A stretch of DNA of 64,000 bases from Chloroflexota bacterium (GTDB taxonomy: Bacteria > Chloroflexota > UBA11872 > VXOZ01), in assembly GCA_026710945.1 (NCBI GenBank), contig JAPOQA010000054.1, forward strand, positions 62,001 to 126,000, read 5' to 3'. Of this stretch, positions 1-64,000 are shown piece after piece. The position numbers and the translations under genes were made by a program. Each line of letters starts with the position of its first letter. The first letter of the stretch is position 1. The notes under the pieces are model-generated. The model was not told where the DNA came from, searched no databases, and saw nothing but the letters and a program-made list of their open reading frames with translations.

Positions 1-89
1 AGGGGCACTGTCTCCGATGCAAGTGCGGAGAACTGGGAGACGATGCGCGCGAACGCTTCTTCTACGCTGAGCATGCGGTCTTTGGGCAT
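1..89 (-). CDS. moeA: Molybdopterin molybdenumtransferase MoeA, N-terminal fragment (3' end outside window)
   Basis: The minus strand starts at an ATG at 89 and stays open to the window edge, giving about 30 residues. They include MLSVEEAFARIVSQF and then a SETVP block, which is the usual opening of MoeA/Glp proteins (MLSVEEAL, about 20 residues, ETVPL). MoeA inserts molybdate into adenylylated molybdopterin in the cytoplasm. An internal in-frame ATG at 74 (MLSVEEA) is an alternative start. No clear Shine-Dalgarno sequence precedes either. Only the first tenth of the protein is visible, so the call rests on a short but characteristic N-terminus. Confidence 0.6.
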   Translation of the reverse strand, partial: MPKDRMLSVEEAFARIVSQFSALASETVP

Positions 90-227
90 GATGATTGCTT
101 ACCTAGTCTCGCTTAGGCTGAGTGTGTAGGAGTATCTCAGAGTGCCTCTTCTCTGCATGACGCTTGGTACTTAGCGCTCTCGGCCAAAGTGCGATCACGT
201 GAGTGAATCCTTAGGGTCGCCAATACC

Positions 228-424
228 AAGCGGCGGGGGACAAGCCTCCGCGCTACGGCTATGCACCCAGACCGAAAAGGTCTAGCTCCAATGCTACGAA
301 GCAGCCTCCAAGCAGGCGGGGGACAAGCCCCCGCGCTACGACTATGCATTCGGACCGAAAGGGTCTAGCTCCAGTGCTACGAATTAGCCTCCAAGCAGGC
401 GGAGGACAAGCCCCCGCGCTACTG
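228..424. repeat. Tandem repeat, about 83-bp period, with GC-rich hairpins (two full copies and a partial third)
   Basis: Copies begin with AAGC at 228, 310 and 393. Each carries a GCGGGGG / CCCCCGC hairpin with a five-base loop; copy 1 has one changed base in the 3' arm and copy 3 one in the 5' arm. In the two full copies this is followed by a second small hairpin (GACC-GAAA-GGTC type) and TCTAGCTCCA. The copies differ at scattered positions. The repeat lies between the start of moeA and the end of the aldehyde dehydrogenase gene and has no convincing reading frame. It looks like a dispersed palindromic element that duplicated in place. The rest of 90-505 shows nothing else I can name. Confidence 0.8.
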
Positions 425-505
425 AAGACAGGCTCGTCAGGATGGCCTCATTCGAGGTCAACCAGGCTCTTGCGTTGGCTGTCACTGAGTGCGCAGGGAT
501 ACAGC

Positions 506-1954
506 CTATCCTTGCAGGTTGAAGACTACCAGCTTCAGGTCGGTCATTTCCTCGATGACGAACTTGGGACCTTCGCGACCCATGCCGCTTTCTTTCACGC
601 CGCCGAACGGCATCTGGTCGGCGCGGTAGCGTGAGGTATCGTTGATCATGAGGGCGCCGATGTGCACCTGCTTGGCGGCTTTCCAGGCGGTCTCCAGGTC
701 GTTGGTGAAGATGCCGCCCTGCAGTCCGTAGCGCGATTCGTTCGCCAGGGCAATCGCCTCGTCGATGTCGTCGAATACTGTCACGGTGACCGCGGGACCG
801 AAAAGCTCTTCCTTGAAAATGCGCATATCAGAGCGCACGCCACTCAGCACGGCAGGCGTCACGAATTGCCCATCGCGCTCGCCGCCGCAGAGCACGTTCG
901 CGCCGTCCGCAGCCGCTTCCTTGAGCCATGCTTCCACGCGCTCGGCGGCGCTCAGTGTGACCATGGGGCCAACATCGGTACTGTCTTCGTAGGATGGCCC
1001 GACGTGCATCTTCTCAACGTGCGGCACCAGTGCTGCGATGAACTCCGCTTCGACGTCGCGATGTACCAGGATGCGCTGGGCGGATGTGCACACCTGACCG
1101 GCGTTCATGTAGCCGCCTTGGGCCACACCTTCCGCGGCCGCTTGCACGTCAGCGGTCTTATCCACGATCACGGGTGAGTTGGCGCCCAACTCCAGCGTGG
1201 CGCGGCGGAGACCGATGCTATTGCGCAGATGTCTGCCGACCTCCGGTGAGCCGGTGAACGAATACATGGCGAAGCGCTCGTCCTGAATCAGCCACTCGCC
1301 GACTGTTGCGCCGCCACCGACCACCAGGTTGAGGTGACCCGCCGGCAGCCCGGCATCCAGGAACGCCTGGCAAATTTTCGCCGCCGTGACCGGTGTGGCG
1401 CTGGCGGGCTTGAGTACCACGGTATTGCCGGCAGCAATGGCCGGCGCGATCTTGTGCGCAACGAGAATGGCGGGAAAGTTGAAGGGCGAGATGCAGCAGA
1501 TTACGCCGATGGGCTGGCGCAACGTGAACGCCAAGCGCTTCTCCGAGCCCACGGCAGCTTCCACTGGAATCTGCTCGCCGTGGATACGCTTAGCCTCTTC
1601 GGCTGCAACGAGAATTGTGCTGGCTGCGCGCGCTACCTCCATCCTCGCCTCTTTGATCGGCTTACCGCCTTCCATGCTCATGTGGTAGGCGATATCTTCG
1701 ACGCGCTCCGTAAGAAGCTGAGATGCCTTGTAAAGAATTTCATAACGCTGGTAGGCTGAAAGCTCTTGTTTGTCGAAGGCGCGTTGCGCCGCTTCGATTG
1801 CCGCGTCTAAATCCGCTTGCGTCGCCTCCGGCAGTGTGGCAAATACCTGACCGTCATTAGGGCTGCGTACCTCTAACAGCTTGCCGTCGCGCCGTTCGAT
1901 CCACTCTCCGTCAATGAGCAGTCCGAAGTGCTTCGGTTCCGTTGAAACCGCCAT
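506..1954 (-). CDS. NAD(P)-dependent aldehyde dehydrogenase (lactaldehyde/glyceraldehyde-3-P/semialdehyde type)
   Basis: 482 residues, the usual length for the ALDH superfamily; it oxidises an aldehyde to the acid using NAD(P)+. The Rossmann part has PFNFP with Asn159. The general base is Glu255 in LELGANSP and the nucleophile is Cys289 in GQVCTSAQR. The C-terminal MPFGGVKESGMGREG block is typical of the lactaldehyde, GapN-like and succinate-semialdehyde groups, so the substrate cannot be fixed from sequence. The ATG at 1954 has an AGGAG ribosome site about nine bases upstream. It stands alone, with the repeat element on one side and a 540-bp gap on the other, so genome context does not narrow its role. 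Confidence 0.9.
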   Translation of the reverse strand: MAVSTEPKHFGLLIDGEWIERRDGKLLEVRSPNDGQVFATLPEATQADLDAAIEAAQRAFDKQELSAYQRYEILYKASQLLTERVEDIAYHMSMEGGKPIKEARMEVARAASTILVAAEEAKRIHGEQIPVEAAVGSEKRLAFTLRQPIGVICCISPFNFPAILVAHKIAPAIAAGNTVVLKPASATPVTAAKICQAFLDAGLPAGHLNLVVGGGATVGEWLIQDERFAMYSFTGSPEVGRHLRNSIGLRRATLELGANSPVIVDKTADVQAAAEGVAQGGYMNAGQVCTSAQRILVHRDVEAEFIAALVPHVEKMHVGPSYEDSTDVGPMVTLSAAERVEAWLKEAAADGANVLCGGERDGQFVTPAVLSGVRSDMRIFKEELFGPAVTVTVFDDIDEAIALANESRYGLQGGIFTNDLETAWKAAKQVHIGALMINDTSRYRADQMPFGGVKESGMGREGPKFVIEEMTDLKLVVFNLQG

Positions 1955-2497
1955 TATTTCAATCTCCTTGTCTCAGTTGTTTCATGTGCAATTTATATCA
2001 CCATAGCATAGGCATTAGTATTCGTACACGCATGTCGTGACATGCCACAGAGCCATGTCATGTTGTAACTGCGGTCTCGCAGTCGCTACCAATACCTCGG
2101 ACATTCCGCGGTAGGCAAGTGTTATTCCCTCACCCAGTCCCTCTTCAGAAGGAGACCTCCATCTCGGGGTAAGAAGCGAGCACTGGGAATCTCTGACACT
2201 CAGGTGGGATTGGGCTGGTGCGGCGCAGGCTGCCTCTCTCTTCGGTCATCTCTCCAAGGTGAGGTACCCGTTTTCTCCTAAAAGTACCGGGTTGGGCAGA
2301 GTTCGCCAGTGGAAAGTGGCATGCCGGCATCGGACATGGGTCTAACCACGCTCTCCAATGTGTGGCCTCTCTCGTGCGTTTGAGAACGAATGCTATTATG
2401 GGCAGTGACGATGTGCTGCAATGGCGTACAAGATCAAGGATATTGTCCGTTCGAGTAACTGCCAGATCTGAAGCGAATACGAGAGAGGAATTGAACA
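1955..2497. other. 543-bp divergent intergenic region
   Basis: This separates the divergently transcribed aldehyde dehydrogenase and gamma-carbonic anhydrase genes. I see a small inverted repeat at 2031-2044, an ACCCG/CGGGT pair around 2267-2296, and no convincing coding sequence, tRNA or known riboswitch. The ribosome site of the carbonic anhydrase gene (AGAGAGGAA) lies just inside its right end. Confidence 0.5.
2031..2044. promoter_or_regulatory. Inverted repeat CATGTC-GT-GACATG, possible operator
   Basis: A perfect 6-bp inverted repeat with a 2-bp centre lies about 77 bp upstream of the aldehyde dehydrogenase start. A further CATGTCATG follows at about 2054. Position and symmetry would suit a dimeric repressor or activator controlling the dehydrogenase, but no regulator gene is adjacent. 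The site could be chance. Confidence 0.3.
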
Positions 2498-3028
2498 GTG
2501 CCACTGCTGTCATACAAGGGCGTGATGCCCCGCGTTGGCAAGAACGTGTTCATTGCGGAGAACGCCTACGTCATTGGCGACGTGGAGATCCACGACTATG
2601 CCAGCGTGTGGTATGGAGCCGTGTTGCGCGGCGACTTTGCGCCGATTGTCATTGGCTCGCACACCAGCATTCAAGAGAATTGCGTCGTGCACACCGACCA
2701 CAACTTTCCATCTACGGTTGGGTCGCACGTCACGACGGGCCACACCGCCGTCATTCACGGGGCGAGCGTAGGCGACCACTGCATCGTCGGCATGGGCGCG
2801 CTGCTGCTCAACGGTGCAACTGTGGGACCGGAAAGCATCGTCGGCGCGGGAGCGGTGCTCGCGGAGGGGAAGGAGTTCGCGCCGCGATCGCTGATTCTTG
2901 GTGTCCCGGGCAAAGTGCTGCGCGAGGTTACCGAGCAGGAGATTGAACGCATTTATAGCAACGCGGAAACATACTTGGGTTACGCGCGGGAGTACTTGGT
3001 GGCACGCGGTGAATACGAGGATGACTGA
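2498..3028 (+). CDS. Gamma-class carbonic anhydrase family protein (left-handed beta-helix)
   Basis: 176 residues made of hexapeptide repeats (VIGDVEI, VVHTDH, CIVGMGA, VIHGASV), the fold of gamma-carbonic anhydrases and the related PaaY/CaiE/YrdA proteins. Three metal-ligand histidines are present: His65 (VVHTDH), His82 and His87 (TTGHTAVIHG). The start is GTG at 2498, chosen because AGAGAGGAA sits just upstream and the frame begins at the usual family N-terminus. It stands alone. Family members act as trimers, either as CO2 hydratases or as proteins of unproven activity; this sequence does not decide which. Confidence 0.85.
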   Translation: MPLLSYKGVMPRVGKNVFIAENAYVIGDVEIHDYASVWYGAVLRGDFAPIVIGSHTSIQENCVVHTDHNFPSTVGSHVTTGHTAVIHGASVGDHCIVGMGALLLNGATVGPESIVGAGAVLAEGKEFAPRSLILGVPGKVLREVTEQEIERIYSNAETYLGYAREYLVARGEYEDD

Positions 3029-3183
3029 GAACCGGCATTGATGCCTAGCTCTATCCGGTTGCCCTGAATCCCGTACGGACGCGTTAGCACCTGCGCCGTG
3101 AGGCGGTGGAAAATCCATGAAAGTCTCGTACCAATTTCGCGCCTGATGCTAACAACTGTACGTCGGGCAATTCCTCAAGCATT

Positions 3184-3996
3184 CTATTCTGTTTCAGCTT
3201 CGTGGATGGGTTCGCCACAGTGAGGGCAGACTTCCGGCTCTGCACGACGTTTCCCCATTTCTCGTGCGAAGCCGGATGCCAGAATGCCGGCTGGCAGGGC
3301 GAACATGCCGACACCCATGATGGCCACGATCGCGCCGAGAAAGCGGCCAATTGGGGTCACAGGGTAGACGTCACCGTAACCGACGGTCGTCAGGGTGGCT
3401 ACGCCCCACCACATGGCTGCCGGAATGCTGGAAAACACGTCCGGCTGCGCATCGTGTTCCACAAGATAGAGAAAGCTGGAGCCGATGATGAGCAGCACGC
3501 CTGCGACGAATAGCGCCACCATCAATTCGGCGCGTTCGCTGCGCAGGACTTTGCCAAAAATGCGCATCGATTCGGAATAGCGGCTCAGCTTCAAGAAACG
3601 CAGGAGGCGGAAGAAGCGCAGGGCACGCAAGATTCGTAAGTCAATGGGCAGGAACATTGGGAGAAAGAACGGCAAGACTGCCAACAGATCGATTACGGCA
3701 TGCCACGAACCGGCAAAGCGGAGGCGTCCTAAGACTGGTTGGGCATACCTGCGGTCCGTGACACACGTCCAAAGGCGCAACACATACTCCACCGTAAACA
3801 CCGCGACGGAGAAGACCTCGAAGTACAGGAAGACGGTAGCGTATTGAGTCTTCACGTCATCAACGGTCTCCACAATCACCGCGATGACGTTTAGGGCAAT
3901 CAATATAAACAGAAAGAGGTCGGTGAAACGGCTGGCGGTGTCGTCAGGGTGGGCGACCTCCAGAAGTTCGTAGATTCTTTGCTGAATGCGTTTCAC
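3184..3996 (-). CDS. Voltage-gated potassium channel (six-TM) with C-terminal CxxC tail
   Basis: 270 residues. Six membrane segments can be traced: S1 about 27-43, S2 55-77, S3 98-115, S4 121-139, S5 156-180, S6 218-244. S4 carries Arg at 121, 124, 127, 130 and 133 and Lys at 136, a regular every-third-residue voltage sensor. The selectivity filter is TVGYGD at 204-209. The cytoplasmic tail ends with CPHCGEPIHE (257-266), half of a zinc-ribbon. It conducts K+ across the inner membrane. It is monocistronic, ending about 160 bp from the carbonic anhydrase gene. The tail is unusual and could bind metal by pairing between subunits of the tetramer. Confidence 0.92.
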   Translation of the reverse strand: MKRIQQRIYELLEVAHPDDTASRFTDLFLFILIALNVIAVIVETVDDVKTQYATVFLYFEVFSVAVFTVEYVLRLWTCVTDRRYAQPVLGRLRFAGSWHAVIDLLAVLPFFLPMFLPIDLRILRALRFFRLLRFLKLSRYSESMRIFGKVLRSERAELMVALFVAGVLLIIGSSFLYLVEHDAQPDVFSSIPAAMWWGVATLTTVGYGDVYPVTPIGRFLGAIVAIMGVGMFALPAGILASGFAREMGKRRAEPEVCPHCGEPIHEAETE

Positions 3997-4067
3997 GGTT
4001 AAGCTGTTTCCCTAGAGGTTTACTGTTCTCGTCTTGATGATAACAAGCGCCTGTTCATCGCTTGGCA

Positions 4068-4538
4068 CTAAGTGCCACAAAGGTCGGTACGTCTGAGAAG
4101 TGCCTTATGCGTACTTGTGACGTGTTCGTACTTCACAGTCGTGTAGACTTTCCCTTGGATGCCTCCAAGAATCTGTCGATTGCCAAAGTCTTTCTGCAGG
4201 GGCTTGTCGTTAGTAAAGAGCAAACGTGCTCCACTTAGCTTCGCAAGAGCAAGGACATGCTCATCATCGGATTTGCAAATCTGCTGATCCTGCAACTCTT
4301 TAGTCGCGATTTCCACTTTATCGTCGGGAATCCTCTGCGCCCTGCCAAACAGCAATGCGGTCTGAAGCCAAGTGTTGAATGCCTTAGAATCGCTTAGTTC
4401 CCGAAGGAGCTTACCGCCTACGACAAGCTTGACGGTCCCTTTGTCACTGTTTAACCAGTTGAAGAGGAACTCTCCCGCTTGCGGCTGTTTTACTCCAAAG
4501 ACTTGATCTCTAACGTTGGCGTCGATTATGGCACACAT
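4068..4538 (-). CDS. PIN-domain-like nuclease partner of the adjacent ATPase
   Basis: 156 residues with the acidic pattern of PIN-fold RNases: Asp6 in AIIDANV, Glu47 in LLREL, Asp91/Asp92 in SDDEHVLALA, and Asp111 in FTNDKPLQKDF. PIN domains are Mg2+-dependent ribonucleases, common as toxins. The ATG directly follows the stop codon of the upstream ATPase gene with no intervening base, so translation is probably coupled. There is no adjacent small antitoxin of the VapB type. The two genes are visibly AT-richer than their neighbours, suggesting transfer. Fold and active site are inferred from the motif pattern; no target can be named. Confidence 0.65.
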   Translation of the reverse strand: MCAIIDANVRDQVFGVKQPQAGEFLFNWLNSDKGTVKLVVGGKLLRELSDSKAFNTWLQTALLFGRAQRIPDDKVEIATKELQDQQICKSDDEHVLALAKLSGARLLFTNDKPLQKDFGNRQILGGIQGKVYTTVKYEHVTSTHKALLRRTDLCGT

Positions 4539-5834
4539 TTAGATTCCGATGGAACGTCTTGTCTCATCAATAAAGAACTGCCCGTATCCCGGCGGCGCAT
4601 CCAAGACATTGCCGTCTTGGTCTATACGCAGTGAATGAATGGTCACATCAAGCTCGCCAGGTTCAAAAAATAGAATTGAAATGTCCTCTGGCTTCAGATC
4701 AGACTTCTTGTCACGAATATCCATTCGGACACGATCAAGAATGTAGTTGCTGTGGGTTTCGACAATTAGCTGACGATTTGGACCGGCAATCTTGCAAAAA
4801 AGGCTACCTAGGGCTGCTTGGGCACTGGGATGGAGATGAATCTCCGGTTGTTGCAGTAAGTACATTGATGGCGCATCTTTACGTAGTAATTCAGTGAGTA
4901 GCGGCAAAACTTGGCTGACCCCGTAGCCCACATCGATAAGATTTCTCTTAACACCTTTCAGTCGATGGCCAAACTTGCGAATTCGCACTTGGAAAGGAGA
5001 ACCCTCAGTCTTGCCAAGCAGCTTGATATCTATCTCATCGAAGAGTCCTGACTCTTGGCCAAATGCTTCAAGAGCCTTTCGGAGGCGAGCCCACTCCTCA
5101 TTACTTCTACTGGAGATGCCTGCAAGATATGTTGGTACGTATTCACCTTCTGGATCGCGCGATGGCCGAGTTGGGTCGTAAGTACGCTGTGGTCGAGAAC
5201 GTATTGGCGCGCTGGCTACGGGGCGCTGTCCCTCGAACACGGACCACAGAGAATCATAGAGAGTCTTGGCAATTTCTCGGGATTTACCCTTAGTCTCCCT
5301 ACGTCCCCATTCCTCTACAATATGCTTGAGGGGAAATAGAGCCATTTCATCCCTCAAGCTATTCGGCAATTCGAAGGGTGCCTCATTGCTAAAGTCCGGC
5401 GCACTCAAATGGAACAGATAGCTCCCATCTTTCTGTCTAGATTCCCGGAGTTCTACATTGTCCCCAAACATTGATCTAAATTCCGGAGACGGGACTGCAT
5501 TGCATTCAACGAAACTGACTTCGAAGGAAAAGTGGAGCCTTCCCTTGGTGCGGGATATTCCTTTGCGATACTCGAAACCTGCTGCAAAACTGGCGGCTTG
5601 ACTACCTCTCCCACCACGATTATGAGCAATGTCCTGAAATGTGCCGAGATCGAAGGGGTCCTCGCGGAAGTCCGGCAATCTATCCAAGAAGGCAGTGTCC
5701 CATAGCGCGCGAATGAGCGCTAAGAAGGACGTCTTACCCGTGCTGTTATTGCCAACGAGGAAGGTTAGGGGAGCGAGGCGCGCTGACTGCTTCTCTCTGA
5801 AGCAGCGATAGTTTTCAAGCGTGATGCGATCCAT
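4539..5834 (-). CDS. AAA-family (ABC/SMC-like, OLD-type) ATPase of a two-gene ATPase-PIN module
   Basis: 431 residues. The N-terminus reads ITLENYRCF, then the Walker A GNNSTGKT at 28-35, typical of RecF/OLD-type ATPases. A signature-like segment DVGYGVSQVLPLL lies at 301-313. The Walker B region is LLQQPEIHLHP at 326-336, and a histidine switch ETHSNYIL starts at 359. The first acidic Walker B position is Gln (LLQQPE rather than LLEQPE), while the catalytic Glu is kept. No TOPRIM nuclease domain follows, unlike true OLD proteins. Instead the next gene encodes a PIN-like nuclease. Similar ATPase-plus-effector pairs are common in phage defence; here that role is inference. There is no ribosome site before the ATG. 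Confidence 0.8.
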   Translation of the reverse strand: MDRITLENYRCFREKQSARLAPLTFLVGNNSTGKTSFLALIRALWDTAFLDRLPDFREDPFDLGTFQDIAHNRGGRGSQAASFAAGFEYRKGISRTKGRLHFSFEVSFVECNAVPSPEFRSMFGDNVELRESRQKDGSYLFHLSAPDFSNEAPFELPNSLRDEMALFPLKHIVEEWGRRETKGKSREIAKTLYDSLWSVFEGQRPVASAPIRSRPQRTYDPTRPSRDPEGEYVPTYLAGISSRSNEEWARLRKALEAFGQESGLFDEIDIKLLGKTEGSPFQVRIRKFGHRLKGVKRNLIDVGYGVSQVLPLLTELLRKDAPSMYLLQQPEIHLHPSAQAALGSLFCKIAGPNRQLIVETHSNYILDRVRMDIRDKKSDLKPEDISILFFEPGELDVTIHSLRIDQDGNVLDAPPGYGQFFIDETRRSIGI

Positions 5835-5840
5835 AGTTGG

Positions 5841-5869
5841 ATTCTAGCAATCGTGCGACAGTCTAACAA
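5841..5869 (-). promoter_or_regulatory. Predicted promoter of the ATPase-PIN pair, giving a leaderless mRNA
   Basis: On the minus strand, TTGTTA (5869-5864), a 17-bp spacer and TAGAAT (5846-5841) form a good sigma-70-type promoter. The expected transcript start, six to seven bases on, falls on the A of the ATG at 5834. This agrees with the lack of a Shine-Dalgarno sequence. Confidence 0.5.
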
Positions 5870-5964
5870 GGTTCGTAGTAAGAATAGCAGCCTTGACCTT
5901 GACGAGTCGCTATGCAACGATAGTAGGCGTCCCCTTTAGTGTTTGCAATTCCCTCCCTTTGTCA

Positions 5965-6393
5965 ATGTCGTTTCAAGAGACGCCTGCCGACCCGCCGCTC
6001 AAGCTCTTCACGCTGCAAGAAGCCAATGCCATCTTGCCGCGCGTGAGCGAAGCTGTCGCCCGTCTGCAAGAGATCTACGCTCAATTCAGACAGTATGCCG
6101 AGGGAGAGGAATATCCTCCCTCGCTGCAGCGCAGCAACGGACATCCCAGGTCGAAGTCTGCATCGTCTTTGCCGCACTTGCGCGAAATCCAAGCCTTGCG
6201 GGATGAGGCCGAGTCGTTGATCAAGGAGATCGTGGGAACGGGCGCAGTGCTGAAGGACGTCGAGCAAGGTCTGGTGGACTTCCCCGCGGAGCGCGATGGA
6301 CGGGTCGTCTATCTTTGCTGGAAGCAGGGCGAGGACGACATACGCTTCTGGCATGAATTGCATACCGGCTTTGCAGGCAGACAACCCCTTTAG
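5965..6393 (+). CDS. DUF2203 family protein
   Basis: About 142 residues from the ATG at 5965. It matches the DUF2203 pattern: LFTLQEANAILPRV near the N-terminus, a helical middle, GLVDFPA, and a C-terminal YLCWKQGEDDIRFWHEL segment. These are small cytoplasmic proteins of unknown function found in several phyla. An upstream TTG at 5893 would add 24 residues that do not resemble the family, so I prefer the ATG, although neither has a good ribosome site. It sits 21 bp ahead of the ABC exporter genes and is probably co-transcribed with them. Confidence 0.75.
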   Translation: MSFQETPADPPLKLFTLQEANAILPRVSEAVARLQEIYAQFRQYAEGEEYPPSLQRSNGHPRSKSASSLPHLREIQALRDEAESLIKEIVGTGAVLKDVEQGLVDFPAERDGRVVYLCWKQGEDDIRFWHELHTGFAGRQPL

Positions 6394-6414
6394 AAAGATG
6401 GCATAGGCCGCCAT

Positions 6415-8205
6415 ATGGAGATTCTCCGTAGACTCATCGCTGCATCGTTCCGCCACCGTGGCTTTGCCTTCCTGGCGTATGGCTCGTGGCTCATAAGTAC
6501 GGCGCTGAGCTTGGTCGCACCTACGCTCTTCAAGGAAGTCATCGACAATGGCCTGGTAAAGAAAGACCTACAATTCATTGGGGTCATGAGCGGCGCAATA
6601 ATTTCAGTGGCGATACTTGCGGCGCTCTTTCTCTTTGGCAAGGCATTCTTCACCGCCGCCACCTCCCAAAAGACGGGGTATGATCTGCGCTCGCAGCTCT
6701 ACGACCACCTGCAACATCTTTCATTTGGTTTTCACGACAAGATTCAGGCAGGTGAGATGATATCCGTCGCCTTGAGCGATATCGAACTGGTGCAGGGATT
6801 CGGCACCCAAGCCATCATAAATATCCTCGATACCTTCCTGCGCTATGCAATTGTGCTCTCTATCATGTTCTGGCTCAGTGGCGAGCTTGCTCTCTGGTCG
6901 CTGCCGCTTCTCCCCATCTTGAGCGTGACCGCGTGGGTCTACCACAAGCGTGTGCGTCCCGCTTACGGTTGGATTCGGCAACAGCGTGAGCGTGTCGTTG
7001 TAACGTTGGAAGAAGCTATCAACGGCGCGCGCGTGGTAAAGGCCTTTGCGCGAGAATCGCACGAAAAGGCGAAGTTTGAGCGGGAGGGGCGCGAACTGGT
7101 GCGTCTCATGATGCGGGCAGTTAATCTCAATTCGACGTTCGGCCCGCTCATGAATATGGTTGCGGTTTCCGGTATTGTCATCGTCCTATGGCTTGGCGGT
7201 CGGCTCGTCATTGGAGGCGAACTGTCAATTGGCGCGCTCGTGGCATTCATCACCTACTTTCAGATGCTTGTGCAGCCGACCCAGCAACTCCCCGGCATCA
7301 TGGATAGTATCGCTTCCAGTATGACGAGCGGAGAGCGCCTTTTTGGCGTGATCGACACACGTTCGCCCGTGCGGGACTTGACCGGTGCCCATGAACTTCC
7401 GCCAATCAACGGGCAAGTAACGCTGGAAGATGTCTCATTCGCATATGAGCGCGGCCACTCCGTGCTGCATGAAGTCAATCTTGAAGCCGCGTCAGGCAAG
7501 ATGATTGCCATCGTGGGACCCACCGGCAGTGGCAAGAGTACGCTCCTTTACCTGATTGCGCGGTTCTACGACGTGCAGGAGGGTGCGGTCAAAGTTGACG
7601 GCCACGACGTGCGCGACGTTACGCAGGAGTCCCTGAGGGAGCAGATTGGGATCGCGCTCCAAGAGCCACTCCTCTATGCGGACACGCTGGCGAACAACAT
7701 CGCGTACGGCCGGCCCGATGCCAGCATGGATGAGATCGTGGCTGCGGCCACAGCCGCCCAAGCCCATGATTTTATCACTGAGTTTGCAGAAGGCTATCAA
7801 CACCGCGTTGGCGAGCGTGGGGCCGGCCTGTCCGGCGGTCAGCGGCAACGTACCGCGCTCGCGCGTACGCTGCTGCTGCGGCGGCCGATTCTCATCTTGG
7901 ACGACGCCACCGCCAGCGTCGACACGGAGACGGAATACCGGATATATGAGGGCCTAAAGGAATACGCCAAAGACTGCACGATGTTCGTAGTGGCGCAACG
8001 CATCTCCACGATCAAGGATGCGGACCTCATCCTCGTCATAGAGGATGGCCGTATTGTCGACCGAGGCACGCACGAGGAACTCATCCAACGAGAGGGATTC
8101 TACGCGCGCATTTATGATATCCAGCTCAAGGATCAAGAGCGCATGGCCGCGCTTGCACGCGAGGCCGGCTGGGTCCAGAGTGATGACGGGACAGCACATG
8201 ACTGA
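6415..8205 (+). CDS. Heterodimeric ABC exporter, half-transporter with degenerate ATP site
   Basis: 596 residues: a six-helix exporter membrane domain (residues 1-330) followed by a nucleotide-binding domain. Walker A is GPTGSGKST near 368, the signature is a normal LSGGQRQR near 472, and Walker B ends in ILILDDATASVD. The catalytic Glu after Walker B is Asp, and the H-loop reads AQRIST instead of AHRLST. Both changes mark the degenerate site of heterodimeric exporters such as TmrAB, BmrCD and TM287/288. The next gene overlaps its 3' end by 8 bp and supplies the other half. The probable role is export of drugs or lipids across the inner membrane; the substrate is unknown. Confidence 0.9.
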   Translation: MEILRRLIAASFRHRGFAFLAYGSWLISTALSLVAPTLFKEVIDNGLVKKDLQFIGVMSGAIISVAILAALFLFGKAFFTAATSQKTGYDLRSQLYDHLQHLSFGFHDKIQAGEMISVALSDIELVQGFGTQAIINILDTFLRYAIVLSIMFWLSGELALWSLPLLPILSVTAWVYHKRVRPAYGWIRQQRERVVVTLEEAINGARVVKAFARESHEKAKFEREGRELVRLMMRAVNLNSTFGPLMNMVAVSGIVIVLWLGGRLVIGGELSIGALVAFITYFQMLVQPTQQLPGIMDSIASSMTSGERLFGVIDTRSPVRDLTGAHELPPINGQVTLEDVSFAYERGHSVLHEVNLEAASGKMIAIVGPTGSGKSTLLYLIARFYDVQEGAVKVDGHDVRDVTQESLREQIGIALQEPLLYADTLANNIAYGRPDASMDEIVAAATAAQAHDFITEFAEGYQHRVGERGAGLSGGQRQRTALARTLLLRRPILILDDATASVDTETEYRIYEGLKEYAKDCTMFVVAQRISTIKDADLILVIEDGRIVDRGTHEELIQREGFYARIYDIQLKDQERMAALAREAGWVQSDDGTAHD

Positions 8206-10039
8206 GCGTGCCAAACAGCCGCCGCCTTCCGCGAACGAAAACCGCAAGGCGCCCAACAAGCCCTCTGCAGAGCCGGTGGACGAGGAGGAGCAGGTTAAGG
8301 GTGAGATCGACTTCAAGATCATTGCCCGCCTCTTCGGTTACACGGCAGGATTCCGCTGGCAAATAGCAGGCGGGGTTATCGTCACTTTCATCTATACGGT
8401 AGCGAGCGTGCTACGTCCCTTCTTGCTCAAGCTGGCCATCGACGGTCCGCTCGCCAGTGGCGATTTGCGCGGACTTGATATTCTCGCCGTACTCTATCTC
8501 GCCGCCGGACTAGTGCTCTTTGGCGCCATGGGAGCGCGCGGCTGGATCATAAGCTGGCTGGGCCAGCAGTTGCTCTTCTCACTGCGCCAGGGCCTCTTTG
8601 AGCACCTCCAACGTCTCTCGCTGGGCTTCTACGACCGCAACCGCGCCGGGCGGATCATCACACGTGTAACAAGCGACGTGCGGGACATCAACCGTCTCGT
8701 TACGGAAGGCATCGTGAACACCGCTACGGATCTCTTCATCTTGGTGGGCATCCTTTTTGTCATGTTATACATGCACTGGCAACTGGCACTCTTCACGTTC
8801 ATTGTCTTCCCCGGCCTCATTGCCGTGGCTTTCTTTTTCAAAGGCAAGACTCGCAACGCGTGGCGCGAGGCCCGTGAAGAACGCAGCGTAATGAATGGGT
8901 ATTTTGCGGAGAGCATCCTGGGCGTACGCGTGACCCAAGCGTACTCTCGTCAAGTTGAGAATTTGCGCAGGTTCACGGGTTTGAGCGATCGGTACGTGAG
9001 ATCTACGTTAGAGGCAAACGGACTCGCCGCGGCTTTTTCGCCAACCGTAAGCATCATAAATTCGGTCGCTATCGTAATCATCATCTGGTTTGGCGGCGTG
9101 GCAGTCGTCCAGGGCACCCTCACACTCGGGATCCTTGTTGCCTTCCTGAGTTATGTGCAGCGGTTCTTCCAGCCCCTGCAGAGCATCTCTGCGCGCTTCA
9201 ACCAGATGCAGTCGGCTATGGCTGCCAGCGAGCGGGTATTTGCACTGCTGGACCAGAAGCCGGACATTGTGAACGCGCCGGATGCCCGGGCCCTGCCGGC
9301 AGTGCGCGGCCACGTCCGCTTCGAAAACGTTGCCTTTGAATACGTCGAGGGTACGCCTGTGCTGCACGGCATATCGCTGGACGCGAAACCGGGAGAGATC
9401 TTCGCCATCGTCGGACACACCGGCGCGGGGAAGACGTCCATTATCAATGTTCTCTGCCGCTTCTATGACATTCGGTCGGGCACGGTGACCGTCGACGGCT
9501 TCAATATTGGCAGCGTCACCGTCGAGAGCTTGCGCGACCAGATTGGACTCGTTCTGCAGGAGCCGTTTCTGTTTTCGGGCACCGTTAGTGAGAATATCCG
9601 TTACGGTAAGCTCGATGCTACCGATGAGGAGATCGTAGCGGTTGCCAAAGCGGTGCGTCTCCATGACTTTCTAGAGGCGCAGCCCTTCCGCTATGAAACG
9701 ATGGTTGGCGAACGCGGCACGCAACTCTCCATCGGTCAGCGGCAATTGCTCTCGTTTGCGCGGGCACTCCTCGCCGACCCACGCATTCTCGTGCTCGATG
9801 AGGCTACGTCCAACGTGGATACCGAAACGGAGCAGCAGATACAGGAAGCCTTGAAAGTGCTTATGCGCGGACGGACGAGTTTCGTAATCGCCCACCGCTT
9901 GTCCACCATCCAGAATGCCAGCCAGGTGATCGTAATGGATAGGGGCAAGATTGTAGAGCAAGGCACCCACGAGGAATTGCTACGGCGGAGAGGCAGCTAC
10001 TTCAAACTGTATACAATGCAGTTTGCCGACCAGGCGTAA
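8198..10039 (+). CDS. Heterodimeric ABC exporter, half-transporter with catalytic ATP site
   Basis: 613 residues from the ATG at 8198, which overlaps the upstream stop (ATGACTGA). A charged N-terminal tail of about 45 residues precedes the six-helix membrane domain. The ATPase domain has Walker A GHTGAGKTS near 406, Walker B ILVLDEATSNVD with the catalytic Glu, and a normal H-loop AHRLST. Its signature is LSIGQ instead of LSGGQ. It therefore complements its partner: this Walker B faces the partner's normal LSGGQ to make the working site, and its odd LSIGQ faces the partner's Asp/Gln site. An in-frame ATG at 8183 is a possible alternative start. Confidence 0.9.
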   Translation: MTERAKQPPPSANENRKAPNKPSAEPVDEEEQVKGEIDFKIIARLFGYTAGFRWQIAGGVIVTFIYTVASVLRPFLLKLAIDGPLASGDLRGLDILAVLYLAAGLVLFGAMGARGWIISWLGQQLLFSLRQGLFEHLQRLSLGFYDRNRAGRIITRVTSDVRDINRLVTEGIVNTATDLFILVGILFVMLYMHWQLALFTFIVFPGLIAVAFFFKGKTRNAWREAREERSVMNGYFAESILGVRVTQAYSRQVENLRRFTGLSDRYVRSTLEANGLAAAFSPTVSIINSVAIVIIIWFGGVAVVQGTLTLGILVAFLSYVQRFFQPLQSISARFNQMQSAMAASERVFALLDQKPDIVNAPDARALPAVRGHVRFENVAFEYVEGTPVLHGISLDAKPGEIFAIVGHTGAGKTSIINVLCRFYDIRSGTVTVDGFNIGSVTVESLRDQIGLVLQEPFLFSGTVSENIRYGKLDATDEEIVAVAKAVRLHDFLEAQPFRYETMVGERGTQLSIGQRQLLSFARALLADPRILVLDEATSNVDTETEQQIQEALKVLMRGRTSFVIAHRLSTIQNASQVIVMDRGKIVEQGTHEELLRRRGSYFKLYTMQFADQA

Positions 10040-10295
10040 GCGAATTATGCGAGGTATTCTGGGCAGTGTCCTAGCGCAAGGTCATTGCTGGAACCGCGCG
10101 GAAGTTTCGGGTGACTTGGTGTTCTCTCGACTGCAGCGGATACGCCATTCGAAGCGTCAGAGGGATCAGTCTCAACCCTTCCGAAGTTCGAAGAGTGAAC
10201 CGGATAACCGCAATGGGCGTTGGCATAGACCGTGGCGCGAATCGTGAAGTCTTTTGCCTTGCGGCTCGCAATTCCATTTCCCATTCCCGGGGAGC

Positions 10296-11213
10296 TCACG
10301 CCGCCGATTCCACACCCTCGCGTTCTTGTCTTCGCAGCAGCCCGAAGACCAGCACTGCCAGCAATGTCAGCGGCACGAGGCCGGTGATGCCAAGCGGCGC
10401 CCGAATGAGAGAATCTGTGTCTAGCAGAAGGAGCAGTGGAAGTCCGGCGACGGCGTTGAGGAGGCCGTGACCGAAAGCGGCAGCCAGCACGCTGTGTGTC
10501 ACCTGGCGGAGCCATGTAAAGATGACGCTCCACCCAATCGCGAACCAGACCATGAAGAGGGCGCCCAACAGCGGGTGACCGGGATAGTTGTAGCCCATGA
10601 AGATGGCCGGCGCATGCCACACTCCCCAGATGACGCCGATAAGTAAACTCGCGCGGCTCATGCCGAGCGGCGCCAACTTTGCCAGCAAGTAGCCGCGCCA
10701 GCCAAGTTCCTCACCGAGCGCAAAGAGGCTGTTGATCATTGCTGCCAGCGTAAAGGCGGTTATGATGTTGATGAACACCACCAGAATCGGATCGTTGAAG
10801 GGGTACTGTTGGTCTGCAATTTCGCTGCTCAGCGGTTCAAGGGTGGCATTGACCTCCTGAAGGCCCAGTCCAACACTAAGGCCCATCGCGGCAACGAGAA
10901 AGAGAATTACGAAGAAGTAGATGCTGACGTAGCGCTCCAGGTAGCCGCGCTGCAGGCCGAGGTCGCGCTTGGACATGGGCGTGATGTACCGGCTGCAGAA
11001 TATGGCGGCTACGCCCGGTCCCCACATCGCAAGCAGAGACCCCACCGTAAAGACAAGCAAGTTCTCAAGGCCGCCCAGCAGGAAGACGATCCCCCACACT
11101 CCCCACGTCACACCGAAAGCACAACCCAAGAAAACCCCAATGCCGCGCCACTCCAGCGGGGGCTTGGGAGTGTCGTGCTCAGACTGCTGCAAAGAAGGCG
11201 GTGTTGACTGCAA
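10296..11213 (-). CDS. CPBP-family intramembrane glutamic endopeptidase
   Basis: 305 residues with about eight hydrophobic segments. The Abi/CPBP motifs are all present: Glu168-Glu169 with Arg173 in GEELGWRGYLL, His200 in GVWHAPAIF, and His249 in FGHGLLNAV. This family includes Rce1-type CAAX proteases and bacterial immunity-type membrane proteases. The natural substrate here is unknown. It ends 256 bp from the convergent ABC exporter (no clear terminator seen there) and lies 11 bp downstream of the M24-like gene, so the two are probably in one transcript. Confidence 0.88.
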   Translation of the reverse strand: MQSTPPSLQQSEHDTPKPPLEWRGIGVFLGCAFGVTWGVWGIVFLLGGLENLLVFTVGSLLAMWGPGVAAIFCSRYITPMSKRDLGLQRGYLERYVSIYFFVILFLVAAMGLSVGLGLQEVNATLEPLSSEIADQQYPFNDPILVVFINIITAFTLAAMINSLFALGEELGWRGYLLAKLAPLGMSRASLLIGVIWGVWHAPAIFMGYNYPGHPLLGALFMVWFAIGWSVIFTWLRQVTHSVLAAAFGHGLLNAVAGLPLLLLLDTDSLIRAPLGITGLVPLTLLAVLVFGLLRRQEREGVESAA

Positions 11214-11224
11214 TGCGTCGCGTC

Positions 11225-12328
11225 CTATCGTTGGAGGATGGCAGGCCGTTCAATCGTCTTGCCTTGCCACTCCACTGAAATCATCGGCCAATCGGCAGAA
11301 GCGGCGGTGAGGACGTCGATCCCGCTCGCGGTTACGAGGGTTGTGTCCTCGCTCTTTACGCCCGCGATGCTCGGGTTCCACGCAAAGGCTTGATTCTCAA
11401 GAATTACCTCTTGGCTCACAGGCGACGCCTTGTAGTCGCGTGACTCGTAGCCGCACGCCCCACCCTGGTGGTGATACCGCCATTCGTCCGCATATCCGGC
11501 CTTGGTGTACTCGTTCACGGCCTCGGCAAAGACGTCGCGCGCCGGGCGGCCCGGCACCGAACCGAGGATAAAGGCTGCGTCTACCTGCGCGCAGGCGGCT
11601 GACTTTGTCCGAATCTCCTCGGGAATTTCCCCAAAGTGCACAAAGCGCGTCACTGAACAGATGAGGCCGTGTTGGCGCGCGCACAGCACAAGCATGGCGT
11701 ACTTATCCAGCGACTTTGCCGTAGGGATGGGGTGCCGGTAATTGAAGATGCGCTCATCGGTCGCCACGAGCGTTAATGCCGCCTGGAGACCCTGAGCGAT
11801 GGCTTTACCGGCAATTGCGCCGGCAATCGCATGTTCTGACATGCCGGGCGCGATCTCGTGGGCAACTAACTCGAGCACGTGCGCGGCAGCCCGGCCCAGC
11901 GCGCGATAACGCTTGATCTCTTCAGGCAGCAGTTGATAGCGCAGTCGCGCGATGTCACCGGGGAGCTTCTGCGCGCCCGGGATGTCGGAGTCGGCGCCGG
12001 TACGCTTGCCTTGGGCCACCGTGTTCCAGTGGACCATTTGGGCCCGGTCGGCGTGCCAGTAGGGTGCTATCGGCGTCCACTCAGGTGGCATGAGACCTTC
12101 TTCGCCTTGAAATCGCGGCATCTCAATGCGATCCGCCACCAGGGCTTTCTCATCGGCAGTGTAGATCAGGTGCGCCGCGGCATGTTCGGTGGCAACCATG
12201 ATGAAGCCGTCGCGTCCGCCTGTCGCCCAGGCAAAGTTCGCCACACGCCCGAGGACGAGAGCGTCGAGACTCTGTCCCGCGAGAAATTGGGCGATGCGCT
12301 CATGTTTGGCTTCTAACTCTTCTGACAT
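11225..12328 (-). CDS. M24-fold (Xaa-Pro peptidase/creatinase-like) protein lacking metal ligands
   Basis: 367 residues from the ATG at 12328, which has AGGAAA eight bases upstream. The N-terminal creatinase-like domain (1-130) is followed by a pita-bread domain. The M24 framework is visible (LVLCARQHGLICSVTR at 213-228, HHQGG at 286-290, KSEDTTLVT at 325-333). The two metal-binding Asp are replaced (Ala217 and Ser225 by my alignment), and the Glu normally found in EPG is Asn (AWNPS). It is therefore unlikely to be a dinuclear metallopeptidase. It may act like creatinase, which uses the fold without metal, or be a non-peptidase hydrolase. It probably forms an operon with the downstream CPBP gene. 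Confidence 0.8.
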   Translation of the reverse strand: MSEELEAKHERIAQFLAGQSLDALVLGRVANFAWATGGRDGFIMVATEHAAAHLIYTADEKALVADRIEMPRFQGEEGLMPPEWTPIAPYWHADRAQMVHWNTVAQGKRTGADSDIPGAQKLPGDIARLRYQLLPEEIKRYRALGRAAAHVLELVAHEIAPGMSEHAIAGAIAGKAIAQGLQAALTLVATDERIFNYRHPIPTAKSLDKYAMLVLCARQHGLICSVTRFVHFGEIPEEIRTKSAACAQVDAAFILGSVPGRPARDVFAEAVNEYTKAGYADEWRYHHQGGACGYESRDYKASPVSQEVILENQAFAWNPSIAGVKSEDTTLVTASGIDVLTAASADWPMISVEWQGKTIERPAILQR

Positions 12329-12408
12329 TGTTTTTCCTCTCGGTCGAAGTCTTTCTGCGGCTTGCGTTAGCTCCGTGTGTCCGGCCCGGCCGCCCGCATG
12401 GGAATCCC

Positions 12409-13110
12409 TCACGGCGCCTCGGCTTCTACAGCATATTGTCGTATGAATGCCCGTGCTTTCACAAGGGCACGGGAACGGTGGCTGATCCGATTCTTGTCGT
12501 TGGCCGAGAGTTCGGCCATGGTCCGGTTCCGTTCCGGCAAGTAAAACAGTGGGTCGTAGCCAAAGCCTCCGCTGCCGCGGGACTCGTTCGCGATTATCCC
12601 TGCACACTCCCCGGTCGCAGTAAACAGTACCTTATCGGCAGATGCCAGCGCCAGGACACACCGGAAGCGGGCCTTGCGCTGTGGCCAGGGTACGTTTCTG
12701 AGGTCGTCCAGCAACTTGTCGTTGTTGGCTCTTGCATCTCCTTGGGGGCCGCTGTAGCGCTTTGAGTGTACACCGGGTCTTCCATCGAGCGCGTCAACTT
12801 CGAGCCCTGAATCCTCACCCAGCACGAGGAGGTCTGTCTGCCGCGCGACAGACAGCGCTTTGTGCGCTGCGTTTTCCCGAAAGGTTGCGTACGGTTCCTC
12901 CGCAGGCAATGCTAGTCCCAGGTCGGTGGCGGTTACGGGCGATATGAAGACGTCCTGCAGGAGGTGCCGGAGTTCAACAACCTTATTGGGGTTCCCGGTC
13001 GCAAGAACTAGGAGTGGGGGTTTGGGGTTCAAAGACTTGCCTCGCCTTGCGGATTGATGGAGCCTGTTGCAGAGGGCCGATAGCTTGGATCTAGATTCGC
13101 CTTGAGTCAT
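12409..13110 (-). CDS. rdgB: XTP/dITP diphosphohydrolase (RdgB/HAM1 family)
   Basis: About 233 residues. Family motifs appear in order: LATGNPNK with the substrate-binding Asn/Lys, GEDSGLEVDALDGRPGVHS with the catalytic Asp, FGYDPLF, and SHRSRAL near the end. The enzyme removes non-canonical purine triphosphates such as dITP and XTP from the nucleotide pool. The ATG at 13110 leaves a 34-residue leader before LATGNPNK, so a start nearer the motif is possible; there is no strong ribosome site at 13110. It lies between dnaA and the M24-like gene on the same strand. Confidence 0.88.
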   Translation of the reverse strand: MTQGESRSKLSALCNRLHQSARRGKSLNPKPPLLVLATGNPNKVVELRHLLQDVFISPVTATDLGLALPAEEPYATFRENAAHKALSVARQTDLLVLGEDSGLEVDALDGRPGVHSKRYSGPQGDARANNDKLLDDLRNVPWPQRKARFRCVLALASADKVLFTATGECAGIIANESRGSGGFGYDPLFYLPERNRTMAELSANDKNRISHRSRALVKARAFIRQYAVEAEAP

Positions 13111-13393
13111 TGCAGGTGAGATCGGACTTTTCCAGGGCTGCAATCGTGGCACCGTGGATCGATGAGGGCTCGCCGCCGTGACAACGGCAGACTGCCCGGG
13201 TGGAGGAATTGCTTCGCACCGGTTTTCGGGGATGGCGACATATAGGAGAGGACGGGGACAGTCTCGGGCAGGGTCCGGTTGCCTGGCTAGGAAGAATTGC
13301 TGCTGAGAAGCCCCGCCATCGAGGATAACCCGGTCGTGTCATTGCTTCAGGAATGGAAACGGCAGTAATCGGACTCGCCGGCACAGCAGCACT

Positions 13394-14782
13394 TTACCGA
13401 GCGGGCCGCAAGATATGCCACACGCTCGCTATCTCTTGCTCCAGTTCAGTGCTCTGTTCGAGTTCTTTGCCAATTTTGTCGCAGCCGTACATCACGGTGG
13501 TGTGATCCCGGCCGCCAAGTACTCTGCCGACTTCCGGCAACGAAAGCTTGGTTTCTTCCCGCATTATATACATTGCAATCTGGCGCGGACGGACAATCGT
13601 CTTGTCGCGCTTGGGACCGACGAGGTCCGTCACCGGTACCCGGTAGTGCGTAGCAACGGCATCGAGGATCTGTTCAGGTGTAAAGGCGTCTTTCCGGACA
13701 TTGAAGAGTAGACCGTCCAGGACTTCCATCGCCAAGTCCCGCGTTGGCTCTTGTTCGTTTAACTTCGCAAACGCCAAGAGGCGGGTCAGCGAGCCCTCCA
13801 ACTCTCTAACGTTGCTCACGAGGTGGTTGGCTAAGAACTCAAGGACATCATCCGACACTTTCACATGTTCTTCCTCGGCTCTCTCGCTGAGGATTGCAAT
13901 GCGGGTTTCCAGGTCTGGGGGCTGGATGTCAGCAATGAGACCCCACACAAAGCGGCTCCGCAAGCGTTCGGTGAGAGTCTCGATGCTCTTTGGCGGCCTA
14001 TCGCTCGAAAGCACAATCTGCTTGCCGAATTCATGGTAAGCGTTGAATGTATGGAAGAATTCTTCTTGGGTCTGCTCTTTGCCGGCGAGGAATTGTACGT
14101 CGTCAATCAGGATAATGTCGGCGCTGCGGTAGCGGTCGCGAAATTCATCGATGCGTTTGTTTTGAATCGCCCGGATGAACTCGTTCGTAAAGGTCTCGCA
14201 CGTGACGTAGACGATGTGGCGTTCAGTCTGCGAGTGCATTACATAATTGCTAATAGCATGGAGCAGGTGGGTCTTCCCCAGACCTGCGCCACCGTAGAGA
14301 AAGAGCGGATTGTATGCATCCGCCGGACGTTCCGCCACGGCCTGCGCTCCGGCGGCGGCCAATCGATTCCCCGCGCCGATAACAAAGCGGTCGAACGTAA
14401 ATCTCTCGTTCACCATGCTTTGTGTGCCGCTACCTCGCCGCAGTTGTGTCTGCTCTAATTCCTGGGAGTCTGGCGTAGCAGCCGTCACACTGGCTGCAGG
14501 AGTGTCTTGACCCATGGCCTCCGGTACGGATGAGGACACCTCGTACACGACCGTGACCTCCCGGTTGCAAAGGCGTGCCAGTATCTGCTGCACCAGAGCG
14601 TGGTAATTCCGCTCTACCACCTCTTTGGCAAAGGTATGCGGCACACCAACTCTAACTGGAGAGCTATTGGCATCGATGAGATGCGTATTTCGGAGCCAGG
14701 CAGTGAACTGACCGCGGGGCACTTCGAGTTCAAGTTCCCCGAGAACAGTTTGCCAAAGGGTTCGTGAGTCTAAGGTGGACAT
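13394..14782 (-). CDS. dnaA: Chromosomal replication initiator protein DnaA
   Basis: 462 residues with all four domains: domain I (LWQTVLGELE to about 80), a short low-complexity linker (85-125), the AAA+ domain with Walker A GGAGLGKTH near 164-172 and Walker B IDDVQFLAG, and the C-terminal DNA-binding domain with GGRDHTTVMYGCDKI. It binds DnaA boxes and opens oriC. Unusually, dnaN, recF and gyrB are not nearby; the neighbours are rdgB and divergent trxA. I found no TTATCCACA boxes in the flanking intergenic DNA. The ATG at 14782 lacks an obvious Shine-Dalgarno sequence. The 283 bp downstream (13111-13393) contain nothing I can identify. Confidence 0.97.
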   Translation of the reverse strand: MSTLDSRTLWQTVLGELELEVPRGQFTAWLRNTHLIDANSSPVRVGVPHTFAKEVVERNYHALVQQILARLCNREVTVVYEVSSSVPEAMGQDTPAASVTAATPDSQELEQTQLRRGSGTQSMVNERFTFDRFVIGAGNRLAAAGAQAVAERPADAYNPLFLYGGAGLGKTHLLHAISNYVMHSQTERHIVYVTCETFTNEFIRAIQNKRIDEFRDRYRSADIILIDDVQFLAGKEQTQEEFFHTFNAYHEFGKQIVLSSDRPPKSIETLTERLRSRFVWGLIADIQPPDLETRIAILSERAEEEHVKVSDDVLEFLANHLVSNVRELEGSLTRLLAFAKLNEQEPTRDLAMEVLDGLLFNVRKDAFTPEQILDAVATHYRVPVTDLVGPKRDKTIVRPRQIAMYIMREETKLSLPEVGRVLGGRDHTTVMYGCDKIGKELEQSTELEQEIASVWHILRPAR

Positions 14783-15151
14783 TGAGCTGGGAGAGAGGAA
14801 GGGGGGTTGTATTTCTAGCTCACAATGCTACCAAATCTGCTGTGTAGGGGCAAGCAAACGTCAAGCTGCATCTTTTCCGTCGTCGTAGCGAAAGCGCGTG
14901 GACTCTGTTGCCTGACGTACGACCACCTCCTGCTACGTGTGGGATGAACGGAGCGTGACCATTTAGCTCACAGGCAACCGTGGATGCAGTTTGTACTCTG
15001 CATGTCCAACGTCTTCAACCGGGCACACAATTGGTACCGGAGTACATGCTCGGTGCGAACATACACAGGTTGAAATTCTCTATGGTCTCTGTCATAGTGA
15101 AACTAGTGGAATAGCAACTGCGGTCCTAGACGAGACAAGAAAGAGGAAGCA
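14783..15151. other. 369-bp divergent dnaA/trxA intergenic region
   Basis: This region should contain the dnaA and trxA promoters. The trxA promoter is clear (15070-15098). On the dnaA side a weak TTGCCC, 17-bp, TAGCAT arrangement can be seen. Although this is next to dnaA, no perfect DnaA box (TTATCCACA) and no strongly AT-rich unwinding stretch were found, so I do not call an origin here. Confidence 0.5.
15070..15098 (+). promoter_or_regulatory. Sigma-70-type promoter of trxA
   Basis: TTGAAA at 15070-15075 and CATAGT at 15093-15098 are separated by exactly 17 bp. Transcription would start near 15105, about 47 bases before the trxA ATG. GAAAGAGGAAG directly before the ATG serves as the ribosome site. 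Confidence 0.6.
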
Positions 15152-15490
15152 ATGGCTGAGCCAATTACCGTGACGGATGATAGCTTTACAAGTGACGTTA
15201 CAGAGTCCGCTCTGCCTGTAGTCGTAGACTTTTGGGCATCCTGGTGCGGTCCCTGCAAGATGGTTGAACCGATCGTCAAAGAGTTGGCAAATGAGCTTGA
15301 AGGCAAGGTAGTCTTTGCCAAGGTCAACACGGACGACAATTTGGAAACGCCAACGCGGCTAGGCGTTCAAGGAATACCAACTCTCATCTTCTTCAGCGGC
15401 GGCCAAGAGGTTGGGAGGGTCGTGGGCTTTCGCCCCAAAGCGCAATTGCTCAAGGCTATCGAAGCCGACCTCTTGCAGACTGCTTCTTAG
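15152..15490 (+). CDS. trxA: Thioredoxin
   Basis: 112 residues, the usual thioredoxin length. The active site is WCGPCK following DFWASW, and the cis-proline loop is GIPTL. It is the general cytoplasmic disulfide reductant, recycled by thioredoxin reductase, which is not in this window. It has its own promoter and a strong terminator, so it is a single-gene transcript, divergent from dnaA. Confidence 0.96.
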   Translation: MAEPITVTDDSFTSDVTESALPVVVDFWASWCGPCKMVEPIVKELANELEGKVVFAKVNTDDNLETPTRLGVQGIPTLIFFSGGQEVGRVVGFRPKAQLLKAIEADLLQTAS

Positions 15491-15522
15491 GTAAGCTACT
15501 CGCAAGAGATGCACCGAATAGG

Positions 15523-15560
15523 AAGAAGCCGGTTGACTCGCATTTGTCAACTGGCTTCTT
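15523..15560 (+). terminator. Intrinsic terminator of trxA, probably bidirectional
   Basis: AAGAAGCCGGTTGAC and GTCAACTGGCTTCTT form a 15-bp stem with one G-T pair and an 8-base loop, 32 bp after the trxA stop. The arms begin with A-rich and end with T-rich sequence, so it may also end transcripts of the convergent spermidine synthase-like gene. Confidence 0.85.
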
Positions 15561-15635
15561 TGATTCAGTGGCACGGCGGGAAAACTTGACTCTGCTTGGT
15601 CGCATAGAGAAACTGATGCGCGCTAAGCTGTTTTT

Positions 15636-17180
15636 TTACTCACCCTGTGCAACGTCGAGGATCATGGTGTGGATCAATTGCTCGACCGGAGCCAAATCGT
15701 CGGTGAACGTCTGGGTATCTACCGTCGTGAGTTCGCGGTAATGCTCGGATGCCACTGAGAGTACTATGCGCAGCCGGTCGTCCACGTCCTGGCTGACAAG
15801 AAGGGGCTGTATGTTTTCCAGGTAGTCTTGCGGCGAGCTTGCCTGATTCGTGGCAACTACAATGCTGTTGATTGTCCCCGGAATGTCGATTATATAGACG
15901 TTTGGGAAGACCGCCTTCATCGTACCGGCAATTGTGTGCACCAAACGAAAGTCTGTCGACGTGCGCCCGACATTGATAACGGCTACCCCGTTCGGAGTCA
16001 GCCGGTCCCGCACATGTTCGAAGTACTCTTTCGTAGTCATTTGAAACGGGATGTACGGCTGCTGGTAGGCATCGGTGCCGATCAGGTCGTATTTGCGGTC
16101 ATCCGTCATGAGAAAGTAGCGGCCGTCCTGCGCCACCACTTCGAGGTTTGGTTCCGTCATGTCAAAGAACTTGCGCCCGATCTCCACGATTTCGGGGTCG
16201 ATCTCAACGCCGACAATCTTAATCGGCCCGTAGATCTGCGTCATTTGCTTGGGCACCGTGCCCGCGCCAAGCCCAATCATGAGAACGTGCTGCAGGTCGG
16301 CGGGTGCGACGTTGGGTGCAAAGTACGGCGCGACCAAGTAGTAGTCCCAGGGTCCGCCCGTAAGCAGTTGCTCAGGATGATAAATCGAGTGCGTCGCCTG
16401 CCCTTCATTCAGCTCGAGCAAGCGCGTGCTGTCTGCGAGCTCGATCACGCGAATGTAGTTGTACGCCGACTCCGTTTCTTCAATGACGACTCCTTCCTCC
16501 GCAGGCTTGATCGTCACTTGAGGCACAATTGCCAGCCCCACAAGCACGAGCACGAAGATAAGCGGATAGAGTCTCCTTCTACCTAAGGCGATGATTGAGA
16601 GGATGAGCAGCGTGAAGGCAAACGCGAGAAACGTGTTGCGCGTGCCGATGTTTGGGACCAGCACGAGCGTGGGCAAGAATGCGCCGAGCAAACTGCCGAC
16701 GGTCGAGATTGCATAGAGCTGGCCGGCCACGCTGCCTGATTGCCGCACGTCTCCATCTTCCAGGGACAACCGGATCGCAAAGGGCGAAACACAACCGAGC
16801 AACGTAATGGGGACCGCCAGCAGGAGCAACACCACTAAGAGTGAACCCCAAAAGACGCCAAGAGAGTAGGTGGCGAATGCAACCTGGGAGTATTGCAGGA
16901 TGGGGCGGGAGACAAACGGCAGCACACCAATCAGTACCGCTGCCACCGCTGTCAACTGGTAGAGCACTTCCTCCCGGGGATAGCGGTCGGCCAAACGGCC
17001 GCCGAGGTAGTAGCCTAATGTCAGGTAAAGAAGCGTAAACCCGATGACGTTTGCCCAAACGAAGAGCGATGTGCCGAAGAACGGGGCGATGAGCCGGGAC
17101 AAAGCAATCTCCGTCCCTAAACTTGAAATGCCGCCCACAAAGACAATGAGGATAAGAAGAGTGCGTGAAGTTCTCGACAT
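15636..17180 (-). CDS. Fused MFS-type membrane domain / spermidine synthase-like protein
   Basis: 514 residues. The first ~210 contain six or more hydrophobic segments resembling half an MFS transporter (FVGGISSLGTEIALSRL, then YYLGGRLADRYP). The C-terminal ~290 form a Rossmann methyltransferase-like aminopropyltransferase domain with MIGLGAGTVPKQ, VGVEIDPEIVEIG and GTDAYQQPYIPF. Such fusions are often annotated as membrane spermidine synthases, though polyamine synthesis has rarely been shown for them. No speD or speA is nearby. It lies 38 bp after lgt on the same strand and converges on trxA. Confidence 0.85.
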   Translation of the reverse strand: MSRTSRTLLILIVFVGGISSLGTEIALSRLIAPFFGTSLFVWANVIGFTLLYLTLGYYLGGRLADRYPREEVLYQLTAVAAVLIGVLPFVSRPILQYSQVAFATYSLGVFWGSLLVVLLLLAVPITLLGCVSPFAIRLSLEDGDVRQSGSVAGQLYAISTVGSLLGAFLPTLVLVPNIGTRNTFLAFAFTLLILSIIALGRRRLYPLIFVLVLVGLAIVPQVTIKPAEEGVVIEETESAYNYIRVIELADSTRLLELNEGQATHSIYHPEQLLTGGPWDYYLVAPYFAPNVAPADLQHVLMIGLGAGTVPKQMTQIYGPIKIVGVEIDPEIVEIGRKFFDMTEPNLEVVAQDGRYFLMTDDRKYDLIGTDAYQQPYIPFQMTTKEYFEHVRDRLTPNGVAVINVGRTSTDFRLVHTIAGTMKAVFPNVYIIDIPGTINSIVVATNQASSPQDYLENIQPLLVSQDVDDRLRIVLSVASEHYRELTTVDTQTFTDDLAPVEQLIHTMILDVAQGE

Positions 17181-17218
17181 GTCTGCGTTTGTGGCTCCTC
17201 CCTGGCCGCAGGCCAGAA

Positions 17219-18028
17219 TTAAGCTGTTTGCGCGTCTCTATTCCGACTTTCCTGACGTAGCCAAATTGCCAGCAAGATGCCGGCGGCGGCGACGATGATG
17301 CCGGTTACCTGTGCTTGCTTCAGTTCCCAAATGACGATCTCATTCAGCCGCCAAATGAAAATGATGATCTGTGCGATGGAATATCCCACCAGATAGAGGG
17401 CGAATACCATCCCGGGCGTGCGGAGACGATGCCGCAGCGGCCAGAGAATTGCGAAAATCAGCACATTGCCCAGCAACTCATAAATGGCTGCAGGATGGTA
17501 AGTAACTGAAGTACTAGGTGCAAACGTTGCCGGATGCGTGTATTGAACGGCCCAAGGTAACTCCGCCGGATAGCCTATCACATCACCGTTGACGATGTTG
17601 CCGATGCGGCCGATTCCTTGCGCGGGAAGCGCCAGCAGCGCGGCGGCATCGAGTACGCGCCAGTGTGGGATTTTGGTCCGCCAGCATGTAATCAAGAGCG
17701 CTAGCACCACACCAAAGATGCAGCCATAAAACGCCATGCCGCCTTCCCAGGTGGCAAGGATGCGCCAAGGTTGCTGCAGATACGGGCCGAGGGGTTGCTG
17801 GATGACATAGTAGATTCGCCCACCCAGAAATCCTGCGATAGCCGCCGGCCAGAAGAGCGTATTGATCTGATCGTCATTGATACCGCACTGATTGGCGTAC
17901 TTGCGAATGATCCAGACACCTGCCATGATCCCCAGCACGTACATCAAGCCATACCAGCGGAGCGCGATGGGGCCAAGCTGGACCAATACGGGATCCATGT
18001 GGATGGTGATGACCGAGGGTATCAGCAT
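17219..18028 (-). CDS. lgt: Prolipoprotein diacylglyceryl transferase
   Basis: 269 residues, seven hydrophobic segments. The Lgt signature GRIGNIVNGDVIGYP is present with the essential Arg and Asn, and LRWYGLMYVLG near the N-terminus is typical. The enzyme transfers diacylglycerol from phosphatidylglycerol to the lipobox cysteine of prolipoproteins at the inner membrane. The start may be the ATG at 18028 or an in-frame ATG at 17998 (MDPVLVQLG), which fits the family N-terminus better. It lies between the aminotransferase and the spermidine synthase-like gene, all on the minus strand. Confidence 0.93.
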   Translation of the reverse strand: MLIPSVITIHMDPVLVQLGPIALRWYGLMYVLGIMAGVWIIRKYANQCGINDDQINTLFWPAAIAGFLGGRIYYVIQQPLGPYLQQPWRILATWEGGMAFYGCIFGVVLALLITCWRTKIPHWRVLDAAALLALPAQGIGRIGNIVNGDVIGYPAELPWAVQYTHPATFAPSTSVTYHPAAIYELLGNVLIFAILWPLRHRLRTPGMVFALYLVGYSIAQIIIFIWRLNEIVIWELKQAQVTGIIVAAAGILLAIWLRQESRNRDAQTA

Positions 18029-18070
18029 GGTGGTCCAATCAGGTTAAGCGTTGACTGAGTTTGGGTTCCA

Positions 18071-19360
18071 TCACGACGTGGCAGCAGCTTCGCTTGCGGC
18101 ACGTGCCAGAGAGCCGCCCTCGCGCGCGCGGCGCAGCTCGTGCAAGGTATCCTCGACCGCGGCAACTGACTGCGCAACGTCGTCTTCAGTGTGAGAATAC
18201 GTTATGAAGTTTACGCCGCCGCGACGAATAAGTAAGCCGCGTTGGGCGCAACCGGCGAGGAGGAAATGCCACATGAGTGCATCTTCTTCAGCGTCTTTGG
18301 CGTCGAGAAATCTCTCGCCGCCGATAGGGGCCAGACCGTAGGCTTCCAGGGCCACGCCGGCGCGTCGTGCTGCTTCGTTTATGCCGTCTCGCAGCAGCTC
18401 GCCGGTCCGGTAGAGATGCTCGTGCACATTCTTTTCACGCATGACATTCATTGTCGCCATCGCCCCGGCGAGCGACAGCGCTTCGCCGCCGTAGGTAATG
18501 CTAATCATGCAGTCCGCCGCCGTTTGCATTACCTCTCTGCTGCCGACCACAGCAGCGAGCGGCATGCCGTTCGCCATGGCTTTCGCAAAAGTAGCCAGAT
18601 CCGGCGTAACGCCAAAGTACTCTTGCGCTCCACCCATGGCAAGGCGAAAACCGGTCACGATCTCATCATAGATGACGAGTGCGCCATTGCTGTGGGCCAA
18701 GTCGTTTAGCCCCTGCAGATAACCGGGCTCAGGCTCTTTGCCGAGGGAGGCCGCATCCAAGACAACTGCCGCCACCTTGTTGTCGTAAGCCAGAAAGAGA
18801 TCCGCGAGGTGGTTGAGATCGTTGTAGCGGAATGACTTCACGTACGGCTCCAGCGCGACTGGAATACCGCCATCATTGCGATCGGCATTCCAACCGTCCG
18901 ACCAGCCGCGATAGCCGTTGTTGAGGATGATCTCGCGCTTGGTGTGCGCGCGGGCGATCCGTGCAGCAGCGTTGTTCGCCTCGGCGCCGCCTTTGAGAAA
19001 GCGGACTACCTCCGCGGCAGGAACGGCATCGATAAGGCTATCAGCTACTGCCACTTCCAGTGGGGACAGCAATCCGTAGATGATGCCTTTGTTGAGTTGC
19101 TCGGCGATGGCGGCGTCTACTTCCGGGTAGCAGTATCCCAGAACAATGGGGCCGAGCCCATTTACGAAGTCAATGTATTCGTTGCCGTCAACGTCCCAAA
19201 TGTGGGAGCCGCGAGCGCGCGATGCGTAAATTGGATAGGAGCCATAGGCATATGCGCCCGGCCGCTTACTTGCCGTCTGAGAGCCTCCGGCAATTACGTC
19301 CTGGGCGCGGGCAAAGAGGTCCAGGGATTCTGTGAACTGTACTGCAGTTTGTTGTGCCAT
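18071..19360 (-). CDS. Class III PLP aminotransferase, glutamate-1-semialdehyde aminomutase-like
   Basis: 429 residues. The PLP lysine lies in DLATFAKAMANGMPLA; the PLP-binding Asp is in LVIYDEIVTGFRLA, and NEYIDFVNGLGPIVLG is the typical class III N-terminus. The overall pattern is nearest to the HemL/GSA-aminomutase group, but the Lys segment differs from true HemL (GKIIGGGLP), and no haem gene is nearby, so a catabolic role is more likely. It starts 6 bp after the nitrilase-family gene, so the two are translationally linked. That pairing would suit carbamoyl-amino-acid or beta-amino-acid breakdown. This is inference. Confidence 0.85.
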   Translation of the reverse strand: MAQQTAVQFTESLDLFARAQDVIAGGSQTASKRPGAYAYGSYPIYASRARGSHIWDVDGNEYIDFVNGLGPIVLGYCYPEVDAAIAEQLNKGIIYGLLSPLEVAVADSLIDAVPAAEVVRFLKGGAEANNAAARIARAHTKREIILNNGYRGWSDGWNADRNDGGIPVALEPYVKSFRYNDLNHLADLFLAYDNKVAAVVLDAASLGKEPEPGYLQGLNDLAHSNGALVIYDEIVTGFRLAMGGAQEYFGVTPDLATFAKAMANGMPLAAVVGSREVMQTAADCMISITYGGEALSLAGAMATMNVMREKNVHEHLYRTGELLRDGINEAARRAGVALEAYGLAPIGGERFLDAKDAEEDALMWHFLLAGCAQRGLLIRRGGVNFITYSHTEDDVAQSVAAVEDTLHELRRAREGGSLARAASEAAATS

Positions 19361-19366
19361 GACCGA

Positions 19367-20302
19367 CTACTCCTTATCCGTTGCTTGGACAACAGCGGCT
19401 GTCTCGCGCGGGTAACCGTTCTCTACCCAATGGCCGTGTTCTGAGAGTTTTCCGTAAGTCTCGGGCCGACGGTGTTCCCACATCTTCTCCCGGAAATTTG
19501 CTTCACCGGACGCCCCCATGCTCCGAACAATGCGTGGTCGGTCCAAGTCAATCTCGGCTACCGCCATGCCCCAATAGCGGCCCAAGTCCGCCAGAAAAAC
19601 GCCGTCCGGCCCAATGACACTGCTCCGATTCAGGCACATGCCGGGCATCCAGGGCGCGTCATCTTCAATGCCGTTGTTTACGGGACATACGTACACACAG
19701 TTGTCTATTGCACGTGCCTTGATGACCGCTTCCCAACCGACCTCGCCATACATGCCGTAGACGGTAGGATGAAAGATGATCTCGGCGCCCTGCAGGGCAA
19801 GAATGCGAAATCCCTCAGGGAAGTTCACGTCATAGCAAATCGTGATCCCAATCTTGCCGAAGTCAAGATCGAATACCGGCCAATCGCGTCCCGGTATGAT
19901 GCCCCACTCGTCACTCTCAACTTCTGTGAGATGCACTTTTTGGTACCCGCCGACGTATGCACCTGTTCGGTCAAAGACCATCGCCAAGTTACGGCGTTCA
20001 CCCTCCTCGATGGCCAAGATGGGCGCTACGACGTTGATGTTGTACCGCTGAGCTATCTGGGACATGCGGCTGAAAGTTGGGCCACCCGGCACGTCCTCAA
20101 ACCACTTCCCGGCCTCACCGGCCCTACTGATGCCTTTCACATGGAAGACTTCGGGAAGGCAGGCAATATCAGCCTGACGCTCTGCTGCGCGGACGATGAG
20201 TTCTTCTGCAGTGTCGAGGTTGTACGCGAGCTTCTCGGCGTCAGAGCCGTCAGGCACGCGGAGTGGCGTAGAACAGACAGCCACTCGGACATTTCGCGAC
20301 AT
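19367..20302 (-). CDS. Carbon-nitrogen hydrolase (nitrilase superfamily amidase)
   Basis: About 311 residues from the ATG at 20302, which has GGGAGA upstream; an ATG at 20335 would add 11 residues. The Glu-Lys-Cys triad is visible: Glu in IACLPEVF, Lys in GYQKVHL, Cys in ITICYDVNFPEGFR. Nitrilase-superfamily members with this pattern hydrolyse amides or N-carbamoyl groups, releasing ammonia. The best functional clue is the aminotransferase gene 6 bp downstream; together they could release and then transaminate an amino acid such as beta-alanine. It is divergent from the chromate transporter gene. Confidence 0.88.
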   Translation of the reverse strand: MSRNVRVAVCSTPLRVPDGSDAEKLAYNLDTAEELIVRAAERQADIACLPEVFHVKGISRAGEAGKWFEDVPGGPTFSRMSQIAQRYNINVVAPILAIEEGERRNLAMVFDRTGAYVGGYQKVHLTEVESDEWGIIPGRDWPVFDLDFGKIGITICYDVNFPEGFRILALQGAEIIFHPTVYGMYGEVGWEAVIKARAIDNCVYVCPVNNGIEDDAPWMPGMCLNRSSVIGPDGVFLADLGRYWGMAVAEIDLDRPRIVRSMGASGEANFREKMWEHRRPETYGKLSEHGHWVENGYPRETAAVVQATDKE

Positions 20303-20498
20303 CCAAGTCTCCCGGAAAACTGTGCATGCACTCATCTACACTACTAGAGAGCGCCATACTTGTCACCTTCTGCCTCCGTTCGCAATAGTGGGCTTCAGTT
20401 TGCTTGACGACTGGCTGGCCGTTTGTCACCATCGTCCTATCTACTCAGCCGGAAATCAACCCCGTGAAGAATTGACATAAAAAGTTAGGTAGCGCCGT

Positions 20499-21734
20499 TT
20501 GGTGAGCAAAGAGAGACGTCTGCGTGAGGTAGTGTCCTACTTCTTCGTGCTCGGGTGCGTTGCCTTTGGCGGGCCGGCCGCGCATGTGGCGCTGATGCAC
20601 CGCGAGTTAGTGGAACGCAAGCAATGGCTCACGGAGCAACAGTTTGTTGACCTGTGGGCGGCCACGAACCTCATCCCCGGACCTAATTCCACTGAGATGG
20701 CGATCCACATCTCTTCGCTCCGCGGAGGCTGGCGCGGTCTCATTGGCGGCGGCATCGCCTTCATCCTGCCGGCGGCGGCCATGGTAACCGCTCTGGCGTG
20801 GGGATACACGACATTCGGCCACTTGCCGCAGGCGTCATGGATTCTCTATGGGGTCAAGCCGGTTGTCATTGCGATCGTCATCCACGCGTTGATTGGTCTC
20901 TTAGGCACAGCATGGCGCAGCATACCGCTGGGGGCGCTTGGGCTGGCCGCGGGGGCGCTCGCGCTGTTTGGCATAAACGAGCTTCTCGTGCTTTTTGGGT
21001 GCGGCGTGCTGGCGGCAATTGTTGTTTCAACGCAGCGCAGACTGCCGAGCATCAGAGGCAGATTCGGTCAGATCGCGGTACCATTCGCTGCTCTCGGCGC
21101 GGCCTCGCCATTTGCTAAGCCTCTTCTGGCATTCCCAAGCTTGGTGCTCGCCCCGGTTGCGGCGCCGTTCGGTCTCGTTCAGCTCTTCCTCACGTTTCTC
21201 AAGATCGGCGCCGTGTTGTACGGCAGTGGTTACGTGCTGCTGGCGTTCCTACATGGCGACTTTGTCGAGGGTCTCGGCTGGCTGAGTGAGGAGCAGTTGC
21301 TCGATGCCGTGGCTGTAGGACAGCTCACGCCCGGCCCGCTCTTCACGACCGCCTCCTTTATTGGGTATGTCGTTGGACTTGAGTATCTTGGCTCCATCCA
21401 AGGGGCGCTGTTGGCGGGTGGACTGGCTACCGTGGGCATATTCCTGCCTTCATTTCTGTTCGTAGCGGCAGTTAACCCCTGGATTCCGCGACTGCGAGAA
21501 TCGTTGTTCTTTAGCTCCGTCCTCGACGGTGTCGTCAGTGCGGCGATGGGACTCATGGCCGCCGTGGCAGTTTTCCTCGGGCAGGCGGCACTCATTGACA
21601 TTCCCACCGTCGCCGCTGCGGGCCTCGCCCTGGTGCTGCTGTGGCGCACGAAGATCAACTCAATCTGGCTAATTGTCGGTGGGGCGTCGTTCGGCATTGT
21701 GGTGCAATTGGCGCTGCCATACGTCGTACCGTAG
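20499..21734 (+). CDS. chrA: Chromate transporter ChrA family (two-domain, long form)
   Basis: 411 residues with 10-12 hydrophobic segments and an internal repeat of two CHR domains. The first has FFVLGCVAFGGPAAHVALM and LIPGPNSTEMAIH; the second has FLKIGAVLYGSGYVLLAFL and VGQLTPGPLFTTASFIGY. ChrA proteins export chromate, often in exchange for sulfate, across the inner membrane. The start is TTG at 20499 or the next codon, GTG at 20502, with TTAGGT upstream. It is a single gene, divergent from the nitrilase. Confidence 0.92.
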   Translation: MVSKERRLREVVSYFFVLGCVAFGGPAAHVALMHRELVERKQWLTEQQFVDLWAATNLIPGPNSTEMAIHISSLRGGWRGLIGGGIAFILPAAAMVTALAWGYTTFGHLPQASWILYGVKPVVIAIVIHALIGLLGTAWRSIPLGALGLAAGALALFGINELLVLFGCGVLAAIVVSTQRRLPSIRGRFGQIAVPFAALGAASPFAKPLLAFPSLVLAPVAAPFGLVQLFLTFLKIGAVLYGSGYVLLAFLHGDFVEGLGWLSEEQLLDAVAVGQLTPGPLFTTASFIGYVVGLEYLGSIQGALLAGGLATVGIFLPSFLFVAAVNPWIPRLRESLFFSSVLDGVVSAAMGLMAAVAVFLGQAALIDIPTVAAAGLALVLLWRTKINSIWLIVGGASFGIVVQLALPYVVP

Positions 21735-21766
21735 GCGCCGGCAGTAAAGCAGCGAAAGGCATTGGG

Positions 21767-21791
21767 TGGTAGAATGGATGCGAATTCGCAT
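21767..21791 (+). promoter_or_regulatory. Extended -10 promoter with 14-bp palindromic operator before the aldo/keto reductase
   Basis: TGGTAGAAT at 21767-21775 is an extended -10 element. It is followed at 21778-21791 by the perfect palindrome ATGCGAATTCGCAT, which would cover the transcript start. The AGAGGAG ribosome site follows. This arrangement suits repression by a dimeric regulator; no regulator gene is adjacent. Confidence 0.55.
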
Positions 21792-21811
21792 TAAGAGAGG
21801 AGTTGACTATC

Positions 21812-22579
21812 ATGCAGCAAGTTGTGCTCGGAAATTCCGGAATCGAAGTCTCCCGGCTATGCATCGGCACTGGGACGGTAGGCTGGAATGGTTCGTCGAA
21901 TCAGACGCGGCAGCTTGGCTCGGAAGGGTTGATAGACCTCCTCTGCTATGCCTATGACTCCGGCGTCCGGTTTTGGGACACGGCCGATCAGTACGGTTCC
22001 CATCCCCACGTCCGTGAGGCTTTGCGCGTGCTGCCTCGCGATCAGGTGGTCGTTACGACAAAGACCACGTCGCGAACCCCGGATGGGGTTAGGAGCGACG
22101 TGGAGCGCTTTCTGCGCGAATTGGGCACTGACTATGCTGACATCGTGCTGCTGCACTGCCTTACGGAGCACGACTGGACGACGCGCTATGCGGACTCCAT
22201 GGAGGCGCTCAGCAAGTGCCGGGAGCAAGGCATGGTGCGGGCAGTCGGCGTCTCGTGCCACGACTTCGCAGCCTTTAGGCTCGCAGCAGTTTCGCCGTGG
22301 GTAGAAGTTGTGCTTGCCCGGATCAACTATGACGGCGTGTCTATGGATGCGTCACCCGAAGAGGTGATTCCCGTCATGGACGAGATGTCTGCGCGCGGCA
22401 AAGGCATCTACGGCATGAAAGTCTACGGGGCAGGCAAGCTCCTGCACGATCGGCGACGGGCGCTTGGGTACGTGCTCGATCTTCCCAGCGTAGACGCGGT
22501 TGTGCTGGGCATGGAAAATAAGGCAGAGGTTGACGAGAATGTCGAGCTCGTCGAAGAGCTCGCCGGCGTTCCCGTTTGA
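21812..22579 (+). CDS. Aldo/keto reductase
   Basis: 255 residues from the ATG at 21812, nine bases after AGGAG; a TTG three codons earlier is less likely. Catalytic residues are recognisable: Asp and Tyr in FWDTADQYG, Lys in VVTTKT, His in VLLHCL. The fold is a TIM barrel using NADPH to reduce carbonyls. The protein is short for the family (usually 270-330), with a compressed C-terminus, as in many environmental 'predicted aldo/keto reductases'. The palindromic operator suggests it is inducible. It is a single gene, convergent with hisS. Confidence 0.85.
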   Translation: MQQVVLGNSGIEVSRLCIGTGTVGWNGSSNQTRQLGSEGLIDLLCYAYDSGVRFWDTADQYGSHPHVREALRVLPRDQVVVTTKTTSRTPDGVRSDVERFLRELGTDYADIVLLHCLTEHDWTTRYADSMEALSKCREQGMVRAVGVSCHDFAAFRLAAVSPWVEVVLARINYDGVSMDASPEEVIPVMDEMSARGKGIYGMKVYGAGKLLHDRRRALGYVLDLPSVDAVVLGMENKAEVDENVELVEELAGVPV

Positions 22580-22631
22580 CGGGCGGCCTGCCGACTGCAA
22601 GTGCCGGCTAGGCAACTCCAAAGACACCTAC

Positions 22632-23906
22632 TTAGCTGGAATTTCCGTTAGCGCGTAGCCGCTCAAGCGTTGCTACGACGTCCGGTGCTGCTATGTTTTC
22701 TTGCGAGCTCGCCCCCAGGTCCCGCAGCAAGATCTGACCTTCCGCCAGCTCATCGTCGCCGACTATCACGGCATACTCTGCTTGAAAGTTTCCCGCTTGG
22801 CGGAGCTGGGCCTTGAGGCTGCGCGGCTTATAGGATGTGAGCGCGCGAATTCCCCGCTGCCGCAAGTCGTCAACCAAGCCGGTGCCGTAGGTTCCGGCCT
22901 GCTCGCCAAGTGTTGCCACATAGACACTGAATTGCTTTTCGTCCGTTGGTGCTATGCCCTGGCGCTGCAGGTTGAGAATTATCCGCTCGATGCCGGTGCC
23001 AAAGCCGATGCCGGGCAGGTCGCGCTTGCCGATTTGTCTCGCCAAGCCATCGTAGCGGCCGCCGCCCCCCAAGGCGCTCTGCCGGCCCACCATTTCCGGC
23101 CAGACCTCAAAGACTGTGCGCGTGTAGTAGTCAAGACCCCGCACGAGCGTGTGATTCAGTGTGTAGCTGATCTTCATAGCCTCCAGTGACCGCTTCAGGG
23201 CGCCAAAGTGGGTGTCGCAGTCTGTACAGAGACTATCCAAGGTGTGCGGCGCCTCTGCGATGAAGGGTTGGCAAGAGTCTTCCTTGCAGTCCAAGAGGCG
23301 TAGCGGATTACGTTCCAAGCGGGTCTGGCAGTTTTCGCACAGAGCATGCACGTGCGAGCGGTAGTATGCCGCGAGGTCTGCGATGTACTGCGGGCGGCAA
23401 GCCGCATCGCCAATACTGTTTAGTTGGAGTGAAACTTCGGTCAGCCCAACGCTGCGGTAGAGACTCAAGAGCAAGCTGATGACTTCGGCGTCGATGGCGG
23501 CGGACTCTTCTCCCAGCGCCTCCACGCCGAACTGGTGGTGCTGCCGCAATCGTCCCGCCTGGGGACGATCGTAGCGGAAAATCGACGCAATGTAACTAAG
23601 CTTTACGGGTTGGGGCAAGCGATGCATGCCGTGTTCCAGGTAGGCCCGCACCACCGGCGCCGTACCCTCGGGACGTAAGGTGAGACTGTCGCCGCCCCGA
23701 TCTGAGAACGTGTACATCTCTTTCTCAACGATATCCGTGCCTTCCCCCACGGTCCTTTGGAAGAGCCGCGTGTCCTCGAAGACCGGCGTGCGGATTTCGC
23801 CATAGCCGTAGGAGTTGCAGATGCTCTTGAAGTGAGCGGTTACGTAGCTCCAGTACGCTTGGTCGCTGGGAAGGACATCGGTTGTGCCTCGCGGGGTCTG
23901 CAGCAC
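22632..23906 (-). CDS. hisS: Histidyl-tRNA synthetase
   Basis: 424 residues, the standard bacterial length. Class II motifs are clear: TPVFEDTRLF after motif 1, the motif 2 loop FRYDRPQAGRLRQHHQFGVE, the His-specific GLDYYTRTVFE, and motif 3 GFGTGIERI. The C-terminal ~95 residues form the anticodon-binding domain. It charges tRNA-His. It is the last gene of the yggS-yggT-yggU-hisS run, 3 bp after yggU, and converges on the aldo/keto reductase. Confidence 0.97.
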   Translation of the reverse strand: MLQTPRGTTDVLPSDQAYWSYVTAHFKSICNSYGYGEIRTPVFEDTRLFQRTVGEGTDIVEKEMYTFSDRGGDSLTLRPEGTAPVVRAYLEHGMHRLPQPVKLSYIASIFRYDRPQAGRLRQHHQFGVEALGEESAAIDAEVISLLLSLYRSVGLTEVSLQLNSIGDAACRPQYIADLAAYYRSHVHALCENCQTRLERNPLRLLDCKEDSCQPFIAEAPHTLDSLCTDCDTHFGALKRSLEAMKISYTLNHTLVRGLDYYTRTVFEVWPEMVGRQSALGGGGRYDGLARQIGKRDLPGIGFGTGIERIILNLQRQGIAPTDEKQFSVYVATLGEQAGTYGTGLVDDLRQRGIRALTSYKPRSLKAQLRQAGNFQAEYAVIVGDDELAEGQILLRDLGASSQENIAAPDVVATLERLRANGNSS

Positions 23907-23909
23907 GTC

Positions 23910-24224
23910 TTACTCTCCCGTCTGTAATGCGTTGATACAGCGCGATATAGTAGCAGCCCTAACGCCTTCTACAGCTACCACCTTGCGTCGCGACGAAACT
24001 CCCTGGCGAAGTGTGACGGCAGCCTTTGGCACCCCAAACTTGTCAGCGAGAAACCGCAGCAACTCTTCGTTAGCTTTGCCGTCCACCGGAGGGGCCTGCA
24101 AGCGAACGCATAGCGCACCGTCGTGAATACCTGCGATCTCCGTGCGGCGCGCTCGTGGTTTGGCAAGTACAGCCAGCCGGCAGCCACGAGAGGAATCTCT
24201 TATGTCCAGAATCGGGGGCGACAT
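23910..24224 (-). CDS. YggU/DUF167 family protein
   Basis: 104 residues. DUF167 features are present: LAVLAKPRARRTEIAGIHD, VRLQAPPVDGKANEELLRFLA with its conserved DGKAN core, and a final Val-rich strand. Function is unknown throughout the family. It is packed between yggT (3 bp) and hisS (3 bp), so it is surely co-transcribed. Confidence 0.88.
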   Translation of the reverse strand: MSPPILDIRDSSRGCRLAVLAKPRARRTEIAGIHDGALCVRLQAPPVDGKANEELLRFLADKFGVPKAAVTLRQGVSSRRKVVAVEGVRAATISRCINALQTGE

Positions 24225-24227
24225 CCG

Positions 24228-24488
24228 TCAAGGGCAAATCAAAGAGACCAAGACTCGCTGCAGAATTTGAAGCAGGATCAGGGCAATCAACGGAGACAAG
24301 TCAATCATGCCGGTACTTGGCATGAGCCGCCGTATCGGCCCGACAATCGGCTCGGTAATGTCGTGGAGCATCGCAACAATGGGGTTGCTCGAATCCTGAA
24401 CGAACCATGATGCGAGCGCCCGCGCGATGATCGCAAAGATCAGCGCTAAGGTGAGGAACTCTATGAAGGTGCAAACTATCGGGGTCAT
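24228..24488 (-). CDS. YggT family membrane protein
   Basis: 86 residues with two hydrophobic segments (about 8-30 and 60-84) and the family core DITEPIVGPIRRLMPSTG between them. It is a single YggT unit, the short form usual in Gram-positive, cyanobacterial and Chloroflexota lineages. YggT is linked to membrane integrity, osmotic tolerance and the division region in several bacteria, with no firm molecular role. It lies 17 bp after yggS. Confidence 0.88.
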   Translation of the reverse strand: MTPIVCTFIEFLTLALIFAIIARALASWFVQDSSNPIVAMLHDITEPIVGPIRRLMPSTGMIDLSPLIALILLQILQRVLVSLICP

Positions 24489-24505
24489 ACGATCTGAATT
24501 CCCAA

Positions 24506-25234
24506 CTACGTTCCCTGCAAAACTTTCTTTGGTTCGTACCGCGACTGAGGCAGCGGACGTTCACCGAAAATGGCCCGCCCAACTCGCACGATTGTAGCCC
24601 CCTCTTCGATGGCAATCGGATAGTCGTTTGTCATGCCCATCGAGAGCTCTCGGCACGGGTGGTCGGGGACGATAGACTCAAGCGTGTCGCGAAGTTGCCG
24701 CAGCGCGCGAAATTCCGCGCGCAGCGTTACCTCATCTTCGGTAAAGGACGCAATTGCCATCAGGCCGTCAATTCGAATGCCCGTACACGCCGCGATGCTG
24801 CGGGCAACCGCCGGTACGTCGGTGGGAGGGAGCCCAAACTGGCTTTCCTTCCCGGTTACGTTTACTTGGATGAGTATCCGTATGCAGCGGCCTTGGTCTG
24901 CTGCGTGCCGTGCGAGCGCGTTGGCTAACCGGACACTATCCACGGAGTGAATGCGGTCGAAAAGCGCTTCAGCTTGCTTGGCCTTGTTGGATTGCACGTG
25001 CCCGAGCATGTGCCATTCCAGGGACGAAGGAAGCACTGAAATCTTCTCTGCCGCCTCCTGCACGCGGTTTTCGCCAAAGACTGAGAGTCCGGCAGCGGCT
25101 GCCTGCTCGATGGTCTCAATGCCAAAGCCCTTTGAGACCGCTACCAAGGTAACGTCAGACGGCTCCCGCCCTGTTCTCTCCGCCGCCTCTGCGATGCGCC
25201 GGCAAACGTGAACTATGTTGTCTGCAATGCTCAT
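24506..25234 (-). CDS. YggS/PLPBP family PLP-binding protein
   Basis: 242 residues from the ATG at 25234 (MSIADNIVHVC). The PLP lysine lies in TLVAVSKGFG, followed by FGENRVQEA, EWHMLGHVQSNK and LSMGMTNDYPIAIEEGAT, all family hallmarks. These single-domain, alanine-racemase-like proteins keep vitamin B6 and amino-acid pools balanced rather than catalysing a known reaction. An upstream in-frame start at 25363 would add 43 residues unlike the family. It is first in the operon with yggT, yggU and hisS. Confidence 0.92.
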   Translation of the reverse strand: MSIADNIVHVCRRIAEAAERTGREPSDVTLVAVSKGFGIETIEQAAAAGLSVFGENRVQEAAEKISVLPSSLEWHMLGHVQSNKAKQAEALFDRIHSVDSVRLANALARHAADQGRCIRILIQVNVTGKESQFGLPPTDVPAVARSIAACTGIRIDGLMAIASFTEDEVTLRAEFRALRQLRDTLESIVPDHPCRELSMGMTNDYPIAIEEGATIVRVGRAIFGERPLPQSRYEPKKVLQGT

Positions 25235-25495
25235 GATGGCAGGTTCTTGCGCTCTCAGCACTAACAAAAGCCACGCGAAGATTGTCTCAACGCTTCTACT
25301 GTAGCAAATTCCCAGCAACTGTGCATACTGGCTGCCGGACGGGGCTTGGCCGGTGCGCGCCATGGCTCGTTGCCGTAGTCAAGGAGCAATGCCTGGAGTA
25401 TACTTAATGATGAAACGAAACTTACGTATCGTCGCACATCGTTTCCTGACCTCCCTACGTCTGGCTATGGCCATTCGAAATTTGAAAGACTCAAG

Positions 25496-25516
25496 TAAGA
25501 ATTCACAACATTCTTA
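25496..25516. promoter_or_regulatory. Inverted repeat TAAGAAT-N7-ATTCTTA before htpX
   Basis: A perfect 7-bp inverted repeat lies immediately before the AAGGAG ribosome site of htpX. It could be the operator of a stress regulator, or in RNA a hairpin next to the ribosome site. It does not match the CIRCE element. Confidence 0.4.
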
Positions 25517-25528
25517 AGGAGATTCTTG

Positions 25529-26431
25529 ATGAAGCAAAAGTGGATCGGGGATGGTGGACTGCAGATTCGCATGCTCATTACGATCCTCCTCCTTGGCGCC
25601 GTCTACGTCTTCTTCTTGGCGGCGCTTTGGTCGCTGGGTGCGGGTGCCATGACTATGCTCGCTTTCGCCGGCGCCATGATGGCAGCGCAGTACTTTTTCA
25701 GCGACAAGATGATTCTGTGGTCCATGGGTGCAAAGGACGTGACTCCGGAACAAGCGCCGGATCTTCACGCCATGGTAGAACGCTTGGCGGCTATGGCGGA
25801 TATGCCAAAACCGCGCATCGCGATGGTTGAACACTCCATGGCGAATGCCTTTGCTACCGGCAGGGACCCCAAGCACGCCGTCGTGGCGGTGACGACCGGC
25901 CTGATCCACCAACTGAATCGCGACGAATTGGAGGCCGTGCTGGCCCACGAACTCAGCCACGTTAAGAACCGTGATGTCATGGTGATTACGCTGGCGAGCT
26001 TCTTTTCCACTCTGGCGTTTATGATCATGCGGTTTGGCATGTATATGGGTCTCTTTGGCGGTTTTGGCGGCCGGGGCCGGGACAACCAGGGAAGCGCGAT
26101 CATCCTTGTATATTTCGTGGCTGTGCTCGTCTGGATCGTTAGCTTTCTATTGATCCGGGCGCTATCTCGCTATCGCGAATACTCCGCTGACCGCGGCGCC
26201 GCTGTGCTTACGGGCTCTCCATCGCATCTTTCATCTGCTCTGCTGAAGATCAGCGGTCGCATGCAACGTATTCCGAAAGATGATTTGCGTCAGGTGGAAG
26301 GTGCGAATGCATTCTTCATCATGCCTGCCGTAGGCAAGAATTCGCTGATGGAACTGGTCTCAACCCACCCCTCCCTTGAGAATCGCCTCAAGCGTCTCGC
26401 TGCGCTGGAGCAGCAGATGGAGCAAGCGTAG
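25529..26431 (+). CDS. htpX: HtpX-type M48 membrane metalloprotease
   Basis: 300 residues from the ATG at 25529, preceded by AAGGAG. There are two N-terminal membrane segments (about 10-30 and 35-52), the zinc motif HELSH in VLAHELSHVKNRD, two more membrane segments (about 150-170 and 188-210), and the third zinc ligand Glu in YREYSADRGA. It degrades misfolded membrane proteins at the inner membrane. The next gene, pspAB, overlaps its stop by one base, a pairing seen in Actinobacteria and Chloroflexota. The inverted repeat ahead suggests stress control. Confidence 0.95.
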   Translation: MKQKWIGDGGLQIRMLITILLLGAVYVFFLAALWSLGAGAMTMLAFAGAMMAAQYFFSDKMILWSMGAKDVTPEQAPDLHAMVERLAAMADMPKPRIAMVEHSMANAFATGRDPKHAVVAVTTGLIHQLNRDELEAVLAHELSHVKNRDVMVITLASFFSTLAFMIMRFGMYMGLFGGFGGRGRDNQGSAIILVYFVAVLVWIVSFLLIRALSRYREYSADRGAAVLTGSPSHLSSALLKISGRMQRIPKDDLRQVEGANAFFIMPAVGKNSLMELVSTHPSLENRLKRLAALEQQMEQA

Positions 26432-27000
26432 TGAAGTTCCTGGACGCGCTGCTGGGCCGCAGTCGCCCGGTTCGCTCCCACTTGGAACGTCTGATGAGCA
26501 TTTCCACCGCTGCGCTGGCCTTTGCCGCATCCAATGGCTTACAGAGCAAGGGCAGCGCCGGTATTTGCTTTCGCTCTCTATCGTCAAGCCAATTCTCAAG
26601 CCTTCAGCGTGAACTCTCCGAACTGCTGGCGGTGAGCGGCAAGGAGACCGGCACGGATACCCTGATCAAGGAAGACTCGTTTGGCTATCATTGGGTCGTG
26701 CTCGAAGACCCCGACTTCGAGGACTTGGTCACCACCATTCACATGGTCAGCTTGACACTTTCCGAACATGGCTTCCGAGATCAGCTCCTGGCGGCAGCGT
26801 TTCACTTCGAGGATATGACGGGCACGGGGATGTATTGGATCTACAACTATAAGCGTGGATCCTTCTATCCGTTTGCTCCTAACGGCTCCCGCACGCGGGA
26901 CAATGCGCTTGAATTACGCATGCAGGCGGTGGCTGATCGCGAACTGCCATTGGAAGCCGACCAGTCCAAGTGGTACGCGCTGTGGGAATTGCCAGTCTAG
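26431..27000 (+). CDS. PspA-associated protein PspAB family
   Basis: 189 residues starting with a GTG that shares its first base with the htpX stop (TAGTG). Recognisable features are MKFLDALLGR at the start, VVLEDPDFEDLVTTIH in the middle, FEDMTGTGMYWIYNYKRG, and a closing KWYALWELPV. The family is annotated as PspA-associated and regularly follows htpX. The biochemical role is unknown; it probably assists membrane-stress proteolysis. No pspA gene is in this window. It ends at a convergent terminator shared with the sugar ATPase gene. Confidence 0.82.
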   Translation: MKFLDALLGRSRPVRSHLERLMSISTAALAFAASNGLQSKGSAGICFRSLSSSQFSSLQRELSELLAVSGKETGTDTLIKEDSFGYHWVVLEDPDFEDLVTTIHMVSLTLSEHGFRDQLLAAAFHFEDMTGTGMYWIYNYKRGSFYPFAPNGSRTRDNALELRMQAVADRELPLEADQSKWYALWELPV

Positions 27001-27254
27001 CCCTCGTCTTTGCTCCACTAGGAATGCCGCGCTGACGGTAGCCAGCTTCGGGTTCGCCCACCCCTCCAACCCTGCTGTCACGTGCTGCCGGTCTATGGCT
27101 GGGCACTCTCAAGTCCTGCTCGCATCGGAAAGGCTGTGCAGCGTTTCCGTACGGGGCACCACTGCGAGAAACTCTTCGCGGCCCTTCGCTCCTAATTGCA
27201 TGACCACGTCGCTGCCATCTGATAGATTAGTCAGCACAAACAGCACCTGAATCC

Positions 27255-27288
27255 AAAGAGGAGCCAGAATTTCTCCTGGCTCCTCTTT
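27255..27288. terminator. Bidirectional intrinsic terminator between pspAB and the sugar ABC ATPase
   Basis: AAAGAGGAGCCAG and CTGGCTCCTCTTT form a perfect 13-bp stem with an 8-base loop. A-rich and T-rich flanks make it usable from both sides. The remaining ~250 bp after pspAB (27001-27254) show no recognisable gene. Confidence 0.88.
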
Positions 27289-27348
27289 CAAATTTCTTCC
27301 GGACATTCCCGATTAAGGGAGCATTTCTGCGGGACTAATAGCGTCTCT

Positions 27349-28458
27349 CTAGAAGATCGACTCTTGCGTCCGCATGTCGAAGGCGTGGCAATTATCCACG
27401 TCAACCACCATCTCGATGTCGCGGCCAACGATCGCCTCAGCGCGCGGGTCGAGCCGGGCAACAAAGTCGATGTCGCCAGCGAGGCAGTAGACGTACATTT
27501 CAGAACCGAGGGTCTCAACCACGTCGACGCGGGCAGTCATGGAGTTGCCTTGCGACACGTCCAGGGCGGCGGGGCGGAAGCGTGGGTCGAACATATCCTC
27601 AGGCCGCCAGCCGAAGTAGATCTTGTCCGTGTCGACCTTTGCCAGTGCGGCTGCCTTGTCAGGAGGCCAGCGGAGCTTGAAACCGCCGGTTTCTACCCAC
27701 ATCTCGTCAGCATCGCCGGAGAGCGTGGCCTCTTGGAAGTTCATGGCTGGGCTGCCGATGAAACCGGCCACGAACATGTTGGAAGGATGGTCGTAGATGT
27801 TCTGCGGCGTATCGAGTTGCTGCAGAACCCCGTCTCGCATCACCGCAATGCGGTGACCCATCGTCATGGCCTCTACTTGGTCGTGAGTCACGTAGATGGT
27901 AGTGGTTTCCAAGCGCCGGTGCAGCTTGATGAGCTCGGCGCGCGTCGTAACGCGCAGCTTGGCGTCCAGGTTTGAAAGGGGCTCATCCATTAGGAAGACG
28001 GCGGGGTCGCGTACAATGGCGCGTCCCAGTGCAACGCGCTGCCGCTGGCCACCGGAGAGCTGCCGCGGCTTGCGGTTGAGGAGCTCGCCAATGCCAAGCA
28101 TCTCCGCACTCTCGCGCACGCGGCGGTCGATCTCTTTCTTAGGAGTACGGCGCAGGCGCAAACCAAACGCCAAGTTGTCATATACTGACATGTGCGGATA
28201 GAGCGCGTAGGACTGGAACACCATGGCGATGTCTCGGTCCTTCGGCGGCACGTCGTTGACCAACCGGTCACCGATGAAGAGACTACCTTCCGTAATCTCC
28301 TCCAGGCCGGCAATCATGCGCAATGTCGTCGACTTGCCACAGCCGGAAGGCCCAACGAGGACGAGGAATTCCTTGTCCTTGACTTCCAGGTTCATGTTGC
28401 TTACCGCAACAACCTCGCCAAAGCGCTTAGAGACGGATTCAAGAGTTACACTAGCCAC
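27349..28458 (-). CDS. Sugar ABC transporter ATP-binding protein (UgpC/MalK/MsiK type)
   Basis: 369 residues from the GTG at 28458, nine bases after AGGAG; a TTG at 28467 overlaps the spacing and is less likely. Walker A is GPSGCGKST, signature LSGGQRQRVALGRA, Walker B VFLMDEPLSNLDAKLR, H-loop VTHDQVEAMT. The C-terminal ~130 residues are the MalK-type OB/TOBE domain (FGWRPEDMF). No permease or binding protein lies nearby, so it may serve several sugar importers, as MsiK does in Streptomyces. The operator at 28503-28519 suggests sugar control. Confidence 0.92.
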   Translation of the reverse strand: MASVTLESVSKRFGEVVAVSNMNLEVKDKEFLVLVGPSGCGKSTTLRMIAGLEEITEGSLFIGDRLVNDVPPKDRDIAMVFQSYALYPHMSVYDNLAFGLRLRRTPKKEIDRRVRESAEMLGIGELLNRKPRQLSGGQRQRVALGRAIVRDPAVFLMDEPLSNLDAKLRVTTRAELIKLHRRLETTTIYVTHDQVEAMTMGHRIAVMRDGVLQQLDTPQNIYDHPSNMFVAGFIGSPAMNFQEATLSGDADEMWVETGGFKLRWPPDKAAALAKVDTDKIYFGWRPEDMFDPRFRPAALDVSQGNSMTARVDVVETLGSEMYVYCLAGDIDFVARLDPRAEAIVGRDIEMVVDVDNCHAFDMRTQESIF

Positions 28459-28502
28459 TTGCAGCAACTCCTTCTGTGTAATTCGCTACTTTCACCAGCT
28501 TT

Positions 28503-28519
28503 GTGTGGCATGACCACAC
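28503..28519. promoter_or_regulatory. Operator-like inverted repeat GTGTGG-N5-CCACAC
   Basis: A perfect 6-bp inverted repeat sits 45-61 bp upstream of the sugar ATPase start and just downstream of the predicted transcript start (about 28523), a classic repressor position. The regulator is not encoded nearby. Confidence 0.5.
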
Positions 28520-28529
28520 GACTGAACTT

Positions 28530-28558
28530 ACTCTACTACAATTGCGCGCATGGTTCAA
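28530..28558 (-). promoter_or_regulatory. Predicted promoter of the sugar ABC ATPase
   Basis: On the minus strand, TTGAAC (28558-28553), a 17-bp spacer and TAGAGT (28535-28530). The -35 is good and the -10 matches four of six. It lies immediately upstream of the GTGTGG inverted repeat. Confidence 0.45.
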
Positions 28559-28690
28559 CGATAAACTACCCCTACCCATGCATCGCATAGTACAGATGAA
28601 GTCTACGTCATAGGTGAGTGGTCGTCAAGTGTGCCCTGCTCATCTGCCACTCCCCGGTTTCGCTAAAATTCACGTACGTCTGGCGACGTG

Positions 28691-29074
28691 CTATTGCGGG
28701 AGAACGGCAAAGGCCAGCACGATAAGGATCGCAATCACACTCACTCCGACGATCAGCAGATTTACCGGCGTCCAAAACCCAGCGGTATCCGCGTCTTGCT
28801 CTGGGGGTGGTTCTTCTGAAAACTCGATATGGCATTCACGGTGAAAGGCGGCATAGGTGCGCGGGGCAGTATATCCTACCGGCGCAATCTGGGTGGGAGC
28901 GCCCATGTCATCTACTGCGACGACCAGGTCTTCCTTCTCCGTAATAGCGCCCCCGCACCACTGGCAGATTGGGAATCCTTCTGGAGTTTCATCAATGGTT
29001 GAAGCTGCCTCTAACGCGTCATCTTGCTGCCGCTGCGCTTCTTCTGGCGAGGACAAGCTGCGATCGTCACTCAT
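28691..29074 (-). CDS. Small tail-anchored protein with a zinc-finger-like motif, function unknown
   Basis: 127 residues, not recognised. An acidic N-terminus (1-33) is followed by CQWCGG (about residues 38-43) and HRECHIEF (about 78-85), together a possible Cys2-His-Cys zinc site. After a Pro/Glu linker there is one hydrophobic segment (about 104-124) ending at the C-terminus, so the protein would be tail-anchored with a cytoplasmic metal-binding head. It lies between the sugar ATPase and the GH4 gene on the same strand but 114-232 bp from each. Codon use matches the neighbours, so I think it is real. Confidence 0.65.
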   Translation of the reverse strand: MSDDRSLSSPEEAQRQQDDALEAASTIDETPEGFPICQWCGGAITEKEDLVVAVDDMGAPTQIAPVGYTAPRTYAAFHRECHIEFSEEPPPEQDADTAGFWTPVNLLIVGVSVIAILIVLAFAVLPQ

Positions 29075-29187
29075 GACGTGCCCAATACCCCTTGGCCTTC
29101 ATGCTCTGAGATGATTTGGTTCTAGCTTCTCGCTCGATTGTCTCTAATGCAATACAAGCTGGCAATGATCTCTCCCCCGCATCGTAG

Positions 29188-30558
29188 CTAGATTGTCAAA
29201 TACGCCTCGCTGGCGGCGAAGAGCTCATCAGTCATGGCGCGCACGTCCTCCAGCGAACACCGGGTTGTCGTGAGCGGGTCCAATGCGATTGCCTCGTGCA
29301 CGTGGCGCCGATCTTGCTCCAAAATCGCCTGAACAGTGAGTTCCTGGACGTTGATGTTTGTCCGGTTTATGCCTGCGCACTGAGCAGGCAACTTGCCGAC
29401 ATAGCAGGGATGAAGGCCCGCGCTGTCCACCAGGATCGGCACTTCTACGTTGCAGCCGGATTGAAGATTGGAAATCAAGTCGGTGTTCGGCACGTTGCCG
29501 TTGAAGCGATAAGGTGTATTTGTTTCGACAGCATGGAGAATGTACGAGCAGTATTCGTGCGTGCGATTGAAGGGAAGTGGGTCGGGGCTTTCCAAATCTT
29601 TCTGTTGGTTCGCAAAGTAGTCTTCGCGCCGCTCCTGTCGGGCGTACATGAAGGACTCCCGAATCTGCGCTTCTTCATCCAAAATCTGCCCCTTGTCGTC
29701 TCGCTCGACGTTGTTCTCCTCCGCCCAGCGCTTCAAGTGTTCAGGCATGTAACGCGCGCGGTCGGCCGCGGTACGGCGAAACCACGGCGTGTACTCCGAC
29801 ATGTGGTGGCTCGACTCGGTGACAAAGTAGTCGAAGTGGCGTAAGACCTCGAAGCGAACGTTGTCTCTGGCGTAGGTTTCGGGGTCATCCATTGCCGCCC
29901 GCAGTCGTGGGTACAGGTCCTGCCCACGAAATGTGTTGTGGTGGAACTGAAGAAACCACGCTTGATGGTTGATGCCGGCCACCCAATAGGACACGTCGTC
30001 CGGCTCCATGCCTAAATACTGGGCCAGTCTTGCGGCCGTGCCTTGAACGCTATGGCACAGGCCAACAGCGCGTATGTTGCTTGTAGCGCCAATCAGCCAC
30101 ATGTTGATATTCATGGGGTTGGCATAGTTGATGAGCAGGGCATCGGGGCAAAGGGACTCCATGTCATGTGCGATAGCCGCGAGTGCAGGAGCAGTGCGCA
30201 GACCTCGAAAGACTCCGCCCGGTCCAATCGTATCGGCCACCGTTTGATAGACGCCGAACTGGGCGGGAATCTGCCAGTCGTTCATGCGGAGCGGCTGCCC
30301 GCCGACGTCTATCGCCGTGATGACATAGTCCGCACCGGCGAGCGCCTCTTGCCGGTCTTGCGTGGCGGTGACGGTGGCGCCGAGCCCCTGCTCTGCGATG
30401 AGCCGCTTCACGAATTTGCCGGTTATTTGTAGCGTTTCGCCATCGATGTCCATCAGGGCCAGCGAACTCTCGCTGTGCTCGGGCCACGTCAGGATGTCGG
30501 TGAGAATGCGGCGTGCGAATGTCACGCTCCCTGCGCCGATGAAGGCGATTCTTGCCAT
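29188..30558 (-). CDS. Glycoside hydrolase family 4 (alpha-galactosidase/alpha-glucosidase type)
   Basis: 456 residues from the ATG at 30558, preceded by GAGGAG; an upstream start at 30579 lacks support. GH4 enzymes use NAD+ and Mn2+ and cleave by oxidation-elimination. Visible features are the NAD-binding GAGSVTFARR, INYANPMN, the metal Cys in LCHSVQG and His in GINHQAWF, and the C-terminal DPLTTTRCSLE. Closest in pattern to MelA-type alpha-galactosidases; the sugar is not certain. It has its own promoter at 30599-30627. With the sugar ATPase 0.7 kb away, it may belong to a sugar-use group. Confidence 0.9.
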   Translation of the reverse strand: MARIAFIGAGSVTFARRILTDILTWPEHSESSLALMDIDGETLQITGKFVKRLIAEQGLGATVTATQDRQEALAGADYVITAIDVGGQPLRMNDWQIPAQFGVYQTVADTIGPGGVFRGLRTAPALAAIAHDMESLCPDALLINYANPMNINMWLIGATSNIRAVGLCHSVQGTAARLAQYLGMEPDDVSYWVAGINHQAWFLQFHHNTFRGQDLYPRLRAAMDDPETYARDNVRFEVLRHFDYFVTESSHHMSEYTPWFRRTAADRARYMPEHLKRWAEENNVERDDKGQILDEEAQIRESFMYARQERREDYFANQQKDLESPDPLPFNRTHEYCSYILHAVETNTPYRFNGNVPNTDLISNLQSGCNVEVPILVDSAGLHPCYVGKLPAQCAGINRTNINVQELTVQAILEQDRRHVHEAIALDPLTTTRCSLEDVRAMTDELFAASEAYLTI

Positions 30559-30598
30559 GTGTATCTGCTCCTCGACCACTTCCTATGTCTTTGCGCGC

Positions 30599-30627
30599 AT
30601 GGTAATTTACCCCGCACGAGCGGTCAA
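30599..30627 (-). promoter_or_regulatory. Predicted promoter of the GH4 gene
   Basis: On the minus strand, TTGACC (30627-30622), a 17-bp spacer and TACCAT (30604-30599). It lies in the gap after the second FemAB gene and separates the glycosidase from the envelope gene run upstream. Confidence 0.5.
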
Positions 30628-30653
30628 GCAGTGATGGCTGCGCACAGGGGGAT

Positions 30654-31703
30654 TTAGCGGGCGAGACTGCGGCGAAGCTGCCGGATACGGGGAATGATGC
30701 GGGTGAGCACGTCGTATCCGGGGCGGTTGAGTACGTGGTCATACGCTCCGAGACGGCGCACATAGCCCGCGCCGAAACCGCTCTTGAATCGGTACACTCC
30801 CCACAGCGGGTCTCGCTCGTCCATCACGGTAGGCGCACCCCACAGGTCGTACCAGCGATAGCCGCGATCGATCAGCCATTGGATTGCGTGCCATTGCAGG
30901 AGGTAATTGGGCATTTTGTCGCGATGCCGCTGCGAGGAAGCGCCGGTGTAGAACCAGCCCGTGTTGCCGGTGTGCATGAGGAAAAGCCCTGCCACGGGCT
31001 CACTGTCGACACACGCCAAGAAGCCTTCACCCTGGCCGGACTGTTGAAATGAAGACCACAGGGCATGATAGTAGCCTGCTTCCCGGATTGGGAAGCCGTC
31101 ACGACTCGCAGTCTCCCCATAGAGATTGAACAGGGTCTGCCAGTCGGTTGTCTGTTGTACTTCGACCCCGCGGCGGGCCGCGAGGCGAATGTTATAGCGG
31201 GTCTTTGGCTTCATTGCCGCGAGCAGCGCATCTTGCCCCAGACCTAAGTCAAGCGTGGCGGTGTGGGGAAACTGGATCTGCTCATCACTAGCGTGCCATC
31301 CGTGCTCGTTGTAGGTCTGCGCCACGCATTCGTTCTCCTCGGAAAAGTCAGGATCGATCTTTACATAAATTGCAAGTGATGCTCTCGCAGCAGTGACGAT
31401 TTCATCTAACACAGCGCCAAACAACGACGTATCTGCATAAGCAAGCAAGGGACCCTTTGGGACATAGCCAATGGCCCACGGCAACGAAGGAATGCGCCGG
31501 GTCAGCAAGGTGAAAGCAGCCACAGTCTGACCGTCTTGCTCACACAGGTAACGCTGGGCTTGCCAGCCAAACCGCTCCTTGAGCTCGCCCCACTCCCAGG
31601 TTTGGAGAAAGTGCTGACCCGGCAACGCCTGCAATGCCTGCAATGCCTGCGACCAGGCTGCGTGCGAGACATTCGAGATGCAGTTTAGGGCAACTGATGA
31701 CAA
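30654..31703 (-). CDS. FemAB-family aminoacyltransferase (second of a tandem pair)
   Basis: 349 residues, two GNAT-like subdomains. FemAB traits include LQTWEWGELKERFGW at the N-terminus, IGYVPKGPLL, KTRYNIRLAARRGVEV in the middle, and the C-terminal WYDLWGAP then GVYRFKSGFG. FemAB proteins use aminoacyl-tRNA to add amino acids to the lipid II stem peptide, building the interpeptide bridge. Some relatives modify other substrates. It follows its paralogue by 39 bp. A 9-bp repeat (GCCTGCAAT, three times near 31627-31650) encodes an Ala-Leu-Gln repeat in its N-terminus. Confidence 0.88.
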   Translation of the reverse strand: MSSVALNCISNVSHAAWSQALQALQALPGQHFLQTWEWGELKERFGWQAQRYLCEQDGQTVAAFTLLTRRIPSLPWAIGYVPKGPLLAYADTSLFGAVLDEIVTAARASLAIYVKIDPDFSEENECVAQTYNEHGWHASDEQIQFPHTATLDLGLGQDALLAAMKPKTRYNIRLAARRGVEVQQTTDWQTLFNLYGETASRDGFPIREAGYYHALWSSFQQSGQGEGFLACVDSEPVAGLFLMHTGNTGWFYTGASSQRHRDKMPNYLLQWHAIQWLIDRGYRWYDLWGAPTVMDERDPLWGVYRFKSGFGAGYVRRLGAYDHVLNRPGYDVLTRIIPRIRQLRRSLAR

Positions 31704-31742
31704 TGCACCCCACCTGCCAATGGCATTGTGTACGAGATGATC

Positions 31743-32813
31743 TCAGAATCCGGGCAAGAGTCTGCGTGCCAGTGGCGCCAGTTGCCGCCAGATCCAAAAG
31801 CGGCGGGAATCCAGCGCCGCCACCACTGTGGGCGCGTAGCTGACAACTCTTGGCGCAAACCCTCGCTTGAATCTGTAGACCCCTGCCAGGGGGTCGGTTG
31901 GGCTCGGTGTAGCCGGCATTCCCCACAGGTCGTAGGTGTGGCAGCCATTGTCCTTCGCCCAGCACATAGCGTGCCACTGCAGTCCGTGCCCGATGCGCAG
32001 GTCCCGTTCCTGTGTAGCGCTAGCGCCGAAGAGGTAAGAGGCTGTACCGCCGTACGAAGTGAGTAGAAGGCCCCCTACCGGCTTGCCACCGAATTCGGCC
32101 ACAAACAGCGCAGCAACACCTGTGGCCTCGAGGGTAGCGCGCATCTCTGCAAAGTACGGCCAGGTGTGAATGCCAAAGTTGTCCCGGGCCGCGGTCTCGG
32201 TGAGCAGCGCATAGAAAGCCCGCCAATCTGCTTCCGTCCGCCCTTGGCGTACTACGAGACCCCGACGATCGGCCAAGCGGATGTTGCGCCGCATACTGCT
32301 TTGGAATCCGGCGAGCACATCCTCGCTCGGCGGACGAAGGTCTATGAGACCGGTTGCAGGCGGCTGAATGTAGTCTGGTGTGGCGGCGAATGCGGCGGGA
32401 AGCGCCGGACCTTGGCCCGCTCCCCAGGGAGGCTCTACCCAGAGCGCAAATGCGCCTGCGCGGCGTGCTTCCTCCGCAACTCGCCGGATCAGGGCGAGTG
32501 ACGCTTCTCGATTACAACTCGCTCCAACCGGCCCCCGCGGCACATAAGCAAGTGAACCCAACAGTGGCACACGTCGCAGCAACCATTGAGCGGCGGTGAT
32601 GGGTTGACCATTACGCAGGCAGAGTAGACGAGATGTTTCCCAACCTGTGCGTGACTTAAAGTCTCCCCAAGCCCAGCTTTGGAGTAACTCTCCACCCCAA
32701 GCAATTACCGGCGTGTCCCACTCGCTTTGCGTTGACGGAGTCGCAAAACCCACATCAGTCACCGTAGAATCTGCTGACTTCGTCACAGACGCGGCGACTC
32801 CTCCATTCCGCAC
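31743..32813 (-). CDS. FemAB-family aminoacyltransferase (first of a tandem pair)
   Basis: 356 residues, homologous along its length to the following gene: LQSWAWGDFKSRTGW, LAYVPRGPVG, QSSMRRNIRLADRRGLVV, and the end TYDLWGMPATP then GVYRFKRGFAP. The divergence between the copies suggests they add different residues or act in sequence, as FemA/FemB do in Staphylococcus. The ATG at 32813 leaves a ~35-residue polar leader, so the true start could be downstream. It begins 3 bp after the stop of the bactofilin-like membrane protein, so the three genes form one unit. Confidence 0.88.
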   Translation of the reverse strand: MRNGGVAASVTKSADSTVTDVGFATPSTQSEWDTPVIAWGGELLQSWAWGDFKSRTGWETSRLLCLRNGQPITAAQWLLRRVPLLGSLAYVPRGPVGASCNREASLALIRRVAEEARRAGAFALWVEPPWGAGQGPALPAAFAATPDYIQPPATGLIDLRPPSEDVLAGFQSSMRRNIRLADRRGLVVRQGRTEADWRAFYALLTETAARDNFGIHTWPYFAEMRATLEATGVAALFVAEFGGKPVGGLLLTSYGGTASYLFGASATQERDLRIGHGLQWHAMCWAKDNGCHTYDLWGMPATPSPTDPLAGVYRFKRGFAPRVVSYAPTVVAALDSRRFWIWRQLAPLARRLLPGF

Positions 32814-32816
32814 TGA

Positions 32817-33989
32817 CTATCCCTCAGCAGGCTGCGATGTGCCACGTACCGGCTCATGCCGCAGCCGACCTATCGCCATCATCAATCCGCCAAAACCAAG
32901 AATCACCACGACAAGGGGTACCCAAGGCCCGGCGTAAGGAATGAACGAGAAACCAAAGAGAATGAGCAACCCGATTAGCAGCCCAAAGAATTGAACGAGG
33001 CGTCGATTACCGTCGGCAATGAAGCTTAGGATTAGCCGGCCGATAGTCAAGCTGACGAACACCTGAGCTGAAAAGAGTGCGATGCCGTAGAGCAGGAGTG
33101 AAATCAGCCCGAGTGGAATGCCAACGACCGTGATCATCACGAGAATGGCAGCAATCGGTACGACTACCAGGAAGACAATTCCCATTGCGATACTCATGAA
33201 CGGGTTCTGAAGGAGTTGATTGGACGCTGTGACCGTTAGCCGGGGGAATGCGAGCAGCAGCACAGTTCCATAGATGGCGGCCGTGATGAGGCCGACTATT
33301 CCTACAATAATCGGGTCAAACGCAACGCCGAGATCGATATCGATCGCCTCTTCAACCATCTCGCCTGCTATTTCGCCACCAATTTCGGCGCCACTAGCAA
33401 TCTCAGCTGCTTTCTCGGAACGATAGATGAGATCCCCGCCGATGCTTGCGTCATCGGTGATAACTAAATCCTCTACACTGATGTCAACCTCTGCGCCAAT
33501 TATTCCGTTGTGTGTGACCTTTTCGGCAACACCGGCAACGCGACGTTCCACGGTTCCGTCAAGTGTCAATGTGGATATTGTCAATATCAAGTCGCGGCCA
33601 ACTACTCCGTCACTGCTGATGGCAATTGAATTGCCTATGATCAAGAGATCTTCATCCACCGAACCCGACATCAAGAAGAAGTTGTTGGCGACCACCCGCG
33701 CGCCTTGCGAGACCGTGCCGCTGATTGTGACGTCCTGACCGGCAAGATGCACGTTTCCATTCACGGTGCCGTTTATTTTAATTGTGTTCCCAGCGGCGAG
33801 GACATCACCGTTGACCGTGCCGTCGATTATGATTGTCGTGCCCAACAGGTAGAGATCGTCTTCGATGACTTCGCCTGCACCTATCGTGATTGTGGTGTCG
33901 GTGCGAAAGTCAGCCGCGGAGGCGGTAGATACACCGAGAAGCGTAAGCATGAACGCGAGCATGAACGCAAGACCAAGACGTTGTTTCAT
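32817..33989 (-). CDS. Secreted bactofilin-like beta-helix protein with C-terminal membrane domain
   Basis: 390 residues from the ATG at 33989, with AAGGAG upstream. A signal peptide (1-25, ending STASA) precedes a polymer-forming-type repeat region (about 30-190) of short strands such as IIIDGTVNGDVLAAG, IKINGTVNGNVHLAG and VTISGTVSQGARVV. The C-terminal ~190 residues contain five or so membrane segments. Bactofilins are normally cytoplasmic scaffolds; here the repeat domain would lie outside the membrane. Such proteins are called polymer-forming cytoskeletal or DUF-type membrane proteins without known function. Its operon position before two FemAB genes suggests a cell-wall role. Confidence 0.8.
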   Translation of the reverse strand: MKQRLGLAFMLAFMLTLLGVSTASAADFRTDTTITIGAGEVIEDDLYLLGTTIIIDGTVNGDVLAAGNTIKINGTVNGNVHLAGQDVTISGTVSQGARVVANNFFLMSGSVDEDLLIIGNSIAISSDGVVGRDLILTISTLTLDGTVERRVAGVAEKVTHNGIIGAEVDISVEDLVITDDASIGGDLIYRSEKAAEIASGAEIGGEIAGEMVEEAIDIDLGVAFDPIIVGIVGLITAAIYGTVLLLAFPRLTVTASNQLLQNPFMSIAMGIVFLVVVPIAAILVMITVVGIPLGLISLLLYGIALFSAQVFVSLTIGRLILSFIADGNRRLVQFFGLLIGLLILFGFSFIPYAGPWVPLVVVILGFGGLMMAIGRLRHEPVRGTSQPAEG

Positions 33990-34041
33990 TTGAAAGCTTC
34001 TCCTTGTGGACAGGGGGGCGATCACTCCGCTACCGTTGTTA

Positions 34042-34761
34042 TTAGGGTACCTTATTAGCACTGTGCACTGCTACCGTGCCGAACCCTAGATAGCGATAGG
34101 AAACCTCCGAAAATCCGGACTCTTGCAAGGCTAGGGCCAGAGTCGGCGCATCGGGGAATGCCTGTAGCGACGTAGGCAAATAGGTGTACGCCTCTTGGTG
34201 ACGCACTAGCAGTTTTCCTAGCAGCGGAACGACATTGTTGAAGTACAATTCAAAGGCGCCGCGAAACCCAGGGTATGGTGGGTGTGTGATTTCCAGTGTG
34301 ATAAAACGTCCGCCCGGACGCAGCACGCGGTGGCACTCGGCGAAGAACTCGCCAAGGTTTATGAGGTTGCGCAGCAAGAACGCATTGGTAACAACGTCAA
34401 CGCTGGAGTCGGGCAACGGTAAGGCAAGCACGTCCGCTCGCATGAACGCTATTGGGAAGCGATGCTCAGTAAGTTGCTCGTGCTTTTCTTGTGCCAGCGA
34501 CAGCATTGGCGGAGAAAAGTCAGCGCCCAGAATCGTACAGGGCGCCATGGCTTCCTGCATCACTGCGAAGCTTAGGTCGCCGGTGCCGCATGCGAGGTCC
34601 AGGACAATCCGAGGGTCATCCGCGACGATTTGGCGTGCCGTGGTACGTCTCCACAGATGATGCGCGCCCGCGGTCATGACCGTGTTCATGAAATCATACG
34701 TGGGCGCAATGGCGTCGAACATGCGCCGCACGTACTTCGGTTTTTCTTGTTGTGAATCCAT
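34042..34761 (-). CDS. menG: Demethylmenaquinone/ubiquinone methyltransferase
   Basis: 239 residues. The UbiE/MenG signatures are present: VRRMFDAIAPTYDFMNTVM at the start, SAM-binding LDLACGTGDLSF, NAFLLRNLINLGEFFAE, and a C-terminal region with LGKLLVRHQEAYTYLP. It performs the last, C-methylation, step of menaquinone synthesis at the membrane. With the polyprenyl diphosphate synthase gene 1.6 kb upstream on the same strand it forms a quinone-synthesis pair. The organism more likely uses menaquinone, given the lineage inferred. Confidence 0.93.
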   Translation of the reverse strand: MDSQQEKPKYVRRMFDAIAPTYDFMNTVMTAGAHHLWRRTTARQIVADDPRIVLDLACGTGDLSFAVMQEAMAPCTILGADFSPPMLSLAQEKHEQLTEHRFPIAFMRADVLALPLPDSSVDVVTNAFLLRNLINLGEFFAECHRVLRPGGRFITLEITHPPYPGFRGAFELYFNNVVPLLGKLLVRHQEAYTYLPTSLQAFPDAPTLALALQESGFSEVSYRYLGFGTVAVHSANKVP

Positions 34762-34827
34762 AGTTCCTTGACGTGCATTGTGCGCAAATTGGGCCCCGCA
34801 AGAGATGCAGGACCGCCCTCCGGCGAG

Positions 34828-36297
34828 CTAGCCGGCGCGCAAGGTGGCGACCACGTTCTCGTCCAAGGGATAGATGGGGCGCACGCAGTGTTCGTAGGGC
34901 AGCGACTCGAGATTGAGGCTCGCGGAACCGGGTGTGTCTAGGTGAACAATGCGGGATGCAATCGATTCATACCACGTGCGGAACCCATTGGGGGACTTTG
35001 CAACGATCAGTGAGAAATCTTGCGGTTCCAGGCCGAACGCTTGAAAGACTCTGCGGCCTACAAATAAAATCAGACGTTCCGTGGTGAGCACGACGATGTT
35101 ACCAATAGCGAGCACCGCCGTGCGGCCGGCTTGCTCGACTACACCGTTTTCATAGGCGAACTCACCGTCATGCAAGCTCTTTACATAAACTGAAACCGCA
35201 AACGGTGTGTGGCGTCCGGGATCCATGGTTCCACCCAATTGAAGGGTAACGGTGCTCCCGACCCCGGCTTCGAATGCGACGGCCACGGCGGGCGCGTCTA
35301 TCAGCGGTATGAGAGCCCGTCTATCGTAGTTTTGTGCCAGCAACTCTCTCAGCACGGCATTGCTGTCACCCGGCGCGCCGGAGGACGTCGCGTCGGCGGC
35401 ATCGGAAAATACGGTGAGGCCGGGAGTTTCCTGTGCTTGGGCAACCGCTTCGGGAAGCGGCGTCAGTTCAGCCGTCCACAATTCTCGATTTTCCCACATA
35501 AATGCGGCTATTCGTTCGGCTTCCGCTTTGGCCCGCGCCTCATCGTTGTCCGTTGACACTATGACGTAAGACTGAAGATCGGGCACGTCGGTGAAGGGAT
35601 TGGAAAGGTAAATGTTGCCCACTAGTCCCCCCGGTGAGTCTTCGAGCGCCTGGCACATGCGAATGGCATCGCCAAAGCGGCCGGAGTCCGTAAGCAGTTC
35701 ATCGCCCCGGGCCATCAGCGGAATCTTCACTCGGGCGGTGGTCGGGACGGCGTTCTCTTTCAACAGGCGCATGAGGTTTCGTGCCGCTCGCACTCCCGTC
35801 TCGTAAAAATCCGTATGTGGGTAAGTATGGTAGCCAACCATAATGTCGGCCGTTTGAAGCATGCGATCGGTGATGACTGCATGGAAGTCCAGAGAAGCGA
35901 CAATAGGAATAGCTCCCACGCACGCCCGCACCTCTTCCAATAGCCTGCCTTCCGGATCGAATTCAGTCTCGCCGGCCATGGCGCCGTGCAGCACGAGGAA
36001 CACGGCGTCTACATCGCTATTCTGCTTCACTTCGTTGATGATTTCCTGGATCAGCCGATCGAGTACGGCATCGGCTACCGGCCCATGGGGCACGGCCCAG
36101 GCCGCCATAGTTGGGACTAATTCGACGTCGCCGTATTCCGCGAAGATATCGAGCGCACCTGCAATCTCGGTATTCGTGCCCTGTAGTTCTTCCAGGATTG
36201 CGGCGCCGCGCACGACGCGAAAGTCCTCATATTGGGTAAGATGCGGATTGAATGTCGCCGTCTCTTGCTGGAGTTCCGCGATCAGCACGCGCGCCAT
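34828..36297 (-). CDS. M81-family metallopeptidase (microcystinase C/MlrC-like)
   Basis: 489 residues from the ATG at 36297, after AAAGG. The N-terminal DUF1485 domain has AELQQETATFNP and VFLVLHGAM, SLDFHAVITDRM and VGYHTYPHTDFYETG, the likely zinc-binding part with Asp/His ligands. The C-terminal MlrC domain follows from about 300. The name comes from the microcystin-degrading enzyme, but most relatives have unknown peptide or amidated substrates; they are abundant in sponge-associated and marine Chloroflexota. It sits between the prenyl synthase and menG, apparently co-transcribed, without an obvious pathway link. Confidence 0.9.
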   Translation of the reverse strand: MARVLIAELQQETATFNPHLTQYEDFRVVRGAAILEELQGTNTEIAGALDIFAEYGDVELVPTMAAWAVPHGPVADAVLDRLIQEIINEVKQNSDVDAVFLVLHGAMAGETEFDPEGRLLEEVRACVGAIPIVASLDFHAVITDRMLQTADIMVGYHTYPHTDFYETGVRAARNLMRLLKENAVPTTARVKIPLMARGDELLTDSGRFGDAIRMCQALEDSPGGLVGNIYLSNPFTDVPDLQSYVIVSTDNDEARAKAEAERIAAFMWENRELWTAELTPLPEAVAQAQETPGLTVFSDAADATSSGAPGDSNAVLRELLAQNYDRRALIPLIDAPAVAVAFEAGVGSTVTLQLGGTMDPGRHTPFAVSVYVKSLHDGEFAYENGVVEQAGRTAVLAIGNIVVLTTERLILFVGRRVFQAFGLEPQDFSLIVAKSPNGFRTWYESIASRIVHLDTPGSASLNLESLPYEHCVRPIYPLDENVVATLRAG

Positions 36298-36328
36298 GTG
36301 AAAGCCTTTCACTCTGGGCGTTGTTGGT

Positions 36329-37354
36329 TCACTGTCGTCGTTCTACCACGTAGTCAATGAGCATGTCGAGAGAATCGCGACTAACACCGGACGGCAAGTC
36401 AATGAGCGCGGAGCGCGCCTGTTGGCCAAACTGCCTGGCCTTGGAATACGCCAGGTCTATCGCGCCGGACGTGCGTATTGCTTCAACTGCTTCCCACACA
36501 ATTGTGTCATTGTCGGCTTCTTGTTTCAGCAATGTGGTCAAGGCGGCATGCTTTGGGTTGCTTCGCAAGAAAAAAACGATGGGGAGCGTTATAGTTCCTT
36601 CACGCAGGTCCCCGCCGACGGGTTTTCCCAGCTCCGCCTCGGTGCCTGCAATGTCGAGTATGTCGTCGACGATTTGAAAAGCAACACCCAGGTTCTCACC
36701 GTACGTGCGCAGAGCACGCTGTTCTTCCTCAGAAGCGCCTCCAACCAGGCCCCCGCCGTCGCAGCACAGCTCGAGCAGAGACGCCGTCTTGCCTTGCACT
36801 TTCCGGTAATATTCGTCTTCCAGCCGCTCAACGTACGCAACGTCCGAGAATTGTGTCGTTTCACTCGCCACCATGCGCATTACCGTACGTGCCAGAATGC
36901 GCACCAATGCCGGATCGCCCAACTGTGCCACGACGTGGGAGCACTTGGCAAAGAGGTAGTCGCCAGAGAGCACGGCAAGGTTGTTGGACCACATTGAATT
37001 GGCCGTAGGCAGGCCTCGTCGTACGTACGCGTGGTCGATAACATCATCGTGGATGAGCGTTGCCGCGTGCAGAATCTCAATGGCAGCGGCCACTTTCACC
37101 GCACGCGAGTCCACGGGTGAATGTACTGACGCGCACAGCAGCGTGAGCAGTGGTCGGAGCTTCTTACCGCCGGCCGCGAGGATGTGGCGCACCAGGCGCG
37201 AGAGCGCTGGGTTTGGCGTCTCTTCCCACACGGACGCGAGAAACTCCTCAACTTGAGCCAGCTCGTCCGCCACAGGCGCACTTATTCGACCAATTGAGGC
37301 CTGTTCCTCAATTGGTTGCGTCGTGGGTGGGGAGTTTGAAGAACGTCTGGGCAT
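36329..37354 (-). CDS. Long-chain polyprenyl diphosphate synthase (all-trans)
   Basis: 341 residues. Both aspartate-rich motifs are present: the first in LIHDDVIDHA and the second in QIVDDILDIAG, with KKLRPLLTLL near the N-terminus and the GDYLFAK region. The enzyme extends allylic diphosphate with isopentenyl diphosphate to make the side chain of menaquinone; chain length cannot be fixed from sequence. The ATG at 37354 lies 47 bp inside the 3' end of tatD, so a later non-ATG start is possible, though no better ribosome site was seen. Confidence 0.93.
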   Translation of the reverse strand: MPRRSSNSPPTTQPIEEQASIGRISAPVADELAQVEEFLASVWEETPNPALSRLVRHILAAGGKKLRPLLTLLCASVHSPVDSRAVKVAAAIEILHAATLIHDDVIDHAYVRRGLPTANSMWSNNLAVLSGDYLFAKCSHVVAQLGDPALVRILARTVMRMVASETTQFSDVAYVERLEDEYYRKVQGKTASLLELCCDGGGLVGGASEEEQRALRTYGENLGVAFQIVDDILDIAGTEAELGKPVGGDLREGTITLPIVFFLRSNPKHAALTTLLKQEADNDTIVWEAVEAIRTSGAIDLAYSKARQFGQQARSALIDLPSGVSRDSLDMLIDYVVERRQ

Positions 37355-38087
37355 TCCTATCAGTTATTTCTTCCAGGTCCTCTGGCGCGATGCTGCGCCT
37401 CCGGGCAATGGACTCCAATGTGCAACGTACGTAAGCTGGCTCATTCCGCTTGCCCCGGTACGGCACGGGCGCAAGGTAGGGGCAATCGGTCTCGATCAAT
37501 AGCCTATCCGATGGTACCATCTTTGCAACTTGATGCAACTTTGCCGCAGAGCGAAACGTCACCGGGCCCGCAAGGGATATCATGCACCCGAGATTAAGGA
37601 GTGCTGTCGCTTGCACGCTATCACCGGAGAAGCAATGCATCACCGCTTGCTGCATGGGCGAAGCTTGCGTGAGCATACGGTGCACGTCAGCGTAAGCATC
37701 CCGCATGTGAACCACTATGGGTAATTGGGACTGCGACGCGAGTGCGAGTTGTTTGGTAAAGGCATCCTGCTGGGCACGCCTGGAGGCGTTTTTGCGATAG
37801 TAATCAAGGCCGGTCTCACCGATAGCCACTACCCTCGGCGCCTGCGCAAGCGCTTCCAAGTCGCGCCAGGTAGCCGGAGTACAGGAATCGGCTTCGTGTG
37901 GGTGCACGCCAACCGTCGCCCAGCAATTTGGATAGCGCTCGGCAATGGCTACGGCCGCATGGCTCGAGGCAATGTCCACCCCGACGACGACAATGGCAGT
38001 AACATTGGCTGCGCTTGCACGGTCGACAACTGCGGATAGGTCCTCAGCAAAGCGCGGCGAGTTGATATGGGCGTGGGTATCCGTCAT
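37308..38087 (-). CDS. tatD: TatD family metal-dependent hydrolase/DNase
   Basis: 259 residues. Metal-binding motifs: DTHAHINSPRF at the start, GETGLDYYRKN, VVHMRDAYAD, MHCFSGD, and LIETDCPYLAPVPYRGKRNEP near the end. TatD proteins are 3'-5' exonucleases or deoxyribonucleases acting in DNA repair and quality control. It follows metG by 21 bp; the metG-tatD pairing is conserved in many bacteria. Confidence 0.93.
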   Translation of the reverse strand: MTDTHAHINSPRFAEDLSAVVDRASAANVTAIVVVGVDIASSHAAVAIAERYPNCWATVGVHPHEADSCTPATWRDLEALAQAPRVVAIGETGLDYYRKNASRRAQQDAFTKQLALASQSQLPIVVHMRDAYADVHRMLTQASPMQQAVMHCFSGDSVQATALLNLGCMISLAGPVTFRSAAKLHQVAKMVPSDRLLIETDCPYLAPVPYRGKRNEPAYVRCTLESIARRRSIAPEDLEEITDRNAQTFFKLPTHDATN

Positions 38088-38108
38088 GGGCGAACCAGCA
38101 GCAGCCTG

Positions 38109-39656
38109 CTACGTGCTTTCCGAGAACTCGGGAACTTCTAGGCGGGGAAAGAGCGGCTTGCCGGTAGATATGCTTCGGTCTGAGGTTAAGCCCCCCCACC
38201 CAAGGCCGCGCTCCCAGGCACCGGCGTCAAGCGGAGGTTCGCCAAGGCGCTCCAGTATGGTATCCGCCGTCTGCGGGACATACGGACCGAGCAAAACGGC
38301 CAGGATGCGCACGGCTTCGGTCACGTTGTAAAGCACGGATCCAAGACGCTCCCGCTGGTCGGCGTCTTTGGCAAGTACCCAGGGCGCGTTTTCCTCAATG
38401 TATTGGTTCGCACGAGTAACAAGCGTCCAGACACTATCTAATGCCGCGTCGAGGTCCCATGACTCAAGCCCGCGCTCCGCACCTTCAACTGCTTGCTGCG
38501 CCACTTCCCTTAAGGATTCGTCGAGTGAGGTTGCGTCTCCGGGGGCCGGCAGCACCCCGTCAAAGTAACGCGAAACCATAGATGTGGTGCGTTGCACAAG
38601 GTTGCCAAGATCGTTCGCCAAGTCGGCGTTGTATCGGTTATAGAAACTCTCCCAAGAGAATACGCCGTCCTGGTCGAACGGGATTTCCCGCACCAGGTAG
38701 TAGCGCACCGCGTCGGCTCCAAACTCGTCCACCATCTCGAAGGGGTCTACGCCTGTGCCGCGGGACTTGCTCATCTTCAGGCCTCGGAACATGATCCAGC
38801 CGTGCGCCCAAACCGTCTTCGGCAATTGCACCCCGGCAGACATCAGCATCGCCGGCCAGTAGACGCAGTGAAAGCGAATGATGTCTTTGCCGATCACGTG
38901 CACATCCGCCGGCCAGTAGCGGGCAAACAATTCGTCATCTTGCCCATAGCCAACGCCGGTGATGTAGTTAGTGAGCGCATCGAACCAAACGTAGATGACC
39001 TGCTCTTCGTCAAAGGGTACGGGAATTCCCCACGTCTTGTTGGCACGGGAAATGCTGAAGTCCCGCAGTTCGCCGCGCACCATATTCACGACTTCATTGC
39101 GCCGAAAGTCTGGCAAAACCGACTCCGGATGCTCGTCATAGAATGCCAGCAACCGGTCCTGGTACTTGGAGAGGGCAAAGAAGTAGTTGTCTTCTTCCGT
39201 CCACTCCGGCTCGGCATCGTGCACAGGGCACTTGCCGTCTACCAAGTCGTCATCGGCGTAGAAGGCCTCGCAAGGGAGGCAGTACCACCCGGCATAGGTC
39301 CCTTTGTAGATGTCGCCGGCGTCGTAGCACTTCTGCAATAAGAGTCGTGCCGCGTGCTTGTGGTGCTCTTCAGTCGTGCGGATGAAGCCGTCATAGGAGA
39401 TGTTTAGCTTGTCCCAAAGATCGCGGAAGAACTCCGCCATTTCGTCGCAATAGTCCTGCGGATCCTTGCCCTGGCTTCTGGCCTGGCGCTCCACATTGAG
39501 GCTGTTCTCATCGAGACCCGTGAGAAAGAACGTATCGTAGCCCTTCAAGCGGCGATAGCGCGCCTGTACGTCACAGCCGATAGTACAAAATGCCGTGCCA
39601 ATATGGGGCTTGGCATTGGGGTAGTAAATGGGGGTTGTTAGATAGTAGGTTGCCAT
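38109..39656 (-). CDS. metG: Methionyl-tRNA synthetase
   Basis: 515 residues from the ATG at 39656 (MATYYLTTPIYYPN); a TTG seven codons earlier is possible. The class I HIGH motif is HIGT in PNAKPHIGTAF, and the KMSKS motif is LKMSKSRGT. A partial zinc knuckle lies in CLPCEAFYADDD and GKCPVHD. The protein lacks the C-terminal tRNA-binding/dimerisation domain found in longer MetG, so it is the short form. It heads the minus-strand run metG-tatD-prenyl synthase. Confidence 0.96.
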   Translation of the reverse strand: MATYYLTTPIYYPNAKPHIGTAFCTIGCDVQARYRRLKGYDTFFLTGLDENSLNVERQARSQGKDPQDYCDEMAEFFRDLWDKLNISYDGFIRTTEEHHKHAARLLLQKCYDAGDIYKGTYAGWYCLPCEAFYADDDLVDGKCPVHDAEPEWTEEDNYFFALSKYQDRLLAFYDEHPESVLPDFRRNEVVNMVRGELRDFSISRANKTWGIPVPFDEEQVIYVWFDALTNYITGVGYGQDDELFARYWPADVHVIGKDIIRFHCVYWPAMLMSAGVQLPKTVWAHGWIMFRGLKMSKSRGTGVDPFEMVDEFGADAVRYYLVREIPFDQDGVFSWESFYNRYNADLANDLGNLVQRTTSMVSRYFDGVLPAPGDATSLDESLREVAQQAVEGAERGLESWDLDAALDSVWTLVTRANQYIEENAPWVLAKDADQRERLGSVLYNVTEAVRILAVLLGPYVPQTADTILERLGEPPLDAGAWERGLGWGGLTSDRSISTGKPLFPRLEVPEFSEST

Positions 39657-39996
39657 GGGTAAGTTGAACTTGGTCAATGGAATATCGGGAAGATCTGATC
39701 CTGTGGTTTCCGTTCCACCATCATACCATGCAGTTTGGCAAGCCCCAACTTTACTGCCTATCCATCACGAAAGTCTTGACCCGCAAATTGCGGCACGCGA
39801 TCACGGTTGCTAATGACCATAGAATAGAGGCAGTTGGCCATATAAGATGGATAACCAATACTCTCGCGGTCAAGTGATCGCTGGACCAGATGTCCGGCCA
39901 ATTAGTAGCTGGAAACGGATGTCTTTTCATTTGCCATAGTAACTATCCCTACAATAGCGGGGCCTCTGTAGTTTACTGTTTACGTAAAGCGTTATA
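39657..39996. other. 340-bp intergenic region before higBA, with operator-like palindrome
   Basis: Divergent between metG and higB. No convincing gene: a 66-codon frame on the plus strand (39677-39877) has no ribosome site or recognisable sequence. Near the right end, TTTACGTAAA (39979-39988) is a perfect palindrome preceded by a direct TTTAC copy at 39972. This is the kind of site to which HigA antitoxins bind to repress their own operon. Confidence 0.45.
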
Positions 39997-40278
39997 ATGA
40001 TTCAAGGGTTTAGGGATCGAAGAACGCTGCATTTCTTCGAAGGGAGGAATGTTCGCGCTTTTCAGGGATTTGCCGAACAAGCGACCCGCAGGCTTACCGT
40101 GTTGGATAGCGCAGTTTCTTTGCGCGACCTAGCCGTTCTTCCTAGCAACAGGCTGGAACTGCTCTCCGGTGACCGGGCGGGTCAGTACAGTATTAGGATT
40201 AGTCGCCAATGGCGAATTTGCTTTCGCTGGGGGGATAATGGACCGTTTGATGTAGAGATTGTGGACTACCACCGCTGA
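39997..40278 (+). CDS. higB: HigB-type toxin (RelE/ParE superfamily mRNA interferase)
   Basis: 93 residues. The start MIQGFRDRRTLHFFEG and the end SIRISRQWRICFRWGD...VEIVDYHR match the HigB 'plasmid maintenance killer' family, which cleaves mRNA on the ribosome. Toxin-first order, with HigA 9 bp downstream, is characteristic of hig modules. There is no Shine-Dalgarno sequence, and a TATAAT hexamer overlaps the ATG, so either translation is weak or the promoter lies elsewhere. The start is kept because it matches the family N-terminus exactly. Confidence 0.92.
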   Translation: MIQGFRDRRTLHFFEGRNVRAFQGFAEQATRRLTVLDSAVSLRDLAVLPSNRLELLSGDRAGQYSIRISRQWRICFRWGDNGPFDVEIVDYHR

Positions 40279-40287
40279 GGAGTCCTA

Positions 40288-40620
40288 ATGAGTACAAGCA
40301 ATGGAATGAGACCAGTTCACCCGGGCGAAGTGTTGGGTGAAGAACTCCAGGAGCTCGGCCTGTCGGCCAACGCTTTGGCGAATGCACTCGGAGTTCCTAC
40401 TAACCGAATTACGGCAATTTTGAATGGTCAAAGAGGGATGTCTGCCGATACGGCGCTACGCTTGTCCCGCTATTTCGGCACCACGCCGCAGTTCTGGTTG
40501 AATCTGCAGCAAGCCTTTGAATTGCGTGTAGCCGAGATTGAATCAGGCGAGGATATATCAGCAAGCGTACAGCCTCGCGACCATGAGAGAATCGCCGGTG
40601 CCGCGACGACCGTGAGGTAA
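40288..40620 (+). CDS. higA: HigA-type antitoxin (XRE family)
   Basis: 110 residues. It begins RPVHPGEVLGEELQELGLS, the family hallmark, followed by a helix-turn-helix (LANALGVPTNRITAILNGQ) and the downstream FGTTPQFWLNLQ segment. It neutralises HigB and represses the operon. The ATG has a strong GAGGAG site, so antitoxin should be made in excess over toxin. Its likely binding site is the TTTACGTAAA palindrome before higB. Confidence 0.94.
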   Translation: MSTSNGMRPVHPGEVLGEELQELGLSANALANALGVPTNRITAILNGQRGMSADTALRLSRYFGTTPQFWLNLQQAFELRVAEIESGEDISASVQPRDHERIAGAATTVR

Positions 40621-40798
40621 ACATGAGCCAGAGCAAGCAATACGGGCTCAGCATGGCGTGCTCACTCCGGGAGCGGGGCGTCCGGTGAACGCACAATAGA
40701 AACTACGTCCTATGTTAAACTGCCAGAAGAACATCGCTTCAGACCTCAAATCTTCGCACTAAAGCGACAATTTTATTGAATTCGAGGAGGTACGCATT

Positions 40799-42472
40799 GT
40801 GTCAATTGTTCGGACCCTGGTTGATGCCAAAGTGCCGATGCGGGATGGCGTGGCTTTGTCCGCAGATGTTTTCCTGCCTGCACGTACAGGGCCTGCGCCC
40901 ACCGTTCTCGTACGCACACCGTACGGCAACAACACCGACCTCTTGATCGAAAAGGGTCGGTACCTCGCGGCCAGGGGCTACGCCGCCGTCATTCAGGACG
41001 TGCGCGGCAGGTGGGACTCTGACGGCGCCTACTATCCAGTGGTGAATGAAGCCGATGACGGACACGACACGGTGGAGTGGATTGCGGAGCAGCCGTGGAG
41101 CACCGGCAAGATCGGTATGGCAGGTGGGTCTTACTTGGGCATTACGCAGTGGACGGCCGCGTGGCGTGGCAGCCCGCATCTGACCAGTATCGTGCCGCGC
41201 GTCGCCCCGTGCGACTTCTACGACTCGCCCGGATATACCCAGGGCGCTCTCCAAGTCGGTGTGCTGGCGACATGGGGCTCGCGTACGCACGGTCGCACTG
41301 CCCAGAACATCGAGTATGAAGACTGGGGCCGCGTGTTTCGTACGTTACCGGTGGATAAGATCCCCAGCGCGATCGGGCGCGACCTAGACTTTTGGAAAGA
41401 CTGGGTTCGCCATCCTCACTACGATGAGTATTGGGAGCAATCCGGCAACAGCGGAAAGTGGCAGGATATAAGCGCTCCCGCATACAACATGGGCGGCTGG
41501 TTCGATCTCTACTCCAAGGCCACGTTTGACAATTGGAATGAGCTGCGGCTGCATGGGGGCTCCGCGGAGGCGCGGCAGAGCCAGCTTATTATGGGCCCCT
41601 GGCCGCATGCGCTTTCCCTTTCACGTGTCACGGGCCAAGTAGACTTTGGCGCGGATTCGATGGTCGACTTGGATGGTGAGGAACTGCGCTGGTTCGACTA
41701 TTGGTTGAAGGGAGAACAAAACGGAATCCTCGATGAACCGCCGCTACGGCTTTTCATCATGGGGCGCAACGAGTGGCGCAATGAGCATGAGTGGCCGCTT
41801 GCCCGCACCGACTGGCAGCCTTGGTACTTCCATTCCCGGGGCGCTGCGAATACGCTTAACGGCGACGGCGGACTTTCCATAGAACTGCCCACAGATGAAC
41901 CCTCCGATGGCTTCACCTATGACCCCATCGCGCCGGTACCGACACTGGGCGGAAACAACTGCTGCTCGCCGCACATTGTGCCGTGGGGGCCCTACGACCA
42001 GCAGAATATCGAGATGCGCCAGGACGTGTTGTGCTACACGAGCGAGCCGCTGCAGAGCGAACTTGAGGTAACGGGACCGATAAAGGTGACGCTCTATGCC
42101 GCCACCGACCAGCCGGACACCGACTGGACGGCTAAGTTGGTCGATGTGCACCCGGATGGCCGTGCCCTGAGCCTCTGCGACGGCATCGTGCGCGCGCGAT
42201 TCCGTGAGGGTCGGGAAACCTCGTCTCTCCTTCAGCCTGGGAAGGTTTACGAATACGAGATCGATCTTTGGGTCATTGGCAACGTCTTTCATGCCGGTCA
42301 TCGCATCCGCGTGGAAATCTCATCAAGTAACTTTCCGCGCTTCGACCGCAACCTAAATACCGGCGCAGAGAACAATGGTCTGGAGGACAATTGGCAGGTC
42401 GCGCGACAGACGGTCCACCATGACCGGGTTTATCCTTCCCACATCTTACTGCCCGTCATCCCAACCTCGTGA
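40799..42472 (+). CDS. CocE/NonD family hydrolase (S15-like serine esterase/peptidase)
   Basis: 557 residues from the GTG at 40799, eight bases after GAGGAGG. The alpha/beta-hydrolase half has VRTPYGNN, QDVRGRWDSDG and the nucleophile Ser in GMAGGSYLGITQW. The oxyanion/His region is in GPWPHALS; the C-terminal jelly-roll domain closes with RIRVEISSSNFPRFDRN. Members include cocaine esterase, alpha-amino-acid ester hydrolase and X-Pro dipeptidyl-peptidase, so the substrate is an ester or peptide of unknown identity. No signal peptide is visible. It ends at a bidirectional terminator shared with ftsZ. Confidence 0.92.
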   Translation: MSIVRTLVDAKVPMRDGVALSADVFLPARTGPAPTVLVRTPYGNNTDLLIEKGRYLAARGYAAVIQDVRGRWDSDGAYYPVVNEADDGHDTVEWIAEQPWSTGKIGMAGGSYLGITQWTAAWRGSPHLTSIVPRVAPCDFYDSPGYTQGALQVGVLATWGSRTHGRTAQNIEYEDWGRVFRTLPVDKIPSAIGRDLDFWKDWVRHPHYDEYWEQSGNSGKWQDISAPAYNMGGWFDLYSKATFDNWNELRLHGGSAEARQSQLIMGPWPHALSLSRVTGQVDFGADSMVDLDGEELRWFDYWLKGEQNGILDEPPLRLFIMGRNEWRNEHEWPLARTDWQPWYFHSRGAANTLNGDGGLSIELPTDEPSDGFTYDPIAPVPTLGGNNCCSPHIVPWGPYDQQNIEMRQDVLCYTSEPLQSELEVTGPIKVTLYAATDQPDTDWTAKLVDVHPDGRALSLCDGIVRARFREGRETSSLLQPGKVYEYEIDLWVIGNVFHAGHRIRVEISSSNFPRFDRNLNTGAENNGLEDNWQVARQTVHHDRVYPSHILLPVIPTS

Positions 42473-42668
42473 TGCGACCGCCCCGGACGTGGAATCGCAG
42501 AACACTCAAGATATGGAGTGCGCTTCGACCGATTGGCGCATTGGCGGCGCGGGACGCCTCTCGGCAATGCGGGGCAGACGAAGAAGGGACCCGCTGAGGG
42601 AGCCTGATTGGGTAGAACGAGACCGCCACGCGTGTGGCCGGGGATTGGGAAAGTAGCAGGCACAATAA

Positions 42669-42705
42669 CAAAGAGGGCGGAGAGAATACCTCTCCGCCCT
42701 CTTTG
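42669..42705. terminator. Strong bidirectional terminator between the CocE hydrolase and ftsZ
   Basis: CAAAGAGGGCGGAGAG and CTCTCCGCCCTCTTTG form a perfect 16-bp stem with a five-base loop (AATAC). It lies about 200 bp after the hydrolase stop and 30 bp after the ftsZ stop, so it marks the end of the dcw cluster. Confidence 0.92.
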
Positions 42706-42734
42706 CTGCTTTCGTGGCGCGTGCGGAAGAACCG

Positions 42735-43931
42735 TCAGCGGTCCTGGCGGTTCATGCGTTTCCGCAAGAAAGTCGGCACCTCAAGGTCGTGCTCCGCATC
42801 GACTTCGTCGATTTCTTCTGTTCCAATTGGAATGACAGAAGGCCGATCCCCGGAATCTGGGCTACGAGGCTCCACAGCGCCCCGCACACCCGGGCGGCGT
42901 ATGTCTTGCTCGTCAAAGCCGGTGGCAATGACAGTAATCTGAATGTCGGAGCTCATAGATTCTTCGATAACCGATCCGAAGATGATCTGGGCGTCAGGAT
43001 CGGCGGCATTGGAAATAATCTCGGCTGCTTGCGAGACTTCGTGCAGGCTCATATCCGGCCCGCCGGTGAAGTTGAGCAAAATGCCCTTAGCGCCGTCTAT
43101 GGACATTTCAAGCAACGGATTGGCCAAAGCGTCTCGCATTGCGTCCGCAGCGCGGTTCTCACCACTTCCGTACCCAATTGCCATATAGGCAGTACCGGAA
43201 TTCTGCATTATCGCCTTGACGTCATTGAAGTCAAGGTTAATGAGTCCAGGTTGTGTAATGAGATCTGAAATGCCCTGAACAGCCTGGCGCAGCACCTCAT
43301 CTGCCAAACGAAATGCTTCCGTAATCGGCGTATTCTTAGGGGCAATCTCTAGAATTCGATCATTCGGGATGGTGATGAGCGTGTCTACATGCTCTCGAAT
43401 ATTGCGAATGCCTTCTTCGCTTATGCGTTTGCGCGGTACGCCTTCCCATGTGAACGGTCGTGTCACGACACCGACCGTAAGGGCTGCAATGTTTCGGGAG
43501 ATTTCGCCAATGACGGGCGCAGAACCAGTACCGGTTCCACCTCCCATGCCAACGGCAATGAATACCATGTCCGAGCCGCGCAGCGCATCCTGCAACTCTT
43601 CGTAGGCTTCTTCCGCTGCCTTTTCGCCTACTGAGGGTTGTCCGCCGGCTCCCAGACCCTTCGTGAGTTTGTCGCCAATGCGGATTCGTCTTTCGGCCTG
43701 GGAACTCATCAAAGTCTGCGCATCGGTGTTCACGGCAATAAACTCAACGCCACTTACACCGCTCTGAATCATGCGGTCTACTGCATTGCCGCCTGCTCCG
43801 CCTGCGCCTACAACCTTGATGTGGGCCCAGGATTCTTGGCGCTGTCTTGGGTCCAATCGTCCCGATTCATCACTCGAACTTGAGGGAAGTCGAGAAATGC
43901 GGTTTTCTGCACCACTTGCCATGCGTACCAC
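42735..43931 (-). CDS. ftsZ: Cell division protein FtsZ
   Basis: 398 residues. GTP-binding motifs GAGGAGGNAVDRM and GGGTGTGSAPVIGE are intact, as is the T7 loop NLDFNDVKAIM that drives GTP hydrolysis across the filament. A variable linker leads to the conserved C-terminal peptide DLEVPTFLRKRM, which binds FtsA and other membrane tethers. FtsZ builds the cytokinetic ring. It follows ftsA by 11 bp and ends at the cluster terminator, so it is last in the cluster. Confidence 0.98.
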   Translation of the reverse strand: MVRMASGAENRISRLPSSSSDESGRLDPRQRQESWAHIKVVGAGGAGGNAVDRMIQSGVSGVEFIAVNTDAQTLMSSQAERRIRIGDKLTKGLGAGGQPSVGEKAAEEAYEELQDALRGSDMVFIAVGMGGGTGTGSAPVIGEISRNIAALTVGVVTRPFTWEGVPRKRISEEGIRNIREHVDTLITIPNDRILEIAPKNTPITEAFRLADEVLRQAVQGISDLITQPGLINLDFNDVKAIMQNSGTAYMAIGYGSGENRAADAMRDALANPLLEMSIDGAKGILLNFTGGPDMSLHEVSQAAEIISNAADPDAQIIFGSVIEESMSSDIQITVIATGFDEQDIRRPGVRGAVEPRSPDSGDRPSVIPIGTEEIDEVDAEHDLEVPTFLRKRMNRQDR

Positions 43932-43942
43932 CCTACGTAAAG

Positions 43943-45184
43943 TTAACTCATCGGAATAAGAGATCGCATGAGCGACCCAAGTCTCTCTGCCACTATACCA
44001 AGTGCAGCGCTCATGGGGCGCCGCACCCGTGCCCGCTGAAGTTTAGCGGCATACAATATCTGGCCGACACTGGTGGCAAACTCCGGTCGACAAATGTCCT
44101 CATTCATTCCCCGCATTAGGGGGACTACTCCCTGCCGCACAGGTAGACCCAGAACTGCTGATGCTAACTCCTCAAGACCGTGTAAATCTGAGCCGCCGCC
44201 TGTAAACACAACACCGGCCGGCAAGACGTCGAAGTATCCTGTGCGACGGATTTCATCCTTAACTAACTCTAAGAGCTCTTCCATGCGAGCCATTACTATC
44301 ATGGTAATGTCCCGCTGCTGGAGCACCGTCCACTTACCTGGATAGAAGCCAGGCGCATCGATTTCAGATTCGTCGTCAAGTGCCTCTTCAACTACCGTAG
44401 CGTACTGCAACTTGAGTTCTTCCGCAACATCCTGGGGCAATTTTAGGCCATATGAGATGTCCTTGGTAATATTAATGCCGCCAAGCGGGATACTTGCGGT
44501 ATGCCATGGTACGCCATCGGTATAAAGCACCATGTCAGTTGTGCCGCCGCCAATGTCGACGAGGACGACGCCAAGCTGCTTTTCCTGGTCCGACAGTACG
44601 GCCTCTGCCGCGGCGAGGGCCTGGGCGGTGATTTCTCCGTCCACAGCAAGTTCTGCAGCATTGACGCATGACGTCAGATTACGAATTGGCCCCACGCTGG
44701 CCGTAATCATGTGGACTTCCGCGCCGAGCACGTTTCCATACATGCCGATGGGATCACGGATTCCTTCAGTGCCGTCAAGCATGAACCCAACGGGGAATGC
44801 CGTGACTATTTGACGATCCTCTGGTATCGAGGCCCTGTGCGCCAACTCCAAGACATGGTCGATTTCCGCATGGGTAATCGCACCTTTGGATTGCTTCACC
44901 ACAGTCTCAACTCGCACAATTTGCGAACTGATATTGCAGCCACTAACGCTCAGATGTGTAGCGAGTGGTGTTTGCCCGAGAGACTGTTGGAGATACCCCA
45001 GGCACGTACGGATTGACCCGGTGGTGGCATCCATGTCTACCACGGCGCCACGAGTCAGGCCGTGTGTCGGCGCAATACCTAAGCCCACAATTCTCGGGAG
45101 ACCATCGGACGCAGTATCACATGCGATCGCACGTGTCTTGGTCGTTCCCACGTCAAGGCTGACGATGAGATTATTCTTGCTCAA
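43943..45184 (-). CDS. ftsA: Cell division protein FtsA
   Basis: 413 residues of the actin/Hsp70 ATPase fold: phosphate 1 SLDVGTTKTRAI, phosphate 2 LVDIGGGTTDMVLY, and adenosine site VVFTGGGSDLHGLEE. The SHS2 (1C) subdomain lies between. The C-terminus is basic and partly amphipathic, as expected for the membrane-targeting helix that anchors FtsZ. A well-formed promoter lies directly upstream, so ftsA-ftsZ can be transcribed apart from the rest of the cluster. Confidence 0.96.
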   Translation of the reverse strand: MSKNNLIVSLDVGTTKTRAIACDTASDGLPRIVGLGIAPTHGLTRGAVVDMDATTGSIRTCLGYLQQSLGQTPLATHLSVSGCNISSQIVRVETVVKQSKGAITHAEIDHVLELAHRASIPEDRQIVTAFPVGFMLDGTEGIRDPIGMYGNVLGAEVHMITASVGPIRNLTSCVNAAELAVDGEITAQALAAAEAVLSDQEKQLGVVLVDIGGGTTDMVLYTDGVPWHTASIPLGGINITKDISYGLKLPQDVAEELKLQYATVVEEALDDESEIDAPGFYPGKWTVLQQRDITMIVMARMEELLELVKDEIRRTGYFDVLPAGVVFTGGGSDLHGLEELASAVLGLPVRQGVVPLMRGMNEDICRPEFATSVGQILYAAKLQRARVRRPMSAALGIVAERLGSLMRSLIPMS

Positions 45185-45220
45185 TTCCCTTTACCTACCT
45201 TGCGGGAAGAGAATGGTTAC

Positions 45221-45249
45221 ATTATACCTGGGATTCTGCCATTCAGCAA
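45221..45249 (-). promoter_or_regulatory. Promoter of ftsA-ftsZ
   Basis: On the minus strand, TTGCTG (45249-45244), a 17-bp spacer and a consensus TATAAT (45226-45221). Transcription would begin near 45214, about 30 bases before the ftsA ATG. It sits in the largest gap inside the dcw cluster (ftsQ to ftsA, 110 bp). Confidence 0.7.
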
Positions 45250-45294
45250 ATCCCAAATCGGGTGGTTGTCAAGTACCATTATCAACTGTTGCAG

Positions 45295-46092
45295 TTATGT
45301 TCTAAATGTCGGACTCCGGCTTGGTTGCAGGTCTATGACGTCTAGCAAGAGTTGCTGTTCTTGCGCAACCTGGAGGACTGTCAGTAGTTCCTGAGTCTTT
45401 TCAACTATGCGATCTCCGCTGCCGTATTGTGCGATCCATCCCTCCGCTGCTTCGACGGACAGACCCTCTCGAGTTGAATACCTGAAAGCATTGATGCTAA
45501 TTCCGGAGCGCGACAAGAGATCCTGTAAGAGGAATGCCGTCTCCACGGCGCTGGCGTCAACAAGGTCTCCGGTATGGAGCGGCGCACCGGTGGTGTCGAT
45601 GAAGGTCAGCGTGAGATCCGGAGCATCGCCGCTGCCTATGATTACTCCCTCTCGCGAAATCAGGAAGACATGGCCATTGGCAATCCAACGCGCTTCCGGT
45701 TGCCGTTCTGCCATTTCGACTATCGCTCGGCTCGGCAAAACGAGAAAGAGCCTTGCGGCTGCCACCGCAGGCAATTGTGTAATCTGATTCGTTACCTGAT
45801 GAGGATCGAGCAAGAAGATGGATTGTCCCACGAGCCCCGTAAAAGACTGAATCTTCACGAGTGAGTTATCCCCGGCAAGCGTTGGTGGTGTGATGCGCCG
45901 AATTGCAACTATAGACACGTGAAACTCCGGTGAGGTGAGAGCTCCCCACAGTGCGATCGAAACGGAACATAGGATCATCAGTGAGAACCAGCGATGGCCG
46001 AATGTGCGCACCCCTCGACCTATGAGGCGAAAGGGCCCTCCCACACTGCTGACCTTGCCGGGTGTCTCAAGTTTCTGCACTCGTGCTGACAT
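45295..46092 (-). CDS. ftsQ: Cell division protein FtsQ/DivIB
   Basis: 265 residues: a cytoplasmic N-terminus of about 30, one membrane segment (about 34-53), then a POTRA domain (VSIVAIRRITPPTLAGDNSL onward) and the FtsQ beta domain with LPSRAIVEMAERQPEARW. It bridges FtsL/FtsB to the divisome in the cell-wall space. It lies 4 bp after murB. Sequence identity in this family is low; the call rests on topology, length and cluster position. Confidence 0.88.
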   Translation of the reverse strand: MSARVQKLETPGKVSSVGGPFRLIGRGVRTFGHRWFSLMILCSVSIALWGALTSPEFHVSIVAIRRITPPTLAGDNSLVKIQSFTGLVGQSIFLLDPHQVTNQITQLPAVAAARLFLVLPSRAIVEMAERQPEARWIANGHVFLISREGVIIGSGDAPDLTLTFIDTTGAPLHTGDLVDASAVETAFLLQDLLSRSGISINAFRYSTREGLSVEAAEGWIAQYGSGDRIVEKTQELLTVLQVAQEQQLLLDVIDLQPSRSPTFRT

Positions 46093-46096
46093 CGGT

Positions 46097-47056
46097 TTAT
46101 TGCTCCCAAGCGCCGAAGAATTCGATTTCCCGCTGCAATGTAATGTGCAGGTGAGCCTTCACCGCTTCTTCGATTTCTCGAATTAAGGCGAAAACTTCTG
46201 CTGCGGTTGCCGCGCCACTGTTGATGATAAAATTGGCGTGTAACGGGGAGACGTGCGCACCCCCGCTCTCCCGTCCGCGCATTCCTGCCTCGTCAATGAG
46301 CTTCCAGGCGCTAAGCCCGTCAGGATTACGGAAGACCGAACCGGAGCTTGGAGCAGTGGGTTGTGTGCGCTGCCGCGTTTGCAACCGCTCTTGTATCGTG
46401 GATAGAATTCGACTTGCGTCACCCGGCGCCAACCGCATTTCGGCTCCCAACACCACGGCATATCCAGGACACTCTTTGATGATGCTGGTTCGATAGCCAT
46501 AACGCATTTCATCGGCAGGTATCCAGCGTTCACCATGGCGGTCCAATACCTTAATGCGTGTGACTGATTCCGCTGTTGTCCACCCATACGCGCCGGCATT
46601 GTTGACTATCGCTCCACCCACTGTTCCGGGAATTGTTGCCGCGCCTTCAAGCCCTGATAGCCCCAAGCTCGCTGCCCAACGTGCTGTGCTGATAAGAGAG
46701 CACCCCGCTTCTGCCCAAATTGAAACACCGTCAGCACATTGACTGGGACTGCCGCCATGGTTTCGGATCACTAACCCGCGTATGCCGGCATCGGCGGCAA
46801 TGAGATTCGTCCCGTCTCCAATCACACGAAATTGAAGAGACTGTTTGTAAGCAACTGCCGCCAATGCGCGCAGGGCCTCTTCGGAACGTACACGAATAAG
46901 GAGGTCGGCCGGGCCGCCCACGCGCACCGACGTGTGCCTTGCCAGAGGCTCGTGCCACGCCGGCTTCAAGTTGAGCGGCGATCGTACGGCGACGGCAGCA
47001 ATACCGGCCAATCCTTGTGCAGCCGGTTCCTCAGTTGGCGGACGTTTGCATTGCAT
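46097..47056 (-). CDS. murB: UDP-N-acetylenolpyruvoylglucosamine reductase
   Basis: 319 residues from the ATG at 47056, which is 11 bp after the murC stop; an earlier frame opening at 47125 overlaps murC and is less likely. FAD-binding features: HTSVRVGGPADLLIRV and IPGTVGGAIVNNAGAYG; the catalytic Ser is in PSSGSVFRNP; GAHVSPLHANFIIN near the end is typical of type II MurB. It reduces enolpyruvyl-UDP-GlcNAc to UDP-MurNAc using NADPH, the second step of peptidoglycan precursor synthesis. Confidence 0.95.
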   Translation of the reverse strand: MQCKRPPTEEPAAQGLAGIAAVAVRSPLNLKPAWHEPLARHTSVRVGGPADLLIRVRSEEALRALAAVAYKQSLQFRVIGDGTNLIAADAGIRGLVIRNHGGSPSQCADGVSIWAEAGCSLISTARWAASLGLSGLEGAATIPGTVGGAIVNNAGAYGWTTAESVTRIKVLDRHGERWIPADEMRYGYRTSIIKECPGYAVVLGAEMRLAPGDASRILSTIQERLQTRQRTQPTAPSSGSVFRNPDGLSAWKLIDEAGMRGRESGGAHVSPLHANFIINSGAATAAEVFALIREIEEAVKAHLHITLQREIEFFGAWEQ

Positions 47057-47067
47057 TGAAGTAGGGC

Positions 47068-48489
47068 TCACGACGGTGATTCCATTGGCATGCGATTCTG
47101 CAAATGCTCGAGAAGCGGATCGCACAGCTCAGTAATATCTCCCGCTCCCATGACGATTATGAGATCGCCAGATTCGATCAATCGCATTACTTGGGTGAGG
47201 GCGTCTCTCAGTGTTGCCGCGTACCGCGCATTTCCTGGTCTGGTTACAGCCTCTGCAAGGTCTGCACTCGAGAGAGGCAGCGGGTCTTCTCGCCCGGTCG
47301 GCTGATAGATTTCGACAAGTATGAGCTCGTCAGCGCCGCGAAATGCCTCGGCGAACTCGTCAAAGAGATCGGCAGTTCGACTGCGCAGGTGCGGTTGGAA
47401 GACGCAGACTATGCGGCCCTCGTGCCAATCTCTTGCAGCGCGCAATGTTGCCCGGACTTCCGTAGGATGGTGGGCGTAGTCATCCACCAACGTAACCCCA
47501 TTCTCTCGTCCCCTCACTTCAAATCGCCGCCTGACCCCTTGAAAGTGGTTCAGTGCCATTACAACCGAGCTTGCAGGAACGCCCACAGCATCGAGCGCCG
47601 TCACGCAGGCTAAGGCATTCAGGACGTTGTGGACACCTGGAATGCGCAGCGAGAGGCTAAGACGCTCCCCAGTGACACTCTGAATCGTCGCTTCATATCC
47701 GTCGCCCTTGCGAGGCGTGAGCTCTGAAGAGACCCATTGGGCTCTACCGCGCAAGGACCAGGTTCTCAGCCGACTGTCAGCTACTGCGGCAACGCGGCGG
47801 CAGGTGACGCTGTCCGCGTGTGTTGCAACAGTACCGTCAGCGGGCAGCTTGTGTACAAGGTCTCGGAATGCACTTTCCAGGTTCTCTAGCGTACCGTATG
47901 TATCGAGGTGATCGGCTTCGACCGCGGTAATGACGACGACACTTGGGAATAGTTCGAGGAAGGCGCGGTCAAACTCATCGGCCTCAATCACCATGATCGA
48001 TCCGGTGCCCCAATGAGAGCTGTGAGGGAAATTCTGTGGGTCACCGCCAATCATGTATGAAGGGTCCTGCCTGTTGGCGCGCAGCGCGTGCGTGATCATG
48101 GTGCTTGTCGTTGTCTTGCCGTGGGTACCTGCGACGGCGATTGTGGTCTTTTCAAGTGACAGCGCACCTTGGAGCACAGCACGATTGACCGTAGGTATAC
48201 CATCTTGCTCAGATGCAACCAACTCGGGGTTGTCGGGCAAAATTGCGGAGCTGAACACGGTAAGATCGGAGCCGGCGACATTGGCAGCCGCATGCCCAAC
48301 GTGCACAGTAGCGCCCAAATCGCGCAGCGTGTCGAGGTTGTCGGAGGCAGCCACATCTGAACCGCTGATCTGATGCCCTTGTATCGTAAGTATGCGCGCG
48401 AGTCCAGACATAGCGGCGCCGCCCACCCCAATGAGGTGGACGTTGCGAGGGTGGGTCCCCAGAAATTGCTGTAACTCGTGTGCATTCAC
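47068..48489 (-). CDS. murC: UDP-N-acetylmuramate-L-alanine ligase
   Basis: 473 residues from the GTG at 48489, 10 bp after the ftsW stop and close to AAGGG; the longer open frame reaching 48639 would overlap ftsW. Motifs: NVHLIGVGGAAMSGLA, ATP-binding GTHGKTTTSTMI, VEADEFDRAFL, and YAHHPTEV. It attaches L-Ala to UDP-MurNAc. It is the only amino-acid ligase of the stem-peptide pathway here; murD, murE and murF are absent from the cluster. Confidence 0.95.
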   Translation of the reverse strand: MNAHELQQFLGTHPRNVHLIGVGGAAMSGLARILTIQGHQISGSDVAASDNLDTLRDLGATVHVGHAAANVAGSDLTVFSSAILPDNPELVASEQDGIPTVNRAVLQGALSLEKTTIAVAGTHGKTTTSTMITHALRANRQDPSYMIGGDPQNFPHSSHWGTGSIMVIEADEFDRAFLELFPSVVVITAVEADHLDTYGTLENLESAFRDLVHKLPADGTVATHADSVTCRRVAAVADSRLRTWSLRGRAQWVSSELTPRKGDGYEATIQSVTGERLSLSLRIPGVHNVLNALACVTALDAVGVPASSVVMALNHFQGVRRRFEVRGRENGVTLVDDYAHHPTEVRATLRAARDWHEGRIVCVFQPHLRSRTADLFDEFAEAFRGADELILVEIYQPTGREDPLPLSSADLAEAVTRPGNARYAATLRDALTQVMRLIESGDLIIVMGAGDITELCDPLLEHLQNRMPMESPS

Positions 48490-48499
48490 CCCGTAACCC

Positions 48500-49729
48500 T
48501 TACACTTGGCGACCACCGTCGGGCCTGGAATGCCAGGTTTGACGGCTCTTATTCCTAGTAACTTGCGTTGTTTGAGTCGAAATATTGAGTAGTAAGCCCA
48601 TGGCAATTGAGCTGGCGAGAAGCGACGAACCGCCGGCACTGACGAAAGGGAGTGGAATGCCGGTAAAAGGCAGCATGCCGGTTACGACTGCCATGTTGAG
48701 GATCGCCTGGCCGAAGAGTCCGCACGTCAGCCCTAGGGCGAGCAACTGTCCAAACAAGTCCGGCGCTCTGACGGCAACGCCAAACCCTCGCCAAGCCAGT
48801 AGTACAAAGAGAGAGAGCACCGCCAGTGTCCCGATAAGGCCCAACTCTTCGCCGATGACGGCAAAGATTGTGTCGGTGTGGGGCTCGGGCATGTAGAAGA
48901 ACTTCTGCATCCCCCGACCAAGGCCAACGCCGGTTATCTTGCCCGATGCAAAGGCGTAAAGGGCCTGGACGTTGTGGTGCGCGACGTTGTCTTGATATTG
49001 AGGGTTGAAGGGGTCAAGGTACGCAGTGAGCCGTTGCAGCCGATAGGGATGCAGCACAATAGCGTACCAAGCGGCGAACGATCCGGCGACAAGAAAGCCG
49101 GCAAGATAGAGAAGCGGAATGCGAGCCGCAACGAGAATTGACATGCCTATGAGCAAAATCATAATTGCAGTGCCGAGGTCCGGTTGCTGAGCGATGATTG
49201 CGGCTACGAGCCCCACCAGCAGAGTGGGTGCCAGAAAGTACACGAGCCTGTTGGCTCCCTTATCGCGCCTAGCAAGGACCTGGGCGAGATAGAGAGCAAT
49301 TACGGGCTTTACTAATTCGCTGGGTTGCAAGCTCAACGGTCCCCATCGAATCCAGCGTACGGACCCCCGAGACAAGTGGCCAATGTCTGTCACCGCCATT
49401 AACACCAGTACTGCGACTGCGGCCGCCAGGAGCCAGAAGGAAAGGTTGATTCCGAGAAATTGAATGCGGCCAAACCAATGATAGTCAATCCGCATCATGG
49501 TGAATGCTGCCGCAAAGCCCACGACGAGGAACAAGAGCTGGCGACGAAAGTAGAAGTGTGGATCACCAGTCTCTGCATAGGCAACGGCAATACTGGCACT
49601 ATAGATGGCAATCAATCCAATGAGAGGCAATGCCAGCATTAATACGGTCAGCGGAACGTCCGGCCAGCGCGCGTGTTGTTCATCGTCATCCCTGTTCGCA
49701 GGAATAGTCCCGGGTAGAATTCGCAGCAT
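48500..49729 (-). CDS. ftsW: SEDS-family peptidoglycan glycosyltransferase FtsW
   Basis: 409 residues, about ten membrane segments. SEDS features include the catalytic-loop region QPSELVKPVIALYLA, AQQPDLGTAIMILLIG and GLGRGMQKFFYMPEPHTDTIFAVIGEE, and the C-terminal PFVSAGGSSLL. It polymerises lipid II glycan strands at the septum together with the class B PBP encoded 5 bp upstream. The cytoplasmic tail after the last helix is short and basic. Confidence 0.96.
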   Translation of the reverse strand: MLRILPGTIPANRDDDEQHARWPDVPLTVLMLALPLIGLIAIYSASIAVAYAETGDPHFYFRRQLLFLVVGFAAAFTMMRIDYHWFGRIQFLGINLSFWLLAAAVAVLVLMAVTDIGHLSRGSVRWIRWGPLSLQPSELVKPVIALYLAQVLARRDKGANRLVYFLAPTLLVGLVAAIIAQQPDLGTAIMILLIGMSILVAARIPLLYLAGFLVAGSFAAWYAIVLHPYRLQRLTAYLDPFNPQYQDNVAHHNVQALYAFASGKITGVGLGRGMQKFFYMPEPHTDTIFAVIGEELGLIGTLAVLSLFVLLAWRGFGVAVRAPDLFGQLLALGLTCGLFGQAILNMAVVTGMLPFTGIPLPFVSAGGSSLLASSIAMGLLLNISTQTTQVTRNKSRQTWHSRPDGGRQV

Positions 49730-49734
49730 TGCTG

Positions 49735-51492
49735 TCAGCTTGAACCTTCCTGCACAAGGGTCTGCTGGGGAGCTGACCGCGGGATGTGGTAATAGCGGAA
49801 CAGTTCGGAAGCAACTTCGCGAAACACCGGCGCGGCGACCAGTGATCCCCAGGGCTCTACGGTCGGGTGATCTATCTTGACTAAGATCGCGAATCTGGGA
49901 CTCTCTACAGGGCCAAAACCTACGTATGAAGCGATGGTCAACTCTGCGTGATAGCCACCGGTCTCTAGAGGAATTGAAGCAGTGCCGGTCTTTCCGGCAA
50001 CATCGTACCCATCAACGATGTGCATCTTGCTCTCTGAGCGCTTACTCGCTTCCACAAGCATCGAAACGAGGGTGCGAGCAGAGTCCTTGCGCACGACGCG
50101 GCGCACCGCTCTGGGCTCGATGCGTTGTACACCCGCTTCCGTGTGGACTTCCTGTACGACATACGGCTGCATGAGTACGCCGTCATTGATGAGGGCCGAT
50201 ACGGCGGTGATGAGTTGGAGTGGCGTCACGGCAATGCCTTGGCCGAATGCGTTGGTTGCAAGACTAGACGGATACCAGTAACGCGAATTCGGATCAGGAA
50301 CAAGACCATTCACCTCGCCCCAAAGATCAACGCCTGTCGGCGCACCAAAGCCAAAGGCGGTGACGTACTCGTAGAAGAGGTCTTTACCCAACTGGTCTCC
50401 TACCCACACGGCGCCAACGTTGCTAGAGCGAGCAATGAGATCGGTCATATCGCTTTCGCCATGACCCTTTTCATCCCAGTTCTTTATCTCCACGCCCCAG
50501 TACTCCATACTTCCGACATCGTTGAACTTGACTTCAGGCGTGATGATGCCGGCGTCTAGAGCTCCGGCCAGTGTAAAGACTTTGAACGTAGAACCCGGTT
50601 CATACAACAGGCTGATGGCGGGGTTGGCGTACGCATCTTCATTCGGGCTGTGAAACTCCTGATACTTGTTGGAGTCGTACGTTGGGCGGCTCGCCATGGC
50701 AATAATGGCCCCGGTATACGGTTCCATGACAATAATCGTGCCGGCCGACGCGCCGTAGCGTTCTAATGCGGCTTCGAGTTCTCTCTCTACAATGTGCTGC
50801 ACTGTGCCGTCCAGCGTAAGGACCAGGTCTGCACCGGGTTCGGCGGGCTGCAGCACCCAAGTTGCCTCTCCTGCCTCACCGCCGAATGGCGCGCTGGAGC
50901 TCAACCGTCGTCCCGGAGCTCCTTGCAGCAAATCCTCGTAGTATCCTTCAACTCCGTATTGGCCGCTGCCGCTCTGGCTGTAAAATCCCACTACGTGGGC
51001 GGCAAGCATGCCGAGCGGATACGTGCGATAGGGAACGGCGCTTAGTGTGATTCCGGGTACTTCGCCGGATCGCACAAGTTGCTCGATGCGTTCGCTTGTG
51101 TCCGGAGTTACGCCCCTTGCCAAGAGAGCGTATCGCTTGTCAGGCTGATCAATCAGGGCGGCGATTTTTTCTTGAGGCATGCCGAGGAGTTCCGTCAACT
51201 CACTGGCGATTTCATTCGCCGAAATGCCACTGCCCTGCACGACATTGGGTGCTACTTCCACGTCGTTTAGGTATTTTGCAGTTGCCAGTAGTGTACGATT
51301 TGCGTCAAGTATGCTGCCGCGCTGGGGCACGATCTGGGTATCACGCTGGTACTGTTCCTGCGCGAGGGATGCCAGGCTTTCGCTTTCCAGGACATGCAAC
51401 CAGATCAGCGCGCCAGCAATGACGAACGCCCCCATCAGCGAGAAAACCTGGATTATGCGAATTCGCGCGGCACTGATGGGTTCACCAGGCAT
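49735..51492 (-). CDS. ftsI: Class B penicillin-binding protein (FtsI-type transpeptidase)
   Basis: 585 residues from the ATG at 51492, which has GAGGAG upstream and overlaps ftsL by 11 bp. One N-terminal membrane anchor (about 15-37) precedes the dimerisation domain (QIVPQRGSILDANRTLLA) and the transpeptidase domain. Active-site motifs: GSTFK (SxxK, nucleophilic Ser), SSN (SxN), and KTGTAS. There is no C-terminal PASTA repeat. It cross-links septal peptidoglycan in partnership with FtsW. Confidence 0.95.
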   Translation of the reverse strand: MPGEPISAARIRIIQVFSLMGAFVIAGALIWLHVLESESLASLAQEQYQRDTQIVPQRGSILDANRTLLATAKYLNDVEVAPNVVQGSGISANEIASELTELLGMPQEKIAALIDQPDKRYALLARGVTPDTSERIEQLVRSGEVPGITLSAVPYRTYPLGMLAAHVVGFYSQSGSGQYGVEGYYEDLLQGAPGRRLSSSAPFGGEAGEATWVLQPAEPGADLVLTLDGTVQHIVERELEAALERYGASAGTIIVMEPYTGAIIAMASRPTYDSNKYQEFHSPNEDAYANPAISLLYEPGSTFKVFTLAGALDAGIITPEVKFNDVGSMEYWGVEIKNWDEKGHGESDMTDLIARSSNVGAVWVGDQLGKDLFYEYVTAFGFGAPTGVDLWGEVNGLVPDPNSRYWYPSSLATNAFGQGIAVTPLQLITAVSALINDGVLMQPYVVQEVHTEAGVQRIEPRAVRRVVRKDSARTLVSMLVEASKRSESKMHIVDGYDVAGKTGTASIPLETGGYHAELTIASYVGFGPVESPRFAILVKIDHPTVEPWGSLVAAPVFREVASELFRYYHIPRSAPQQTLVQEGSS

Positions 51493-51955
51493 TGAGAGAC
51501 TCCTCACCGAAGAGCGCGTTGAATTGCTCGCGAACAAGGTCCCATCGGGTGCTGAACGGCCAGTTCTTCTCACTTGCTTCCGCATCTTGAGTCAGCACCA
51601 GCTCCTTTGCTCGTTCAGGCACCTGCACAAAATGCACCCGGCTTGCCGGCACCATGCCGAGCCGCCCTCTGGCGATAGATTCTATGGTGCGCAGATCGCT
51701 GGCTTGGGCAATCTGAGTCCTCAAGAGCTGGTTTTCCCGTTCGACTTGCTCAATGGTGCGTTCCAATGCCTGAATTCGAAAGCCCGCGTCAGCGACTTGA
51801 CCCGTGGGCATCAGATAGAGCAATCCGACTAGAAATAGCACGAGAATGCCCATGTCCACTGCTACTAACGGGCTAAGTTCGTAATACCACGGCTTGCGCT
51901 CAGGACTGTCCGCACGTGCGTTCGGTCGAGGGAGAATTGCGTCTTGTTGTGCCAT
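51482..51955 (-). CDS. ftsL: FtsL/DivIC-like division protein
   Basis: 157 residues with the FtsL layout: a cytoplasmic N-terminus (about 1-30), one membrane segment (about 31-50, VDMGILVLFLVGLLYL), then a coiled coil (RIQALERTIEQVERENQLLR) and the IESIARGRLGMVPASR region. It links FtsQ to FtsWI activation. The family is defined more by topology and place between rsmH and ftsI than by sequence, and both fit here. Confidence 0.8.
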   Translation of the reverse strand: MAQQDAILPRPNARADSPERKPWYYELSPLVAVDMGILVLFLVGLLYLMPTGQVADAGFRIQALERTIEQVERENQLLRTQIAQASDLRTIESIARGRLGMVPASRVHFVQVPERAKELVLTQDAEASEKNWPFSTRWDLVREQFNALFGEESLNAW

Positions 51956-51972
51956 CTGCCGCTCCTAAGCAG

Positions 51973-52914
51973 TCAAACACGTTCTGCGATGCGAAGACGC
52001 GCACTGCGACTGCGTGGATTCTTCGCGATTTCCGCCTCGTCAGCCCGTACGGGCTTCCGTGTCAGCACGCGGAGCGTAACGCGCGGACCGCAAACACACT
52101 GTGGAATGTTTCCAGGACAGATGCACTGCCCCGCTGCGCGCTGCAGGAACCCTTTCACAATGCGGTCCTCCAGGCTGTGAAAAGCAATGACTACCAGGCG
52201 ACCGCCGCGAACAAGGAGATCACGGGCCTGCTCCAAAGCGCTCTGCAGGTGTTCCAATTCACCGTTTACGGCGATGCGCAGGGCCTGGAATGTCCTTGTG
52301 GCTGGGTGAATGCGGTGTCTTCCGCTCCCATAGGCAGCCTGCACGATTCTTGCCAAGTCGCTGACCACGGTCAGTGGACGATCGCGTCGTTGGGCGACAA
52401 TGCGCCGCGCGATGCGCCGCGCATGTCGCTCTTCGCCGAACTCCCAGATCAGGTTTCCCAGGGCCTCTTGATCCCACGTATTGACTATTGTGGCTGCGGT
52501 GAGGCCTTGCGTCGGGTCCATGCGCATGTCTAAGGGACCTTCTTGTTGCCAGGAAAACCCACGTTGGGGATTTGCGATTTGCAGGGACGACATGCCGAGA
52601 TCGAAGAGAATGCCGTTCGCCTTGCAGAATCCGCTGTGTTCCGCCTCGGCAAGCAAATGGGCGAAGTTGCACTGCTTAAGTAATGCCCGTTTGCCGAAGC
52701 CCTGTAGTCGTGCCGTGCAGCGAACTAGTGCTTGGCGGTCGACGTCCAACCCTAGCAAGAGACCACCGGGAGTGCTTTCAGAAAGTATCCCTGCGGCGTG
52801 GCCGCCTCCGTTAACGGTGCAATCGATGAATCGTCCACCGTTGCTCGCCCGTAGACCCTCCAATACTTGGGGTAGCAGGACGGGCACATGCATTGCAACG
52901 GTCTGTGCGGTCAT
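51973..52914 (-). CDS. rsmH: 16S rRNA (cytosine-1402-N4)-methyltransferase RsmH (MraW)
   Basis: 313 residues. Signatures: MHVPVLLPQVLEGL, the SAM-binding IDCTVNGGGHAAGIL, LFDLGMSSLQI, RGFSWQQEGPLDMRMD and VVIAFHSLEDRIVKGF. It methylates C1402 in the decoding centre of 16S rRNA. It follows mraZ by 85 bp, the standard start of a dcw cluster. Confidence 0.97.
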   Translation of the reverse strand: MTAQTVAMHVPVLLPQVLEGLRASNGGRFIDCTVNGGGHAAGILSESTPGGLLLGLDVDRQALVRCTARLQGFGKRALLKQCNFAHLLAEAEHSGFCKANGILFDLGMSSLQIANPQRGFSWQQEGPLDMRMDPTQGLTAATIVNTWDQEALGNLIWEFGEERHARRIARRIVAQRRDRPLTVVSDLARIVQAAYGSGRHRIHPATRTFQALRIAVNGELEHLQSALEQARDLLVRGGRLVVIAFHSLEDRIVKGFLQRAAGQCICPGNIPQCVCGPRVTLRVLTRKPVRADEAEIAKNPRSRSARLRIAERV

Positions 52915-52999
52915 GGGGCAGTTCCTGACGTTTCAAATGCGAAAGGCAAAGCCGAATAACCTGGATAGAGTTGTAGGTGCTTGAAGCTTTATAATTAAG

Positions 53000-53431
53000 T
53001 TAAATGCCGAGATCGGCCAGTTGTTCTGCGAGACTGCCGCCTGTAGCTTCAGTTGTGGTCTTGACCGCGTTCCAATCCTCAAGACACCAGACTTCAATGC
53101 GCTGGTATAATCCGATAACCGCCACATTCGCTGTGATTCCGGCATATTCGCGCAGGTATTGTGGAAGAATTGTCCGGCCTTGACCGTCCAGTGACAGGTC
53201 TACAGCTCCCGAAAAGAGCAGGCGGCTCAGGGTTCGCACATTTGGTTGGGTTTGCGGTAGCCGGCTGACCTTCTCCGCAAGTGCTTGCCACTCAATGCGG
53301 GGGTAGATGACTAAGCACTTATCAAGGCCGCGCGTGACCACGGCGCCGTCCGCAAGCTCTTCACGAAACTTCGCCGGAATAGCGAGACGTCCCTTCTGGT
53401 CCACCGTGTGTTGGAACTCGCCAAGGAACAA
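53000..53431 (-). CDS. mraZ: Transcriptional regulator/division protein MraZ
   Basis: 143 residues of two AbrB-like SpoVT repeats. MFLGEFQHTVDQKGRLAIPAK is the typical start; the second repeat has DLSLDGQGRTILPQYLREYA. The start codon is TTG at 53431, preceded by CAGGT; no ATG is available at the conserved N-terminus. MraZ forms rings that bind direct repeats before its own gene and controls the dcw cluster. Such repeats are visible at 53441-53495. Confidence 0.95.
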   Translation of the reverse strand: MFLGEFQHTVDQKGRLAIPAKFREELADGAVVTRGLDKCLVIYPRIEWQALAEKVSRLPQTQPNVRTLSRLLFSGAVDLSLDGQGRTILPQYLREYAGITANVAVIGLYQRIEVWCLEDWNAVKTTTEATGGSLAEQLADLGI

Positions 53432-53440
53432 AGTTACCTG

Positions 53441-53495
53441 CCCACTAAAGGGGACTTATCCACACTTCCCCCCACTTCTCCCCACATTTATCCAC
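53441..53495 (-). promoter_or_regulatory. Row of 10-bp direct repeats, probable MraZ operator
   Basis: Read on the plus strand, the cores CCCAC, GGGAC, CACAC, CCCAC, CCCAC and TCCAC begin at 53441, 53451, 53461, 53471, 53481 and 53491, exactly every 10 bp. On the minus strand the best units read AAGTGGG. Known MraZ sites in E. coli (TGGGN with a 5-bp spacer) and Mycoplasma (AAAGTG-type) have the same core and spacing. The row lies between the promoter and the TTG start, a repressing position. Confidence 0.75.
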
Positions 53496-53496
53496 A
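53456..53496. promoter_or_regulatory. Two perfect DnaA boxes (TTATCCACA) 32 bp apart
   Basis: TTATCCACA occurs at 53456-53464 and 53488-53496, same orientation, three helical turns apart, inside the mraZ leader. They overlap the 10-bp MraZ-type repeats, so the match may be a by-product of those. If functional, DnaA could link replication to division-gene expression. No AT-rich unwinding element is beside them. Confidence 0.45.
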
Positions 53497-53502
53497 AGCA
53501 CA

Positions 53503-53532
53503 ATTGTAGCTGTCGCTGTTGGCGAAGGTCAA
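53503..53532 (-). promoter_or_regulatory. Promoter of mraZ and the dcw cluster
   Basis: On the minus strand, TTGACC (53532-53527), an 18-bp spacer and TACAAT (53508-53503). Transcription would begin near 53496, at the first of the 10-bp repeats. A second TTGACA lies at 53545-53540. Confidence 0.6.
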
Positions 53533-53968
53533 GACTAACTGTCAAGTTCTTGAAGTGTACTTTTTCGGCTGTGCGGCGCGCTCTTGGGCTTATTTGGCTC
53601 AGTTATGGTCGAGAAAAATGCCTGAGAATTCTCTAGGATCCTCATGCGCCAAGTCTTGGGCGCGTGTGATACAGATTAGCTGTCAAGACTATGATCTGGC
53701 TGTCCGGCACGATTTCCGAGATTGCCGCGCATGGCGACACGATTGTGGTGCTGGGCGCACTTTCGCTCGGGGAGCACGTGGGCAGTTTCGCCTCTCGTAG
53801 AATCAACCCATGCGCCCACGCGGAGCTACGTTTGGCAGGCCGCGGAATTGCGCGAAAGGCTGGCGGCATTCTCATGATCGTCTGCGCTACACTAGAGCAA
53901 GGCGGCAGGAGAGACGTATAGATGACTGGCGAAGTGTGAAAGTGAAGCGAGCAGTGCTTTCCAGGCAC
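53533..53968. other. 436-bp divergent region between mraZ and queG
   Basis: Apart from the mraZ promoter at its left edge nothing is clear. A 76-codon plus-strand frame (53691-53921) has no ribosome site and no recognisable sequence. The queG promoter must be near the right end. Confidence 0.4.
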
Positions 53969-55171
53969 ATGAAGACTACGGAAGAAATCACTAACTTCGC
54001 GCAGAAGCTCGGCTTTCGCCCGGTGGGCATCGCGCCGGCGCATCCATTCACCGAGACCCGTGCTACCGCCCGTGCCCGTCTGAAGGCCGGCTATCTCGAT
54101 GGTATGGCTTGGTATACCTCGGAACGAGTCGAGCGCGGCACACGGCCTGATTGGCTGCTCTCGAATGCACGGTCAATCATCTCGCTTGCTCTTCCCTATT
54201 ACGTTGGCGAGCAGCGGTCAGATTTGCCGCGCTCTCACGGTCCCAGCGGCGTCGTGTCACGCTACGCGTGGGGCAGGGACTACCACAACGTGCTACGGAA
54301 GAAGCTCAAAAAGCTGGTGTCTTTTCTGGAATCGAATCACGCCTCTGCACGCTTCTTCGCAGACACAGGTCCTATCCTCGATCGCGCCGCAGCATTTCGC
54401 GCCGGTGTCGGCTGGTACGGCAAGAGCACCATGATCTTGACGGAGGAACAAGGTACATGGGTCTTTCTCGCCGAAGTGATTACCGACCTGCAGTTGCAAT
54501 ACACAGAGCCTCTAAAGAAGAATTGCGGGAGTTGTACCCGGTGCATTGACGCCTGCCCCACCGGCGCAATCGTGGCTCCCTACCAGGTTGATTCACGCCG
54601 CTGTATTTCCTATCTCACCATCGAGAATCGCGGCGGCATACCTCGTGAACTCCGATCACGTATGGGTACACGTGTCTTTGGCTGTGACATCTGTCAGGAT
54701 GTGTGCCCAGTCAATCGCTACCTGACTGCCGATGCCGATGACGACTTCCTGCCGCGGCCCGGCGTCGGGCCCACCATGCCGCTGCTTCCCTTGCTGGAGA
54801 TCACCGATGAGGAGTTCAAGGATCGCTTTCAGGGCACGCCGCTCATGCGCACGAAGCGTCTGGGATTGAGGCGAAATGCCATCGTTGCGTTGGGCAATGC
54901 AGGCGACCCGGTGGCAATTCCCGCGCTTCGTCGCATTCTCATGGACGAAAGTGAGCCCACCATGCTGCGGGAGCACGCGGCTTGGGCGCTAGGCTGCTTC
55001 AGTGAGGTGGCTGCAAGCGAGGCTTTGGGCCATGCCTTGGAGCAGTTGCTTCCACCTGTGGTGCGAGTTGAAGTTGAGGATGCTCTCCAAGGTCGAAAGT
55101 CGTCAGAAGCCGCCGGCGACTTCGCTCACGCTGCGGCAGAAGAGACTTCAATCTCGCCGTCAACTGTGTGA
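53969..55171 (+). CDS. queG: Epoxyqueuosine reductase QueG
   Basis: 400 residues from the ATG at 53969 (MKTTEEITNFA); upstream in-frame codons exist but do not resemble the family. The cobalamin-binding N-terminal part is followed by two [4Fe-4S] motifs, CGSCTRCIDACPTGA and CDICQDVCPVN, and by C-terminal HEAT-like repeats (RLGLRRNAIVALGNAGD). It reduces epoxyqueuosine to queuosine in tRNA, a B12-dependent step in the cytoplasm. No other queuosine genes are in the window. Confidence 0.93.
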   Translation: MKTTEEITNFAQKLGFRPVGIAPAHPFTETRATARARLKAGYLDGMAWYTSERVERGTRPDWLLSNARSIISLALPYYVGEQRSDLPRSHGPSGVVSRYAWGRDYHNVLRKKLKKLVSFLESNHASARFFADTGPILDRAAAFRAGVGWYGKSTMILTEEQGTWVFLAEVITDLQLQYTEPLKKNCGSCTRCIDACPTGAIVAPYQVDSRRCISYLTIENRGGIPRELRSRMGTRVFGCDICQDVCPVNRYLTADADDDFLPRPGVGPTMPLLPLLEITDEEFKDRFQGTPLMRTKRLGLRRNAIVALGNAGDPVAIPALRRILMDESEPTMLREHAAWALGCFSEVAASEALGHALEQLLPPVVRVEVEDALQGRKSSEAAGDFAHAAAEETSISPSTV

Positions 55172-55239
55172 GGGAACCAGGTCGCGAATAGACTATTCAC
55201 ATGGCGACCGTAAGTAATGGGCCGCCTCATCCCATTGAA

Positions 55240-55680
55240 TCAAGAGTCTATTTCATCGTTCCAGCGAACTGTGGCGAAAGGATCAAACGCAAAGTGATCA
55301 ACCGTCTGTCCCTTTTCCAAGTGTTCGGTCACGATAGTGCGCACGTCCCGCGGGAGGATGTTGCAATACAGCGTTCCTTCGGGATAGACTTGCAAAACCG
55401 GCGCCCGTAGGCAGTGGCTGAGGCACGTCGCCGTGTATACGTGTATGCGATTCGTGAGGTCTTGTCGCTCGATCTGTTTCTTAAGCTCGGTCAAAATGCC
55501 GCGGCTCTTTTGGTCGGAACAGGACGGGCCAATACACACGAAGACTCGCCGTGGCCGACTATCCGCGTCCCCAATTCTTGTATCGAGTTCAGCAGGAGTA
55601 TCTCGCGTCTCACCCGAGGTTCCTTTGCCTCTCGATGCTGCGTGATACTTTCTCCGCTTGCGCGATTCTCGTTTCGGCAT
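55240..55680 (-). CDS. Thioredoxin-like [2Fe-2S] ferredoxin with basic N-terminal tail
   Basis: 146 residues. A basic, probably disordered tail (1-45) precedes a thioredoxin-fold ferredoxin: VFVCIGPSCSDQKS supplies two Cys and TATCLSHCLRAP two more, followed by YPEGTLYCNILPRDV. This is the pattern of Shethna/Aquifex-type 2Fe-2S ferredoxins, which carry electrons in the cytoplasm. The partner enzyme is unknown; it is convergent with queG, another Fe-S protein. The tail is unusual and could bind nucleic acid or be an artefact of start choice. Confidence 0.82.
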   Translation of the reverse strand: MPKRESRKRRKYHAASRGKGTSGETRDTPAELDTRIGDADSRPRRVFVCIGPSCSDQKSRGILTELKKQIERQDLTNRIHVYTATCLSHCLRAPVLQVYPEGTLYCNILPRDVRTIVTEHLEKGQTVDHFAFDPFATVRWNDEIDS

Positions 55681-55816
55681 GTCCCACTGCCCTTTGGTGG
55701 TCCCTTTAGAGCTGCGGCTAAACCAGCGTAATCTACAAGCGATCTAGCTTGCCGCTCTATCGCATGCTGGCGTGACGCTACTCTGCAGGTTGAACGAAGA
55801 TTCAGTTCGCCGCTTG

Positions 55817-56032
55817 CTAGCTGATGCTGACCGTCTGATCGCCAACGCACAGCTCGCTAGCGTCGGCAGAAGGCGCAATATGGGCGACCGTGGCTATCGC
55901 ACCGGGAACGATGTCATCGCGGCCTTCATCTCCCAAGGCGTAGATTGCTTCCAAGTAACGCTCGATGCCTGCCGTAGTGGGTCGAGCCTTCGATGCTTGC
56001 GCTTCTCTGCCCATAACGACGCGAATCCTCAT
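55817..56032 (-). pseudogene. Truncated DtxR/MntR-type metalloregulator remnant
   Basis: From an ATG at 56032 the frame runs about 71 codons to a stop at 55817. Its middle, GIERYLEAIYALGDEG followed by a GAIA segment, matches helix 1 and the start of the winged helix of DtxR-family regulators (EDYLKAIYEL). The recognition helix, dimerisation and metal-binding domains are missing, and no continuation was found in other frames. I read it as a decayed gene; a short functional peptide is less likely. The rest of 55681-56255 holds nothing recognisable. Confidence 0.5.
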
Positions 56033-56255
56033 AAAAAAAAGAACTCTAGTAATGCAGTACCCTAGCAAAGGGCACAGGCTGGGATTTAGTATACGGTGCA
56101 CCCAATGCTCTGTAAACAGTCCATCTAAGTCGGAATGGAGGTTGTAGCGCACCTCTTCTCATTCGGCAAAGCGGCTACAGTAATTCCTATTTCTCCGTAC
56201 GTTTGAAGCTTTGCTTTTCTCAGTTGAGGACAGCACCAGGGTCAAGTATCTTAGA

Positions 56256-57863
56256 GTGCAGCATTCATCTGCAGTCGAATTTGGCGGTAAGAATATAGTT
56301 AGCTACGACTACATCATCATCGGCAGCGGTATTGCCGGACTCTACGCCGCGCACTACGCACGCCAATTTGGTTCCGCGCTGATCTTGACCAAGGGTCGAT
56401 TGTCACAATCAAATACACGATATGCGCAGGGCGGGGTAGCGGCCGCAGTTGCCTCTGACGATAGCGCCGCACTGCACTGGGAAGACACTATGGTTGCCGG
56501 CGCGGGGTTGTGCGACCCGGAAGCCGTGATGGCAATGGCCTCCGAGGGCCCCGCCTGTGTCCGCGAGTTGATGACCCTTGGTGTAAACTTCGACACCTTG
56601 CATGGTGAGATCAACTTGGCTATAGAAGGGGCGCACTCCGTGCCCCGCGTGCTTCATGCGCGCGGTGACGCGACCGGCGCAGAGATCGAGAGTGCCCTCT
56701 CGCGCTATACGCGCCGCTCCGCGGTAACTATCCGCGAAAATCATCTCGCCACGAAATTGCTTGTGCAAGGCCAGCGCTGTGTCGGGGTCGAGGCGCTAAA
56801 TGTGCGAGACGGCACATTCCACACATTTCGCTCCCGCAATGTCGTATTGTGCTCCGGTGGCGGCGGACAACTCTTCGCCTATACCACGAACCCAAGTATC
56901 GCTACGGGGGACGGCGTTGCGCTGGCGTTTCAGGCCGGTGCGGGCATTGCGGACATGGAGTTCTTTCAATTTCATCCCACCGCGTTGCGAAAATCGGGTG
57001 CGCCGTCGTTCTTGATCTCCGAGGCCGTGCGCGGCGCGGGAGCGCATCTGCGCAATAGCTGCGGTGAACGGTACATGGGCCGCTACCATGATCGTGACGA
57101 ACTAGCTCCTCGCGACGTGGTCGCGCGTGCCGCCGTAACGGAGATGGCCCGTTCAAAGAGTGGCTGCGTCTACTTGGACATGCGGCACTTGGATGCAGAG
57201 GAATCGCGGACGCACTTTCCCACGATCTATTCACGTTGCCAACGGTATGGTATTGACATTACGTCCCAGCTCATTCCCGTAGCTCCAGCGGCCCACTACA
57301 TGACGGGTGGGGTGCTCACCGATCTTCATGGACGGACATCATTGCTCGGCCTTTATGCGTGCGGGGAGGTTGCGTGCAGTGGTGTACATGGCGCTAATCG
57401 TCTGGCGAGCAACTCTCTGCTTGAAGCGTTAGTATTCGCGAGGCGTATTGTATTGGACACGCAAGGCGTGTCCGTACCGGAGTACGGTATGCCGGCAAGG
57501 GATCAGCCGGCACTCGCGCCGAACTCACACGTTCGCATCCCACTTCCCCCCGTGTCGACAGGCCGCAGGCGCGCAGGAAGTTCCCTGCCAGCGCTCAAGC
57601 AACTGATGTGGCACAATACGGGCATCGTGCGCGAGGAACGGGGCCTGCGAGAGGCGGAAGGCCAGTTGCAGGAATGGCTTGCGCGGACGCCGGTAGGCAG
57701 GAGGCGGCGTCAATGTGAATACCGCTCATCGTTGGTGATGGGACTGCTCACGACGACTGCAGCTCGCTTGCGAACAGAGAGCCGAGGTGCGCACTATCGC
57801 CAAGACTATCCCGAATCGAGTGATGCATGGCGCCATCGCATCGTAATCTATCCGGGCACGTGA
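56256..57863 (+). CDS. nadB: L-aspartate oxidase
   Basis: About 535 residues. The start is uncertain: GTG at 56256 is used here, TTG at 56211 is also in frame, and no ATG precedes the conserved part. FAD-binding DYIIIGSGIAGLYAA, then RYAQGGVAAAVA, the active-site FQFHPTAL, MTGGVLTDLHGRTS and GANRLASNSLLEALVF are all family hallmarks. NadB oxidises L-aspartate to iminoaspartate, the first step of de novo NAD synthesis. nadC follows by 54 bp; nadA is not in the window. Confidence 0.95.
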   Translation: MQHSSAVEFGGKNIVSYDYIIIGSGIAGLYAAHYARQFGSALILTKGRLSQSNTRYAQGGVAAAVASDDSAALHWEDTMVAGAGLCDPEAVMAMASEGPACVRELMTLGVNFDTLHGEINLAIEGAHSVPRVLHARGDATGAEIESALSRYTRRSAVTIRENHLATKLLVQGQRCVGVEALNVRDGTFHTFRSRNVVLCSGGGGQLFAYTTNPSIATGDGVALAFQAGAGIADMEFFQFHPTALRKSGAPSFLISEAVRGAGAHLRNSCGERYMGRYHDRDELAPRDVVARAAVTEMARSKSGCVYLDMRHLDAEESRTHFPTIYSRCQRYGIDITSQLIPVAPAAHYMTGGVLTDLHGRTSLLGLYACGEVACSGVHGANRLASNSLLEALVFARRIVLDTQGVSVPEYGMPARDQPALAPNSHVRIPLPPVSTGRRRAGSSLPALKQLMWHNTGIVREERGLREAEGQLQEWLARTPVGRRRRQCEYRSSLVMGLLTTTAARLRTESRGAHYRQDYPESSDAWRHRIVIYPGT

Positions 57864-57917
57864 AATATCCCTGAAACAGTCTCTGGCAAGTAATCGCGGC
57901 GAATTGACGGACCAGCC

Positions 57918-58772
57918 ATGAATAGTGCTCAATTGCCCATTTCATCAGATGTCATCGACGATTTCGTCCGGCGAGCCCTAGCAGAAGACGTAGGCGCAGG
58001 CGACGTTACAACACAAGCCCTTGTCCCTGCAAGCCAAGTAGGTGTGGCGGTCGCTCATGCCAAGCAATCCGGTGTACTGGCGGGAAATCCGATCGCCGCA
58101 AGGGTCTTCACTCAACTGGATCATGCCGTACGCGCAACATTGCTGCACGCGGACGGAGAATGCCTCAAGCCTGGTGAGACCTTCCTGCGTGTGGAGGGAC
58201 CGTTGCAAGCAATTCTTACAGGCGAGCGTGTCGCCCTCAACATCCTCCGACACCTTTCGGGTGTGGCCACGTTGACGAGGGCTTTCGTCGAGGCTGTGGC
58301 AGGCACGGATGCCACTATTGTCGATACCCGCAAGACCACGCCAGGCCTGCGACTGCTGGAAAAGTACGCTGTTCGCATTGGCGGCGGCCATAACCATCGC
58401 ATTGGTCTCTTTGACGGCGTACTCATCAAAGATAATCACATCGCCGCGTGCGGCTCAGTAACTGCGGCAGTGAGGAGAGCGCGGTCTTCAGTTCATCATC
58501 TGCTAAAGATTCAGATTGAGGCCAAGACCCTGAAGCAGGTTGCCGAGGCACTGGAGGCAGGTGCGGATGGCATCCTGCTCGACAACATGCCGCCCGCGAA
58601 GATGGCACAGGCGGTTGCACGAGTGCGGGGCAAAGCATTCACGGAGGCTTCAGGTGGCATTACGCTCGAGTCGGTGAGAGATGCGGCCTGCGCTGGTGTA
58701 GACCTCATCTCAGTGGGCATGCTTACGCATTCGGCAGCGGCATTGGATATTAGTCTTGATATTGAAGGATAG
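57918..58772 (+). CDS. nadC: Nicotinate-nucleotide pyrophosphorylase (quinolinate phosphoribosyltransferase)
   Basis: 284 residues, the usual length. DVGAGDVTTQALVP near the start, ILRHLSGVATLT, DTRKTTPGLRLLEKYAV and GGGHNHRIGLFDGVLIKDNH are the classic signature, with the substrate-binding Arg/Lys/His. ILLDNMPP and ASGGITLESV follow in the barrel. It converts quinolinate and PRPP to nicotinate mononucleotide. It is in one transcript with nadB and, 4 bp on, the small unknown gene. Confidence 0.97.
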   Translation: MNSAQLPISSDVIDDFVRRALAEDVGAGDVTTQALVPASQVGVAVAHAKQSGVLAGNPIAARVFTQLDHAVRATLLHADGECLKPGETFLRVEGPLQAILTGERVALNILRHLSGVATLTRAFVEAVAGTDATIVDTRKTTPGLRLLEKYAVRIGGGHNHRIGLFDGVLIKDNHIAACGSVTAAVRRARSSVHHLLKIQIEAKTLKQVAEALEAGADGILLDNMPPAKMAQAVARVRGKAFTEASGGITLESVRDAACAGVDLISVGMLTHSAAALDISLDIEG

Positions 58773-58776
58773 GTAA

Positions 58777-59139
58777 ATGACCTCGGCGCTTGTATTTGAA
58801 AGACAGTACCGCACTCCCTCATCTGAAGGCTATCGAGTGCACAAGAATGGTGAGCAGCTTGCGCAGATTGAACTTCACTATGCGCACACGGTCGTCTATT
58901 GTACCTTGGTCCTGTTCCAAGACCTCTCCGAGCACGAGCAATTCGGCGTTATCGAGGAAATCGACAATCATCTCGTCCATTCGGCCGAGGTTCCGCGCGA
59001 AGACCTAATGGTAACCGTCTATCGGGGAGAAGAAGCCGGGTTCTATAACGACGACATGTTCAGCCACATGCGTGGGGAAGAAGAGATGCAGAGCGCGCCA
59101 AGCCAAGAGATGGATGACTCAAAGCCGTACGGAATCTGA
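58777..59139 (+). CDS. Conserved-looking small acidic protein, function unknown, third gene of the nadBC operon
   Basis: 120 residues, not recognised. The first ~90 residues look like a compact alpha/beta domain (EGYRVHKNGEQLAQIELHY, then strand TVVYCTLVLF and helix EHEQFGVIEEIDNHLV). The last 30 are acidic and polar. No signal, membrane segment or metal motif is seen. It starts 4 bp after nadC, so it is co-translated and might act on NAD synthesis, but neighbourhood is the only clue. Confidence 0.75.
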   Translation: MTSALVFERQYRTPSSEGYRVHKNGEQLAQIELHYAHTVVYCTLVLFQDLSEHEQFGVIEEIDNHLVHSAEVPREDLMVTVYRGEEAGFYNDDMFSHMRGEEEMQSAPSQEMDDSKPYGI

Positions 59140-59164
59140 GGGGCGTTCGTGAGGTCAAGAGCAG

Positions 59165-59752
59165 CTACTTGACTTGCACCAAATTGACCGATCCCTCAAG
59201 CGCTAGCAGACGTTCTTTCCACGGCAGGCCGCGCGTGTACCCCCCGTAGCTGCCGTCGCTCGCAATCACGCGATGGCAGGGAACAAAGACGGGCAGTGGA
59301 TTCTGTCCCAGCGCATTGCCAACCGCCCGATACGCCTGGGGCTTGCCGATTCGTCTTGCTATTTCCTGATAGGTCGCGAGCTTTCCGTACGCGATGGCGC
59401 TCGTCTCTTCCCACACGGCCCGTTGGAACGCCGTACCGGCCAGGGAGACGGGTACGCTGAACGAAATTCCTTCCCCCGCGAAGAACGCATGTAGTTCTTG
59501 CTCGGCGGCTATGGCAATATGCTCAGCGTCGTCATTGGCTCCAACGGGCGCGCCAAGTCGCTCTTCCAGTGTCTTACCTGCTTCCAGCATGTTTTCGTGC
59601 CCAAATGTCGCCTCGCAGATGCCCGTAGCCGTCGCCGCAACCGCAAACCATCCCCACTGCTCTCCGGCGTCTGCCAAGCGTACCGCACACCTGCTTTGGG
59701 TTGAACGGAGCAAGTTCCGCTTCTTGGGTACTTGCGCACTGGTACGAGCCAT
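59165..59752 (-). CDS. ogt: Methylated-DNA-protein cysteine S-methyltransferase
   Basis: 195 residues. The acceptor Cys is in PVFVPCHRVIASDG, preceded by the DNA-binding FQRAVWEETSAIAYGKLATYQEIA and AYRAVGNALGQNP. The N-terminal ~90 residues form the variable Ada/Ogt domain. It repairs O6-alkylguanine by irreversible self-alkylation. The first 15 residues are basic; the start could be slightly downstream. It follows moxR by 62 bp and converges on the nadBC operon. Confidence 0.93.
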   Translation of the reverse strand: MARTSAQVPKKRNLLRSTQSRCAVRLADAGEQWGWFAVAATATGICEATFGHENMLEAGKTLEERLGAPVGANDDAEHIAIAAEQELHAFFAGEGISFSVPVSLAGTAFQRAVWEETSAIAYGKLATYQEIARRIGKPQAYRAVGNALGQNPLPVFVPCHRVIASDGSYGGYTRGLPWKERLLALEGSVNLVQVK

Positions 59753-59814
59753 TGCTGTCCTTTCGGGCCGGATGACTCTGTTTAGGACAATGAGACGAGG
59801 ACTCTTGACCGGCG

Positions 59815-60759
59815 CTACACCCTGGCTCCGGGCACCGGCACGGACTCCAAGAGTTCCAGGACAACGTCGTTAGTACTCGTATTCCGTACTCCCGCTCCGG
59901 GACTGACGATCAAGCGGTGAGCGAGAGTTGGTACAGCCATGTATTTCACGTCGTCCGGCGTGGCGTAATCGCGTCCCATAAGGGTCGCTCGCGCCTGAGC
60001 TGTGTGGTCGAGCGCCAAACTGCCACGCGGACTTGCGCCCAAGTACACATCAGGATGCTGACGGGTCGCGTTCACGAGTTCCACGATGTACTCGCGCACG
60101 AGGCGATCGACATACACTTCCCGCGTGCGTTGTTGCATTTCGACCAATTCGCGCACTTCCACGACCTGGCTAATTTCATCGAGCGGTTGGGCACGCTGTT
60201 GTGTTTCGAGAACGGTCATCTCGTCGGCCCGACGAGGGTAGCCAAGCTCAATGCGCATGAGAAAGCGGTCGAGCTGCGCTTCAGGCAAGGGGAAGGTGCC
60301 TTCGTACTCGATTGGGTTCTGCGTTGCCAGAACGAGGAAGGGCTTTGGCAGGGGAAAGGTCTGACCTTCAACCGTGACGTTGTGCTCCTCCATGGCTTCG
60401 AGCAATGCTGACTGCGTCTTTGGCGTGGCGCGATTAATCTCGTCTGCGAGCACGATCTGCGCCATGATCGGTCCCGGCCGAAACTCGAATTCGTTCGTCT
60501 TTTGGTTGTAAATGAAGACACCGGTAATGTCGCTGGGCAACATGTCGGGAGTGAATTGGAGTCGCTTGAAGCTGCACCCAATCGAGCGCGCTACGGCTTT
60601 GGCGAGCGAGGTCTTGCCCACGCCGGGCACGTCTTCAACCAGGACATGTCCCCCACAGAGCAGGGCAATGAGGGATAGCTCTACTTCCGCATGCTTACCA
60701 ATGATGACTCTCTCGACGTTCTCGATCACGCGTTCAGCAAAGTCTTGGATTCCTTCCAT
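59815..60759 (-). CDS. MoxR-family AAA+ ATPase
   Basis: 314 residues. Walker [20 protein letters not shown], Walker [24 protein letters not shown] with sensor 1 in [25 protein letters not shown], and the C-terminal lid domain ([19 protein letters not shown]). MoxR proteins act as chaperones that load metal or mature partner complexes, usually with DUF58 and VWA genes next door. Here those partners are missing downstream, so this copy is an orphan. Confidence 0.93.
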
Positions 60760-60912
60760 AGTGGTGACCTCACCCTTCTCGGACCGCTACTGGAGAATAT
60801 GACTCAAGTATACACGCTGCTCCCGTTGCACTAATGACGCAAGCTGATTGCTGGTGCAATGTGCGCCGTTCTGCGGCGGGAAGGCACGGTACCCCCAGAT
60901 AATACATCTCGC

Positions 60913-60941
60913 TTGCCTAGCTTCATTCTAGCTACTATGCT
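60913..60941 (+). promoter_or_regulatory. Promoter of the HpcH/HpaI aldolase gene
   Basis: TTGCCT (60913-60918), a 17-bp spacer and TATGCT (60936-60941). Transcription would start near 60948, about 29 bases before the GTG at 60977. Confidence 0.55.
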
Positions 60942-60976
60942 GAATAAAACCTGAGACAAGCCAAAGGAGTAGGGCA

Positions 60977-61759
60977 GTGACCGTTGCGCAAATCGGACTG
61001 CGGGGTAGAATCGCGCGAAATGAAACACTCTATGGAGTCTTCGTAGATGCGCCTACCGTTTCGCATGTGGAGACCCTTGCCATCGCAGGATTTGATTTTG
61101 TCATTCTTGATCAGGAGCATGGCCACATCAACGCCGAGAGCCTCGTGCATCTCGTGAGCGCGTGCGATCACTTTGGCATTGCTTCCCTGGTTCGTATTCC
61201 CACGCTGGCATCCTGGCTGATTGGCCCGGCGCTCGATTGTGGTTCGTCCGGTGTGCAGGTGCCTTTTGTATCGAGTGCGGAAGAGGCAAGAACCGCGGTT
61301 GCTGCCGCTCGATTTGCGCCGGACGGGGAGCGTGGCGTGCACATCTTCCTGCGCGGCGGTCAGTACGGCGCGCTGGGTGCAGAGGGCTATTTTCAAGTTT
61401 GCAATGAGAATCAAGCCGTTGTGCTCCAGGTTGAAGGTACGCGCGGTGTGGAGAACCTGGAGGCTATTGCCGCGGTGCCGGGCTATGACTCGATTTTCAT
61501 TGGACCGTACGATCTCTCTCAATCTCTCGGTGTAGCCGGCCAAACAGGTCATCCTCAGGTGGTCGACGTTATCGAGCGAACTGTGAACCTTTGCCGGCAG
61601 CACGGCAAGGTGGTCGGTACGTTCGTAAACACGCCGGAGGATGCGGCCAAATGGGCCAAGCGCGGCGTGAAGATGGTCTCCGTTTCCTGCGACACGAACA
61701 TCTTCTATCGCGCTTGTACCGACCTGCGCCGCGCCATTGATGACGCTGCAGAAGGGTAG
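60977..61759 (+). CDS. HpcH/HpaI-family 2-keto-3-deoxy acid aldolase
   Basis: 260 residues from the GTG at 60977, preceded by AGGAGTAGGG. Class II aldolase features: FVILDQEHGHINAE, VRIPTLASW, SSGVQVPFVSSAEEA, the metal Glu in VLQVEGTRGVENL and Asp in IFIGPYDLSQSLG. Such enzymes split 2-keto-3-deoxy sugars or hydroxy-ketoacids into pyruvate and an aldehyde, using a divalent metal. The exact substrate (rhamnonate, glucarate or aromatic-derived acids) is undecided. It stands alone, with its own promoter. Confidence 0.9.
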   Translation: MTVAQIGLRGRIARNETLYGVFVDAPTVSHVETLAIAGFDFVILDQEHGHINAESLVHLVSACDHFGIASLVRIPTLASWLIGPALDCGSSGVQVPFVSSAEEARTAVAAARFAPDGERGVHIFLRGGQYGALGAEGYFQVCNENQAVVLQVEGTRGVENLEAIAAVPGYDSIFIGPYDLSQSLGVAGQTGHPQVVDVIERTVNLCRQHGKVVGTFVNTPEDAAKWAKRGVKMVSVSCDTNIFYRACTDLRRAIDDAAEG

Positions 61760-61893
61760 TTAGCGAGAATCTGAAAGGTGCTCACGATCGTGCAGGCTGG
61801 AAATTCCTTCCTTGTGCCCTGAGTTGATCAAGGTGCGCGGCTGTTGCGGTCGGTCTAACTTGAAAGTCCCTCGTGGGCCGTACGCAATTCTGC

Positions 61894-62772
61894 TTAGAGT
61901 TGCACGTGCATGAACTCTCTGCCCAGAATGATTTCGCCGCTGAACTGGGAGGCGACTTCCGCGATAACGCGTTCCGCTTGCCCCGGCGCCGGATAACCTA
62001 GAGTTTCGGCGCCAATGGCACGTGTATGATGCACTAAGACGAGGCGGTTCACTCGCGCTTCTTGAGCGACGCGACCTGCGGAGATCGTCCCCAGATTCGA
62101 GTCTCGCTCTTCCTCTCGCACCTGCGAGCGAGCCATATGGCACATGGCCACCATGGTGTCTGCATCTTTGGCTAGCTCGATCAAGCTCCGTCCCGGTCCG
62201 GCATCGCCCGTAAAGACGATTGAGCCATCGTTGCTGTTGAGACGGTAAGCCAGCGAATTGAGCCAGGGCTGAACGTGCTTGGTGGCGGCGCAGACAACCT
62301 CCCATTCGTCGCTTCGGCACACCTGTCCGGGCCCAACATTCCTTACATCTACCTGGGGCGGCGTGCGCGGCAGCACTCCGCCGCGCTGTTGAAAGCCCTG
62401 TACGCTCACCGGATGGTTCATTCTTGCCTTGATATCAGGTGCAAATGCGCCGGTATCGGGGTCAATGAGCCGGGCCGTAAACTGCGCTGTGTCATTCGGG
62501 CCATACACTTGTAAATTGGCTACGTTGCCGTAACCCGTATCCCAGCGGGAGAGCAGAAATCCCGGATAGTCTGCAGAGTGATCGTAATGATGATGGGTGA
62601 AGAAGAGGTAGCCGATCTCCGCAGGAGCCATTCCCATCTTGAGTAGTTTATAGGTCGTTGCCGGCCCGCAATCGAACATGAAGTTTTCATTGCCTACGCT
62701 CGCCACATATGACGAGCCATACTGTGTGGCGCTCAAGCCGGGTGTGCCTGACCCCAATATCATCAATCGCAT
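61894..62772 (-). CDS. MBL-fold metallo-hydrolase (RNase Z-like subgroup)
   Basis: 292 residues. The zinc motif HxHxDH is in FFTHHHYDHSADYPG, with the preceding MFDCGPATTYKLLKMG strand typical of the RNase Z/arylsulfatase-like group. SIVFTGDAGPG supplies the bridging Asp, and LVLVHHTRA the last His. No tRNA-binding exosite arm is evident, so a small-molecule ester or phosphodiester substrate is likelier. It converges on the aldolase gene. A GGTAGG/CCTACC hairpin lies at 62833-62850, about 60-80 bp upstream of its start. Confidence 0.88.
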   Translation of the reverse strand: MRLMILGSGTPGLSATQYGSSYVASVGNENFMFDCGPATTYKLLKMGMAPAEIGYLFFTHHHYDHSADYPGFLLSRWDTGYGNVANLQVYGPNDTAQFTARLIDPDTGAFAPDIKARMNHPVSVQGFQQRGGVLPRTPPQVDVRNVGPGQVCRSDEWEVVCAATKHVQPWLNSLAYRLNSNDGSIVFTGDAGPGRSLIELAKDADTMVAMCHMARSQVREEERDSNLGTISAGRVAQEARVNRLVLVHHTRAIGAETLGYPAPGQAERVIAEVASQFSGEIILGREFMHVQL

Positions 62773-63023
62773 TCCAGCCTCCCTGGCAACTCCTGCTTAC
62801 TTCCTTGTATGTCGCCCATGTCGCTATACAGCGGTAGGAGAAAACCTACCTTGGCCTGTTGGTTTGAGTCGTGGAATTCATTGGGCCGGAGCGCTGGCAC
62901 ATATGTGCAGTCACAACAGGCGAAAAGGAGATACTGTGAGGACGAATTTGTGGAAGGTACCCTTGGCTGGTGATTCTAAGTGGTCCCCGCTTGGAAATGA
63001 GCGCAAAAGGCCAATTCCCTCGG

Positions 63024-64000
63024 TCAGTCCTTCCACCACACAGTCCAGAAGTCGTCCCGCTCGGCGGGAAAGGCAACCCGCGCGGTCACGCCGCCGCTGG
63101 GCACATTTTCAATCTGGAAAGTGCCGGATAACTCGTGACTGACCAGTTGCTCAACGATACTTAGGCCGAGCCCAGCATGCGTCTGCAGAGCAAAGCCTTT
63201 CGGCATCCCTTTCCCGCTGTCCCAAACGTCCACTGCGATCATTTCTTCATCCTGGGTTGCCGAGATTCGGATGCTGCCCTCGGCTCGGTCAGCAAAGCCG
63301 TGCGTAACGGCATTTGAAACCAGCTCGTTGAGAGCAAGTGCGAACAGTGTAGCTTGCTTGGAGCCGAGTTTGATGGGCGCGGGAGCTATCGTGAAGGCAA
63401 TCTTCAAGCTAGGTGGCACGAGGTCGCTCAAAACAATATCCATAATGCGATTGGCAATCTCACCTACCGTCGCCAGGCCAATATCCTCTTCCGAAAAGAG
63501 TTCGTGAACGGCTGCGATGCTTTGGACTCGCCCTGCGCTGAGGGCAAGAAGACCGGCTGCTTCTGAAGACTCTGCCCGTCGCATCTGCAATGAGAGCAGG
63601 GAGGCTACGGTTTGGAGATTGTTCTTTACCCGGTGTTGCATTTCGCGCATGAGCACGGCCTGCGTTTCTAGCGCTCGCTGTGCTTCCTGATAGAGGCGTG
63701 CGTTTTCAATTGCAAGTGCGGCATCGTAGGCAAAGGTTGAAACAAGCTGGATTTGCTCCTCGCTAAACTCACGCCGATCCACGGCGAACACACTAATGCC
63801 GCCGAGCACCCGATCACGAGCGATGAGCGGCACGCAGAACATGGAACGGACACCTTCAGCGGTGAGTTGGGGATACGCGGTGGCCATGTGAGGATCTTCG
63901 AGCAAATCCTCAACTCCCACCGGTGTACTCTCGGCAACGGATTGTCCAATCGCGCCTTCACCCACTTTGACCCGCATAGTCTTGTACTGTTCGCTTAGGT
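63024..64000 (-). CDS. GAF-domain sensor histidine kinase (HisKA_2/HWE type), 5' end outside window
   Basis: About 325 residues visible; the frame is open through 64000, so the start lies beyond the window and further sensor domains may precede. A GAF domain (GEGAIGQSVAES to AIENARLYQEA) is followed by the phosphoacceptor His in MQHRVKNNLQTVASLLSLQ, typical of the HisKA_2 group, then the N-box ALNELVSNAVTHGF and G-box DSGKGMPKGF, AGLGLSIVEQL of the ATPase domain. No response regulator is adjacent in the window. The signal is unknown. Confidence 0.9.
   Translation of the reverse strand, partial: LSEQYKTMRVKVGEGAIGQSVAESTPVGVEDLLEDPHMATAYPQLTAEGVRSMFCVPLIARDRVLGGISVFAVDRREFSEEQIQLVSTFAYDAALAIENARLYQEAQRALETQAVLMREMQHRVKNNLQTVASLLSLQMRRAESSEAAGLLALSAGRVQSIAAVHELFSEEDIGLATVGEIANRIMDIVLSDLVPPSLKIAFTIAPAPIKLGSKQATLFALALNELVSNAVTHGFADRAEGSIRISATQDEEMIAVDVWDSGKGMPKGFALQTHAGLGLSIVEQLVSHELSGTFQIENVPSGGVTARVAFPAERDDFWTVWWKD

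Follow-up and report, generated by a model that had tools for sequence, protein, structure and literature searches.

Introduction

MraZ is described, in the available part of PMC8475190, as a repressor of the dcw genes that acts through MraZ boxes, and the accessible portion of PMC5282649 gives the Mycoplasma box consensus as (AAAGTGKN3)3. The mraZ leader of E. coli reads GTGGGAAATT GTGGGGCAAA GTGGGAATAA; there are no DnaA boxes inside its MraZ cells, and one TGTGGAAAA is found at -244. DnaA has also been placed at promoters of division genes: the part of PMC8203912 that is available reports binding to the B. subtilis ftsL promoter region and to the Caulobacter ftsZ promoter, states that subsequent work found no role in ftsZ transcription for the DnaA boxes that lie upstream of ftsZ in E. 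coli, and adds that a major effect of DnaA on the timing of division has been shown in no species. Upon arrest of replication initiation in B. subtilis, those ftsL operon products that were detected seemed unchanged, according to the accessible section of PMC11019786. The linkage between replication initiation and division is an open question in cell biology. Among the titles and abstract openings that we searched, which mostly lie outside the subscription literature, we found no published report of DnaA boxes at an mraZ operator. Here, we describe such boxes, predicted from their sequence, in the mraZ leader of the window, i.e., the whole 64-kb stretch of Chloroflexota DNA that was analysed.

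Results

The mraZ leader and its gene cluster

The mraZ leader examined here lies on the minus strand (53496 to 53436), and mraZ is the first gene of a minus-strand dcw cluster that extends to ftsZ (Table 1); a frame at 45295–46092, between murB and ftsA, gave no match in the Pfam search. Both the TTGACC/TACAAT promoter and the TTG start that the initial annotation had assigned to mraZ were confirmed, since a promoter-like TTGACC-18-TACAAT is present ahead of the gene (53532–53503) and the TTG is at 53431. Downstream of this promoter the order is GTGGATAAAT GTGGGGAGAA GTGGGGGGAA GTGTGGATAA GTCCCCTTTA GTGGGCAGGT, with GTGGA, GTGGG, GTGGG, GTGTG, GTCCC, and GTGGG as the cores of the six in-register cells (GTG in five of six; GTGGG in three of six). 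The first four GTGG cores follow one another at steps of 10, 10, and 12 bp. Four GTGK cores in exact 10-bp steps occurred once in the 64 kb (53462–53495) and in 0 of 100 shuffles.

All six leaders of the genus (that of the window and those of five relatives, recorded as Chloroflexi or Chloroflexota MAGs) retained the GTGG of cells 1–3. Cell 4 had no in-register GTG in two of them, L003 and L006. Cells 5 and 6, the latter of which overlaps a likely ribosome-binding site (by eye), were variable across the genus. The leader had been described as six GTGGG-type cores exactly every 10 bp; with GTCCC as cell 5, GTGGG in half of the cells, and no conservation of cells 5 and 6 in the genus, we rejected a strict six-cell array. 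The underlying proposal of an MraZ operator fared better. At least three GTG-core repeats in 10-bp steps lie between the promoter and the start of an MraZ-family gene, and the position, the published shape of the box, the E. coli leader, and the frequency of such chains in other leaders (see below) all support it. The leader is, as judged from its bases, a real MraZ-type operator with three or four good 10-bp cells, to which MraZ is predicted to bind. As solved MraZ structures exist (1n0e, 9qlr, 9qlg, and 9sx6), the geometry of the leader is open to modelling.

The window also contains dnaA, and the distance between dnaA and mraZ is approximately 38–42 kb on one contig in five of the six genus genomes. 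The encoded DnaA aligns with the DnaA of 8btg, which we take to be that of B. subtilis, over residues 8–454 of 462 (E 7.5e-122), and retains a GGRDHTTV stretch that is presumably the DNA-reading helix.

Table 1. Positions of the leader elements, the dcw cluster genes, and dnaA in the window
Feature	Position	Strand	Remark
-35 TTGACC of the mraZ promoter	53527–53532	-	CTTGACC invariant in 6/6 genus leaders
-10 TACAAT of the mraZ promoter	53503–53508	-	TATAAT in five relatives
DnaA-type box 1, TTATCCACA	53488–53496	+	6 nt beyond -10; overlaps MraZ cell 1
MraZ cell 1 in register, GTGGATAAAT	53486–53495	-	same bases as DnaA-type box 1
MraZ cell 2, GTGGGGAGAA	53476–53485	-	GTGGGGA invariant in 6/6
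MraZ cell 3, GTGGGGGGAA	53466–53475	-	AAGTGGG invariant in 6/6
MraZ cell 4 in register, GTGTGGATAA	53456–53465	-	GTG retained in 4/6
DnaA-type box 2, TTATCCACA	53456–53464	+	overlaps in-register MraZ cell 4
Cell 5 (GTCCC, degenerate) and cell 6 (GTGGGCAGG)	53436–53455	-	conservation absent
mraZ, TTG start at 53431	53000–53431	-	Pfam MraZ, E 1.6e-34
rsmH/mraW	51973–52914	-	Pfam Methyltransf_5
FtsL/DivIC-like small protein	51482–51955	-	Pfam DivIC, 28.4 bits, slightly below the cut-off of 28.9
FtsI-type penicillin-binding protein	49735–51585	-	Pfam Transpeptidase and PBP_dimer
FtsW/RodA family	48500–49729	-	
Mur ligase (murC by position)	47068–48639	-	
murB	46097–47125	-	
ftsA	43943–45184	-	
ftsZ	42735–43931	-	
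dnaA	13394–14782	-	approximately 38 kb away from mraZ; no adjacent DnaA-box cluster

Two DnaA-type boxes frame the MraZ cells and are conserved in the genus

Two perfect TTATCCACA boxes 32 bp apart had been noted in the leader, and as exact sequence they are there: both are canonical 9-bp DnaA boxes, they are the only TTATCCACA copies in the window (expected 0.23; two or more in 1 of 100 shuffles), and the word matches the consensus TTWTNCACA (taken from the available part of PMC7561715). The GTGG of box 2 lies 12 bp past the GTGG of cell 3 and 32 bp past that of box 1, i.e., the second TTATCCACA stands two bases outside the MraZ register and follows a GTGGGG core by 12 bp, not 10. The boxes had been thought to lie inside a six-cell grid; the grid was wrong, and the boxes frame the array and partly overlap it.

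Across the window and the five relatives (L002–L006), the invariant columns of the leader were TTGTGGATA, GTGGGGA, AAGTGGG, and TGTGGANAA. Box 1 was an exact TTATCCACA in five of the six leaders and CTATCCACA in L006, and box 2 was TTNTCCACA in all six (TTATCCACA in three and TTTTCCACA in three). Since two relatives have lost the GTG of cell 4 and cells 5 and 6 vary, downstream conservation is confined to the 9-mer TTNTCCACA and does not extend to the remainder of the six-cell grid. Relatives that keep the GTGGG phasing without TTATCCACA had been named as evidence that would speak against DnaA. In the genus there was no such case, with TTNTCCACA at both places in five of six leaders. At the level of the class such relatives do exist: at 24 loci from two other class families with mraZ (L034–L057), TTATCCAC occurred in neither orientation, and TTNTCCACA was found within 300 nt of mraZ at L035 alone, as TTGTCCACA.

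Framing pairs with fixed spacing recur in other families

We collected 140 mraZ loci, nearly all of the same phylum, placed 133 starts, and obtained 103 non-redundant leaders; those from beyond the phylum are L008–L011, which belong to the 102 leaders counted below, and E. coli. As the lineages are related, the census counts that follow are not independent events. A chain of at least three GTG[GT] cells, with steps of 10 or 12 bp permitted, was present in 85 of the 103 leaders, 51 of which have exactly three cells. Measuring the distance between sense-strand GTGGANAA pairs in the 102 non-redundant leaders gave 32 bp in five cases, 42 bp in 11, and 53 bp in one, and no pair at any other distance from 15 to 120. 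In 16 of the 102 leaders the layout is the same, namely TGTGGANAA, two or three MraZ cells, and TGTGGANAA, with ends 32 or 42 bp apart. These 16 leaders span seven families, i.e., that of the window (f1) and six others of the phylum (f27, f41, f46, f55, f68, and f92). The first box is mostly 10 bp ahead of the next cell (8 bp in L141), the last box is 12 bp past the last cell, and there are two cells between boxes 32 bp apart and three between boxes 42 bp apart. The gap therefore grows by one 10-bp cell, and the boxes stay about three or four helical turns apart. In four leaders (L106, L076, L078, and L072) the last T of TATAAT is also the first base of box 1.

To describe the composition of the sites, we used 18 framed leaders; GTGGA at both ends was the selection criterion, which means that its A is there by construction. 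The base before GTGGA was T in 32 of 36 outer sites vs. 5 of 47 inner cells, and GTGGANAA was present in 34 of 36 outer sites vs. 0 of 47 inner cells; as these values come from selected leaders, the unbiased tests are the pair spacing, the near-vs.-far word counts, and the 8-mer count.

A second layout was seen in 18 leaders of three further families (f12, f19, and f36), in which TTATCCAC boxes precede both a -10-like site and an ordinary GTGGGG array. Here TTATCCAC is on the sense strand, i.e., in the orientation opposite to that of the framing boxes. The boxes are arranged in tandem at 11 bp (11 pairs) or 12 bp (one pair), and 13 leaders add GTGGATAA 25–38 bp further on.

Counts of the box words near and far from mraZ

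Within 250 nt of mraZ, TTNTCCACA had 48 matches, in 35 of 102 leaders (25,500 bases), and was absent from the other 67, vs. 0 matches in the 53,509 bases from -1500 to -450. The corresponding counts were 61 near and 3 far for TTATCCAC, and 0, 0, and 1 near vs. 2, 0, and 3 far for three scrambled control words. On these near-vs.-far counts of TTNTCCACA and of the scrambled words, we rejected chance as the source of the boxes. Twelve other patterns were counted for pairs: ten had none at 32 or 42 bp, and the remaining two, narrower versions of the word itself, reproduced the GTGGANAA result. A motif-free 8-mer count returned GTGGATAA as the commonest word outside the GTGGGG cells (33 of 102 leaders; 3 distant stretches), and the 9-mer TGTGGATAA occurred in 25 of 102 leaders vs. 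0 far stretches.

The same 9-mer elsewhere in the genome and the phylum

In the genome that holds the window, TTATCCACA occurs 15 times vs. 9 for a reversed control; it is rare, and its enrichment is not strong. Pairs of GTGGATAA with 5–35 bp between them were found at two places only in this genome, at mraZ and at G000:C22:5438-5467. The latter pair is intergenic, has a 22-bp step, lies in the surroundings GATATCCTA between a GNAT-like and a glucoamylase-like frame (by eye) on a contig other than that of dnaA, and is kept in all six genus genomes; it is the best candidate for the origin of the genus, and may instead be a DnaA titration site. The GC skew of the window was uninformative.

In five genus genomes, no cluster of TTATCCACA-like boxes was detected at a distance of up to 1.5 kb from the dnaA match, and none was detected at dnaA in 12 of 13 other genomes. 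In one genome of the same class (G024), dnaA and a ParB-like frame (ParB by eye) are separated by a stretch with three TTATCCACA at 20–21 bp. Across the phylum, direct TGTGGATAA pairs with 5–35 bp between them were present in 158 of 399 genomes and the reversed pattern in 0. Of 30 such pair loci, three had DnaA within about 1.5 kb and 27 did not; for six of these 27, a Pfam search on nine neighbouring frames returned no replication genes, and a tenth neighbouring frame, of L209, had no Pfam match.

We also inspected contig ends and dnaA flanks of ten genomes (G304, G169, G340, G143, G005, G024, G086, G180, G107, and G222) and saw clustered boxes only in G024, G340, G169, and G180, where the G169 stretch had been chosen for its known pair and the G180 cluster is that genome's own mraZ leader. 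The G169 stretch (L185:957-1104) holds TTATCAACA and TTATCCACA at an 11-bp step with TGTGGATAA 24 bp on; it resembles the upstream mraZ boxes of other families and adjoins an ABC substrate-binding-like gene (by eye). In G340 three boxes (TTCTCCACA, TTATCCACA, and an inverted TTATCCACA; L186:12977-13025) lie about 7 kb from dnaA. Seven TGTGGANAA boxes on a single strand were seen in less than 300 bp in G213 (L197, 1420–1709), near an EcoO109I-type restriction endonuclease frame.

Discussion

We favour, as the more probable reading, a composite operator at the head of the dcw cluster, made up of an MraZ operator and the DnaA boxes that frame it, with DnaA probably repressing. This reading builds on the sites and their conservation, on the constancy of their spacing, and on the same 9-mer in arrays beside dnaA in some relatives, all of which are directly observed. 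From the anatomy of the leader we infer that MraZ would bind the three to four GTGGG-type 10-bp cells just downstream of the -10 and thereby repress its own gene, in line with the autorepression known from E. coli and Mycoplasma, and that DnaA would occupy the two TTATCCACA boxes that flank this core, predicted to face the same side of the helix. Box 1 begins at the seventh base beyond the -10, at about the predicted +1, and shares its GTGG with MraZ cell 1. DnaA bound to the boxes might occlude the -10/+1 region or stop the polymerase, and its binding would be incompatible with that of MraZ to cells 1–4, at minimum in cells 1 and 4, the two ends, so that the level or the nucleotide state of DnaA would determine the point in the replication cycle at which the cluster is transcribed. 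Repression seems the likeliest sign for either protein because, at both sites, a bound protein would be in the way of open-complex formation or of early elongation. Competition between the two proteins and coupling of replication to division, both raised in the initial annotation, are predicted features of this model. In the layout with the upstream cluster, DnaA could act as an activator or as a repressor.

Since the GTGG core is common to the outer sites and the MraZ cells, MraZ may also bind the outer sites, and one may go further and read the outer TGTGGANAA as terminal MraZ sites, without DnaA, i.e., as a variant that is read by the ends of the MraZ ring, with the 12-bp step relaxing the curved DNA. 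Consistent with this, the outer sites have their GTGG on the strand used by the inner cells, the 10-bp register includes cell 1, and the Mycoplasma consensus AAAGTGKN3 leaves the bases past GTGK free (PMC5282649, available part). We nevertheless consider it rather unlikely, given that GTGGANAA is nearly fixed in the outer sites and absent from the inner cells of the GTGGA-selected leaders, that three cells make up the commonest array (51 of 103), that L003 and L006 drop the in-register core and keep the offset 9-mer, and that the same word is arrayed beside dnaA and, in three further families, found inverted ahead of the promoter. DnaA might instead be bound for titration or nucleotide exchange only, as at datA and DARS, with mraZ transcription unaffected. 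Further intergenic box pairs away from dnaA fit such a role, which is still less likely in our judgment because the position of the boxes is bound to the mraZ promoter across many families and shifts with the number of MraZ cells, and box 1 contacts the -10 in four leaders.

The identity of the reader of the boxes can also be questioned. A different regulator that recognises a TTATCCAC-like site would agree with the absence of a box cluster at dnaA in the genus and with the ninth base being variable among the leaders (TTATCCACC, -G, and -T alongside -A); against it, TTATCCACA matches the DnaA-box consensus (PMC7561715, available part) and adjoins dnaA in G024 and at three other loci, and we regard such a regulator as very improbable. 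A G-quadruplex has been claimed for S. aureus mraZ in the available part of PMC11796246, and the runs of guanines downstream of the promoter are alike here. The conserved units, however, are 10-bp GTG cores and TTNTCCACA, not four runs of at least three G, and the runs up to the second box in L002 are GGGG, GGG, GG, and GG; the G-rich stretch in S. aureus could itself represent an array of MraZ cells. A G-quadruplex as the meaning of this leader is, to our mind, hardly credible.

Returning to DnaA boxes that frame an MraZ operator, it is quite possible, and we propose it tentatively, that in much of the Chloroflexota DnaA and MraZ compete at interleaved, helically phased sites of the dcw promoter, such that the initiation of replication would time the division genes, and that this link also evolved in another set of families by way of an upstream cluster of DnaA boxes. 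The persistence of the layout in some distant relatives hints that the start of replication and division may be wired together. The conserved box pair around the dcw MraZ operator offers a concrete site for testing the replication–division link, and one phylum supplies a natural series of leaders without boxes, with a framing pair at 32 or 42 bp, and with an upstream cluster.

What is known and ordinary at this locus is the MraZ operator itself; what is new is its conserved and unusual DnaA-box frame. Like the MraZ operators of E. coli and Mycoplasma, that of the window consists of direct repeats of a GTG core at 10 bp immediately downstream of the mraZ promoter; unlike them, it is framed by TTATCCACA and its last step is 12 bp, which is conserved. 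Putative DnaA sites at a division-gene promoter are shared with B. subtilis ftsL and Caulobacter ftsZ (PMC8203912, available part), whereas the boxes described here frame an MraZ operator, at a fixed helical spacing, in seven families. Similarly, the leader resembles the DnaA-box arrays of replication origins in its 9-mer and in the use of direct repeats near whole turns (20–21 bp in G024), and differs from them in its steps of 32 or 42 bp and in its location at mraZ.
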